From NCBI GenBank assembly GCA_950295325.1, contig OX485808.1, positions 38,956,527 through 39,020,526 on the forward strand: a stretch of 64,000 bases of DNA, written 5' to 3'. Below, piece by piece: positions 1-64,000 of this stretch; positions within the stretch are counted from its first letter, which is position 1, and the number at the start of each line of letters is the position of its first letter. The notes under the pieces are model-generated. The model made no database searches, was not told the DNA's origin, and saw only the letters and a program-made list of their open reading frames with translations. The stretch comes from Polytrichum commune. Taxonomy: Eukaryota > Streptophyta > Polytrichopsida > Polytrichales > Polytrichaceae. The translations under genes were made by a program, and so were the position numbers.

Positions 1-332
1 TCGCATTTGACAAGGGGCTAACACTAGTTCATGCAATCTCAAAGATGCTACCCAAAAAAAGAAGTTATGTCAAAATACTCAACAAAGGAGGGTTTTGCAT
101 CAAGGCCTTATATCAAGAATAGTACTCCTCCATGTACTCCATACATTTTGTCATTTTGATTACGTAGTCCAAATTTTTCTAAACACATCTCTTTTTGGTA
201 TCCATTTTTGGAGCCAGACCAAACCACGTACCACTCAAATATAGGTGCTTTAGTAAGGAAAACAACTGATTATGAAAAGTGAGAAGAGTAAGAAAAGTAA
301 CCGATTAAGAAAAGTTATGAGGGTTGTCTATA

Positions 333-553
333 TTGATTATTCCAATCAACGCGTGTTACTAATTGGAGTTACACAATGCAATACCTTTTAAATCATGAGT
401 TCAATTTATACTAACGAAAGTTCACTAGGTTGTGTGGACATTATAGAACACATTAAATGACTTTGCTTGGTAAAGTACTACTTTCTCAATAAAGTGTTTT
501 TATGATAATGCGTAACTTTAAATTAAAACACACACTAATTGGGATAAACAATG
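333..553. repeat. MITE, ACACTAATT-type TIR family, copy 1
   Basis: About 220 bp with imperfect terminal inverted repeats. The left end reads TTGATTATTCCAATCAAC and the right end reads ACACACTAATTGGGATAA. Next to each terminus is a GTAACTTTA/GGAGTTACAC-like segment. Related copies lie near 731-953, 23075-23330 and 43130-43330. No coding capacity is seen. The superfamily is not assigned. Confidence 0.6.
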
Positions 554-730
554 TAGTACTTCACAACAAATTGCATAATGTACTTTGGCTCATTTCCAAC
601 AGGTTACATGCTGACAACTTTCAGTTTTTCTTTATTAATTTGAGGAAGTTTCTCTAACTTCCTCTACAGTGATTGATTACTTTCCTGAAGTCTTGAAGTT
701 ATTTCTCAATCTCAACCGGTCGTCTCTAAG

Positions 731-953
731 TACACTGATTATCTCAATTAGTATGTGTGTTAGTATTTAGAGTTACGCAATGCTATAACTATGTCATGAG
801 AATGGTCAAATTTTACCAAACAAAGTTATTTATGTTCTATAATGTTTAAACATCCTATTCAACCTTTGTTTGTAAAAATTGTACTCATGTGTAAGACGTT
901 ATTGCATTTTGTCACTCCGGATACTAACACACACTAATTGGGATGATGAGTGC
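731..953. repeat. MITE, ACACTAATT-type TIR family, copy 2
   Basis: The left end (CACTGATTATCTCAATTAG) is the inverted counterpart of the right end (ACACACTAATTGGGATGA). The inside runs through an ATGCTATAACTATGTCATGAG stretch that recurs in the copy inside a kinase intron near 23.1 kb. About 590-730 is one arm of another repeat, the accggtt-containing family that forms a foldback at 6466-6885. Confidence 0.6.
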
Positions 954-1104
954 AGCAACTGGTTCTCCAAGTGCATTGGTCTTCTGCTACTATTTTATTC
1001 TTCTTTTCTTTGTTTTGTTTTGTTTTGTTACATCATTTACCATGATATCTATTATGCAAAATTCATTACATCTTATATACTTTGTGTACAAATCTCTCTC
1101 ACAT

Positions 1105-2606
1105 CACTAGTACATATTATAGCTCTTTTGAACATGAAAAATAGCCATTTTAACTAGTGTTTAGAACTTGGTCCGTAGTTCCCAACTGGTCCAAATAAAC
1201 GTTGTTTGGGTCATGTTCTAAGGGTCATGCCCCCTTTGACACAAACCCCCTCTTATTGTTGGCCTTGTCAGATTGCCCGCGTCCACCCTAGATTTCATGA
1301 CAAATTAATTCTGATGGCTCTTGACATAAATATATTCTTGCATGCAAACGGTAATATCATTTTTAGTACTTTCCAATTTCATTTTTTGGCCTGGTAATTT
1401 TTTGATTTGCGATAATTTTTTGTCGTAAATTTCAACATTAAATTTCAAAAAATGAATACATTCATTTAAAACCAAATTTGACACACATGTAGGGCCCTTC
1501 CCACCTACAAGATGAAACCAATGAGTACCAAGCCAATGTTTCAAACATTGGACTCCTAGCCCTACTCCAACACCTTGGCCACCAACCCATTATACTTCAC
1601 ACGTGCAAAAAGAGGGCTTTGAAGCTCTTTATATGTGAAGACCACTTTTACCTTGTATTGTAAGAATGTAGAAAGTAAAATACCTCTCATCCATCCAACA
1701 TAAAAACTTGTCCCTTATAGATTTTTGGCAAATTCATCTTAAATGATTTGGACTAGACTAACTTGGGGTCTTTGAACCTAAATTTGGCGTCTATCTGTAT
1801 AAAAATAGTATACGATAGTTTGTATACTATTTCAAGGCTTCTTTGTTGGATGAATGTAAAATACTTGTATGCAGTCATTTCCTTTTTTGTCCACATTGGT
1901 AATACTTAAGAAGGTGACTAGACTAAATTTGGGTCTTTGAACCTACATCCGGTATCTCAATGACTAAAAAAAGTAATATGCGCTTGTTTTCTATTTCAGG
2001 GCTTCTTTGTTGGATGAATGTAAGACACTTGTATACGGTAATTCCTTTTCTCCCTTCTCACATTGGTAATTATTTAGGAAGGTGGCACACATCTAGATCT
2101 CGACTAGACCTACAAGATTTTTAAAATTAAAACAAAGATAGAACATTCATTCATGGACATTCAATAATAAACATGGAATCTAGTGTGTGAGCTTTAACGA
2201 GTAGCCAAAAATATAACAACTAGAGGAAGGTACATATATGTATATAGACAACTATAAAATGATCTCTAAATTAAACAAAGTGAGAAAATAAGCCTTTTAT
2301 ATTGTACATTTAAAAATATGCATAGAATCTAGATATATGTATAAATTCGAATGGAATCTATGACTAATAAGTAGCCAAAAATATAATAGAAACTTCATGG
2401 ACCTTACGCATGGCCAACAAAATAACAAGACGGTATCATGGCCCACAAGAATGTGATTATAATCTACAAGATTAATAGCACAAATGTAGTGGTGGCCCGT
2501 ATGATAAAATGGCTTAATGGGGGTCCAAAATGAGTGTGGTCCTGACAATACAAATGACCATTGTGTTCATTCCAAGTTCATAAAAGAGCCATGATCTCTA
2601 CTAGTG
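1105..2606. mobile_element. Non-autonomous CACTA-type DNA transposon, copy 1
   Basis: The left end CACTAGTACATATTATAGC and the right end, read on the other strand as CACTAGTAGAGATCATGGC, are terminal inverted repeats that begin with CACTA. The element is flanked by the 3-bp duplication CAT (1102-1104 and 2607-2609), which is the CACTA/En-Spm signature. It is 1502 bp long and carries no recognisable transposase. An internal direct duplication of about 175 bp spans roughly 1749-2095 (shared phrase GGCTTCTTTGTTGGATGAA). The same interior occurs inverted at 37545-38685. Confidence 0.8.
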
Positions 2607-2639
2607 CATGCTTCACAAGGGTATATCTTTAGGGTGAAA

Positions 2640-3100
2640 TAAATGATGTGCTTGAAATGTTGAAGTCATTCAGGTATGTGCATATTATTAAAGGCTATGA
2701 TTATATATGATTTTTGGAGATCGGACTATAGTAGGCCTCATAAAAATAGGCATTCAAATAAATTAAACATATTAGCTTAATTTATACACGCCATGCCCTC
2801 ATCGCACCTAAAATAAGCATTTTTCAATAAATGGTTGAAAAGTGCTCGGAATTGGACAATTGGAGTATGTTTCGTATGGCATTGTGTGTGGCATGTTTTT
2901 GTCTTGACAATGGAAAGGCACTAATCAGCGCAAACGACCATCGGGTCTGCAAACTACGCGTTGGATTGTGTAAACTCGTCGTCGAGACGCACCCTGGACG
3001 TTTTCATAATGGTATTTTTTTCATAATTGATGCGCTTTGCTCTAATTGTTTTATGCGTTTCATGCGTCTATTTATAAAACAACTGGTTTAATGAAGCATG
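2640..3100. other. AT-rich spacer, nothing recognised
   Basis: An 86-codon open frame (2831-3091, +) is present but shows no recognisable motif, splice context or relative in the window. I see no other structure before the pogo-like element that begins near 3107. Confidence 0.4.
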
Positions 3101-3106
3101 GACTAT

Positions 3107-5035
3107 AGTCTAATCCCGATAGCACAACACTCGATGATACGACACCTCAATTATATGACACATTTTCCATCGACCAAACTTTCTAGTGTTTAATTTACCC
3201 CGATAATACGACTACGGCGCTCAATTACGACATTAGGTACGATTTGTCATATAATAGAGGTAATTAATGTGTGCATGTGATGGGACCCACAATAGGATTT
3301 GCCTTGGGATCAAGGAGCACATGGTGAATTCATTAGTGGGTTAACTCAAGTTGAATCAAGTTAATTGCTTTAAACCTTGGTGTGAAAACATACATTACAT
3401 TTTTGAGTCTTTGGGTTTGGATGGAGGTTGAAGGGTTTAGGGATTGTTGGATTGTTGGATTTGCAAATTATAATCCTCTAGTTGTTAATTTCTCTTCTTT
3501 GATTTGATTTTTTTCCTCACACTTGAATCTCACATCTCTTTAGTTTCAGTCCTCGCCAACTTATACACCTACATTTGCCCATGCCACTCTTCAATTTCTT
3601 GGCTCCGGAGGTGACATCAGTATTGAGTGGCGGATGCTTTTCATTTCGGTTATATTTTCAACAATTTCAGTGTTGATGACCACGTCTCTACACAAAATAG
3701 CTTGCACACAATTTGGTAAGCACAATTTGGTTATGCTGCCATAAAATATTTACAATATGCATGAGACTGGTTAATATTATCGTGTCCAACCAAATAAGAC
3801 AATAGCCCAAGGAAAGGTTTGTGGGCTCAAATTAAGAATGACCGTCTCACTTTTGCTCTTGCTATAAACACAACAAGCATTGACAAGTTGAAACTTGTGA
3901 TTATTTACAAATCTCTACGCCCAAGATGCTTTGGAAGGTGGTTGCCAACAAATTATTTGTGGTGGTTTCCAAACCAAATGGCATGGATGACATCATATGT
4001 ATTTGAGAGTTGGATGATGAACCTCGGTGTTCATTTCAAGTTTCAAAAAGCGGAAGGTACTTTTACTTATGGACAAATTTGTTACTCATTCTCTCAATGA
4101 TGTTGGTAGGGGTGGATCATCTGGTTTTCAACCTTGTAATTGAGTAATATTACTATTGCTTGCTTACCACCTAAAGTTATAAGGTGTGGTACAATTATTA
4201 GATCAGTTTAAGAAGAAGCTTTTGGAATGGGTTCTATCTCAATTTGATTCCTCTACTACTCACTAGGACTGAGGAATATAACGCCTTATGTAAAGCATGC
4301 TATTATCTGGTGCTCTCAAGTGTGAAGTGCCAAATTTGCCATGGATCATGAATGTGAGAAATAGAGAATGAATGAAGCAACAAATGAATGGACAAGTCTC
4401 ATTTCCTCTTTGAATCTTGGAACTGAAGAAATGCCTATTGAAGAATATGTGCCATTGGCAGGAGAGGAAATTGTTGATGTAGAGTACAACATGGTTGAGT
4501 TGTTGGATTTGGCATGGGATACAAAACTCCATTTGGGTTTAGATGTGAATGAAGAACCAATGTCAATGGGAATAATGTGGTGACCAACCAACACCAATAA
4601 TCAAGCTTCATGAAGGCCATGAGTATGCCCAATTACTATCAACTCTAAGCATCCTTCGGAGTTTTCAGTTGTAGATGTGATGAACATGCAACCATTATGA
4701 ATAAATTAAACAAGATGTTAATTTCCAACATCAACAAACATCATCAGAAGATAATGAATTCTTACTTTTATAGTGTGTGATATGGTGAAGACATTGTTAC
4801 GGGATTATATATTTTTAAACTCCATATTGTGTGGCATTGTGAGGTTATTTCTCTAATAAAAATGTTTTTTCATACTAATATATCTTTATTGTTTATACAA
4901 ATTACCATGTTACATTGTAATAGGCCATTTTCTTGAAAAACCTCAATAATATGACATTTAAGGCCAAAATGTCATATTATACATTTGGAGAATGGGATAC
5001 TTTCTTGCATGACCAAACTTGTCATATTAACCGGC
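3107..5035 (+). mobile_element. Decayed pogo/Tigger-like DNA transposon
   Basis: The left end (CTATAGTCTAATCCCGATAG) is followed by several reiterations of an 'acgacactcgataatacgac'-type subterminal motif. The right end near 4921-5035 carries the inverted motif (TGTCATATTA, twice) and closes with CAAGAACAATAC. The same end structure bounds a shorter relative at 9355-9985. A damaged DDE transposase lies inside on the plus strand. Exact termini and the target duplication are uncertain because the ends have diverged. Confidence 0.65.
3819..4583 (+). pseudogene. Degenerate pogo/Tigger-type DDE transposase
   Basis: Two surviving open segments were read. The segment at 3819-4100 translates to a stretch with 'KNDRLTFALAINTT', 'SLRPRCFGRW' and 'AWMTSYVFESWM'. 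This matches the core of pogo/Tigger (DDE_1, CENP-B-related) transposases, where an 'R.T..L..N..G..KL....IGKS..PRCF' block is followed by 'AWMT...F..W'. The segment at 4368-4583 is acidic and would fit the C-terminal region. The two are separated by non-coding sequence, and no N-terminal helix-turn-helix region is seen upstream. Length is far below the usual 400-600 aa, so this copy should be inactive. The family call rests on recognised motifs, not on a search. Confidence 0.6.
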
Positions 5036-5044
5036 AAGAACAAT

Positions 5045-6465
5045 ACTTGCTAACTTTTGATTTTCGATAATTATTTCTTGGTAATTGATAAAAAAAAAAT
5101 CTTTGTTGCATGCAATTTCTAAATCCCTTTTAAGTAAAATTTATAGTAGCTTACACTATCTCTCTGGGAGTCCCATTTTACAAAGTCAGGTACTTAGTGG
5201 TGAAGTCCCAACTTCATCAAGGTCTTAGCAGCCAACACAAAATGGAAAGTTACATTTTCTGGGATTTGGGGTGCCATAGTGTAAAGGCAAAGTTCCAAGT
5301 GCAAGTCCTAATTAAGTCCCAAACATTTTGCGAAGCCTTGAGCCTATCTTAATAACTTGGGTATAAGCAAACTACAATGTTCTTACTTTGACGTCACTTT
5401 ACAATTTTTACAAGTCATTGATAAGTTACAATAAATCCTACACTCAATGGTCTTTACATCATATGAAAAAGGTCTCATGTATAATATGATATAATGTTAA
5501 TAACAAGATATTTAGAGAAAAATATATTGTCTTACCAAATGTTTACATCATATAAGGGACATTTGTGTCAGTTACATATCTAGAATTACAGTCCTTATGA
5601 AGCACGTATAGGAACTTATTTTTTATAACTTATGTAGTAAAAATGTCCAATATTCTCTTCAAAATTCATGAATATAGTGTGGATTAAATGATTGATGTTT
5701 GTAGACAAATTTGAGGACATGTTTGAAGGCTTAGGACTTTTCAAATGCCCACTAACAACATACAACGATGAATTCATAAATAGCTTCATAAATAAATAAA
5801 TAAATCCTTTTCATCAAAAAAACGATATTATATGTCGCAAAGCATGGCTTCAAGTACTCACCTTTTAAAAAGTCAAAAAACGTACATCTATCTTATACAA
5901 TGATGATGTCAACACTATGGCATATGTGGTGGATAGGGGGCATTTAGTTTGGATACATACACAATGGATAAGATTTTGGTCTTAAATATGTGGTGGATAG
6001 GATTTTCGGGCATGTGTAGGTTCATCCACCTACAACATGCTTGAACCCTAGAAGTGCTTTAAAAGGACTCCAAAATTCTCCAAAAATGGACACTCTAGGT
6101 TGCTTTCGTCCACTTGAATTTTTGAGATTGACTTGTTTGAAATTCTTAAGTTCTTACTAGACATGGTTACACATAATTAAAAAAAGACTATGGTGTCTTT
6201 TGTTCTTAGTGCCCTCTTCATGGTTGTGAATCATATTATCATTGGCATTTCATCATTGCAATTCATTGTTAATATTTGTTCACAAAATGTCAAATTGAAA
6301 GTAGGCAAAGCCCCACTCCCCAAACCCCCTCCAAAACTTTCTTACTCATCACACATGGGTCACACACCTTTTTTTCCTTCTAGCGGGGGTTGGGATGAAT
6401 CACGAATCCCATGATATGCAAAGATATGAATCCCTTGATATGCAATGAATGGGATAAGCTAGTTG
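5045..6465. other. AT-rich spacer, nothing recognised
   Basis: Only low-complexity AT-rich sequence was seen, including a short AAAT tandem near 5785-5805. No splice-linked frames, terminal repeats or RNA genes were found. A short open frame (6190-6414, +) has no family features. Confidence 0.4.
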
Positions 6466-6885
6466 CCGATGAACCGCTCAAGGTCGAGAAATAACCGGTC
6501 AAAGTTTCAAGACTTGGGGAGAATTCCAATAGGTTCAAAAGAATAGTCTATGGAATATTCCACAATTCAATAAGGAAAAAAAAGGGGGAGGTTGCCAACA
6601 TTTAGCTGGTTGGACTTGGAAACACTAGGATATCAACCGATTATGCCCAAAAATCTTCCCAAACGTTGCCTTCATATTAGTGTTTGGAGAGATTTTTGGG
6701 CATAATTAGTCGATATTGGAGTGTTTCTCAGTTCAACAAGTTACATGTTGACATCGTTTGCTTTTTTCTTCATTAAATCGGGGTACGTTTCATAAATTCC
6801 TCCAAAACGATGGGTAGTTTTCTTCAAGTCTTCAACTTCACCGGTAATTCCTCAACCGGTTCATCTACAACTATACTAAATAGTC
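6466..6885. repeat. Foldback element with ~190-bp arms
   Basis: The left arm, about 6466-6660, contains 'aaataaccggtcaaag', 'caattcaataagg', 'ggttggacttggaaacac' and 'gattatgcccaaaaatc'. The right arm, about 6680-6885, holds the same landmarks in reverse order and complement ('gatttttgggcataat', 'gtttctcagttcaac', 'cttcattaaatc', 'ttcaccggtaattcc'). The loop is about 20 bp. Single arms recur near 590-730, 34610-34835 (inverted) and 42915-43110. It codes for nothing; transcription would yield a long hairpin RNA. Confidence 0.75.
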
Positions 6886-6889
6886 CTAC

Positions 6890-7581
6890 TATTCAAGGCC
6901 ATGGTAATTTTCTACAACCCATGCTAATTTTCATAATAAGAATTAATGTGGGCCACATGAGCTCTCAACCCACACTAAATCTCTAGTGAATTCTAAAGTA
7001 GGAAATCAAAAAAATGAGTGTGAGCCACAATAACTGTGTTCCTAGAAAACTAGTATGGGCGATTATCTTATTTTGTGCTACTTTTGTCCAAGAACCAAAA
7101 ATCATTGTGTTGGGCATAAGTCTTCATGAAGACAGAGGGAAGACCCAGGATGGTGGACCCATGTTGAGTCCACCTTGACGAGAAAATTAGTGCGGCCCAC
7201 ACTAATTATTATTTCCATGCTAATTTGCCACCCACACTAATGGGACTATTTAGTCTCGCCGCCCGTGCTCTCATTTATTGCTTGATATCCGTGTGCATGA
7301 TCCACGATCCCTTGGCACATAACTCAATACACAACTTGTCAACACACGCGGACCTTGGTCAAAGGAGGTCAAGGGATATGTATCATGCATACGTACACCA
7401 ATACAAATGCTACTTTAAAGGACTTGCTTTGAAGGATCCGAGAGTACTAAGTTAATAAGCCTCATAAGGAGCCCCGGGGGGTTGAGCCTGACACGTTAAC
7501 TTAACTAAGTTATCATGGAGCAAGCAAATGCACCTCCACAAGCAAGTGGCCATCTTCTCACATATTGATATTCATGACACC
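6890..7581. other. Spacer with scattered 'cccacactaat' motifs
   Basis: The short motif 'cccacactaa(t)' and its complement recur several times (for example near 6970, 7195 and 7230), suggesting fragments of a MITE. I could not delimit an element. An open frame at 7225-7455 has no recognisable features. Confidence 0.35.
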
Positions 7582-7584
7582 TAA

Positions 7585-8139
7585 GGGCCGAGTTCCATGT
7601 GCCGGTCCCAGTCCGTTTTTTAAATGGGTGAGAAACGGGTGACATCATCCAAAAAATGGGTGATGTCACCCATTTTATGGAGGGGTACTTCTATGTGGGG
7701 TGCTGGTTTTTTTCGATTTCCTACTTTCTAGCTAAATTTGGTGAGTGATAAGACATGACACTTTATGAAGGTCACGGCCCACGGGCAATGAAGGTCATCC
7801 AGATTCTAAAAACATCATAAAATACACGTTCCCTAGGAGTACTCCTCAAAAGAAGGGACTAGAAGAACAAAGTGGCCTTTAGTATCCAAGGGTGTACCCT
7901 AGGTGACCGGCCGATCCGGTCACCGGAGCTTTCTAACCGGCACATGTCCTTCTTGTGACCGTTAGGACCGCTGGTCCTTTGGCACCCGTTCTTGCACAAC
8001 ACAAAATGTGGGACACCCATCCATGGGGGGTACCGGTCCTTGGGTGAGAAGGCTGGGCACATGGCACCACCCTCTTTTCACCGGCCCACCCATTTATTTT
8101 GAAAAAAACGGACCGGGACCGGCACATGGAACTTGGCCC
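7585..8139. mobile_element. PIF/Harbinger-type MITE, 555 bp
   Basis: The left terminus GGGCCGAGTTCCATGTGCCG matches the right terminus read in complement, GGGCCAAGTTCCATGTGCCG. The repeats continue through GGTCCCAGTCCGTTTTTT and GGTCCCGGTCCGTTTTTT. The flanking 3-bp duplication is TAA (7582-7584 and 8140-8142). GGGCC ends with a TAA duplication are the hallmark of PIF/Harbinger (Tourist-like) elements. The open frames inside are short and overlap each other, with no transposase motifs. Confidence 0.8.
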
Positions 8140-8212
8140 TAAGTTAGTTCCATTTGGGGAGGCTGAGCAATTGGAATTCTATGGAAGAGCCCGGGGATCG
8201 ATCAGTACTAAC

Positions 8213-8543
8213 TACACTAAATATGATATTTAGTATTTGATTATATTTAGTGTTGTTACCACCTTATCCTGCTCAATACTAATTTTCAAATTTTTGATAG
8301 TTAGTGTTAGACATAAATGCACCGCCACCTTCCCTACTGTCACCTCCTTTCTCCTTTTATCAATGCTAATTTTTTCCATATCCTTACTAACACTAAATTC
8401 GTGCACGGAGCTTCCACAAATGATCATAGTTGATATTTAGTGTTTGAGTTTACATTTAATGTTACTTACTTTCATAGGGTTAGTGATATTTAGTGTTTGC
8501 GTTCGTATCTAGTGTATCAAACACTAAATATCATATTTAGTGT
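8213..8543. repeat. Small MITE with self-complementary termini
   Basis: The left end ACACTAAATATGATATTTAG and the right end AAACACTAAATATCATATTT are inverted repeats, and each terminus is itself nearly palindromic (AAATATGATATTT). The interior holds several 'tttagtgtt' words. No convincing target duplication was seen. Confidence 0.5.
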
Positions 8544-8915
8544 ACCGTTTCAAGCCAAAAATAAATGCTTAAATTGGGGCACAGGCCCCGAATTAGTCGT
8601 GTGTGTTTATCAACAAGAAATTTGTAGGCGGACGTTTTTTGCTTCTCGGCCCCCTTCCCAATGCGAAATCCGATGTGAGTGTCCTAGCAAGAGAGGGGTG
8701 AGTGTGATAACTTAGTAATCCGTAAAACAATATAGTTTAAAAAAAAAATCTCCTGTTCTTTCCAACTAATAAACTTTTCTCCATGTTAGTACCACTTTAT
8801 CAATCCTTGCAGCAGCTAATAACTCAACATTTTAAAGCAGAGCGTGCTTAAATCGACTCTTTGATTGATTTAGCTTCTTTTGGATCCCAAAGGGATTGTT
8901 GTCATGCATGACTAA

Positions 8916-10712
8916 GGGCCGCTGCACACTACGGTGGAGAAGTGCACTGGTCGGTCAAAAAGTTTCGCCCAAGACATGGTTGTTTGAGGCGAGGGATGGT
9001 ATGCTGGAGAAGATGAAAAGACGATAAAATAATGCCTTAAGAAGTCTTGACCGGCCGTAGTGTAACCACCTAGAGGAGAAGTGTATTGGACAACTTCACC
9101 AAGAGGAGAAGTCCACCAGACTACTTCACTAAACGGGTGAAACCATAGTAGAAACCTTCACCCCTAAATGACCATTATATTGATATTTTAAAACATTATA
9201 TTGATAAAAAGAGAGAGTATATGGCAATGTTTTAGAACTTCTTTCATGACAATGATACATTTGAAAATGTTCCACCTCTACAATACATCCAAATTAAGGT
9301 AAATAAGTAGCTAATATTATCTTCTTATTGATTTGAAATGAAATTACATGTTGCTATAGTCAAACTCGTTACTACGACACTCGTTTATACGACACCCTCA
9401 ATATTACAACACATTTTTACGAGACCAGACTTTTTAGTTCAAAACTCCCTCTTTTATACGACTACAACACTCGATAATGCAACATATAGAATCTCCGTTT
9501 TGTCATATTAAAGAGGTAGTTAATGCTAGAATTTTCTACCTAGTATGTTGCCTTGTACATGGGTGATATAGTATCACTAGTATCTTGATGCTAAACGTCA
9601 TGCATCATTGTTGTCTAGTTTCTTATTAGATAACTATTTATATTTTGGTGTTAATGAAATTATTAGTTTCCAAAAGTTAGTTGGGAATTTAGATAAGATG
9701 ACAGTTGCTAACTTGGGTAGGCAACACCAAAGATCTTTGAACTCTTATTTTAAGAGTTCATGAAAATATTTGTAATTGTTTGGAGTTATAAGTTATTATT
9801 TCATACCATCTATATTGCTTAAACTCGTTGTATATATATTTTAAGCTTAGATTACTTATGTTTTCTTATTCCCTCAATAATATGACAACTTTACGTCATT
9901 TGTCATATTAATGAGAAGACGACACCTTGATAATACGACTTTTTTGTATTTCCCAAAAATGTCATACTAAAGAGGGAGAACAATAGTGCAAAGATTTCTC
10001 TCAGGGCGATCACACCCCCTTACGTTTCATAACCATGTGCGATAAAAATTTGCTACCCTATATTATATGCCATATATAATTTTAAAATTTATGATGTTTT
10101 TTCTACATATGCATAACCATTGATAATATCTTTTGTATATTTTTTGAAATTTGTGAGCATCTTAATTGTTTAATACAATGTTTTAGTTGAATTTTGCATC
10201 ATTCTAGTTAGAAACGGTATGTTTTATAAAGTTTATCAAAAAAATATCATCAAATTTGGTTACTTTAAAAAAAAATTATGTAATAGATACCGTGTATATC
10301 TACTCATGAAATAAAATAAAAATTTGACCCATTTTGGTGATGCTTTATGTAAAAAGTAGATTTTATTTATCGCACGTGGTGTTCAACTTGACAATGAAGT
10401 GCACCCCTTGAGGGATTTCTTTAAGGAAGAAAAGTTTTATTGAAGTTGGAGTTCTCCGGAGGCCACGTTTCTTGTCCGAGGCTTTGAGATTGCCCAAGAA
10501 ACTTGACCTCCGGAGAACTCCCCTTGGAAAAAGTGTCGCCACATTGCCAACCATGTCATTATTTCATCCATGTACAAAGTTCTCCACCAAAGGACTCTTG
10601 ACCGTAGTGTAAACCACCACCCGACAAGAGTGTCACTCTTGGCCAATCAAATTTCAGAATTCCCCTAGAATTCATGACTGGAGGACTTCTCCACTGTAAT
10701 GTAAAGCGGCCC
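8916..10712. mobile_element. PIF/Harbinger-type element, 1.8 kb, with nested insertion
   Basis: The left end GGGCCGCTGCACACTACGG and the right end, read in complement, GGGCCGCTTTACATTACAG are inverted repeats, both continuing into 'tggagaagt'. The flanking TAA duplications lie at 8913-8915 and 10713-10715. A pogo-like element sits inside at about 9355-9985. Apart from that insertion, the interior holds no recognisable transposase, so the element is non-autonomous. Confidence 0.75.
9355..9985. mobile_element. Short pogo-like element nested in a Harbinger-type element
   Basis: The left end CTATAGTCAAACTCGTTACT runs into reiterated 'acgacactcg' and 'tacgacaccc' words. The right end carries 'tgtcatatta' and 'taatacgac' and closes with AGAGGGAGAACAATAG. 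The ends resemble those of the 1.9-kb pogo-like element at 3107-5035, so this is probably a deletion derivative mobilised by the same transposase. It codes for nothing recognisable. Confidence 0.65.
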
Positions 10713-10715
10713 TAA

Positions 10716-13300
10716 GTTAGACATAACTAGGTTTTAAGTATGTATGGATTTATGCATGAGTTTCGGACAATGTCAACTGTCAATAATATGTCATGTACAT
10801 TAAACTAGACAAATATTGTGGCTGGCAAACATTGAATACAAACATTCAAAGTTGTGGTTGTTGTGTTGGTGCTTCTGCTATTGTTGTTTTGATGTTTTTA
10901 TCCTCACAAGTGCATATCCCTTATTATTTTTTGGACAAGTGCTCTATCCAAATATACCTAAATGTCAATTACATGGTAGACACAAAAATCAAATAAATTG
11001 CACATCATATGAACATACTACAAGTAATTTGAAGGCGTTTATACCTATAGGTTGGTTCTCCCCATTTATTGGTCTAAGACCAACCAAGGGTTGCTTAGAT
11101 TCTAAGCGGGCATAGGAAGCAAAGGACGACCTCAATTTAGGTGCATAGAACCCTATTGTGAGGAGAGCTCCAACCTCGCCATCAACCATGACTTTAAGGA
11201 TTTACACTAGACAAGTGTGAACGCAAAAACATCATATAGTCGTGATTGATTGCGGTACTTAGCCGCCACCACCAACACCTTCTTTGTAGTGTAAACGATC
11301 CTTGACAATACACGCTACAATCACTAGTAAAAAAGGGGGGGGGGTCATTTTGCATCATCCCTTTTACACTACAAAGACAACCTTAGTACATGCCCATGGT
11401 GGGACGTCTCAATAGCGTTCAGGCCCAAATATAATACGAACAAAGGAGTTTAGAAATTCCTTTGAATCACATGCCACCTATTATATGCAAAGGTACCTAA
11501 GGGTGGATTTCCATATTGGAATCCATCACTGGCCCACTAGATTTGAGATGGTTGGATGTGTTCTTATGAAGATTACAAAGCAACCGAACAACCAAATTAG
11601 GGTTGCCTTTCAAAATGCGAGGGGCCTTGACCATGGCCACTAGACTTTCATGCAGTGACCCATTAATCACATAAGAGAACAATGACTGACTGACACATAC
11701 AAACCCTAACCCACCAAATTTCATCTATATTTCTCCTTATTTCTTCTAGCGCATGATGAAAGAGCAACATACAAAGAAATCCAACCTGAGGTAGTGCAAC
11801 TATCCACACATCATCACTTTTATTTTATTTACAAATATATGTAGTTGGCGGTGCACACACCCCATCAACCATCTAGTTACATCGTTAGTCAATGAATCTT
11901 TAGATAAATTCTTCTAGAAAACATATATACCTTACCTCATGTCGGTAAGATAGAGTAAGGGCCGGTTCACATCATGGGACCATGAAGTTAGACCATGAAA
12001 GATGGCCTTTTCCCATGGTCCGATTTCCTAAAAAATGAATTTACAAAGCCTTTGAGCCCCTCACTTCGGGTGTAAATTGAATGTGGACCAAGAGGAATGA
12101 CCATGAACCAAAAAGTGAATGTGGTGATTTTTGTAATATATGCCCCAAAAGGAAAATTTTAAAATAAAATAAAATAAAATAAAGTTTGACCAATCTCTTG
12201 TCTTCTGTTGTCTTCATCTTCCCCTCGGGGGTTGTACCTTTCATTAAAACCTAGAATCACGTGCGTTCATTGCATACTCTAAAAACCCCCTATATACAAG
12301 TTATTTTTTGTGAAATGAAGTAATACACATACAATTGCAACAATAAATATACAAGTGACAATATGTATACACAAAAAAAACATCCATTCATATATAGTCA
12401 TTAACATAAGTATACAAATATACTTTTGAACAATAATCAACCCCTATAATATGTATAACAAAATATCCTAACTTTCATCAGCAAAGTCGTTGAAAACTTT
12501 TTCATCTCCCGGATGTAACTCATAAACATTTGATTCACCAATATATGTCATTGTAGCCAATGCAATTATTATCTCTAAGTCTATCATCAAATGATCAGTA
12601 AGATCATATGTTCACTTGTTGTTAGCCCCTTTTTGATACCAACATAAACCAATCTCCACGTTTGATGGACGGTCCATCAAGTCAATTGGATCCCTCTACT
12701 CCACCCAACGATTACCAAACAATATCCAAACGATTTCATCCAATATGAAAACTTATGATATGTAGTATAGTAACAGTTCCATACAAGTACAATTATTGTA
12801 TACTTTTTAAAGGCCTTCCATATATGTACGTAACTATAAATTATAACATGTATACCGTATGTATATGTAATACGGCAAGGTCCAAATCAATACCCCTTTT
12901 GTGCACTCACGTATACTCGTACATGTTTAGTACAGTGCACCCCCCGAGATCTTCCCCCCCCCCCCAAAAAAAAAAAACTATTATAACAAAATTTGTTAGC
13001 CATATATGGGCCCTTGCTTTAAAAAAAAAAAACAAAAAACTAGAGCACCTCTTTTGCCTCGCCCACCACAAAACCTGCTGGACCATCTCAATGGATAATG
13101 TAGCCCTTAGAATATGTCTTTTGGGGCCCTCGAACTCCATGAACACTTTGACATTTTTTCCTTGGTGTAAATCGAAGTGGTCCCAGGACAAGTTCAACAA
13201 CCAATCACAAAATTTACAAGGCCTTCGGACGACTTCATGGTCAATGGTGTAGACAGTCCGTACGTGGATGCATCCATGCATGAAGAAGTGCAGTCATGGA
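10716..13300. other. Spacer, no gene recognised
   Basis: AT-rich sequence. Near 11956 a TAAGGGCCGGTTCACATC string looks like a lone Harbinger-type left end, but I found no matching right end. Homopolymer runs stand out near 12949-12978 (C run then A run), and an AAAAT tandem lies near 12160-12182. The open frames here overlap on both strands and have no family features. Confidence 0.4.
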
Positions 13301-13968
13301 ACGACACTTGGAGCTCCACACACTAACGAAGAAATCCGAACTTCATGATCACTCGTCCGCTGCGTGACTCAATTGTTAATGGCAGTGGGTGGTCCGCTGT
13401 CACTTATCAGCCTGCTGGCACTCATACAAACCCTATTTACAAGTACAATAGTGTGTGCGATTATATACATATCGCATCATGAAGTTACCCTGGTACATAC
13501 ACAAAACAAATATCTGTTGAGGTTTTTGATCCTAGTACGTTCTCCAAGTTGCAATTGATATGTTAAGACTTTAGTGGAATCGCATGCACTTGACAGGTTC
13601 GACACCAAGTGTTAGTGTCGCTCCTTTACCTTGCTTATTACCGCTCCAGATGAAATTCTGTACTGTCCTCACTCACTCCACTCTCCTGGTCACGCACAAT
13701 CTCCGAGGTTGCCTCAAGCTTCATAAGTTATGTTTGTCGGTTTTTTGGGCCGGTGAACTCAGCTGTGTGAGCCAAGAGCGCAGGAGACGAGGGACACAGC
13801 TGCTCTTTCCTCGTTGCTTCACAAAATCTGCGGGAGGAAGATAACAAAGTCGGTGTACTTTTTGTCCTCTTGGGAGCCACCTCCTATGAAGTCTCCACAA
13901 CAGACAAGGTGACCCGACCATCCTCGAGCTTGTCATCAATTTGCGTGCTTGAAATGATTTTGGTTTCT

Positions 13969-14336
13969 TGCGCAATATATGTCGTTCATCACCTTATTTT
14001 TGCAAAATTTGGCCGTTCTGGACTGGAGCTTGTAATGATCCCCATGACCCTATCTCTGCAGCTGCTACGAGTGAGAGAAGAAAGCTGGAGTCTTGAGGGA
14101 ATCTTGGGTCTGCTAGGTATGTGAATCTGCTAGCCTGCGTATGGTGCTTACTAGCGCAACATATGTCGTTCGTCACCTCATTTTTGCAAATTTTGGCCGT
14201 CTTGGACTGGAGCCTGTGATGATCCCCATGACCGTATCTCTGAAGCTGCCACGAGTGAGAGAAGAAAGTTAGAATCTTGAGGGAAGTTCTGGTGTGCTAG
14301 GTATCTAAATTTGCTAGCCTGCTTATGGTGCATTGT
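13969..14336 (+). repeat. Tandem duplication, 183-bp period, upstream of the kinase gene
   Basis: Two adjacent direct copies start at about 13970 and 14153, sharing 'atatgtcgttc', 'tggactggagc', 'gatccccatgacc' and 'acgagtgagagaagaaag'. The flanking 13.3-15.6 kb is richer in GC than the rest of the spacer, and no open frame in it makes a recognisable protein. It may be promoter or 5'-UTR sequence of the receptor kinase that starts at 15652, or an unrelated decayed gene. Confidence 0.7.
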
Positions 14337-15651
14337 GTTTTATACAGGGAACGAACTTCTTTGATCTACGTGCAGCGAAATTGTTGAAGGTGATCAAACT
14401 TGTTGTGGATGGAGCTCGCTTACGTTTACTGCAGGTTGAGAGAGTGCAGGAAGGACAGAGGAATTTTGTGGATTCACACGAAGCTAGAAGTGCTGCGGTT
14501 GTGGTGGGTTGTGGTTTGATCCTTTTCTACACTACCTAATACACCTCTCAGGTGTCCTGGAGGTTTGTTCTTGAACAGCTTCACCTTGTCGTGAAATTTC
14601 TGAAATGGCTGTGATCGCCTTCTTATGTGACCTCTTCTGTGATTTAAAAATATTGTCCTCCCTCAGCCGTGTTTTGGATACGATAATCCGAGTTGAATGA
14701 GCTATGGCCTAATTCTTGACCTGTGATGTGCACCTCGGCCCAAATAAACCTAGTGATTTCATGGTGGTAGCTCCTGGGGTGGCAACTCTTCTTCTTACAA
14801 CAGTTGTTCGTAGCTCACTTCTAATATTCTAATGAAATGATGAGTTGTTTTCAAAAAGAGGGTGAGCAACGGGCTTGGAAGGACTCAAGAGGGCATTCTG
14901 AGGAACCCATTGATACCATGTGTTCGAATAGGAAAGGTTTTACACTTTTAAATAGCATGTTCGAAACTAATTAGAAGTATCCCTATGTCTGTATGTTTCG
15001 CTTCTAGGAAAAGTATAAAATTTGTTAGAGTTTATAGTCTTGAGGATGCTCATATACCATACGAAAGCAGCTTCAAACAATGCTTCTTTAATTTATTTTA
15101 GCAGCTCCCTCCAAACCAGGTTCTGCAGACGCTGACCCTGCACATGCAATAGGTGATTGCCACCAAGAGTGAGTCCTGCTGTGGCGATTAGACTAACTCG
15201 ACATAATAAGGGATGCATTAGCATACTGAAGTATTTTTTGTCTTTCAGTCTCGGATTTCATTATGATCCGCAGTTTTGTTCCAAATAAAGTTATGATTGC
15301 TAGTTGTTTTCTTATTCACTCATCTTGCAAGGTAGCCATCAAGCCAGACCAACATTGGTCCAGGGGCTCTGAAGTGCTGAGCTCAAGTGTAACTCAAGCA
15401 TCACGAAAGATTCATTGTCCAATGTCCGGTCGACCACCACAACACATCCTGAGGAATCTGGTAGAATTCTGTCATAAAAAATCAGACGTCTTGAAATATA
15501 CTGTGCTTGCAGGTTGATGCGAAATCGACACCTACAATCACTTTGGAAGTGTTCCCGTTGATAATTCCATGCTCCACCTCGCCTTTTTGCAAGAGTTGGT
15601 GAACGCAAATCAGGCCAAGTATTCCTAGCTGCACATAAGTAAATTATCAGC

Positions 15652-18600
15652 ATGAGAGCGATGGTGGAGCTGGGGTTTGCACTCGTTTGTGTATTCTGCC
15701 TGCCTGTCTTGAGCCAAAGTGCTATCGCATATTTCTCTGCCAATGATTGTAAGTTCCTTGAACTGCAAAGCTTTCATTAATTTCCGAAACGTTATTTGTT
15801 CAGATGAAATGAGTGCACATGCGAGTAATTTAACTCAGTCATTCAATTGATGCTGCGACAGTGTCTTTCAGAGCACTTATGTAGTATCTAATATCGTGGC
15901 TTTCTATGTCCTAGTAATTTGAGGCTTTTGATGTCATTTATTACACTGTGAACTCTACTCTTGACTCCGCAGAGAGCATCATTGGATGATATATACTAGC
16001 TCACTCAGTGAGTAAATTGAATGTATTCCGTACTATCCTGTAGCTCCACCTGCCACCAGGAATTTGTTGTACTAAATCTAAGAATTCTTAGACCCCATGC
16101 GGTTTTGTTAAGGATATTCTTTACACGGTGAGCTCCCATCCACAGAGAGCTGCTTTGAAGTAGCATTAATCATCAGCAGTGGTTTAGGCATTTTGGGGCT
16201 TGATATGTTTAATGGCTCTACGTCACAGTGTTGGTTTTAGGTCCTCTGGGGTAGTTCTGCTGCACAGAATAAGGAACTCCAAACCCACTCGTACAATATA
16301 AACAATTTAAATGATTTTAGTGTCCTCTGTAGTAAGTGCTGCTTAATGAGATCATGATGGTGGCTGGACATGGGTGAGGACAGTACAGGGAGTGCAGGAT
16401 CTGTGGGCAGCATGGAATACAACCCCCAACCCCGACATCAATTTGAAAGGCTGGCACTCTGCCAGAGGAGACAATACAGATTTCCCTTGCTGGAATCAGA
16501 AAGCAAATTGGAGAGGAGTAGAATGCTTGAGATATACCAGCAATTACACAAGCTATGACTCCAACACTTGGATTATTGGCTTGTAAGTACACTTTCCCCT
16601 AATTTAATTTCAATCGCAGAAGGATTTTAGCATCCAAAGGCGGCAACTAGTTTCTTCTACTTAGCTCATGAAGCCTTTGTAGATCAAACCACAGTGAAGT
16701 GTAAATTTTATGTGAATTCAATTAATTCAACTTGTCTGAACCTATTGAACAATGCTCTAGCAAAAGGACTAGCTACAGAAATTCAAGTCTTAATCCTACA
16801 AGAAGCATACTATTGAACTGTATGCACTACCGTAATTGGTAGGCTAGTTCACCACTGATTAATGTATTTTGTAAAAATATGAAAACATACTAAATCTTGG
16901 AGCCATGACAATGCAATTTAGAAAAATGTAATCTTTTACCTGAGAGCAACAAAATTAAGTCGCAAAGTCATGCTACCTCCATCATGTCTACATGATATTC
17001 CCCATTTCAAAATAATATTGAATTGATGATGACATTCTTGAAAATTTGCAAACAAGTCTTGAGAAATGTTATGTTCCTAATAATATAATATTTCATCATT
17101 CCAATGATGAACTAGCCTCGCTTCTGCAGTATACTATGTTGAGCATTGATTCTTCTATTGCCAAGAAGTTTATGTAACCTGAGTGCGTATTCATTGTTTA
17201 CTGGTGAATGTATACTAAACAAGAAATGAATTTGGTGAAACAGGAGTTTGACGAATGCATCTATTGTGGGTATCTTACCAGCAGGAGTATCAAACTTCTA
17301 CTACCTCGTGACATTGTGAGTTCAATTTTGAATGCCCCATTTGAAGGACACAAAGTATTAGTTTTGGTATTAGTATTGGTACTAGTTGTAGTAAATTTTG
17401 GTATTTCTTGGGGCGATACGGCACACCATGTCGATAAAGAACTGCTTGGAGTTGTGATTTGAAGATTGAATTGGCAGTCACACAACACACCACGAACATA
17501 GTCAGGGAGGCCTCATACCACACTTAGTTCATGAAGTTCGAAAAATGATGTATGTGTTGCTTCGTTGTGCAGAACCTTGACAGGGAATCCCGGCCTATCG
17601 GGTCAAATACCTAAGGAGCTTGGTGGACTACCCTTAAATGTCTTGTAAGAGCTACTATAAACCCATCAAGTATGTCCAACTTATTGCAGTCCTAGGAAGA
17701 AAGAAAATTCCAATGTTGCCACCACAGTGAACTCTGGCGTTGCTTCATTTTTAAGTCGGTTTACTTATGTCTATATGTAACCCTGAAAAAACATAATGCG
17801 AATTAGAGGGGCCGCAACGAGTATTGCCTCCTTTCGAAGGTGAACGTCTTGAATGAGTGTGGACAACTTGGCTGGCACATATCTTCTCAAGGGCAAACTC
17901 CTAGGTTCTTATATGGTACACACCCTATATGGATCACCCAAATGTCCCCATTGTGTTGGGTGGACCATAAGTGGTAGGGTGCACTGGAAACCAAATGCTA
18001 GAAAGGTCACCCACCCAAGTACAATTGTAGGTTGATAGCAAGGATGGGCGGAAAATAATTCAAAAAAAGTCAAGCCTAATTTTTTTTTGAAAATTAATGA
18101 GTCAAAAGGCCTAAATGGAAGGAAAAATACTCATAAAAATGTCTAAATATTTGGAAATCTAGTATGTTCCAGAATGAGGCCAAAGTCAACAACTCACATG
18201 CACAAACAACAATACTGTACCTATCATGCACATTCACTTTGACATTCACATGGAGTGAAGACGACATTCACGCGTTACAAACTCAACATCTCAAAATGAA
18301 GAGCCCCAAAAACTCGGGAGAAGGAGAGTCTGCTAGACATTCCAGTCTTACGCGACTCAACCTTGGAGTTCCCACAGGATCTTGGTCAAGGAATTGGGTT
18401 CAAACTTTAAGCGATCCTTTGCAGCACTAGTAATTGGTGTTGATGTTTTAGTATTGGTGGTGATGAGGTTAAGCAATACCAAATAGAGTTGACTCTAAAT
18501 TAACAGTATGTGTCTTTATTACAGAGACCTTCAAGACAATAATTTCAATGGAACCATTCCAGAGGAGTTATCAAGCCTCAACAATCTTTTGGAATTGTAA

Positions 18601-21600
18601 GCTTCATATTTGAACTTCTCAATTTTGAGGCTATTTTGTTACTGAGAGCATTAATCTATAAAATAACTTGTTGGACATCTGTGTTCTGGGTCACTGGAAG
18701 TTTTAATAACATTAGGCAGTTTATCAATGACAATGCTGAGTGAGAGCTTACCACAAGATACCGCTTTGTAGTGAATACATGAGATGTATAATACCTGTGC
18801 AAGTTTTGGTCTTACGTTCGTGAGTCCATGATAATCCTAGTAGATTGAAACTCAATAGAAACAAATCTCACTGACCATAAATCAATTGAGTTCCTGGGTT
18901 TATAAACATCTTCAAACCAGGATAACGATCATCTTCCTATGATGAGTCAATATGAACGTCAGCTGCCATTGATATATCTGGAATTATAGTATTTGAATCA
19001 GCGATAAATTATAATCAACCACTGATGTACAAATTTGTGTTGCTGACTTAGGAATTTGGGTGGCAATCAACTCACTGGGCCATTTCCAACGCAGTTTGGC
19101 CAAACAGGCACCTTACAAGACTACACCATTTCTCAAAACCAGTTCACCGGACCCATACCTCAACAAGCTTTTGAAAATCTGACACAACTGATCACTTTGT
19201 AAGAATACCCAAATCACTTTTCTCTCTTGCTGGACATTCTTCTCTTAAATGACCTAACCAATTTATGAAAAATCCATTCACACCACTTCAAACCTTCGAC
19301 TCCCAGTTGAAATTGATTTTATCTTCTTCACATACGTGCACTCTGTCGCATACTAGATTGAAATATTTGTTGCCTTGTGCAGAGATATCTCAAGCAACCA
19401 ATTTACTGGTCTCCTACCAAATCTATCGATGCTGAACTCCTTGAACAAACTGTAAGTTTCATGCTTGTTGACACTTTAGAGGCATTATTAAAGAAAACTT
19501 TTCGACAAAGGGCAAACAAAACACTACCATCACATGTACTCAACACATGCAAATCCGAGTCATCCATGATTTTCATGCAAGTGTTTAATATGTTCAAGTG
19601 ATTTTGGTCTGTTATAGGATCTTTGATTATGTTGGAATGTTGGAAATCATATTTATAGGCTTATCTATCTTAAATGCCACCTCAATCCAAAAGTTTTCCC
19701 AAAGAGGATCGAAGAAAGATCAAGTAGAGTCAAGAAGACTGTTTGGTGTTTGCAAAAATTCCTATGGCATTCATAATTGCAACATTTGGTAGCCTGGAGT
19801 AGTCTACACACAATGAGGCGTTATACTTCTCACTTGAAATCATGGACAAAATGACCCTTTAATCTCTTTAATGATTAATAAGTTTGTCTAATGATCATGC
19901 TTTTGCATGTGGAAAACATCGGTATTTAATGTTGTATGTACTAATGTTTTCTTTTTGAGTTTATGTTGTGTGGTGTGGTTTGTAGGAATGTAAGTAACAA
20001 TGGATTTACCAAAGTCAACATTTCAACGATCTTCGATGGAATCACCATTCCCAAAAGTATCGTCGTGTTGGACCTTTCAAACCTTACCATAGTCGGTAAT
20101 CAACTCAATTGGGAGTTCTTGGGAAATCGATCTAAAGTGCAACAATTGTAAGTTCTTTATCCACTTACAACCTACTTGAATCACTACTTTCTTAATTTTG
20201 GCCAGTCATCAGAGTTTTTGCTTGGATAGTTGTAATTTCTTGCACCAAACTATTGGAGATCAAAATGTCACAAAATCAAACCCATGGTATGATTTAAAAT
20301 TTTATTGTTTTTTATTCACCACTAGATATTTAATCTTCCATAACAGTTTGGTTCATTTCACATGATTGAAAGTTTGGAGAGATATATCCACTTAGTTATT
20401 CTGAAAAGTATGCACAATATATGTCCTTCACAATGTGCACTATATATTGTTATTATACTAATACTTTTGGGGTATTTACTAGGATAATGTTTTGCTCAAA
20501 TCATGGAGCTTGTTGTACTAGAGTGACTACTAGCTATTAATGTTTATTTATTTTTGCAATAAATCACAGGTTTCTCGATCACAATTACATCAATGGCACA
20601 TTGGACATCACAAGCATGGCAAACTCGAATTTACTTTCTCAAAGATCATCAAATGGTTCTTATGTATCACCACTACAGAAATTAAGCTTGAAAAACAATA
20701 GCATCACCGACGTTATTTCTACTCCCAATCTCATCACAGGCATCACCACCGTTTTCTAGTGAGTATTTGATGATCATCAACTTCCAAATACAAAGAATCA
20801 ACCCCACGGAAAGTATAACTAATTGGTTTCTAGTCACACTAGATGGTCTGGTTTGCAATAATCTAGATTAGTGGATTTGCTTTCATACTAGAATATCTAA
20901 GTGGTAACATGTATAATTCTTTCTATTTGTAAAAAAAAAAAATCATAAAATTCTAAAACTTAAAAGTTATTAAGTAAACAATGCTTTTGTTATAAATATA
21001 GTACTCATGCTAATCTTCATAAGAATGTTATATTTGTTGGATTACCTCATTGTGTTTCTTCTGAATGAATGGAGAAGAAAACCCCATTTCATTGGCATGT
21101 ACACTTGTCACTAATTAAAATACTAGCATGGCAAATACCAAAAAATCTTTAGCATAAGTATTGTCTTGTTTGACAAATCTTGGAATGATGAATTTGTTTG
21201 TGATATTTTTGCAGTCTACAAGGCAATCCATATTGCAACTACAAATCAAGTCAAGAAAATGACGCAATGAGATGCTATTGCAACCAAATATGCTTGAATC
21301 TCCCTAGTAAGTGCATGTAAACAAAAACATTGTATAATACTTTAAGAGTCAGTGTAAAATGTTTCTCAAAGTTATTAATTTTGTGTTTGCCATATACAAC
21401 AATGATGCTTTTCTAAAATTTTAGATTTAAAATATATGTAAACATAAAAGTTCTCAATTATCACCCGGGGGAGGGAGTAATCTTTGAGAGTGGGAGCCAT
21501 GTAAGTGTGGGATCCCTTATCAAAACCCCTCATATATATACAACAGCTTCATGACTAGAAAAAATACTATACATACGAACCATACACAATTATACTAGTC

Positions 21601-24600
21601 TCATGTATGTATGAGGCAATTATGAACTCCTCGAGTAAATTATAGTTATTTGTTAATTTAGATGGGAGTTTCAATCGGGAATTGGTTGTTTTGCATACAA
21701 ATCTTTCCATGTTCAGTAAGTTTTTGGTGCATGGTTGGAGTTGGTGTGGAGATTTGATCAAAGAACATTCTATATCGGCTCACTGAGGGCTAAACTCATT
21801 TTGGTATATGAAGGCAAATTCTCATGACAAGTATTTGGAGTTCATGCCAAAATCTTGATCAAACCTCCACGCCAATTCCAATCATGCACCAAAAACTTAT
21901 AGAACATAAAAAGTTGTGTTCACAAAACAATAAACTCCTAACTAAAAGTACAGTTGAAATAAAAGATAACTTCATTGTCTCAATTATGCATACAAAATAT
22001 AAGAGATTAAAAAAAAAAAGGTATTCATATATGAAAGTTTGGGAGGTATAAAGTATATCTCAAAATAAACCCCATTTGTGAGAAACCCTAGCCTTAGGGT
22101 ACTCTTACCTTTGCCCCAAAATTCATAAGTCTACCATTTTTTAATTGTATAAGATTAGGTGAAACAACTCCCATCCTATATGTAAGCCAAATTCCAACAA
22201 AGAAACATGATGTACACCCACGTAATACCATACAGGCTACTTTGAGTTCCCCAAAAAAGTATAATTGCCAAGATTTGTGGCGAATATAGTGATAAAAAAC
22301 AACTTGTGATGTTTTCATATGTGGCACTCTTTGAACCAGTTTCAAGAGCAACAACATCACAAATTGTGATGTTTCACATGGACTTTTTAATGATTATTTG
22401 CTATCATGAGGTGATTTGCACACTCATGAGTGCAGTGGTTTCGCATGGAATCATGTTGCATATTTCCCAAACTAATGAGGATGTTTATTTCAGGTGCAGA
22501 TACTCAATCATCGGCATACAGGTTAAGAGTGATCATTATTGCAACTTCTATAAGTGCTGGTTTTCTCATTGTGATATTGCTCGTTTCAACCTATCTCATT
22601 CACCGAAGCAAACAAAATCTACGCTACTTGATGAGAAGTAAGAGTTTCTTCAAACCTTTGTCATAACAAGTGACAATCAATGTGGTCCACTTCAAAGACC
22701 AACTAGAATGTTGATTTGTTTATTTTTACTTTACGTAGAGCATTAGATTGCAAGATATTTGCTGAATCCGTGGAGAGTTCCATGGATTTAATTGTCACAA
22801 GGCTTATCAAATTTCACTATTAATATGTTTTGGAGAAATTGTGAGGCAAATATATAGTAGATGAGGTTTACATTCAATGCTCATAACCACAAGTCTTACA
22901 GTAGTTGGAATGTTGCAGAGTTTGAAGAAGCTGAAGTCAACCCCAAAAGATTCGATTATAATGAGCTTCGTGTTGCTACCAGAAACTTTCATGAAGATAT
23001 GAAATTGGGTGCAGGGGGCTTTGGGGCCGTTTATAAGGTGAGTAATTATAGATATCTATCCACCTTAAACTGCATGGATTATCCTAATTAGTGTGTTTTA
23101 TCATTCAAGAGTTAACCAGTGCTATAACTATTTAACAAGAATGTAGTATTTTACCAAGCAATGTCATTATGTTCTATAATGGCCAAACAACCTTCTGAAC
23201 TTTCGTTAGTAAAAATTGAACAAGGAAGGCATTATTGCATTCTGGACTTTTAAAATTCAATCTCATTTCATTTCATTGTGTAACTTTGAATATAAGACAC
23301 ACTACTTGGGATAAGCAGTGTTACAGTGAATGCTGAAAATTTTAATCACGTTGAGCTTGAAATTCTAAGCTCACTCTAAGGATCTACAAGAATCAAATGG
23401 AGAAAGGCCCTACACCTACACAGTAGCAATGATTTGTTTGTCAGAAAACAATTGCCAAATGCTTCTGTGCTTTCATTTAGTTGGATAACTTGATAGCACA
23501 AACATAGGGTTTCCTTGGTTTTTTAATCGTTTTAACAGAAACATCAAGAGAATTCTCTTACATAAAGTTGACCTTAATGAGATAATTACATTCCTGAACT
23601 ATATACCTTAGTAGGAAGTATTTCAGAATAAACAATCCTAAAGAAAGCTTCAGATTGTATAATAGACAATACTTATATAGTGCTAACTAAATCTGTTGAT
23701 AAATAGATGAGTGTTCCAAGAATACACGCTTTAATTTCCTTAAGTGTTATTAGGTCTACTTATCTTGTATAAAGTTGCTAAGATGTAAAGTTATTCAAGC
23801 GAATGATGTCTACATTTATTATTGACATCATAATTTGGTTTTTCCTCTATGTTTTTATTGCAGGCAATTTTGCCAAATAACAATGTTGTCGCAGTCAAGC
23901 AATTATTCCTGAAGACACAAGAAGTTATTGATTCTTTCATCAATGAAGTTGTGTTGATCACAAACCTCCAACATCGAAATCTAGTGAACTTGAAAGGGTT
24001 TTGCGTAAGTGGGAGGGAGATGCTCCTTGTATATGAGTATGTCGACAACCATGATCTAGACAAAATTCTACTGAGTAAGCTAAACTCAAACATTTTCCAT
24101 CTCCTATACATTTTTAAGCCAATGAAAATGAAGAAAAACTCGGCATTTGATTGAGTTGATATACCAAATTAATGTGGAATGTGTGGCTAAGCTTCTATCA
24201 CATAATTTCTCAATTATTGAATAAACTTGTGGGCTATTGCCAATCATAATGACCAATGAAAAAATGGCATGGATCTATTCACTTAATTAGTGAGTTTAAA
24301 ATGCGTCTACAAGCGAATGATGTCTACATTTATTAGTGAGTTAAACTCACTTGACACTTGGATACAAAAGTTTGGAACAACGTAAAGCAATTATTGATGT
24401 ATAATGCTACTTCATTTTGGTTATGCAAAGCAACTAAATTGTGTGAAACGTTGTCAATGTATTGGACTGTGTAGATTCCGCTGAAGGTAATTGGCAAGTC
24501 ATGAATTGGGCTGCACGGTTCAAGATATGTACAGGAGTAGCCCACGGCTTATATTACTTACATGCTTCAAGTACGACAAAAATCATTCATAGAGACATCA

Positions 24601-26950
24601 AAGCAAGCAACATCTTGTTAGACAAGGACATGAACCCGAAAATAGCAGACTTTGGTTTGGCTCGCCCATTTCGATCTGAGAGAAGCCAAATTACAACAGA
24701 GCATCATGCTGGAACCATGTGAGAATTTGTTTGATATTCGGAAAACATATCATGCTACATCAAGGATGATAATAGATTCTTTGAAACAAGTCTTGTGAAT
24801 GCACAATTTGACCAATATTTGCATTTAATATTGGATAACACTTCAAAATATCATGTTCATATATTTCTTGAATGAGTTGTAGAGTTTGCAATTTCAAATA
24901 CAATCAATATACTACAATGTTGTTCATGTTTACATAATTAAAGACTATTGGTTGTGTTGCGCGCATCACATAGTTGACCATGATCACTAATTAGTTTGAA
25001 CATGTTAATATTTTGCAGAGGTTATTTGGCACCTGAGTACATGCTTTATGGACAACTAAGCGAAAAAGCTGATGTATTTAGCTTTGGTGTTCTACTTCTG
25101 GAGATTGTCAGTGGAAAAAGAAACAAAGATCCAAGTGCGCGTGAAGATGACGTGTATCTACCTAATCGGGTATGTTTTATCTTTAAGGGCCAGGGATTAT
25201 CACTTGAAGATTTTGTAAATTATTACATTTTGACTTTACAAAGACTTCAAGTAAGTTCTAAGTTAATGGATGAAAATGAACCTTGTCTTAGTCATAGAGT
25301 TAGCAATTATTGGCCATTTTTTCCCATAATCTGGACACTTGCAAATCCACATCATAGTTATTGGAGACAATTATGTGCGTTTCTATAATCAATGTATTAT
25401 ATTTCCACAACACTGGTGATTGTGGCAAGTGAACACCTCAATGAACATGAGCCTATGTTTTCCCCAGAACACCTTCAAAGATTATGCTTGAACGAATGAT
25501 CATGCTCTTATCATGAGTTTAAAATGCGTTTAAAATTCCTTACTTTAAAATACACTTTGGTGGTTCGAGATGTGGAACTTTGTAAGCCACATGTCTCCAT
25601 CTCCCAATTGGGAAGATACGAGCAGTACAAGATGGAAACGGGAGCAACTTCATCTACTCAACAAATATTATGGGAGACTAGACTTGCAATTTTTCATTGT
25701 CAATGATCACAACACAATGCAATTTTGTGTGCTTTTAGTGCATCACTTTCAATGGGTGGTTGTAACGTGAAAAGTCTCCAATATGTGAATAGTTTAAATT
25801 AGCTAACAGTTTCACTGAAAACAACATAGAAGGTGAAACCGACTAGGAAGTAAGGAATCACCTTGTTTGAAACAAGCGGCTTCACTGTTTTCTCTAATTA
25901 GTGTGGGTTGCCATTTGGAATTCCGCATCGCCATAACATTTTAGTGAGAGTATCATTTTTTACCCAAATAACGTAAGTAGTCAGTGTGCATACCAAAGAG
26001 AATGATATGGCTTAATTGGTAAAAAATGATAATGTTGGTAAAAAGTTATAGCAACACGTAATTTCAAACAGCAACCCATACTAATTAGACAAAACAATGT
26101 AGTCCCAAGTGTGCTTTTTCCTATTATTATCTTGCACACATGGCTAATACCAAGCCGGTTGTCCGAGCAAGGCCAAACTTTGGCTCATTTTAGAGACCGC
26201 TTTAGATCAAAACTCACTTAACTTACAATTGGACTCCACTTGAACATTGAGTTACTAACACCATAGAAACACAACACATATGTGGCCGGTTCCAATCGGC
26301 TGTCAAACTTTGGCCCATTTCACATGCCACCCTTTAGGTCTCTTCCCTCAAGGGAAAGCCAATAAAAAGTAGAGGCACAAGGTCAGTTGGTTTTGCTCAA
26401 GCTTCCTCACAAGGAGGCTCTTTGTCTCACGGTTGGATGGAAAGATTTCCACTGGATTGAGCTTGGCTTCAACCTTGACAATCGTCGCAACAATTATTAT
26501 TAGACGTGCTTGTTCGCAACAATTTCAAGTCGGTGCCAAAAATCATGGAACATTCTTGTCTTGCAGGTTTGGCATTTACATAAGGAAGACAATCTTATGG
26601 CTCTTGTGGACCCCAAGCTCCATTTGAACCCAGATGAGGAGGTGGAAGCAAGGCGTGTGTTGGAGGTTGCACTCATGTGCATTCAAACATCAGTAGAAAA
26701 GCGGCCGACCATGTTCACTGTGGTGTCCATGTTATTGGGAGACTCTGAGATTTCGGTCAATGTTGGTGATTACAGTACGTGGTTAGATCTAGACTACCAC
26801 CCCGAACTCCGATTGCTCGAGGATGGCAGCACCAGAAGTTCCTCTCAGCTTTTGAGTTCATCATCGAATACACACTCTCCACGACGAGTCCAGTCCAAGA
26901 AGAATAATTCCATAGCAACCCTCGAGTTGAGCGACTTGGGCGGAAGATAA
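15652..26950 (+). CDS. LRR receptor-like serine/threonine protein kinase, 15 exons, 783 aa
   Basis: Exons: 15652-15748, 16384-16582, 17573-17644, 18525-18596, 19052-19198, 19383-19451, 19986-20147, 20570-20758, 21215-21306, 22494-22637, 22919-23037, 23864-24074, 24475-24718, 25019-25169, 26567-26950. All use GT-AG and all join in phase (2352 nt). Residues 1-27 look like a signal peptide (hydrophobic core [14 protein letters not shown]). Residues ~33-98 are the LRR N-cap (DLWAAWN, then FPCWNQ..WRGVEC). LRRs follow in exons that end in the same phase after a Leu codon, two of them exactly 72 nt. A Cys-rich cap, one membrane helix (~378-400) and a cytoplasmic kinase complete it. Kinase motifs are all present: glycine loop [11 protein letters not shown], Lys466 in VAVK, HRD at 563-565 followed by IKASN, DFG at 583-585 and GYLAPEY. 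It is therefore predicted active at the plasma membrane; the ligand is unknown. The kinase resembles the LRR-VIII/CRPK1-like group, but no malectin-like domain is present. It converges on the thioesterase gene. Confidence 0.9.
17740..18430 (+). repeat. Dispersed repeat inside kinase intron 3, copy 1
   Basis: Shares with 31225-31610 an ordered series of blocks: 'gttgcttcatttt', 'gtctatatgtaa', 'attgcctcctttcg.aggtgaac', 'gtggaccata' and 'gggtgcac', then a GGTTCAA/GGTTTAA block near the end. It is non-coding and fills most of intron 3. The class is not determined; no terminal inverted repeat was seen. Confidence 0.6.
21590..22010. repeat. Inverted repeat (hairpin) in the LRR kinase intron
   Basis: The left arm ~21590-21775 ('gtaagtttttggtgcatgg', 'ggttgttttgcatac') and the right arm ~21840-22010 ('catgcaccaaaaacttatag', 'gtgttcacaaaacaa') are reverse complements with mismatches. 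One further arm occurs at about 29610-29730. It lies in the ~1.2-kb intron between the exons ending at 21306 and starting at 22494. Confidence 0.65.
23075..23330. repeat. MITE, ACACTAATT family, in a kinase intron
   Basis: The left end GGATTATCCTAATTAGTGTG and the right end ACACACTACTTGGGATAAGC are inverted repeats. The inside shares 'gtgctataactatttaaca' and 'tatgttctataatg' with the copy at 731-953. It sits in the intron after the exon that encodes the kinase glycine loop (ending 23037). Confidence 0.6.
25886..26099. repeat. MITE with 'taattagtgtgggttgc' ends in the last kinase intron
   Basis: The left end TCTAATTAGTGTGGGTTGC and the right end, in complement, GTCTAATTAGTATGGGTTGC form terminal inverted repeats of a 214-bp element inside the 1.4-kb final intron. 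A related longer copy lies at 42564-42920. Confidence 0.65.
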
Positions 26951-27369
26951 ACCTCAAAACTCAAGTGATCATCTTTATATCGTATTATCAAAATCGAGGG
27001 AATTCAACACTCAAAAAGCACAATTACAACATAGTTTTTTCCTCATTACTGTGTTAGTTTGTGCTTTTAATATTGGATAGGAATTATGCATGAACTAACT
27101 AACTCTAGAAGGGCCTATCTAGAGTATTATACCTTACTTCTAGGTGATGGTTGTGGCATCTAAAAGTCTAACACTAGAATTCTTGGAAACCTCAGGTTAT
27201 ACAAACGTGCCTAAATCCAACACAACAATAAGATGGACATCAGCTATATTTGAGTGGTATGTGGTTTAGGAGTAGATACGAGAAGTATCCGTCTAAGGCT
27301 CGTCTAGATTATGTGCTGATGAAAGAAGATGGCTTTGACACTAAATCATATAATGGGATAGACTACCGC

Positions 27370-27602
27370 ATGTTGCCAATCGATTTGGCATCATGGATTG
27401 CTGCTCCGAGCGTTCAGAAATGGTGACATAATTGTCAGCTGGACCAAGTCCTATTTCCTCCTCATTGACAGGATCTTTCAAGTCTATGAAGTCTGGAGTT
27501 CCATCAACCACCTTCAACATTTCAAGCTCTAGCATGCTTACAAGCCACGAATTTGAGGAGAATACGTGCTTTTCCAGCTATGGATTGAATGTCCTCTGAA
27601 GG
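27370..27602 (-). pseudogene. Truncated duplicate of the thioesterase last exon
   Basis: Read on the minus strand, this resembles the last exon of the intact thioesterase (29949-30195). It shares a 'DGTPDFIDLKDPVNEEE' segment (intact gene: DETPDCMEVKDPVNEEE) and the ending '..P..LAT/DGQ..' context. It has no catalytic residues and no upstream exons, so it is a fragment. It lies directly beyond the 3' end of the intact kinase gene, mirroring the arrangement of the parent genes. Confidence 0.75.
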
Positions 27603-27669
27603 TACGCACAAGTTTATATACTCAGAAGGAAATCAAAATTTAGCACTGATGTATGTGCTTTGCAGCCAA

Positions 27670-27760
27670 CATTATCACTGCAAAAGCCGATGTATTGAGC
27701 TAGAGTAATGTACTATTCTCCAAATTGGAGATTGTCAGTGAATTAAAAAAAAAGGAGATC
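27670..27760 (+). pseudogene. Short decayed kinase-exon fragment
   Basis: The plus strand carries 'aaaagccgatgtattgagc' and then 'ttggagattgtcagtg'. These match the kinase exon at 25019-25169 ('aaaagctgatgtatttagc', 'tggagattgtcagtgg') in the same order but with an interrupted middle. It is too short and damaged to code. Confidence 0.45.
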
Positions 27761-28345
27761 TAAAATTATGCCCAAAATTGAAGTGTATCTTCCAACTAAA
27801 CGGACATCTAACATTTGAAATTACACAAATTGAGTGATGGTAATTTCTGAATCTCCAGGAAGTGGCATGCTATGTTATACTGAGAATCAATAACTGAGTT
27901 TGTCATATATGTGCTAATCTATGTGGTTAGCCATGTAGAGATTCTGTGCCAAATCTGGAGACGTATAAGGCAATGCAATTTTTTTCATGTGGAGGAAGAT
28001 AGAAATCAGGAGGTCTGGATTGCAAAAAAGTTGTTAATTGTATTCATGAAATTGAATTTACCATGGACGTTTGAAGTCAAAAGTTGTCCCAAACACATTA
28101 TCAATGTCTAGAGATTGCCATGATTGCTCATTTTGAGACGATTTCATCCTCACTTTAGCACTCAAAAGTGGGGACATGTGTATGGCACTATCGCTTCCTT
28201 GGTGATACCATAATTGAAGTTGGAGGCTTAAGGTTAGTTTCCATGAAGACCACATTGCCCACCAGATTCTGGTGGAAATGTACTAAACCTTTAGAAATTT
28301 ATATTTTATAATGAGAATTTGTTTCACAAAGTTTATCTTGTTTAT

Positions 28346-29315
28346 TGCAAGCTATTTTGTCAAATAACAATATTGGAGCAATCAAACAATTGTTCTTGAA
28401 GGCGCAAGCAACAATTGACTCTTTCATCAATGAAGTTGTGTTGATCACCAAAATTCAACATCCAAATCTAGTGCATTTGAAAGGTTTTTGTGTTAGTGGG
28501 ATGGAGATGCTCCTCGTGTACGTTAATAATTATGATATTGATAAAATATGATTAGCTAAGCCCAACCCAAACCTTTTTAGTCATCTTAATACATTTTATA
28601 ACATGACTAAATGAGAGTTCTATTGAATAGTATTACTATCATGTGGAATCTACATTTTAATTTATCAATTTATATACAATCTTGTATTTTGCATGATCAC
28701 AAAATGTTACATATTGTGTGGCTAACTTTATGGACTTAACTTAAGTTGCCTAAATTTGAGTGAAAATACACTATGGTTGTTGGTGCATGTTACCACTGTG
28801 ACGACTCCTTTCAGCTTAAGTTTCAAAGATGATGGATCCAATTGTTTTGAACCAATACCAAATACACAAGCTCATTGAAATGTTATTGAATCCCATGTAG
28901 ATTCCAAAGAAGGTAATTGAAAAGTTTTGAATTGGGTTGCACATTTGAAGATATGCACTGGAGTGGCCAACAATTCATATTGCTTGCATGCTTCAAGCTC
29001 AACAAAAATCATACACTGAGACATTGAAGCAAGTAACATCTTATTGGACAAGGACATGAATCCAAAAATAATAGACTTTGGTTTGGCTTGACCATTTCGA
29101 ACTAACAAAAGTCAAATCACAATAGAACATCATGTTGGAACTATGTGAGTAGTTTTTCTTTTTCTTTTCAAATGACACCCAAAAATGTGCTATGGGACCA
29201 ACTAGTATGTGAAAAATCCGATGTATTTAGCTTTGGTGTTTTTCTTTTGAAGATTAGTTATATGAAATAGAGATCCAAGTGCTCCTGCAGATGAGGTGTA
29301 TTTGCCTAATCGGGT
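28346..29315 (+). pseudogene. Degenerate second copy of the kinase domain
   Basis: Three exon-like blocks match consecutive exons of the intact receptor kinase. Block 28352-28551 matches the VAVK-region exon; here the start is ILSNNNIGAIKQLFLK and the acceptor CAG has become CAAG. Block ~28900-29147 matches the catalytic-loop exon, but HRD is replaced by a stop (reads IIH-stop-DIEASN) and there are further stops. Block ~29205-29313 matches the exon after APE, with a stop in the VSGKRN position. No LRR or membrane exons accompany it. It is a non-functional relic of a duplication that also produced the thioesterase fragment at 27370-27602. Confidence 0.88.
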
Positions 29316-29948
29316 ATGTTCTTTGACAAAAGCAGACAACTTGTCCTATGCGATGCCTATAATTTTGAACACTAGGGGGTTACATATTTTGCTTTAGAGA
29401 GAACAATAAGACATGTTTCAAGATTTATAGATCCATTTCATCTTCATAAATTGGACACTTACGACCAAACATGTTCTCTTTAGTGTAGGCATGTAAGTAT
29501 AGGCATGCACTTTCAATGGGTAATTTTGTGTAGGGGATCACCGTATAGTACACCAGTACCAAAGCACACCATACGATAAGGTATGTGGGTGTAATTCGGT
29601 GTTCTTTGTTCAAACCTCCACACCGACTCCAAGCATGCACCAAAAACTTATAGAACATGCAAAGTATTGTATGCAAAACAACCACCTCCTTGACCAAAAC
29701 TCCCGTTGAATTCAAAAATAACTCTAATGTATTCAACATGTGATTCAACATCTTGAAGTACAGTAACAAAGTTTGTTCCTCGTTAATTTGGGAAGTGTGG
29801 AATTCAATGTTATACAAGAGTTGTGCTTGAACCAACTCTGAATGCTTATGCAAAGTATACTTCTAGGTGATGGTCGTGGTAATTACAAATCTGACACAAG
29901 TACTCATGAATTCCCAGGTATGTGCTGATGATGAAAGAAGATGGAGCT

Positions 29949-32900
29949 TTACAATACTGTAATGGAATGGTTGGTGTGCTGCCCATCGATTGGCAACATG
30001 GATTTCTGCTCCAAGCATGATTCAGAAATGGTGACATTCTCAGCCGGACCTCCTGTCTCTTCTTCATTGACAGGATCTTTCACCTCCATACAATCTGGAG
30101 TTTCATCAACCTCCTTCGGTGTTTCCAGCTCTAGCGTGGCTACAAGCCATTTGAGAACATCCGCTGCCTCTTCAGCTGTGAATGAGTGTCCTCCTCTGAA
30201 AATAAGAAAAAGATACATCATAAGTAGTCTTTGAGTGTGAATCACAACATTCAATAAATCAAGGAGAACCAAGGATATTTTTCAAAAACCCTTAATATTT
30301 CCAATGATTAGGTTCGTACTTAGAGTAGGTCTTGCTTGTAATGTTGTTGGCGCCCACATTCTGGAAAGCCCTGACTGCCAAGCCCATCTGCGTAGAAGGC
30401 ATAATCTTGTCGTCTGCACACAAAGATTTATAATTGATTCACTGTCAAATTCGAAGATCATAGTGTTGCGAGCAAGGAAATCAAGAGACTACTGCAATTT
30501 GCTATAACCCATAACCAATTTTCAACATTGTGCTGAGTGATAAGTTCCTATGGTCTACAATCAGAGAGAGTAGTTTTTCATGGCATTGTTGCAGAACCAT
30601 AATGGTACCTTCGCAATGGCCAAAGAACATTGGAATTTCTCCAGCACTTTGTCGTGCATCTGGAACTGCATTAACTTCCTCTGCTAGAGTTCTGAAATTT
30701 AAATCACCATGGTCAGCTTCTTGAACGCATTTCCTTTCTTCATATGTCCATGAAGCATAACAGGCTTATCAAATCCATGGACACCAACTAATTCCAACAT
30801 TTGACCTCAAAAATATCCTACCATGGAGATGGTAATTTGCACGAGCATTGTAACTCTTTTGAATCAAAAATAGCTTACACAAGCTGGCTTGGCCTATACT
30901 TTTATGAGCAATAAACATCAAGGATTAATAAATGATGCCACAAGGAACAAAAGTAATGAACTCAACACACTTGATGGTTGGCATCCATCCTCCAAAAGCC
31001 ATGGCTGCATCCAGCTTCAATGGGAAGGGATTGCCATTGCTATATTTTCCTATGAATGAGCATTTGGTGATGTACAGAGCAGTTGCACAGCCTTGGCTGA
31101 ACCCACCTACTGCCACCTTCACCTTCTTCTCTCCATCTGCTTCCATGGAAAATTTTGTCAAAAACTTGTTGGCTTTACATGATGAAAGAAAAGAAAGATG
31201 ACACCGATGCTGCCACCGGCGTGAGTTATGGTGTTGCTTCATTTTCAAGTTGGTCTAAGTCTATATGTAATCCCCAAACGGGCATTACAAGAATTAGAAG
31301 GCCCCCAAAGACTATTGCCTCCTTTCGGAGGTGAACACTAGAGCAAGCGGGGACAAGCCCTCTGCCATCTATCTCCCCAATGGCAAGCCCCTATGTTCCC
31401 ACATGGTTGGTTGGAAATATCCGGTTCACCCTAGTAACCCCACTATGATTGAGTGGACCATAGGTTGTAAGGGTGCACCAGATCTCAAGTGTTAGGAAGG
31501 TCACTCATCCAAATATCGTTCCCGCCTTAAGCAGCTTATCCTCAGAACTCCCATGGGATCCGGGTTAAGGCCCTGGGTTTAAGCCACCCCCGTTGCGTGA
31601 TGTGTATCCTTTAAATTGTAGGTACATCAGTCACAAATTTATGTGTGCAATTATACCAAAACCTGTTAGGACCACATAGATCATAAACCGCCAGACAAAT
31701 TACCTTCTGGCTGTTCCTTGAGAAGAAAGTTGACTACTCTCTCAGCCGTCTTATCTAATCCTTCCAGATCAATGAAGTGGCCTTCCTTGAATATCGGTGT
31801 CGCATTGTACCCTGCACAAGAATTTATTCCTGAATTAATTACAGTAGTGAGGTAAGATTCTCATCAACTCCAACATACCTTGCAAAGGCCAGTATTATGC
31901 ATTCCATTTTCCTAGTGTCATCATTTGACAAAACAATGAGAATCTTCAAACTTACAGGCTGTGACCAATCCCTCCCTAAGATCCACGTTCCTAAGGGGAG
32001 CAGTAGGCAATATCCATTTAATCTGCACGTAACAGTTACATCCCAAGGTTAAACCAATGTTGGACCGGCGTATAGGTGAATGCATGGTATCAATAATCAG
32101 CATCAACAGTGATATCAAAGACCCTACCTGTGGGTATCAAAATTGTATACCAGTCAAGTAAATATCGACATTCAGTGGGTATGTCAAGGTGAGAGAATCT
32201 TTGAATCAACACCATCCTAAACTATATTAATACCAGGGCGATTTTGCTTAGGTATGAAGGCTCTTGTATAATACACAGTCCCAAGTGGTATCCAGAACAC
32301 ATTTACCATCAAATATCCATACCCTACTGGTATAAAAAATGTGAAATCCTCATTATAGATTCAAGAATGGCATCAAATTAGGACGACACTGGTTTGAACC
32401 TTTTCAAGACACAAAGCACACAAGAGCATTGCTGGTTGAGAGAACCATTCTTTCAGGAAGTATGGAGAATGCTCACATGTGGATGCTGAAGCTCCTTATA
32501 GCTCTCTATATCTGCTGCACACCTGCCAATTGCAATCGGAAAAGAAACCGTCAAAACCCTAGTCTTCTTTCAAGAAGGTGCCATAGAGTGCATTTTTTTG
32601 TTGAGCCTTACAGAAGCTTTTTTGGTGTTCTGGAATCGAGAATTTCCACTAACATAGCGACATTACAAGCTTACAAGAACACATGTCATTAAGTGGAAGG
32701 CGAAGATTACTTTGATCCGCTCTGGCCAAGGCCGTGAAGCCAGACAATTGTTGCTTTATGCTCTCCTTTGGGCTCCACAACAATTGTGTCAAGATTCGTT
32801 GGAATAGGAATGTAAGGTTCTGCACTCAAAACTCAATGATCACTCTCTCTCTCTTTCTCTCTCTCTTCATTTACATTTGCAATTGGAATTGGAATACAAA

Positions 32901-33468
32901 ATGGGACAGGTATTAGGTCAAGTGCAGCTCCTTTCTCTTGCAATAATCGCACAGAGGTTCGTACAAACGATCGTAGAGTGAAAGTGACTGGTATATCATT
33001 CGAAGAATATGGTGAAGAAAGGAACTTTTCGTGATAACTTGGAGCATTCAACTATAGCTTTTCAAGCAGGTGAATGTTTGAAGCAAGAGCACATGGTGGT
33101 TGATATCATCTGTGTTGGGGTTAAAACTTTTCTGGATGACATTGTTGTCACAAGCAAGAAGCTCAGATGTAATTCTTATCTCTTCGGGAGGGGTTTAGCA
33201 ATGCTTGAGGGTCTGGAGCAAGTATCTTAAATGCCATAACCCCTTCGAATTGGACTGGCAAAAAAAATCGGCTACGGCATTGCTGATTTCCGAATTGCAC
33301 AGCACTGCTCTTAGGAAGAAATCAATTAACCCCGAAACATGGTGATTCAGCCAGACAGAAAATTGTGAACTTGAGGTTGAAGGTGGGCATATATATCTAC
33401 GTACTTGGCGGTCGAGGCAATCTCTCCTCTGCCACAGCTTCAATTCTGGGAGAATCCGCCATAGCCAT
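29949..33468 (-). CDS. Acyl-protein thioesterase / carboxylesterase-like alpha/beta hydrolase, 9 exons, 327 aa
   Basis: Exons in transcript order: 33468-33405, 32819-32711, 32522-32477, 32022-31956, 31811-31704, 31136-30971, 30691-30609, 30413-30320, 30195-29949. All junctions are GT-AG and the 984-nt frame closes exactly. Family motifs appear in order: VWLHGLG (residues 47-53), IKWILPTAP (74-82), AWYN, the nucleophile elbow GFSQG with Ser145, HCEDD with Asp216 as likely acid (the usual HG..D has Cys in place of Gly), and GGHSF with His249. The triad is therefore complete. Family members hydrolyse acyl thioesters or small carboxyl esters, including depalmitoylation of proteins, mostly in the cytosol. 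Residues ~270-327 form an acidic tail absent from the compact ~230-aa family core. A second ATG two codons in could also serve as the start. The protein substrate is unknown. Confidence 0.9.
31225..31610 (+). repeat. Dispersed repeat in a thioesterase intron, copy 2
   Basis: Shares ordered blocks with 17740-18430 ('gtctatatgtaa', 'attgcctcctttcggaggtg', 'gagtggaccata', 'gggtgcacc') and lies in the 567-nt intron between thioesterase exons 5 and 6. Both copies are in the same window orientation, so this one is antisense to its host gene. Confidence 0.6.
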
Positions 33469-34140
33469 GGCACAATGCTGCGCTGCCCCCCTTACCCTTG
33501 CCCTGACCCTAATCCCGCTCTTCTCAAGCCACAGCTTACCACACACACTTTAAAATTAAAAGCAGAACCCCCAATGAGTATCAGCTGCTCCCATAAGAAT
33601 CTTCCAATTCTAGCACCACGATTGACATCCGAAAACAATTCCACCTAATTCGGTGCAACTCCACGTCAGCCCAGGCTGAGCTAACAAGTCCAGAACCACA
33701 TTCACAGCCCTAGCCCAACTCACCAAAACCACCACTGCACCACAATCTCACAAATCCTCCAATTCAAGAACGATATTGCGCAGGCCAGCTAGATAGTGCG
33801 ATCGATCCACTGGCAGATCGAGTGTGACGGTTCACCAGTGATTTCGGATTCTAAGCTAGACCTGCAGGTTGAGCTGCCAGATGCATGCCTGTGCAGGCTT
33901 GAATTTATAAAACTGTGTGTGTGATACGTGTGAAGGTCGGCAAGTTGAAGTTGCGAGAGAGATACCTACCTGTAGGGAGAGGTGTGAGCAAGGTGGTCTT
34001 AAGCCAGCGGTGAGGAGACCAGGCAGGTCAGCCCGCATCGCCAGCGACGCCGCCATCGCTGCGAGGTGGCTAGCGGCGACTGATGATGAGCATCTCAGGT
34101 GACGACTCTTGAGAACAAGTTCCTGATTGACCCTGCCCCC
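33469..34140 (-). promoter_or_regulatory. GC-richer 5' region of the thioesterase gene
   Basis: The region upstream of the ATG at 33468 is richer in GC than the surrounding spacer. On the minus strand an ATG at 34056 opens 29 codons that end in a good donor (CAG/GTAGGT, exon end 33970). This could be a 5' leader exon with an upstream ORF, or an alternative first exon. It does not join in phase to exon 2 of the thioesterase, and the acceptor just before 33468 lacks a pyrimidine tract, so I do not include it in the protein. Confidence 0.35.
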
Positions 34141-34148
34141 ATGAATAG

Positions 34149-34474
34149 GGCCCCTTTACACTAGGAGTCAAGGCCATGAAATCTTGGGGCCAACTTAACC
34201 AATATTTGAGTTCTTTTGAAGCTCGAGCTGGCCTCAACTTTGTGTACTCGTTGGTCCCAAGGCCCTTTGTTGGGCCCCCACTCCATGAGGGTTCCTTTTG
34301 TGCCTTGGGGGCCAGCTTAAGGCCAATGTTTTATAGATTAAAATATTCAATTCATTGTTGGCCTTGACTCCTAGTCTAAAGCTCTTTGGGTTGGCCTTAA
34401 GCTCTCAACCAAATACTGTAAGGTCGCGAGATTTCCCTCGGCCCTTGGCCTCAACTCCTAGTGTAAAGTGGGCC
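34149..34474. repeat. Harbinger-like MITE with 'GGCC..TTTACACTAGGAGT' ends
   Basis: The left terminus GGCCCCTTTACACTAGGAGT and the right terminus in complement GGCCCACTTTACACTAGGAG are inverted repeats. Flanks are TAG on the left and TAA on the right, close to the TAA/TTA duplication of Harbinger elements. The interior reiterates 'gggccaac' and 'ttggcctt' words. It codes for nothing. Confidence 0.6.
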
Positions 34475-34609
34475 TAAGGGCCGCGTCACACGGGTCCCAA
34501 GTAGAGTGCCAACTTGTGAGCCTCAAGAGGCGATTCAAATATGATTTATTGATTGGGAGATGCATGGGACTTGCCCATGTGAAGTGCAAAGTCCCATGTA
34601 CAAGTCTCA

Positions 34610-34835
34610 AGCAATAATCGGGGAGAACCGGTGGTTAGTTACAAATGAACCGGTTGAGTTTGAGAAACAACCGGTTGAAGTTCAAGACTACAGAAAAATA
34701 ACCGATCGTTTTAAGAGGAATTTATAGAATATACCCCAATTCAATAAAGGAAAACCAGAGGATGTCAACATGTAACGGTTGGACTTGCAAACACTAGGAT
34801 CTTAACTGATTATGCCCAAAAGTCTCCCTGATCGA
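34610..34835. repeat. Single arm of the 'accggttgag' foldback family
   Basis: Shares 'accggttgag', 'ccaattcaataaagga', 'ggttggacttgcaaacac' and 'gattatgcccaaaa' with the left arm of the foldback at 6466-6885. It is preceded at 34476 by a TAAGGGCCGCG string that looks like another Harbinger-type end with no partner found. Confidence 0.55.
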
Positions 34836-35699
34836 TGGTCCCAAGGTCCCATCTCTAATGCAAAGTCCTCAAGGAACTCTGGAATACTTCTACCATCATG
34901 GAAGTATGTGTTCACCCTCTTTTCAAATTTTATAGCCATGGATTACACAAAACAACACATTCGTTGTTTATCTTCATCTCTTCATGGTTATAAAACATGT
35001 GACTATCGCTTTATTGGCATTTCAATAAATTGTTAGGTATGAACAAAATGTTGAAATGATGTTGATGGCCGTATTTACTCTTGAAGGAGGTCAAATGAAC
35101 ACTCCAAGGTCTTTGTAGAAATATGAGATGGTAGGTGGATATGTAGAGCACAATCTTTAAGCTCATTTTTGGAGAATATGTTCAAATGGCGTATGCGAGT
35201 GAATTTCCCCACATTTAGATATTTGTGCACCATTTTAGCTCTCTTTTTGGAAAATATGAGAAAATGTGTTCCCATACATATTAGAGTTGTTTTGACATTA
35301 GCACAATTAGAATGTGGTAATACTTTGATAACGTGTATTGATTTATATGGAAAGCATATAGTATTGCTTCAATAATTGTAAGAGAATGTTGCGAAATTTT
35401 TTTTTTTAAAAAATTGTGTAAGGCCTTTGGTTTTCTATAAACCAACATTGGCTCCTATTAAAAAAATTACATCTAATTTTGAAGATCTTCCATGACATTT
35501 CATATGTGCTGAAAACAATTGATAGGAGTCATATTCCCATCATTGCACTTTTTCGGGATCCGAGTTCATATTATTATAGGAAGGAATTGTTATTCGGCAT
35601 TGTTTCAAGGGATTGTAGATGTACAATGGAAATTTTGGATTTATGATTTTGGATGAACTCGCCATACACATGATTGGGTTATATTCTTAATAATAAGAA

Positions 35700-36720
35700 T
35701 TGGAAATTCACATACCAAGCCATCAAAACCAAACAAGACAAATACATCCCGCTTATTTCAGCAATAAAAGAACAAGATGGCTAAATAACCCACTCATAAT
35801 CAATATTGTTGGAGTTCGTGGATCCCTCCACACACAAAGCATAGAAATATCAAGAAACCTACACATGCCCCTTAAACTCATTAAAAAAACCCATGAAAAA
35901 CATCCACCACATTGTCATAAAATATCTAACCTACCTCCTACTAAACAAAGAAAATCTCGACAACCAACAAACACCAGTCCATCCGCCCACATAAGGGCTA
36001 ATGATAGAACTAATGCATTATCTAAAATGAGCCTACCTACTGAAAGGATAGGCAGTAACCCCTACATTTGAGACAAAGGGACTCTTGAACATAGTAAGGC
36101 CAATGGGCTCAATCTCACGTCAGTTCAATTGATATTTGTTTTATTTTGTTTTGTTTTATACTCCAAAAATCATTGGTCTAGTCGTGAAACATGTAAGGAT
36201 TTCGTGGTGAAAAATCTTACAACCATACATTAAGGAACAATTAGGGCATTTGAAGTTGGACAAGGACATCAAACTAATTTGGTTGATAGATTGCTAGAGT
36301 GTGCACAAGCCAAAGGATTTTGAGTATTGGATGAAGACAAATCACCATGCAACCCTTGTCATTTTTGTGGTAGCAAATTGTACTAATATCTACCAACCAA
36401 CTTAACTTGTCTTACAAAAACCATTTAAACATGGATTCAAGCAACCATGTGATTCTTACACATTAGGTGACATCATGAAACAACTCCAACACACAATTAC
36501 AAATGACGTGAAATTTGATACCAAAATAAAAGCATTGAAGCCTCATCTATGAGGCTAGCTATTCAAAGCAAGTGAACATTTGCAAGGCAAAGAATGGTGA
36601 AGGCGATTGAAAAAAGGTGGAATGTTTGTGGTCTGCTAAAAAAATTCCAACCACCAATAATCTTAATGGTGGCTATGGACATGAATATGAAGACATCATA
36701 TTTGAAGAGGAGAAAGAAGT
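35700..36720 (+). pseudogene. Debris of a DDE transposase
   Basis: Across 36330-36680, plus-strand codons in shifting frames give 'HATLVIFVVANCTNIYQPT', then 'LQKPFKHGFKQPCDSYTLGD', then 'FDTKIKALKPHL'. The order 'F.PANCT.IYQP.D..LQ.PFKH.F' followed by a Lys-rich helix is typical of the C-terminal half of pogo-like (DDE_1) transposases. Stops and frame changes interrupt it. The 123-codon frame at 35700-36071 is basic and Pro/His-rich with no motif I recognise. Whether it belongs to the same relic is unclear. Confidence 0.45.
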
Positions 36721-37544
36721 AAACTAGGAGCTAGAGAACAAAAAAAAAGATGAAAATGTAGACACAAATCAAACTTTGGAAATGGTAGTACAAGATTCAT
36801 TGATAAGAGTGGCTAAGATTGCAACATCAATTAGGGCAACGAGTGTCTCCACTCTTAAAACATGGCTTGCAAAAGGTATGTTCTTGTGCAAACAAACCCA
36901 CAAACTTTCATGAGACTATGTTTTAGATTCGTAGTGCCCGTTTTGGGATTGCATATAGACTTAGACCAACTCAAAACTGAAGCAACACCATATATTACGC
37001 TGGTGGCAACATTAGAGTCCTCTTTCTTTCTTTCTTTCTTTTTGCTTTAGATTCATTACATACATGACACAATGTGCAAAAAAAAAATGTAATGCAAAAA
37101 TGCATGAAGTAATACTTACCTATGTGTGATTCCAAATGTACACCCATTGTTGCAGTTTCCAACCAACCCACGGAATCCTCAAAGCACATCACAACTCAAA
37201 AGAGAATAGGTTGCCCTTTGTAAGCAAACTGAGCATTATACTAGGATCTAACTTAACATGCATGTGGCTTTGGTGGGCCTCATGCCAAGCTAAGAGTTGC
37301 CAACATAATTCGATAGATGCTAGAATAAAGACATTATTATTTGTGCTGATTTTAAATATGCATGCTTCAAAATAGAATGGACTGGGCTAATTTATGTAAT
37401 TATAGCACATGCAAGCTAAGTTTTTGTGATTTGGGCATTATTATAATATTTTTGTTTTTGTATGCAAACTAAGATCAATAATGTCCTAGCTATCCAGCCA
37501 CCCTTTTGTTTATTTATTTTATACCCAAGCTGCTAGAAAACTAC

Positions 37545-38685
37545 CAATAGTACACATCATGGCTCTTTTGTACACTTGAAATGAACACAATGGTCATTTG
37601 TGTTGTCCAAACCACGCTCATTTTGGATTGCCATTGAGTCATTTTGTTATTTGGGCCACCACTAAATTTGTGTTGTTAATCTTGTAGATTATAATCAAAT
37701 TCTTATAGGCCATGGTGTTGTCTTGCTATTTTGTTGGCCATGCGTAAGGTCGTGAAGTTTTTGTTATATTTTTTGGCTACTTATAAGTCATGATTATATT
37801 CAAGTTTATCCATAATATATAGATTCCATGCATACTTTTGAATGTACAATATAAAGAGACATGTGTTCTCACTTTGTTTAATTTAAATATCTTCTTATAG
37901 TTGTATATGTCCCCTCCTCCAATTGTTATATTTTTGGCTACTCATTGAAGCTTACACACTAGATTCCATGTTCATTATTAAATGTCTATAAATGAATGTT
38001 CTATCTTTGTCTCATTTTAGAGATCTTGTAGATTTAGTCTAGATTTAGATGTGAGTCACCTTGCTAAGTAATTACCAATGTGAGAGGAAGAGAGGAACTT
38101 ACCGCCTACAAGTGTCTTTCATTCATCCAACAAAGAAGCCCTGAAATAGTAAACAAACCACACTTTATTATTTTTAGTCATTTTGATGTGATGTACAATG
38201 AGTTGGTGGCTAGGATCTTGGAATGAGTTGTAAGGTCCAAAGTCCGAATCCTTGGCCCAACACCCCTTCGCTTCATCTTGTAGGTTGGAAGGGCCTACCT
38301 ATGTGTTTAGACCTGGTTAATTGAACATATTTATTTTTTGAAATTTATCTCTAAAATTTATTGTAAACCAAAAATCACCATGTCAAAAAATTAATTTGGT
38401 AAGTATTAATAACAAGATTAACATTTGCATACAAGAATAAATTTGTGTCATGAACCATCATGATTAATTGGACATGAAATTTGAGGTGGACCTAGGCAAT
38501 CTGACAAGGCCAACAATAGGATGAGGTTTGTGTCAAACGGGGTCATGACCCTAGAACACGACCTGAAAAATGTTCTTTTGGACCAGCTGGGAACCATGGA
38601 CCGAGTTTTAAACACTAATTAAATTTTTATTTTTTATTTTTTTTATTTTTTTTCGCACTCAAAAGAGCCATGATCAGTACTAGTG
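37545..38685. mobile_element. Non-autonomous CACTA-type transposon, copy 2 (inverted)
   Basis: Inverted relative to 1105-2606 and shorter (1141 bp). The right end in complement reads CACTAGTACTGATCATGGC. The left end has decayed to CAATAGTACACATCATGGC. Interior blocks such as 'ttatatttttggctactca', 'tagattccatgttcattatt' and 'ggccaacaataggatgagg' match copy 1 in complement. The 3-bp flanks differ (TAC and CAT), so the target duplication has been lost or the left end is not original. Confidence 0.75.
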
Positions 38686-38689
38686 CATG

Positions 38690-39104
38690 GTACATGCGAC
38701 AACTTACGCAAGCATACATTCTACATCAAACATAGTAGAGGTGTCTATTCTCAATTAGTACCCCATCGACAATCCATAGGTGAGAACTAAATTTCAAATA
38801 AGGCCAGAACCAATAATGTCATGACACATGTTTTTTTTTGTTTTTTGCTAAAGTGATGAGAAATGAGCAGTTAAAATGAGCAATTATCACAAACTCTATA
38901 CATTGATAATATGTTTGGGCCAAATTTTGGCTTAAAAAATCCATAATATAATTTCAATTTAAGGAATAAAATTACCGAAAAAATTACAATCCTCCTAATG
39001 TCTATCTTCCTACATGGGAAAAAATTACATGGCCTTATACTTCTCCAGATCTAGCGTAGAATCTACTCTACTAGAACTGAAAGTCATGCCTTGTTATGCT
39101 ACTA
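38690..39104. other. Spacer, nothing recognised
   Basis: AT-rich sequence between the inverted CACTA copy and the 175-bp MITE. No frame, terminal repeat or RNA gene was seen. Confidence 0.4.
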
Positions 39105-39279
39105 CAGTAAACTCTCTCTAAACTAATATCCTTGGGACCGGCTGGAAGATATTAGTTAATGGAGGATATTAGTTTACACAAATTATATGGGGGATAACAA
39201 ATTATACGGGGCATGTGCCCGCATATTAGTTTAAAGAGAATATTAGTTTACACAGTATTAGTTTAGAGAGAGATTACTG
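39105..39279. mobile_element. 175-bp MITE, pogo/Tigger type, with TA target duplication
   Basis: The left end CAGTAAACTCTCTCTAAACT and the right end in complement CAGTAATCTCTCTCTAAACT differ at one position in the first 20. The flanking dinucleotide is TA on both sides (39103-39104 and 39280-39281). CAGT ends with a TA duplication are typical of Tc1/mariner-pogo elements. The interior is built of 'atattagttta' words. It has no coding capacity. The well-kept ends suggest a fairly recent insertion. Confidence 0.88.
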
Positions 39280-39894
39280 TATGGAGTTTCTAGAGTAACA
39301 TAAGAAAATACTATATATTCTCGAGGCGGTTTGCTATCAATCACTATAATAGATTTGGCATGCCTGGTAGTAATAGTGACATAAACGGTTTCGATCAATC
39401 CTTGTAAATTAGGGTCCGAGATGCAGAAGGGGATGTTAGTGACCTGAGGTTCTGGGTAAACCACAAATTTAACCCTTATTACAACCTTTTGCCAATGGAT
39501 TCATTCCAAGTGGACGTGTTTTTTATGAGATTTTACGATTTACATGACATGGTAAACTCCAATTCTGCTCAGGCTCAAGAATTGACAAGGTTGGCTTAGA
39601 TGTCGAAAGTTGTTACGGGGTTCCTATTTTTACCTTGTAATCAAAACGTCAACACTTATTGGGATTACACTTATAAGGTAGAAATACCTGAAGTGGTGAA
39701 TGACCACTAGTGGTACTCTAGACTAGGGGTATAACGATTCTTGTGCAGACCCAAAATGGCTAATTGAAAAAGTGGTGGTCCAAAAAGAATGCAACACTGC
39801 TAGATGGGATGCAATGATTCGGCGGATAGGTGTTGTTTCACACCACTTGCGATCACATCTGGGTGCCATTAAGTCAACCTTCTTGAGTGTCTTT

Positions 39895-40605
39895 GTATGC
39901 AAAGTAGAAGATTTCGATGCTTAGATTAGGGAGACTCTATTGTACAAGTAGGGGGTTCGACGTACTTGCCTCTTTGAGAAAATATAACTGATTATTTAAA
40001 AAGAATAAAAGTACGAAACAACTTGCATTCCTCATCATTTCCTCTTCTCCATCCCTTAAAACTATTGCACAAAATTTCAAGCCACTTGTTGTAGCCGAAT
40101 CAACTTATTTTCACCGCTTTAAATATTTCTACCTTAGAGGGAAGACTGTAGGGGGTGATCCAGACTTTCTTGACCCTTCCCCAACTTCTTATTCTTGATG
40201 CCTTTAGAAGTACTATTCCACAGTTTGGCAGCCAATGAGCATATCATAGTAGTAAGGAGTAATAGTGCTCCTAAAACATGATCGCCATTCTCAATCGCAC
40301 ATGAATTCTTTCCTTTTCTTCATCGGGCACTCCCCCCATCTCTTTGCCATCACAACAACAACAACAAAAATGATACTTGTTCACCTTAAGGTGGAAAAGA
40401 CAGCCAAAAAGAGTGGTTTAAAATTTGTGCAATACTTTTCAATGACGGAGTAGAGGGAATGATGAGGAATGCAAGTTGTTTCACAAATTTTGATTCCTTG
40501 TAAATAATAAGTTGCGTTTTCTCAAAGAGGCAATAGGTCAAACTCCCTACCTGTACAATAGAGTCTCTCCTTCATTTGAGCATCAAAATATCCTACTCTA
40601 CATAC
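39895..40605. repeat. Foldback element with ~180-bp arms
   Basis: Left arm 39895-40085 ('gactctattgtacaagtag', 'tgcctctttgagaaaa', 'acaacttgcattcctcatca', 'tattgcacaaaattt') and right arm ~40425-40605 are reverse complements in the same order. The spacer is about 340 bp. No transposase is present and the superfamily is undetermined. Confidence 0.75.
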
Positions 40606-42560
40606 GAATGCAAATGAAACATGTAAAGTCAATGGCACCCGACAAATGACATTTGATGACAAATAGTCAATGACACCCAACAAAAAGTCAATGACATCCA
40701 ACACCTTACAGACCTGATCCTCGACACAAGAAAACTAGATAATAAACAAGCACTTGTCTCCCTCCCGCCTTAAAACACAATCACGGTCCCTAACTTTAGA
40801 TTAAACTACGTTGAGCACAATATCATAGAGCCCACCTACTGACAGATAGGCAAAACACCTTGTCTTGTATAATGAACAACCATGAAAACTATACACTCAC
40901 TTTGAGCGTTTGACTTGTTTGAGGATGAACCAAACAACCCCATGCCAACAGACAAACTATAATTATTTATTTATTATTAATTTTCCTCAAAGTAGTAAAC
41001 ATTTTGTTCAGTTTTTTTTTACTTCCAACCTATTCAAATAATGGACAAAGATGCCCTTAGCTTGGACTTCGGTTCCACACTTGACGCGACTATGTAACGA
41101 CTTGATCTAGGAACTGGTATGTTGTCTTCAAAACTATACAATAAATCGCATCGAGCATTACATGTTTGAGAAATCTCTCACTAGATTCAAGAAATTTCAA
41201 ACCATCATTGATGAACTTCATGGTAAATATGTACTAGCATTGATGAATAAATATCTAATGTTTGATCATTTCACAAGCGGGGCAAAATTTGAGAAATCTC
41301 GGTCAGAACTTAAGCTCTTCATATAAATCATGCAGCTTTAGCTGAAGTTTTTAAAAGCATTATAGACTCGTCAAATTCACCAGTCTTATAATTATTGGAT
41401 ATTATCAAGATAAACTCTTTAAAATGAAGTGAAATAACTACATTGTTTTGAAACGATGTACACATATGTAAAGTATTGTACAAGCCTTGGAACAACGTCT
41501 AGAATTGATGGAGGAAAACTCAACATATTGATGAATAGACATTTGGACTAGAGGCAATGTATGCCATCAATACACTTACTTATAATTTATAGTTTTGTGT
41601 CCTTACCTTTTAGTCTTCTCAGACAAAATCGAATATTCCAAACCCCTCTTATTCGTTTAAGCTAGAAAATGAGATCGCCTTACTACGAGATCATTTAAGG
41701 CACCAAGAAAAATGAAACATTTTGAGTATCTAGACTTAAAGAAAATGGCCAAAAACTTATACTTCATGGCCAAACAATACAACATTTCTAGGAGGTAATG
41801 GAGAGTAAAACCAACATCTCCCTCCAAAATTGATGATTTTTTTGATAAACAAGTTGCACAAGAGCATTCACAACCCACTCCCAAGGGTTTTTACAAAATC
41901 TTTTGGGGCCACCATATGTTAATGAGACTTGAAGGGTAGGAAAGTCTAACACTCAAAGGACATGGGTGTCAATATACGGCCATATACACAAATTATACGG
42001 GCTTCACCAAGTTCAAAAATCACATTTTATATATGTATGTGTTTGAAACCTTATTATATAGATTGTCTTATGTCAAGGAGAAACTAAACATATACTCATA
42101 CTAGATAATGTTGATAAATATACAACATATGTATTTGCATTTAAGGGTGCCCCGGCTGCATAGTTGAACTTAAATTTTGAATTACATCAAAGTGTTTACT
42201 TATTCAAATCATGCATTTGAAGGATAAGTTGATTTTAAATAAGGTCACTTTTGACATGATTAGCCAAGAATGAAGTTTGTAGCTCAAATATGTAATTTTC
42301 TACTTGGAGAGGCCTAGTTTGGACCTCTTAGTTGCTTAGGGGTCAACCCAACTTCACTTTATGCAATTATACCTATATGATTAGATGTGAAGGAATCTTG
42401 AAAATTGAGTAACTTGAGTAGTCTTGAAAAGACTCCTTGGCCAAACATTGAAGATGGTGTTGGAAAAATAATCCCTCTTACCCGATTACAAATTGTGAAT
42501 AATTCCTTAATTTGTGGGAGGAGAGTTTTTCTTGCTAGCTTTGTTGCCTCCACTAGGTAC
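40606..42560. other. AT-rich spacer, nothing recognised
   Basis: Near 40620-40700 the phrase 'tcaatgacacccaac' is repeated with small changes, a short imperfect tandem. The rest shows no coherent frame, terminal repeat or RNA gene. The 75-codon minus frame at 41657-41884 has no recognised features. Confidence 0.4.
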
Positions 42561-42563
42561 ACT

Positions 42564-42920
42564 TAATTGTCCCATTAGTGTGGGTTAAGTTATGTGTGGC
42601 TATAGCTTTTTATTGGCATTATCATTTTTTTACCATCTGAATTATATCATATTATTCTTCGGTGTGCATACCAACTACCCTAAACATGATATTTAGTGTC
42701 ATGTGGTATTTTATGTCACAGTGGTAACTTTTCAGATGTCACTCCTTATGAATGAGTGAACAAATACTGTCATGGATGATGGATGAGTTCATCCATTGGC
42801 CAAAACCCTACCTTCTCTTGTCAACAACTTGTGATGAAATATTGGCATGGATGATTGAAAATTGGATGAAAGATAAACCTAAATGAATTTTCCACCCACA
42901 CTAATTAGACAAAACAATGT
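42564..42920. repeat. MITE with 'cccattagtgtggg' ends
   Basis: The left end GTCCCATTAGTGTGGGTTAA pairs with the right end CCCACACTAATTAGAC. Right-end and interior blocks ('attagacaaaacaatgtag', 'tcggtgtgcatacc') are shared with the kinase-intron element at 25886-26099. It is followed at about 42915-43110 by another single arm of the 'accggttgag' foldback family, and at 43130-43330 by an ACACTAATT-family MITE end (ACACACTAACTGGGATAATC). Confidence 0.55.
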
Positions 42921-43353
42921 AGTTACAAATGAACCAGATGAGTTTGAAAAATGACGGGTTAAGGTTGAAGACCTCAGAAAAAACTACCGACCATTCAAGA
43001 GGGATCTATGGAATACCCCCCAAATTAGTGAAGCGAAACCGAAAGGTCACAACATGGAACCGGTTGGACTTGGAAACACTAAGAGCGTGACCAATGGTGC
43101 CCAAAAGCCTCCCGGACCCTGGCCAGTTCCGCCTTCGACTGTTATGGAATGCAATAACATCTCCTTCGGGAGTTCAATTTTTACTACCGAAAGTTTTGTA
43201 GGTTGATCGAACATTATAGAGCATTAACGGTTGTGCTTGGTAACATATTACACTCTCGTTAAATAAATTATAGGATTGCAAAATTTTTGAGTAGCAACAC
43301 ACACTAACTGGGATAATCAGTGTACTTTCCATGTGACTCATGACTCATGAGGG

Positions 43354-43950
43354 TTTTTTCATCTTAGAATTGAATATGAGAGGGCTAATGGACAGTTGTG
43401 TAGTAAATATGGCAAGTGAGTGAAGGAGGGGTTGGGTTGGGGGCATCACCTAGTGATTGTCGATTGTTAGATGTAGTCGCATCATGTTGTCCACATTGGT
43501 CTGGACAGTGAAACTTTGGTGATGGACAATGACTCGTGAGGACTTTAGGGACTAACCCGCGTTTTTTCATATTAGAAATGAAAATTGAGAGGGCAATTGG
43601 AGAGTTATGTAGTAAATACAGCAAGTGAGTGAAGGAAGGGTTGGGTTGGGAGCATCACCTAGTGACTGTCAATTGTTAGATGTAGTCGCATCATGTTGTC
43701 CACATTGGTCTGGACAGTGAAACTTTGGTGATGGACAATGACTCATGAGGACTTTAGGGACTAACCCTCATTTTTTCATCTTAGAAATGAAAATTGAGAG
43801 GGCAATTGGAGAGTTATGTAGTAAATACAACAAGTGAGTGAAGGAAGGGTTGGGTTGGGAGCATCACCTAGTGACTGTCAATTGTTAGATGTAGTCGCAT
43901 CATGTTGTCCACATTGGTCTGGACAGTGAAACTTTGGTGACGGACAATGA
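43354..43950 (+). repeat. Tandem triplication, 208-209 bp period
   Basis: Three direct copies begin with TTTTTTCAT at 43354, 43562 and 43771. The last is cut off at about 43950. Copies 2 and 3 are almost identical, and copy 1 is more diverged. Each contains 'gaaggggttgggttggg'-like, 'tgtagtcgcatcatgttgtc' and 'ggacagtgaaactttggtga' blocks. It codes for nothing. Confidence 0.88.
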
Positions 43951-44216
43951 ATGTGTGTGCGCAAAGTGGCACCAGGGTCCCTCCCTTTTCTCCTTCCTCC
44001 TCGTTTTTTGATAACACATTCTTTTTCATGACAAACGATTTAAGCTGGATTGGTGCTATCAACCTTTATTGTGCCAAATCACTTGCAATGTCAGAATCCA
44101 ATCAAAACCTTAGAGTACCTTGTGGTGGCAAGATGGTGGCCTACATGAAACTCCCGTATAAGTTCTTTGGTTCCCCAATGGCTTTAAGGTAACATGCCTA
44201 ATTTGGTTGCTTATCT

Positions 44217-45014
44217 TAAGTGGTCCATTCACGATTGGGTTACTACTTTTGGGACAAAGGAATTAAGGACTATGTCGCATTGGATCTCAATGTTTAATAT
44301 GATTTTGTATTATTGAATTAATAAATTTTAAATAGATAAGTAGATAGGTCATAGGGTTTATCAAGAAAGACATTATTTATTATTAAATAATAACTAATAA
44401 TACATAAATCCTTTATGAAATGAGTAGATAGGTTATAGGACTTGTTTGGGCCACATCACTGGCTATTTCATTATTGAAGTGTACATCGAAGGTACAGTAT
44501 TTTATGTTTTGCATCCTAGTACCTTGGTGTAAGTGTCATGTGTCCATACATATGTTTTATTATGTCCAATTCTAATTCTAAACGTTCCTTTTTCATGCAG
44601 CCATGTTATAGTGTACTGTTGGCCATGTTTGGTGTCATATGTAAAGCTATACAATTGGTATGCAATATAATTTTACTTCTATTGGGATGCAGTTAAACGA
44701 TAAGTGTGAGGAAAAAAATTGGGATCATTTCAATAAATTTTTGTTGTCCTTTTCATTCCTTAATCCTAAGGTCAACAATTTTGACATCAACCATAGATGT
44801 CCGTTAAGGAATCAAATTGTTAACTTAGATAACTATATTCCTTGTAAATTAACTTTGTTGGTGTACTCATTATGGAATATTAAATGTAGGTATGATCCAA
44901 AATATGCCCCACAACACAAACCTAAGCACACCAACTATGTAACTTTAGTTATCTACTTTAGTCCTTGAACCATTAGACTCTCATTCTTGGTACCCCAATC
45001 GTGAATGGCCCCAA
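44217..45014. mobile_element. DNA element with 'ccattcacgattggg' inverted ends
   Basis: The left end TTAAGTGGTCCATTCACGAT and the right end, in complement, CTTGGGGCCATTCACGATTG form terminal inverted repeats about 800 bp apart. No transposase is evident; the interior frame at 44660-44968 has no recognised motif. No clean target duplication was seen, so the superfamily is open. Confidence 0.6.
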
Positions 45015-47012
45015 GTGAACACCATGTACATTAGAGTGGTATGGGGTAGGTGTGGATCTAAGAAGGGACACCAAAAACACATTTATATATGATTAAAAGA
45101 AAATGAACTATAGGGCGCAAGCATGGTCAAGTACACAACTCCATTACCCTACATAAGTTTAAATGAAAGTAATTCCAAACTATATACTAATTTTGAATTT
45201 GTGATGGAAAGAATCATAAACATTTGAAAACATATTGATCTACAAAGCCAAGCAATTTATGTAGACAAGTGTTTTTTCAAAAAAATTGTACATGTTTTTG
45301 AAGACAGTGCAAGTAGTGTGCAAGTAGGTATATTGAACACTTAATTTTTTGGAATTTTTTCAAAATATTAAAAAAATTAAATTGATGTTTTTCTACAAAT
45401 TTTGTAACAATGCCCTCAAATCTATAATGAATTAGAGGAAAATGGAAAATTTTAAAAATCAAAATATTAAGGGTCATGAAATCTACATCCAAAACCATAT
45501 TTGGCCATCACTTGTTGAGCAATATTTTTAATGATATGTTCAAAATATCTCATGTTGATAATATATATTTGAGTACATAACACAACAATAGAGGGCACCA
45601 TAAAAACAATTCCAATTTAAACAAGACTCTACTACTACTCTTAGGCATTTCGCCAAAAATATTCATGGTTTTAATATACTAGAGCATTTTTTATGTGTAA
45701 TTGATTCTGCTTGCTCAAAATTGGTAACCATTCTAGGTTCAAAAGTCAACATCATCGGGGGACATGTCTGGTTATTTTATGATCTTGTCACTTTTGACTT
45801 TGAAAAATCATATTAGTACATGAAAGCTCCAAAAATCCCACATATTGGTCCCAAAATCTCATATTACATTCACATATCAATCAATATCATACCTTCATAA
45901 CTCTAAAATCCAAGTTGAGAGTCATGATAAACATTAAAAATTAACCATAGTTGTAAAACATACCTTAGAATTAGACTGCACCATTTATGGTATTTGGTGT
46001 CATGTACACTATTTGCGACGGGCCTAAACTTAATGCCTAGAGGTTTCAAGTGTCACGTTTGCTAATTGCCAATATTATACCACTTGTCGACAACAGTAAC
46101 CTTTCCAAAAGAAAAAGTATTTATATTCAAACATTTAGTGCAATGTTGATTTTTGACAAAGTAGCTTGCCTTTCATGTGATGGCCAATTTTTACATCCCC
46201 CGTTTTCTAACAAGTTGATCAAAATTCAACAGATCTTTTGACACTTACTTTGCAAAAATTGGAATAATGCACTTGTGAGTTGAGTGCTTTCGAAAAATTG
46301 ACACTAGAATCTATCTATGCTTCAAATACAAAGAGTTACTGATAAATCAACAATGATTGGATAATTGACCCCCTTGTTGTTGAATAGCAAGCAAAGATGT
46401 GTGAAATGCAAGCTCACTAAGTTGTAACCTCCAAAAACGGTTGCAAAGGTGGATGCATGAAGCTCCAAGCATACTACATTGACAATATTTGGTGATAAGA
46501 TGTTGACAGGTATTACAAAATTTCACATGTCATGTGACATGCATATAAGGAGTTATATGTCAAGTGACAGGTTGACGGGCATGAACACGATATTAAACGT
46601 TATGGGACTTTAGGGTAATTTTGGGACTTTTGTGATGTAAGTCGGGAACTCATTGAGAACCCATTGGGAGCTTATTGGGAACTCACAGGGAACATGCTGG
46701 GCAGAACACATGCGACACAAATACTGTTTGATTCCAATGGTTGTTTGCATTAGCCATTTGGGTATCCAATGACATGCAGCCACTGGGGACCTTAGTGATG
46801 GGTCCCCACTAAGTGCCATAATGGTGAGACTCATAATCATAAATAAATTGTCATACAATATGGGAATTGCACCCACAAATGTCCTTCAATGAAACACTGG
46901 ATCTATGTTGGGAGATATGTAAATTTTTCATGTTGTGCTAAGTATAAAATCTTGCAAATTGGCTGATCTGGAAGTACTCTACATTTGTACATTGGCATTC
47001 GTAAACTATGAA
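45015..47012. other. AT-rich spacer, nothing recognised
   Basis: No coherent gene or element boundaries were seen. Around 46640-46700 the phrase 'attgggaact' / 'cattgggagc' is reiterated. This resembles the word that builds the tandem repeat at 47985-48260, so the two may share an origin. Confidence 0.35.
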
Positions 47013-47876
47013 TTACTGATTGGCCAAGGACTCAAAGATGTTCTCCAAATGAGGCTTGATTTCTAAAGATTGTTCCCACGTAACTTTCTCCATGAACACC
47101 AAGTCTGGGATCATGCTCTCGATATATGCCAATTGTTGAGAGTCAAACCCAATATTTTGTGCCGCAAGCACCACCATCTCAAGGTTGTATATGCGATCGC
47201 TGAGCAACAGACACTCCGTATATCTCTCTAGAGCAGTGGTCATGGTCGTTTGTAGTCTCATAAACTTACCCGTAACTTCATCAATCTCCGCAACTAAGTA
47301 GTTAAACTCTTCATGAATTGTACGCTCTCCCATTGGGAGCTCCATCATGCCTCTTTCCTCATCACGACGTTGTGCCAAATGACATGATTCCAACATCGTT
47401 GTGATTGGGAGGTTCTCCTCCCTATTGTCATAGACATGGTTCACCATTGCTTCTGAATGAGGATGGAGTAGGTCATCTAAATGAGGTAGGATTTCTTGAG
47501 TGGCTTCCCACATAGTGTTCTCTATCAAGTACAAATCTGGTACACGTTGTTGGAGGAACTCCACTTGTGGGATGGTGAGCCCTATATCAATAGTTGCATG
47601 CACCAATCTCCCAAGCATGTGTGCATCCATTCCAACCAAGCGGCATCCTTGATATCTATCTAGCGCAGTGGTCATATTCGTTTGTAGTTGCATGAACCGT
47701 TCCGTGCAGACATCAATTTCATTGGCTAAGTTGATAAACTCGTCGTCCATACTTCTCATTTCCATTGTAGGGTCTAACGGGCGATCCGGATCAACTGTTT
47801 GCAATCTCCGGATCCACTCCCCAAATCCAGTTGGCCGGGGAGCTGGGGAGGGGGCGGGACGCCCATCCACGACTTC
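47013..47876 (-). CDS. Terminal exon with an internal ~90-aa duplication
   Basis: A 288-codon open stretch that probably starts after an acceptor at 47877 (AAATCAG/GAAGTC). It contains two homologous modules. One has 'EFINLANEIDVCTERFMQLQ', 'TALDRY' and 'VPDLYLIENTMWEATQEI'; the other has 'EFNYLVAEIDEVTGKFMRLQ', 'TALERY' and 'IPDLVFMEKVTWEQSLEI'. The composition suggests helical, coiled-coil-like structure. I do not recognise the family. It is either the C-terminal exon of the FCP1-like gene or a separate small gene. Confidence 0.6.
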   Translation of the reverse strand, partial: EVVDGRPAPSPAPRPTGFGEWIRRLQTVDPDRPLDPTMEMRSMDDEFINLANEIDVCTERFMQLQTNMTTALDRYQGCRLVGMDAHMLGRLVHATIDIGLTIPQVEFLQQRVPDLYLIENTMWEATQEILPHLDDLLHPHSEAMVNHVYDNREENLPITTMLESCHLAQRRDEERGMMELPMGERTIHEEFNYLVAEIDEVTGKFMRLQTTMTTALERYTECLLLSDRIYNLEMVVLAAQNIGFDSQQLAYIESMIPDLVFMEKVTWEQSLEIKPHLENIFESLANQ

Positions 47877-50800
47877 CTGATTTGTACGAACACATGTGAT
47901 TAATGCAGCAACATATAAGGGCAGATTAACAGGGTCCACACATCTGTAGCTACCGTAGACGTGTTTAGGCAAGACATACATGCTTTATACATTGCGACCA
48001 ATCATGCCAGTGTTTGGGCAAGACACGTAGGTTCCATACATTGGGAGCTTCCGTGTGAAGTATTGTTGCAAGACAAACAGGAACCATACATTGCGACCAA
48101 TCATCGAAGTGGTTGGGCAAGACAAATAGGTTCCATACATTGGGAGCTTCCGTGTGAAGTATTGTTGCAAGGCAAACAGGAACCATACATTGGGAGCAAT
48201 CATGCACTTGCGATTGAAGGACAAATAAGTTCCATACATTGGGAGCATGGTTGACATCTGTACCGACTTGGCGGAAAACAATGCATTGGGTAGTGGAAGT
48301 GTTTGGCCACCTTGTATATATCAAGTCTTCCATTAACAACTGGGTACAATATGTATTCCCGCACACATTTGACACATGATGGTTCAACTTCTAGCATATT
48401 TAGGGTACAAACGGAAGATTTGTCCATCACAGGGAAGGCTCCCCTTTAGGGCATCTAAGGTGAGGCTAACCATTGGCGGACCGGGTTGAGGGGGTGTGAT
48501 GTTGGCAAGGTTAGCCAATCCAGCCTGCAATAGATGGACACCTCTTGAATTAGGGCCTCGTGACTCGATAAGAGCAATTTGATGCTCGCGGGTAGCAAGG
48601 GGTCGCGGGGGGGTCATATTGACGTCAGCAACCTGCGCGTTCAAAACAATCGTTGGTACTGTGGTAGTGACGGGTTGTGGGTCATATGTTTTGCCAATGC
48701 TCGCCAATCCAACACGCAACATTTGAACACCCCTTGAATTAGGGCCCCTTGATTCAATAAGAGAAATTTGGTACTCGCGTGTAGAGGTGGAGCGTACGAT
48801 GGGCAACGTATCAGAAGGGGGTGCAAACTCTTCCACTGCGGGTTCCATGTTGAGATCAACACCCTGCACGGTGACAAAGGGACAAGCGGGCTCTGATTTA
48901 CTAATTTACATTTTTGTCGCCATACATACATATGATTTGCAACTAAGCCTGATTTTATGCCCCACACACACTGGTGCAGCTGAAGCACAATTCCATACAC
49001 ATTCACGAAAATTTATACAAATGAGCCTCAATTGGAAATGAAATGTGTGTTTGATATTACAATAACATGTACACAATAACATTGTCAAAGTGTGAAATAA
49101 CTTAAAATTACCATAGGGGATCCATGAGTCCATTGCGAGTGGTGCAAGTGGTCTTCAGAGTGACAGGTCTTCACTGGTGGCATCTCCAATGTCTTGCTCG
49201 ATTGTGAAATGTGTTTCACCGCGATTAGACTGCGTGAATGCCCCGATGTCGGGCAGACAAAAGCAGAGGGCGTGGAACTGGAAGGTGTGTACCCAGCAGG
49301 AGGAAACTGGAGATACCATAAAATACAATGTTACATGCCATACAATACTACTTATTTATTTCCTACTTCTAGTGGAGCGAGTTCTAGAGGTTGCAACTCA
49401 AGGTCCATTGAACCTACTTATTTAGGTACTATTTCCATTGGCTTGAGTTCTACGGGTTGCAACTCGGGTCCATTGAACTTGTTGGATTGCATAACTGCCA
49501 TCTTGACTGCATCGTTATGCGGTATAGGTTGTTGCCCAAATCTACGTCTGACCACAAAATCGCGTGTGTCAGACATTGGTGAGTAGTACAATGATTCAAA
49601 GAAAGGGAGGAGAACCTTCATCATGTCTGCGTCATGGACCCGATTATTTGTGAACGAATTCGGAAATATACCACACTCGTCCGGATTGCAAACAAATTTG
49701 TAAGGGCAATCATCTACTAGAATGGTGTTTGACTCTGCAGCTGTAATCCTCCCAGAATCGAAAGATATAGGTGGCCACCAAAACTTCTTGACCAAACTCT
49801 TAAAAAACAATGGAGCTGTTGGCTTCAAAGGGTTCATCACGACATTGCCCCACATGTCCTTGAATGTGGTGCAATCCTCTTGGCCAAGTACTAAAGCTGG
49901 TTTTGGCAGCCCATCAAATAGATACTCCACCACAAGGTCGACAGTTGATTTTTTCATGGATGACCATATGCAAAGATGAAACATTGTGGACATCCGGTAC
50001 CAAAACACCTTGTATCCCAATCTAGGGAGGACAACCTTGGGCCCTACCAAGGTAGGAAGTTTGTCCGCCGCACGATCGTGCATTACCCAAGTGGGGACAG
50101 TCCCCATATTGCTGTGACGGGGGGTACAGTGGCAAAATATGCCGTTTAAATCGAACACCACAATGAACCTCTTGGCGGGCAATGCAGCAGGCGCCTGCCG
50201 ACAAGAATCCAATGTGAGCTTCTGAAATTTGCTAAAATGAACTAAACAAAGAATGACCTTGCAAATCTAGGCATGATAGAACATACCATTAATGACTTGA
50301 TTGTGCTGATTTGTAATCCACGTGTGGTATGCGAGACGTATGGGCGAACTCGAACGTGCATGGATTTATGGGCCCGGACCAATACCTCGTAGTATATCGG
50401 ATTGAATTCCCATCGAGCAGAGTACCCTAAGGAAGGATCTTCAGGATACTTAGACATTAGTCTTTTAGCACACGCAATTCCCATCTCCCTTGTGAATACG
50501 CGGATAGGCCTATTGACCTTTGGGTAGGTGTCATCGTAAACAAAGAGCTTATCATAGACAATGTGTTTTGGTATAGGCGCATCCACAGGCGTTATCGAGT
50601 GTTGTGGACCCTGAACCCAAAACTATGCGACGATAAATTAAAGAAAAGTGAAAACGTTGAAATAGGAATATGTAAATCAAAACTAATAACCTTGAGTCCG
50701 GGATGGAGGAAACTTACATTAACATGACTAGGCACCACTTTGGCAAGAGCGGCACGCCATTTGTCCTCATCTTGATTGTTGTGCATCGTCCGGAAATCGT

Positions 50801-51847
50801 GGACATCGGTGTTGTCAAATACGGGGTGGGGAGCCTTGTCGCCGCGTGGCCAACGTATCAAATACCTCTTCACTGCTTGTGGGGCATTTTTAGTGGCTTT
50901 TGGACTGTGGCAGTCCAACGGGATGATATTGACGGCACTCGACGATGCCTGCACCTTTGGAGGAATCTCTGTATTACCAACCACCTACGGCGAGATTTGA
51001 TACGTTGTCGACGACAGCTAGTGTTGGCTGGACAGACTCCAGCTCGGAGGGCCTAAGTGGAGGCTCAGTACAATGTGCCACTGGGAGGACACAGTCCGTC
51101 CCACCAATTGGTAAGATTTTCGTCTGCGGTGATCGTATTGGCAATAATGGACTATTACTTATAGTGATGATTGATGGCACATCTTGACTGGGAGAGGGGT
51201 CTAAGTATGTAGGTGGAGCACGCTTCTGCACCATTGCTGTCGTTGCGTTTAGGGGACCCATAACGGGCGAGAGTGGCATGGGATTGTCGTTGATAGTAGG
51301 TGACGTTCGAGGAGACAATGTTGCAGAGTGTGGTGGATCCACTTGTTCTGGGTTCTGCAAGGAAGCCTGTGAATTGCAAGACATCATTAAAGACACCTGA
51401 ATGCAAAATAGATACTACATGTCCAAGCCAAAGATTATACTTTATTTATAATAAATTGTGGCACATATGGCCTCATCTTCCCACAAGGGATGAATTCTAC
51501 ACTATCCTATCTAAATGTATTGAAGAAATAGGCGTCCTAGTCGACAAGAGGCTTCAAGATGCCGCGCCGTCTCCGACCTGGATCAAACATCCAGGTGGAG
51601 ATTCAGTCACTTGAACAGGGTCAAAAGAAAGTAATTAAAATGAGACGGGGTTTGAATACTTACATTGGCCTCTTCGTCGTCGGGGGTGTCCTCGGTTGCA
51701 GGTTCAGCTTCCATATGTGTGGCTCCATCCACGCGATCCACCTCCATTCCTTGGACGCCAACCTCCACTTGTGTGATATCCCTCTCGATCTCGGCAGCTC
51801 CAACGGCGACTTCCACTGTAGGGGCCAACGACGCTACCGTGTGAGCG
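47013..51847 (-). CDS. FCP1/NLI-interacting-factor-like (HAD) phosphatase-domain gene, at least 8 exons, ends uncertain
   Basis: Exons by phase and splice fit: 51847-51664, 51396-~50975, 50984-50718, 50610-50287, 50221-49430, 49306-49112, 48863-48384, 47876-47013. Joins from exon 3 through exon 7 are all phase 0. Exons 1-2 encode acidic then Pro/Ser-rich sequence. Exon 5 holds the phosphatase-like domain: FIVVFDLNGIFC, where FCP1 enzymes have DxDGT so the second Asp is Asn; then CIWSSM (usual W-T/S-S); then ILVDDCPYKFVCNP (usual ILIDDSP). FCP1-type enzymes dephosphorylate Ser of RNA polymerase II tails or other nuclear proteins. With the second Asp missing, catalysis is doubtful. Exon 7 repeats an 'IESRGPNSRGV' motif twice, and the last exon holds two ~90-aa copies of one module. 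The true 5' exon was not found, the exon 2/3 junction changes frame, and the link between exons 7 and 8 is inferred. Confidence 0.6.
47985..48260 (-). repeat. Tandem repeat, 99-bp period with ~49-bp subrepeats
   Basis: The word 'gttccatacattgggagc' recurs at 48031, 48130 and 48229, with 'gaaccatacattg' halfway between. Because 99 is a multiple of 3, all minus-strand frames stay open, giving reiterated peptides such as 'EAPNVWNLFVLP'. Whether it is translated is unknown. It lies between the last two exon candidates of the FCP1-like gene and may be an intron. Confidence 0.8.
49347..49478 (-). repeat. 66-bp tandem duplication at the end of the phosphatase exon
   Basis: 'gttctagaggttgcaactc' at 49381 and 'gttctacgggttgcaactc' at 49447 mark two direct copies. 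Only the copy at about 49413-49478 lies in the open frame; the other falls beyond the donor at 49430-49428 (GAAATA/GTACC). The duplication therefore straddles the exon-intron border and could offer alternative donors. Confidence 0.7.
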
Positions 51848-51849
51848 CT

Positions 51850-52411
51850 GAGCAGAAAAAAGTCAACGCTTTACAATTATAGTAATAAAATTTCCAAATA
51901 GAAAAAATATAAATAGAAAAAAATCATGGGACCTCTTTTTTAAGTAAAAATGATGGACCTATTTCCGTGCAAATTTTGAGGGCTTTCAGGACAGAGACTT
52001 GGTTTTAGGGTACCTTTCAGAGAGACTAGTTGACATGATTTACTTAAACCAGGGAACTTTTGACTGTCCATATTATGGTGAGAGCCGGTTAATCATAGGC
52101 TATGGTCACAACGTAAGAGAAAATTCTAAGTCAAAAAATTCAAGCATTCAAGCATTCAAGCAAAGTAGCAAAACTCGTACCATTCAATAACATCTAAAAC
52201 TACTGTTGGAAGGAGAGACCCATAAATATTTAGAAACCTTTATAGATATTTAAAAACGAATACAATTCACATCATGTAGATAATGATAGGTCTGATATAT
52301 CAGCGATATTTTCGGAAAACGTGCACTCATACTATAGTATACTCAACGCAATAATACTTAGCAACAACTTATAAATAAGGGGGGGCAGCCTACCTCCTAG
52401 AGGTATCCACG
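51850..52411. other. Spacer between the FCP1-like gene and the MULE transposase
   Basis: AT-rich. On the minus strand a pyrimidine tract and acceptor (TTTTTTCTGCTCAG) end at 51848, so an upstream exon of the FCP1-like gene must exist. I could not find it here. Possibilities are a 5' exon hidden in this stretch, or splicing from upstream sequence that overlaps the transposase. Confidence 0.4.
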
Positions 52412-55400
52412 CTAAGGTCCCACATGCTTCATGATGCCACTTTCGAGGAGGTGCTTCACTTCATTGAAACTAAGGCTCGGAGCATGGATGAAAGTGTCTT
52501 GGTATTGATCCAAGTTGCAGGTCACATGGAAGATGAAGTACAAGTGCTTGCAGTTCACCCAAGGGCGCCGCTTCCCAAGTGCTCTTGCTGACATCTCCAC
52601 GAAATCCGGGCACGTGCATGACGGGAAGGTGCTGATAGTGATACGGTACTCTTCAACCTTAGCCTTTTTTCGGGACTGGAACAGAATGATGCACCCGATC
52701 CCTGGGTGAGGTATCATTGTGACGGAGGTGATTTGACCGTTGACGTTGAGGGCTGACTCCCACTTGTTGCGTTGTTGGACGCATGGTCCGTTGTTACTGC
52801 GCCGGATCTTTTTTCCAAACCTCAGCGTAGGGTATTGATCTGCTTGGGCCGGGGTAGGGAGTTCGGCCATGGATGAAGCAACATTGGAGGAGTCGCCGAA
52901 GAGTCTTCTGGGTGACACATCTTGACGCTGCTGAAGTTGGAATCCCCCTTCTTCAAGGGCCAGAACCTCCTGGAGAGTGAGGTTTGTCCCAGTGAGGACA
53001 GGCCAGACGTCCGGGACATCCGGACGGTGCTGCACCCACTTCCTCCTAGTGCCTTTGACACATCTCTCAATGTCGTCGTTGCAGAAGAAGAACTGTGTCA
53101 AGAAGTCCTTGTTCTTCTTGTAGTCGCGCATGTAGCCGGTGTACGTAGGAGCTGGAGTACTTTTACCATGCCGAACGATCTTCTGGGTGCACTTGGTCTT
53201 TGTGCGAGCTTGCATGGCGAAGCAGGCCTTGGCGGAAGTCTTGGGCAGTCTAGAAATGTGCCACTTGGAGACATCGCAGTGGGTCTCCTGAATGTTATTG
53301 ACGTGGGTGACCCGTTGTGGAATCGATTTCTCGGGGGATTGTGTGAGGGGCAGGTATGATGGTGTGGCGGAATCAGTGCGTGCCTTGGTTGACCTAGTGC
53401 TCACTCGTGGATGAGAGAAACTGACCTTGTCGGGTCTATGTGAATCTTGATCAGAACTAGGGGGCATATCAAGTTTGCGCTTTGTGGTGCCAAAGACCTC
53501 CTCTCCTTCGAGTTGGGGTTTGCGGGTGCACCAATGCTCTGCTCCAGGCATGTGCTCGAGGGCTGCAACAATTCTCTTGGCGTCACCGGATCGTTGTGCA
53601 GCACGAAGGCGAAGTTCTTCTTTTCCTGGGCCAGTACCAGAGCGATCACCCTTCAAGTAGGCGTAGTAGTTCGTACATTGCATGAACGCCCTCACAAAAT
53701 CATCCACGGTCGCAACATACAGATCAGAGCCACGGTTTCCAGACTGCTGAAGCCATTTGTTATGGACTGTCTCGGAGAGGTTGCAAGATGGCATCTCTGC
53801 CAACTCAGAATCTGTGAAATTCTGAGAGAAGTAAATAAAATGTAGTGAGTACGCTTTGCACAAAAACAAGCCAAAAGCCTAAACTGACACCCAAAAAAAA
53901 AAAACCAAAAAAACCAAAAAAAAAACCAAAAAAAAAGTTGACACCAAAAAGCGAAATAGAAAGTGGGTGGGTACTCACTAGTTGCATGAAACCACCCCAT
54001 TGACGGTAACGAAAGTGCCAAAATGCAAGCCATGTATCAAGGTCCTTGATTCCTTCCTTGGATGCAGCTCCAGAGGAAAGCCACCATGCCTGGATGGCAA
54101 GATAACGGGACTCGGACTGCTCGGGAGTCTTGGCATCCTTGTACTGCTTGCATAACAACTTGTGTTGCTGTTGGAGGTCGGGCTTGATGTGGGTGGCGGT
54201 GTGGCGTTCCATAGACACTGTCCAATGCAATAGGCATGTCCTCTCGCGAGACTCCATAGGAACCTTGGAATCACCACTGCCATAGATAATCCTAACTGCA
54301 TTCCAATTGGCTTGTGCACTGTCCGCCATGAACCCTTTGAAGTTAACTTTAGCAATGCCATGTCTGTGCATAACTTCATTGAGCCCATGCCAAAGAAGGC
54401 TCTGTGCCGTGACATCCTCAGACTGCATATCACATATTGCAATAGTCATAACCCGGCAGTAGGCCGAGTCATAGACATGGCAAGCCATGGTTGTCCACCC
54501 CTTGACACGTTTGACATGGTCAAACATGACCCAAGCATCCTGCAAATCACCGTGTGGTTGCATTCTCTTGACAAGGTCAACTCCAGAGCCAGGGCCCACC
54601 TCGGACATCTTGAACACATAGACTTTCTCCAACAGCTTTCCTTGGCCTGGGAATTTGTTTTCTTGCACATAAGGCCAACTGCTATGACCTCTGAGTCCGG
54701 TGATGCTATCAATGATCCCCCCTCGCCCAATGCGCTTGAAGGAAGTGACAGTGTTTCGAATACTCGGGGTGCTGAGGTGTTGGTACCTGTCCATGACAAA
54801 CTTCATGGACTCCATGTCCATAACTTTATTGGGATCAGATCCCGTGCGTAGAAGATACTTGGCCAGGAACTCTTTACTTGCAGCCAATGCAATGGCAGAG
54901 TTGGTGGCGGTGGGAGTCCTCTCAACCTCTCTACCAATGAGATCATGAATTTCGACCTTAGACTCTCTACAGACACCTTGCGAAACGGGGTGATGGTGAT
55001 GACCCATATGGATGCATGCACGGGTCATGTCACCTCTACCAAGAACATAGTATATCTTAGCTTGGCAAGTATCAAGACAATAGGGTGGTGCCTTACAGAC
55101 CTTACAAACGAGAGATGACCCAGATGGGGGATCAGCTCCTACGGAGTAGGGTGAGGCGGTACAGCCTTCCCATTCGGTGTCGTTGACGTCAGTGGCTCGA
55201 TTGGGGCGGTTGAGATAATCACATCCCTTGTTATCACAACGGAGATGGCCAACACAACATGAGGACTGGAAGATCAAGCCGAGATCATTGGTAATATTAG
55301 ACGTCTTTGTCCTACACCAAGCATGACCGTCGAAATGCTTGTCCATTCCGAACATGAGTCTAGCATGGGAATGGGGAGCATCAGCTCCCAGAGGAGGGAA

Positions 55401-56087
55401 CTCAAAGATGACGTCGCCGTCAAAAACAGATGGGAGGAAGTCAACCTTCTCATGCCTAACAGATTCATAATCAATACTCTTGAGGATGTTCTTGGACCCT
55501 GGTCGGGTTGCAAGCAACTTCAATTGTTGGACAACATTGGGACGATCTATGGAGACACCTGGGTGAACTGGGGGTCTGGAAGTAGGTGGTTGACTCAGAG
55601 TAGGCGAGTGTGGAATCCTGAGAGGATTGATGAAGGGTTGATCCTGCGATGGAGGTGGGGTAAGTGAGGCAAAGTCAGAGGCAAGTGGCACATCATCATC
55701 AGAGTCATCACTGAGCAAGGTAACCTCTTGGATGCCGGGCTCCTTTTTGAGCGTCGCCAGAAGAGGAGCCTGCGTGGTGGAGGTGAGGGACACGCCTGGT
55801 GTTAGCAACACAGTAGTGGTGGCCATCTCCGACTCGGTGACGCCTATGGCCTTGTACTTTGCAGGGAGCAAGAACCAAACCCTACCATCGTCAATGCGAA
55901 AGGACATCTGAAGGACAGTGTGACTCAAGTCACCGTTGTCATCAAAGACCTCTTCCTCGACATGAATTGAATCTGGGTGGAATCTAAACCTCAGACTAAG
56001 GAACGACTCCGCGACTTTGGCTAGACCATCATCTCCAAGAGGGATCATAAGGGGGATGGAATGGTGCAGTGCTCGGATGGTGGCCAT
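52412..56087 (-). CDS. MULE-type transposase with GCM/WRKY-like zinc region and SWIM finger, 1172 aa
   Basis: Two exons, 56087-53979 and 53821-52412, join in phase 0 across a 157-nt intron (GTGAGT...CTCAG). The intron has long T runs on the coding strand. The frame is uninterrupted. Residues ~277-366 form a Cys/His cluster ending in CIHMGHHHHPV, like the zinc-binding WRKY-GCM1 fold known from some Mutator-like transposases. Residues 540-621 look like the MULE catalytic core: Asp540 (VYDSAYCRVMTIA), Asp589 (GFMADSAQANWNAVR) and the C..H signature C618-H621 (CLLHW). The third acidic residue is not assigned. Near 1105-1137 a SWIM finger (CTCPDF...CKHLYFIF, pattern CxC...CxH) follows, as usual in MULE transposases. 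Expected role: nuclear cut-and-paste transposition or, if domesticated, DNA-binding regulation. I could not find its terminal inverted repeats. The coding GC content is high compared with the spacer. Confidence 0.85.
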
Positions 56088-56880
56088 TGTAGAAGGAATG
56101 TAAATGCGAGTACCCAGAAGGGAGTGGCCAAATGGGCAATGGACTTAAGGATTAGCACAAAGTGGGGCGGTGTATATAGTGTTGTGATTAGAAGGCCATG
56201 GCAAGATGGGATCTGTGAATGACGGCGGGGACTTGGATTAGTAGGGGAATAATAAGCCGATTCATTATAGCAATGTGAATAAGAATTGAAAATGCACTGC
56301 AGCATTTACTTAAGTTAGTCATCATCATATGCCAATCCAAACCAGATATATCAAAACCAAACAATGAGGTTGGATGCCGACTCGCGAACTTATTAATACA
56401 CCAGACCACGTGAACCATTTAGTGGATGTAAGGGACACCCTAAAGGAAAGTGTTTCTTTATTAGTGGGCAAGGGTAGAGCATTCACCTTTAAGCCAGAAT
56501 AGGTTAGTTTAGTTGGAAGAGGATCGTCAATTTATGGCTATACAGATTATTTATTTCATTTAGTTTAGTTTGAAATATGTATTGTCATGTGTACTATCAT
56601 TCATTATTTTTATAAAGCATGATGCTCCTTAAATTTAGATCTTACCTGGATGATTTCAATACATGTTATTAAACATCGGTGTTCATTCTATAAGTGTTCA
56701 TTTTTATGATTCCGTATATGTTTATAGCAACTAGACTGTAATCACCATACATCGAGATTATGTGAAGGAGGTTATGGGATGGAATATAAGTGTAGATGTA
56801 ACCCAGGCGAGACACATACATTGATAGGGAGATGTTCACAAAGGAGGGTAGTGTAGAATTTGTGAAGTCGGGTCAGTTAC
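56088..56880. promoter_or_regulatory. Divergent intergenic region between the MULE and the DGNHR gene
   Basis: About 790 bp separates the transposase ATG (56087, -) from the plausible first ATG of the plus-strand gene (56881). It must hold both promoters if both genes are real. It is AT-rich in its right half. I could not identify a TATA box or a terminal inverted repeat with confidence. Confidence 0.4.
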
Positions 56881-59800
56881 ATGACAGGGTCTTCGCCGCT
56901 AGAGTTAGTGAAACCAAAGGTGAAGAGGAGGAGGAAGGCACTTTTCTCAAACAGGAAGCAAATAAGGGCATCTAGGATGAGACAGCCAAAACAACCATAT
57001 GATAACTTAAACAGCACAGTGAAGGCATTGGAATTCTCCCCAGACCGCACACGGTCAAGGTCTCGTACACGGAGAAGCCAGACTCAGAGTGGTGAAGACA
57101 TTGCTAGGAAGGGAGTTGGAGTGGGTACGACCAGACAAGTGGAGTTCCCAAAATCACATGATCTATCGAGAATTTGCGAGACCCAGGTATGAACCTCAAG
57201 TCGATGAAAACATATATGCACTAGAAATTAGGGGTAGTCATCGTGAGCTAGCGAAGGCAGCAAATGCGGGCCTGTCGAAGCACTGACCATCCAAAGGGTG
57301 GTCACAATGACACTGTCGGAAGGGGAAGGGAACAAGACTGCCGCAGCATTAACCTACCATCGTTCTTCGCATTACAACAAATCTCAGATCTAGGGTTTTC
57401 CTCCGCATACGAGGATTTCACTCTGTGGTCAGGGTTGCAGCCACGAGTTGGAGAGGGGGAGAGACTTGAGGGAAGGGCAGTGGTAGCCCAGTGGAGAGGT
57501 CTGAGGTGAGGTCTAAAAGATTTTGTGGTAATCTGATATGGGGGTCGTCCTGTGAGAGTTTTCAAGTGAGGTATAAGAGGTAATTTTTGAGCCTATTTTG
57601 GGGTCCTCCTTACAGAGGTCCGAAGTGAGTGCCCTGGGGCTCTGTCGGATCCGACAGACCGTGGAGAGCCCACTAAAGAACCTCGCAAATGTTTATTATG
57701 TGGTATAAATTTAATTTGAGGGTGCCTTTGAGAGCGGTCTGAAGTGAGGTTTGAGAGGTTTTTTTTTGTTTTTAAGTAGAGTGGTATAATGTGGTTGAAT
57801 AAGATTTGAATGTGATATGTGGTTAGGGTGCTAGTTTGAGAGCTCCAAAGGGGGGCTTAGAGGTTGGCTATAGTTGAAATCCATTTGACTTTGCTTTCGG
57901 ACAGGGCTGAAGTGAGGGCTAGTATGGTTGGATTTTATGAATTTTCTGTTTAGGGTGCAAGTGGTAGAGCTCCAAAGGGAGGGCCCTTGGCCTCTGTCGG
58001 ATCCGACAGCCCAAGGGTAGCCACCTTGGGGACCTCTCAAGTTTTTTTTTTTGCTTCAATTTGGGCTGAGGTGAGGACTGACGTGAGGGCTGGGATGGGT
58101 TTTTAAAAAAAAAATCTAGCTAATGTGCTTGTGGGAGAGGGCTTAAGGGGCCTTAGAGGTTGTCTTTTTGTTGAAATAGATTTGATTTTGATTATGGGCT
58201 CGGGCTGATGTGAGGGCTTGTATGGTTGTATTTTGTGAGATTTCTAGTTAGGGTTCAAATGAAAGAGCTGTGAAGGGGGGCTTGAGAGGTTAGTTCTGGT
58301 TGAAGAAGATTTGATTTTGATTATGGGTGAGGGCTGATGTGAGGGCTTGTATGGTTGTATTATGTGAAATTTTTGGTTAGGGTGCAAATGAGAGAGCTGT
58401 GAAGGGGGGTTGAGAGGTTAGTTCTGGTTGAAGAAGATTTGATTTTGCTTATGGGTGAGGGCTGATGTGAGGGCTTGTATGGGTTTTTTTTCTGGAATTT
58501 CTGGTTAGTTGCTAATGAGAAAGCTTTGAAGGGGGGTTTGAGAGGTTAGATCTGGTTGAAATAGATTTGATTGTGCTTATGGGCTCGGGCTGATGTAAGG
58601 TCTTGTATGGTTGTATTCTGTGAGATTTCTAGTTAGGGTTCAAATGAGAGAGCTTTGAAGGGGGGCTTAGAGGCTTCGAATTTGTTGAAATTGATTTGAT
58701 TTTGGTTATGGATGAGGGCTGAGGTGAGGGCTTGTATGGTTTAATTTTTGAATTTCAAGTTAAGGTGCTAGTGGGAGAGCTCCAAAGGGAGGGCCCTGGG
58801 CCTCTGTCGGATCCGACAGCCCCAGGGTAGCCACCTTGGGGACCTCTCAAGATATTGTTTTTGCTTCAATTTGGGCTGAGGTGAGGGCTGACGTGAGGGC
58901 TGGGATGTTTTCTTTTTCAAATTTTCTAGCTAAGGTGCTTGTGGGGAAGGGGTTAGCGGGGGTTAGATGTATTCATTTTATTGAAATCGATTTGATTTTG
59001 CATATGGGCTCGGGCTGATGTGAGGGCTTGTATGGTTGTATATTGTGAAATTTCTGGTTAGGGGGCTAATGAGAGAGGTTTGAAGGGGGGCTTAGAGGCT
59101 TGTTTTTAGTTGAAATTGATTTGATTTTGGATATGGATGAGGGCTGAGGTGAGGGCTTGTATGGTTTTAATTTTTGAATTTCTGGTTAGGGGGCTAATGA
59201 GAGAGGTTTGAAGGGGGGCTTAGAGGCTTGTTTTTAGTTGAAATTGATTTGATTTTGGATATGGATGAGGGCTGAGGTGAAGGCTTATATGGTTTTAATT
59301 TTTGAATTTCTGGTTAGGGGGCTAATGAGAGAGGTTTGAAGGGGGGCTTAGAGGCTTGTTTTTAGTTGAAATTGATTTGATTTTGGATATGGATGAGGGC
59401 TGAGGTGAAGGCTTGTATGGTTTTAATTTTTGAATTTCTGGTTAGGGGGCTAATGAGAGAGGTTTGAAGGGGGGCTTAGAGGTTTGTTTTTTGTTAAATT
59501 TGATTTGATTTTTCTTTGCAAAAGGGCTGATGCGTGGGCTCGTATGGTTTTAATTTTTGAATTTCTGGTTAAGGTGCTAGTGGGAGAGCTCCAAAGGGAG
59601 GGCCCTAGGCCTCTGTCGGATCTGACAATCCATTGGTGGCCACCTTGGGGACCTCTCAAGATATTTTTTTTTGCTTCAATTTGGTATGGATGAGGGCTGA
59701 GGTGAGGGCATGTATGGTTTTAATTTCTGAATTTCCTAGCTAAGGTGCTTGTGGGAGAGCTCCAAAGGGAGGGCCCTAGGCCTTTGTCGGATCCGACAGC

Positions 59801-62800
59801 CCATTGGAAGCCATCTTGGGGACCCGTCAATTTATTTATTTTGTTTCAATTTGGTCTCAGGTGAGGGCTTGTATGGTTTTAATTTCTGAATTTTCTAGCT
59901 AAGGTGCTTGTGGGAGAGCTCCAAAGGGAGGGCCCTAGGCCTCTGTCGGATCCGACAGCCCATTGGAAGCCATCTTGGGGACCCGTCAATTTATTTATTT
60001 TGTTTCAATTTGGTCTCAGGTGAGGGCTGAGGTGAGGGCTTGTATGGTTTTTTTTCCAAATTTTCTAGCTAATGTGCTTGTGGGAGAGGGCTTATGGGGC
60101 TTAGACGTTTGTTGTTTGTTCAATTTGATTTGATTTTGCTTATGGTTGAGGGCTATTGTGAGGGCTTTTTGGGTTGTATTTTGTGAAATCTTGGGTTAGG
60201 GTGCTAATGAGAGAGGTTTGAAGGGGGCCTAAGAGGTTAGTTTTTAGTTGAAATTGATTTGATTTTGCTTTGAGAAAGGGCTGATGTGTGGGCTTGTTTC
60301 GTTTTATTTCGTGAATTTTCTGGTTAGGGGGCTAGTGGGAGAGGGCTTAGGAGGGCTTTGAGGTTTTCTTTTTGTTGAAATAGATTTGATTTAGCTTATG
60401 GGCTCGGGCAGATGTGAGGGCTTGGATGGTTTTTTTTCTGGGATTTCTGGTTAAGGTGCTAGTGGGAGAGCTTTGAAGGGGGGCTTAGAGGTTTGCTTTG
60501 GTTGAAATTGATTTGCCTTTGCTTATGGGTGAGGGCGGGTATGGTTTTTTTTAAATTTTCTAGCTAGTGTCCTAGTGGGAGCGGGCTGAAGTGATGGCTT
60601 GAGAGGTTTGTTTTAGTTGCAAATGATTTGACTTTGCTTTTGGGAGAGGTCAAATGGGTTCCCACTTCGGAACCTTTTAAAGTGGTCATTCTTATGCATA
60701 TTTTGTTCATTTGGCTAGTCCTCACCTTTGTAACTAATTGCTTCTCAGGAGATCATTGAGATGGTGGGGGATGGAGAGTCTTTGGATGTTGGGGTTCGCA
60801 ATGGTACTAAGTCATGCCTTAGTCTTGAGGAGCATAAGGAGCAAGGGTCTCCGTTGTCACTTGCTGAAAATATTGGGCTTACACCAGGTAGTAGCGAACC
60901 CCATACACCCGGGATACCACTCTGTGGCTCACCTACAGAATCGGATGTCGGTGTTCGTGCAATGGAGTATCGGATTCGTTACAATTTAAAGAAAGATAGT
61001 TTCTCAGTTGTTGAGGGCATGAGGATACAACCGGTAAAAAAGTCCTCTATGAGAATCTCCCTCTGCACGTTGATTCACATGCCATTGGTTCGCCCAACCC
61101 TCCGCAGCGACGTTACAAAGCTCATGGCGGCATTTCAATTTGGATACTGAGCTGGGTCTGCCACTTTGTACGTGTCTACTACAAATGAGTATGGAGATAA
61201 TCAATTTATTTCTGCGAAAGACATGCGTGAATGGGGAGAGCTATGGATTGCAGAAAATGATAAGTTTGAGTCTTTTCTACGCGCGGATAAGGACTTGATG
61301 AGCCTCAATGGATGTATGTTCTTCGTGTATGATGGTAACCACCGCTTGCTTGCTTGGAAGGAGTGTATCGAATCAGATCACAAGGACGATGCACTTTGGT
61401 ATGAGAAGCATAGTTGCCCAGAATGTGTTGTCCTCGACACAACGGGTGGGCGTGGAGACGTCCTTAACGCAATGCACGACATTAACAAGTAAGTATGTTA
61501 GTTTTTCAAATTGTTTTTTCCTTCATTTTTTGATTGGCATCTAATGGCATTTATCTCAACCGCAACAGGGCTAACCAGACCGCTCACGTTAAAACTAGCC
61601 TCGTACACACTCTACACGGCATTCAAAAATACGGTTCGTATGATCTTAGCTACTACCAGCCATTATTGACCGAGGAGCAACTCCAAGCATGCAAGAGCAG
61701 AGGCCCCAAGAGCCCTTGGTACCCGCTGACCCAAGACCTTATGGTGTCCTTCATTTTCAATGTAAGTCACTCCAAATTCCTCAACCTTCTACTTCGCATT
61801 CATTACTCTTAGTCATGATCTTACAATTTCGAATATATGTTCAACAAGAGATAGCCGATGTGGTAGATGAGGCAGCCCAAATGTACAAGGAGGAAGTTCC
61901 TCCAGAGGAGCAATCTGGGAACCGGTTGGGTGAGGTATTGGACGCTGTGATTAAGAAGACGACTGAGGAACTTGGTCACAAGTTTAACAAACAACAATCA
62001 ATCGCAAACCCCGCCCTTAGAAAACAGTTCCTAGAGGAGGTACGTTTTGGTTGAATTAAATTTGAATGTCCTTATGGGAAAGGTCCTTATTGTTGAGGGC
62101 TATTGTGAGGGCTTGTATGGTTGTATTTTGTGGAATTTCAGAATTGGGGGCTAATGAGAGAGCTTTGAAGGGGCGCTTAGAGGCTTCGAATTTGTTGAAA
62201 TTGATTTGATTTTGGTTATGGATGAGGGTTGAGGTAAGGGCTTGTATGGTTTTAATTTTTGAATTTCTGGCTAGGGGGCTAATGAGAGAGGTTTGAAGGG
62301 GGGCTTAGATGTTTGTTTTTTTGTTAAATTTGATTTGATTTTGCTTTGCGAAAGGGCTAATGCGTGGGCTCATATGGTTTTAATTTTTGAATTTCTGGTT
62401 AAGGTGCTAGTGGGAGAGCTCCAAAGGGAGGGCCCTGGGCCTCTGTCGGATCCGACAGCCCCAGGGTAGCCACCTTGGGGACCTCTCATGTTATTTTTTT
62501 TTGCTTCAATTTGGTCTGAGGTGAGGGCTGGGATGGTTTTTTTTTCGCATTTTCTTGCTAAGGTGCTTGTGGGGGAGGGCTTAGGGGGGCTTAGAGGTAT
62601 TCATTTTGTTGAAATCGATTTGATTTAGCTTATTGTGAGGGCTTGTATGGTTGTATTTTGAGAAATTTCTGGTTAGGGTGCTAACCAGAGAGGTTTGAAG
62701 GGGGCCTAAGAGGTTAGTTTTTAGTTGAAATAGATTTGATTTGAATGTGCTTATGGGAGAGGTCTCAAGTGAGGGCTTACTGCTAGCATTCTTTGCAGCA

Positions 62801-64000
62801 TTTTCTGAGAATATATTCTCAAATTTACTTCGCCTTCTTTTTTGATTGCAATTGTTTCAGATTACTAGGCATTATAGCGCCCACCATTCTCAAAAGATTG
62901 AGATGACATTGGAGAAATTGCAACTTATTGCCACAGCTGCAGTGGAGCCAGAGTATAAAGTCCGTTGGTTGAAGTGGTGGAACAGTGGAAGTTTCAATCG
63001 TGAAGCTATCCGGTTTCCCAAAAGTCCTGCAAGCGAGGACACCTTGAAACCTTGGCTCAATAAAGCTGCGTTTTGGGCAGGGGTATGTCTATACTCCTTA
63101 TCCATCCTTACCTTTCAACTCTTCCTTTTGTGCCAATTCTTATCTTGGCCTTGAATTTATCCACAGCTAGAGGATGCCGCGGTCAAGGAGTTACCCGATA
63201 TACTTAATGCCTTGGGTGGGCTTGACGGAGACGTGGAAGTTGATTCATTGCCGGATTACTTGGAGAAGTGGCGAATCTGTCTCTGGGATAAGGCGTTCAT
63301 TGGTCACTTCTCAGGGTCAGATATATACGGAAAGGGGACGTGGTGGAAGGATGTCAAAGGCGCTGACAACATTGTCAAGCGCTTAATCTGTAGGTACGTT
63401 AGTTGGAAAATCTTGTGTTCACCTCATTTATTTCAAACCATTTGTTTTCTAAGTTGCTAATTGGCCTCCCTCCTTCGTTGTCAAGGTACATCAAACACGA
63501 GCTCTTCAAGAAGAAGGCTTTGAAGAAGCTCCCTCCGTTTCTTGATGCATGGTCTGATTCCTCTTCACCTACCTTCATATTTTCCCCGGCTCAAAAGCGC
63601 AACTTCTCCCTCCCGCATCTCCGCGAGTGTTGTTGGTACTTGGAATGTAAGAAGACGTGGCAACCGGATGAGGAGGCGGAGTTGAAGATTCGGCTCTCCG
63701 GTGGAGAGCCTTCCCTGCCTCCTGCTCAAAGCGATGAGGTTGTTCTCCTTGACAGTCAACTTCCGGAGGCGGATGAGGTTGTTGCGACTGTCGATGAGGC
63801 CAACACACAGAAGTCCAAGAGGAGGAAGCGTGCAACTCAAGACGAATCATCACTCAAGAAGCGCGCGAGGAAGCTCAAGACTGTGGAGGATGATCCCCCT
63901 CCCCCTGCTTCACCTGAGGCGGCAGTTGCATCTACTCCATCTCTTAGTGAAGTTCCTACTCTATCCAGGCCACCTCCTCCGCCCATTCTTTCATCTACTA
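56881..64000 (+). CDS. DGNHR-motif (ParB/sulfiredoxin-fold-like?) nuclear protein gene, at least 7 exons, runs off the window
   Basis: Exons: 56881-57186 (least certain), 60749-61488, 61569-61761, 61851-62039, 62861-63082, 63167-63393, 63486-64000 and beyond. All joins keep phase with good GT-AG sites. Exon 1 encodes a basic Arg/Ser-rich segment. Exon 2 encodes 'FVYDGNHRLLAWKE' (DGNHR codons start at 61331). A D/G-x-N/x-H-R box next to a helix is typical of the ParB/sulfiredoxin nuclease-like fold, but this is a motif-level guess. Later exons have Trp-rich segments (KVRWLKWWNS, KWRICLWDKAF, GTWWKDV) that I do not recognise. The last exon has a bipartite nuclear-localisation-like stretch (KSKRRKR...KKRARKLK) and a Pro-rich tail. 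An in-frame TGA at 61148-61150 interrupts exon 2, with the same frame continuing coherently after it. So this copy may be a pseudogene, or the stop may be a recent mutation or a sequencing error. Introns 1 and 4 are filled by a shared satellite. Confidence 0.6.
57600..60660 (+). repeat. ~128-bp satellite array filling intron 1 of the DGNHR gene
   Basis: Direct repeats of a G-rich unit. In the clearest part the word CTGGTTAGGGGGCTAATGAG starts at 59054, 59182, 59310 and 59438, an exact 128-bp period. Related 'ct.gttag' words at 58244, 58373, 58501, 58629 and 58756 keep 127-129 bp. Units share 'ctgaggtgagggcttgtatgg', 'tttgaaggggggcttagagg' and 'gaaattgatttgatttt'. Some units are longer (~170 bp) because they carry a GGCCC..palindrome..GGGACC block. 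Each unit contains AGGTGAGGGC, which resembles a splice donor. Confidence 0.88.
57642..57657. repeat. 16-bp palindrome CTGTCGGATCCGACAG, first of seven
   Basis: A perfect palindrome found at 57642, 57994, 58804, 59943 and 62443, and with changes at 59613 (ends TCTGACAA) and 59784 (starts TTGTC). In the best copies (58804, 62443) it is nested in a longer hairpin with CCCTGGG on the left and CCCAGGG on the right. It is followed by 'ccaccttggggacctctca' in most copies. It could be a stem-loop in the transcript or a dimeric protein-binding site. Confidence 0.85.
62060..62770 (+). repeat. Second block of the same satellite, in intron 4 of the DGNHR gene
   Basis: Same units and same orientation as the intron 1 array ('gagggcttgtatggttgtat', 'gctaatgagagaggtttgaag', 'gatttgattttg'), including one palindrome unit (62443-62458) with the flanking GGGCCCTGGGCC context. 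It occupies nearly all of the 821-nt intron 62040-62860 and stops short of the exon borders. The four short introns of the gene (80, 89, 84 and 92 nt) lack it. Confidence 0.85.

Follow-up and report, generated by a model that had tools for sequence, protein, structure and literature searches.

A transposase gene and a divergently oriented gene encoding a protein with a DGNHR motif (here named the DGNHR gene) form one transposon in Polytrichum commune, with common ends and joint movement, and the introns of the DGNHR gene carry palindrome arrays that are candidate binding sites of its own product. The transposon was found in a stretch of 64,000 nucleotides (the window) on contig C6 of a genome of 408 Mb in 64 contigs, seven of them large. 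Fifty-eight chlorophyll-binding matches in this genome mark the host as a green plant; the PDB relatives of one of these are headed by 9vfj_2, 8htu_U, and 7xqp_a, of which the latter two are moss structures. The transposon spans positions 51826 to 66044 (14,219 bp), of which the window holds 51826 to 64000, the right end lying 2,044 bp further on. Two transposons are nested at this locus, the transposase-DGNHR element being located inside an outer element that bears an FCP-like gene.

Boundaries of the transposase-DGNHR element

The boundaries are common to the copies (C3, C5, C1, and C2, four in total) that were compared with the window and the 10 kb that follow it. On the left, similarity starts at 51826 against C3 and C5 and at 51830 against C1; on the right, it stops at 66044 against C3 and C5, at 66047 against C2, a copy without a left end, and at 66029 against C1, whose true right end was fixed separately from this stop. 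Comparison of the copies' ends revealed a left terminal repeat, CAACGACGCTACCGTGTGAGCGCTGAGC, at 51826 to 51853 (plus strand). The right terminus of the window's element, which reads CAGGAATGCTACGATGTGAGCGGTGAGC when inverted, is an imperfect inverted copy of it with GAGCGGT repeats. Terminal inverted repeats, as looked for in Mutator-like elements (MULEs), are present at both ends as short, imperfect GCTACnnTGTGAGCGGTGAGC and contain TGTGAGCGG, a motif other than the palindromes described below.

The element is flanked by a 10-bp target duplication, CTGTAGGGGC, at 51816 to 51825 and again at 66045 to 66054, beyond the window, a length that fits the 8 to 11 bp given as general for MULEs in the available text of PMC6446971. 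A perfect 10-bp duplication was found in three of the four copies with both ends (the window, C3, and C5), and no match was detected at the ends of C1. A preliminary description of the locus had seen no terminal repeats; these do exist, together with the duplication, the right end being past the window. The same description had considered that the MULE alone might be bounded within about 52 to 57 kb. The boundaries at 51826 and 66044 enclose the DGNHR gene, and the transposase alone was therefore rejected as the element. Within the 14,219 bp, the transposase and the DGNHR gene were recognized and no other genes.

A paralogous locus on C3 matches the window from 46581 to 51825 and then continues unbroken from 66045, with CTGTAGGGGC present once, compared with twice in the window. 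It is continuous across the insertion point, and the transposase-DGNHR element is therefore an insertion into a separate, FCP-bearing element.

The outer element is a different transposon

The left part of the outer element (46584 to 51825, minus strand) begins with a terminal repeat, AACACGATATTAAAC..., at 46584, a terminus common to two paralogues, which is followed by 3' sequence of the FCP gene. The FCP/NIF-like domain exon (49418 to 50266, minus strand) matched Pfam NIF with an E value of 2.6e-10. At the place of the DxD, the exon carries DLNGI in the window, as it does in the L037 relative; DxDx is the catalytic motif of FCP/SCP phosphatases. The degenerate FCP1-type domain and the repeat-built nature noted earlier for the left gene were both borne out, the latter by repeat-built sequence near 48 kb.

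With split matches counted, a genome search with the FCP exon gave 148 scored matches; the exon represents a separate repeated gene family. For linkage analysis, 93 of the 148 matches were used after the weakest and a few split ones had been dropped, which gave 92 loci after merging. Two of these loci, including the one in the window, have a transposase within 20 kb; random placement yielded 1.2 with a maximum of 5 in 300 trials. Two other partners emerged from the first 54 of 129 DGQH matches and the first 73 of 103 DUF7869 matches. The first is a same-strand exon with a DGQH motif, found with the FCP exon within 20 kb in 49 of 54 cases. The second is a gene with a DUF7869 domain (Pfam PF25273; E value of 4.9e-40), located within 20 kb of the DGQH exon in 46 of 54 cases and within 50 kb in 52 of 54, always divergently.

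The outer element is a different transposon family with a DUF7869 gene and a DGQH-motif/FCP gene. Where both ends of a copy of this family are present, they bear terminal repeats similar to AACACTATATTAAAC, which in G2 are 31 bp long and 97% identical, and 4-bp duplications were found in three of three (G2, G3, and F4). No right terminus of the window's outer element was found up to 74000; a DUF7869 match is located at C6:39068016. From its position, the DUF7869 protein is a predicted transposase; a search of open-licence PubMed Central papers found no mention of DUF7869 by name.

The transposase gene

The exon boundaries and splice sites of the transposase gene, as well as those of the DGNHR gene, were set by eye on open frames. 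Exon 1 of the transposase gene (53979 to 56087, minus strand), located in a long, open, transposase-like frame at 53955 to 56090, encodes a Cys-rich segment and a D...D...CxxHW core. Exon 2 (52412 to 53821, minus strand), which ends at 52412, shows a SWIM-like CxC...CxH pattern in the form CTC...CKH. Initially, an apparently intact GCM/SWIM MULE transposase had been proposed; the open frame and the CTC...CKH pattern were confirmed, but no Pfam MULE (PF10551) or SWIM match was obtained for the window transposase, nor a PF10551 match for the transposase of copy D7, which is distant from that of the window (dN of 0.41). Pfam searches returned only a subthreshold Antitox_RHH match for exon 1 (E value of 0.067) and nothing at an E value of ≤1 for exon 2. 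The window transposase was absent from 142 PF10551 matches in the genome (150 of 271 candidates scored), and hhalign comparison with PF10551 members gave no significance, one alignment pairing the D...CxxH segment. We call the two-gene element Mutator-like by its anatomy, a label that the transposase profiles fail to confirm, and do not file it as a proven MULE.

In the genome, the window transposase exon has at least 63 scored matches (of 2,533 candidates). The D7 transposase as a query added another 63, of which 15 were 98 to 100% identical over the full length, and by this identity the D7 family has moved recently. Eight of 15 transposase pairs had dN/dS values of 0.26 to 0.51; the closest pairs had higher values (1.16 for C3-C5 and 0.71 for C2-C1, with few changes in each), and five pairs involving D7 were saturated.

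Linkage of the transposase and the DGNHR gene in the genome

The DGNHR exon has at least 150 scored matches (of 1,111 candidates), and the match counts of both genes are lower bounds. All 63 window-transposase, 63 D7-transposase, and 150 DGNHR matches were used for linkage. A DGNHR gene is located within 20 kb of 34 of the 63 scored window-type transposases, in divergent orientation in all 34 cases; random placement yielded 0.9 linked pairs with a maximum of 4 in 200 trials. When pooled with the D7 query, 60 of 126 transposase loci were linked (58 divergent), as were 62 of 142 DGNHR loci (60 divergent), and random placement of the DGNHR loci gave 2.0 with a maximum of 7 in 300 trials. Among the best 45 DGNHR matches, 31 were linked, each of them divergently. 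For the remaining 14, two of which have a scored transposase within 32 kb, none was found within 20 kb, which may reflect real loss or transposases beyond those scored. Homologues at other loci, which might all have been unlinked, are so for FCP (2 of 92 versus 1.2 expected) but not for the transposase and the DGNHR gene (34 of 63).

Structure of the DGNHR gene and similarities of its protein

Exon 1 of the DGNHR gene (56881 to 57186; the whole gene is on the plus strand) is an open frame conserved in the copies and encodes a basic segment (KVKRRRK...). It is followed by intron 1 (57187 to 60748), which consists of degenerate, G/T-rich tandem repeats of ~128 bp and has a GC skew of 0.45, and by exon 2 (60749 to 61488), which encodes a ParB/DGQHR-like core with the DGNHR motif at 61331 ff. 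Exons 3 (61569 to 61761) and 4 (61851 to 62039) precede a second repeat-bearing intron (62040 to 62860), with CTGTCGGATCCGACAG at 62443 to 62458. Exons 5 (62861 to 63082), 6 (63167 to 63393), and 7 (from 63486 to the end of the window at 64000) encode a Trp-rich part and a basic tail, and the gene extends beyond the window. The divergent gene with this motif had been recognized before; its exon in the window, however, contains an in-frame TGA at 61148 to 61150, a position at which many other copies are open. For exon 2, dN/dS was 0.19 to 0.49 in 14 of 23 pairs, and the other nine were saturated at synonymous sites.

The DGNHR motif is invariant across 15 aligned members, in which it follows a hydrophobic strand, and GQH is invariant in eight aligned members of the DGQH family, preceded by D or N. 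Neither family gave a significant match in Pfam, PDB, or PHROG, and no significant NCBIfam match was found for the DGQH family. The best E values with PHROG ParB were 0.11 for DGNHR (10 of 15 members) and 0.014 for DGQH (one of eight), and TIGR03187 (DGQHR) reached 0.22 with two of eight DGQH members. The unrelated Phage_tube_C scored 0.0034 with one of 15 DGNHR members. PDB profile searches gave no match for the DGNHR family and, for the DGQH family, weak matches to seven chains of a bacterial toxin component (0.019), which were taken as chance. In an hhalign comparison of the two families, the motif alone aligned, and a single-sequence structure model of the DGNHR domain had a mean pLDDT of 30.8, too low for use. 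The conserved motif and the subthreshold matches thus suggest a relationship to ParB/DGQHR proteins at the motif level only, with unrelated families scoring equally well or better.

Palindrome arrays in DGNHR genes and palindromes of the outer transposon family

The G/T-rich tandem repeats (~128 bp) at 57.5 to 60.7 kb and 62.1 to 62.8 kb, which are absent from the preliminary description, carry palindromes. In intron 1, these are TCTGTCGGATCCGACAGA (57641 to 57658), CTGTCGGATCCGACAG (57994 to 58009, 58804 to 58819, and 59943 to 59958), and TGTCGGATCCGACA (59785 to 59798); AGGCCTCGGATCCGAGGCCT and AAGAGGCCTCGGATCCGAGGCCTCTT are located close to the right end of the element. In total, the 14.2-kb element contains nine perfect palindromes of at least 14 bp with at least four G/C. 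Fifty first-order shuffles gave a mean of 0.64, another 50 a maximum of 3, and window positions 1 to 46580 contain four. As an inverted-repeat control, this same region was itself above its own shuffles (12 versus 4.1). TCGGnnCCGA occurs eight times in the element (six times in DGNHR introns and twice near the right end), with no occurrence in the window from 1 to 51826 or in 66045 to 74000.

In the palindromes of DGNHR families, the core TCGG-nn-CCGA is common and the arms vary. Six copies contain 65 TCGGATCCGA sites, and in 52 of these the match extends by at least three arm bases per side, for which the chance is 1 in 64 per site. Across the 408 Mb, 374 copies of the palindrome CTGTCGGATCCGACAG were counted, against a calculated expectation of 0.1 and none for the reversed control. 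Of 50 listed sites, 46 have a DGNHR gene within 10 kb, and the other four are more than 15 kb from one; 1% of random C1 positions are within 15 kb of such a gene. Other palindromes were found in the L040 family (55%), namely GGTGGTGGTCGG(GT/AT)CCGACCACCACC, and in the L041 and L043 families (41 to 43%), namely GTGTCTCGGnnCCGAGACAC, and L042 has only a single inverted repeat. For GTGTCTCGGnnCCGAGACAC, with 997 occurrences in the genome, 36 of 50 listed sites are within 5 kb of a DGNHR gene, and 13 of the 50 lie in one satellite without a DGNHR, transposase, or DGQH match.

The palindromes of the outer family differ and contain CTCGGCCGAG (F3 and F4) or CTCGATCGAG (G2 and G3). Each of the 50 listed CTCGATCGAG sites (of 199) has a DGQH exon within 15 kb, and 38 have one within 5 kb. 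For the outer copy of the window itself, the region from 66045 to 74000 contains no perfect palindrome of 14 bp.

In two comparisons, the palindrome tracks the DGNHR gene and not the transposase. D7, with its distant transposase and a DGNHR exon 86% identical to that of the window, has the same palindrome as the window; L040, with a transposase 74% identical to that of D7 and a DGNHR exon ~55% identical to that of the window, has another one. C1 does not follow this pattern: its transposase is close to that of the window and its DGNHR identity is 85%, yet it has other arms (TATGTCGGATCCGACATA), with at least four matching arm bases in 5 of 11 sites.

Proposed function and alternative explanations

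With about even confidence, we predict that the DGNHR protein binds the arrays of its own element and has an anti-silencing or self-regulating function like VANC. In this mechanism, a nuclear, ParB/DGQHR-like DGNHR protein would bind the palindromes of its element as a dimer, and the loaded arrays would allow the element to escape host silencing or would regulate its transcription and transposition. Arrays and protein would diverge together, each family thereby serving itself, and the transposon with the DUF7869 and DGQH-motif/FCP genes would follow the same plan. As a reader of the palindromes, the DGNHR protein itself is the obvious candidate, and a common half-site, a free 2-bp center, and variable yet often palindromic arms would be better accounted for by a dimeric protein than by a hairpin alone.

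Anti-silencing is the leading predicted function and direct control of transposition a close second. The former leads because VANC21 of Arabidopsis, according to the available text of PMC5735166 and PMC10398659, binds a short motif in tandem repeats in the introns and upstream of its own VANDAL and removes methylation there, and because accessory genes, e.g., mudrB and vanC, are known from Mutator elements (available text of PMC6446971). More tentatively, and with the balance rather against it, two kinds of transposons may have adopted one module, a divergent ParB/DGQHR-like gene that would read its own intronic palindrome arrays, as a selfish eukaryotic counterpart of ParB-parS directed against silencing or acting for chromatin.

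Alternatively, the palindromes could be structural by-products, i.e., an intron-expanding satellite that is amplified through its hairpins or cruciforms and has no partner protein; the DGNHR gene would then be a mudrB-like transposase helper with another role. Such an origin would agree with the array-only satellite at C1:468-472 kb, with palindrome numbers that vary between copies, and with close copies in which, judged by eye, the palindrome is kept no better than its flank. In copy C2, two symmetric variants, both of the C-to-T type and at CpG/CHG sites, may stem from deamination. We nevertheless consider this origin less likely, as the TCGGnnCCGA core with its differing arms and a 2-bp center that needs no pairing resembles two protein half-sites. 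Moreover, every DGNHR family inspected has palindromes (L042 a single one), as does a second transposon family, and the C1 arms differ from those of the window by a transversion on both sides, with pairing kept in 5 of 11 sites.

Clearly less probable still, the palindromes could be binding sites of the transposase or a cis-regulatory switch of the divergent gene pair, with the DGNHR protein as a second transposition subunit. The first sites in intron 1 are indeed ~1.5 kb from the transposase start, two sites lie within ~420 bp of the right end, and outer-family sites are located upstream of both genes. However, six of the eight TCGGnnCCGA cores are in DGNHR introns and the left end lacks them, the termini carry the different motif TGTGAGCGG, and the palindromes of D7 and L040 follow the DGNHR gene and not the transposase, although C1 fits poorly. 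A single element of transposase, phosphatase, and DGNHR gene, the composite suggested originally by their adjoining positions in the window, retains next to no probability and was rejected: the transposase and DGNHR gene stand as one unit by their common boundaries, duplications, and divergent linkage, but the boundaries and the target duplication leave FCP out, the paralogous locus on C3 is an empty site, and FCP is unlinked at 90 of 92 loci.

If the predicted binding of DGNHR and DGQH proteins to the palindromes holds, sequence-specific self-recognition of transposons would extend beyond VANDAL to another type of protein. Matched proteins and sites in each family would then make protein-DNA coevolution directly testable, and the proteins would be possible tools to undo silencing locally in plants. 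In open-licence PubMed Central papers, we found no earlier description of such an arrangement or of its components.

Comparison with known systems

Bacterial ParB/parS systems and DGQHR proteins have a DGQHR/ParB-type motif and palindromic sites near their own gene. The system described here differs in its palindrome, in giving no significant profile match, and in being part of a plant transposon as opposed to plasmid or chromosome partition. The FCP-like gene of the outer element resembles FCP/SCP phosphatases in its NIF domain and differs from them in having DLN for DxD.

Maize MuDR (mudrA plus mudrB) is likewise a two-gene Mutator element with one accessory protein, and the function of mudrB is described as unclear in the available text of PMC6446971. 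In contrast to MuDR, the DGNHR gene has at least seven exons (by eye), carries palindromes in its introns, and is oriented divergently to the transposase gene. The targets of VANC proteins are family-specific short motifs in fast-evolving tandem repeats of the same element (available text of PMC5735166 and PMC10398659). The motifs found here are palindromic, whereas VANC motifs are not described as such in the available text of PMC5735166, and the accessory protein is one with a DGNHR motif. Its likeness to VANC is one of architecture, since VANDAL21, as described there, and the transposon of P. commune both combine a Mutator-like element and an accessory gene with family-specific motif arrays in the element's own noncoding parts.

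Palindromes in an element copy and away from DGNHR matches

In the copy of a transposase/DGNHR family at C7:11384000-11401999 (stretches L014/L015; C1 to C7 are large contigs of the host genome), CTGTCGGATCCGACAG occurs at 13 sites spaced by about 170 bp. Fifteen full-length matches at 98 to 100% identity to the transposase query mark a recent burst of this family.

Palindromes were also found away from the DGNHR matches listed. A satellite at C1:465500-473500 (L056), with units of about 138 bp in both orientations, carries the 20-bp palindrome GTGTCTCGGTACCGAGACAC, and no coding matches to DGNHR, transposase or DGQH were detected in it. Four CTGTCGGATCCGACAG sites lie at C1:14070221-14078033, with the closest DGNHR fragment among the matches listed at least ~36 kb away.

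Other repeats and gene clusters

The window harbors a tandem repeat at 43353-43950 (period, 209 bp; 2.9 copies). Short telomere-like TTTAGGG runs are present within the C2 copy of the outer element (L036:57-77 and L036:1332-1352). In the host genome, C5:1.75-1.85 Mb holds 14 clustered chlorophyll-binding protein matches that share one and the same best score.

Strand composition of DGNHR introns

The coding strand of the sampled DGNHR introns is enriched in G and T. GC skew was 0.19 to 0.49 in all eight intron stretches sampled (window 57187-60748 and 62040-62860, plus other DGNHR families), compared with -0.01 in window 1-46580. Such a G-/T-rich coding strand could favor R-loops.
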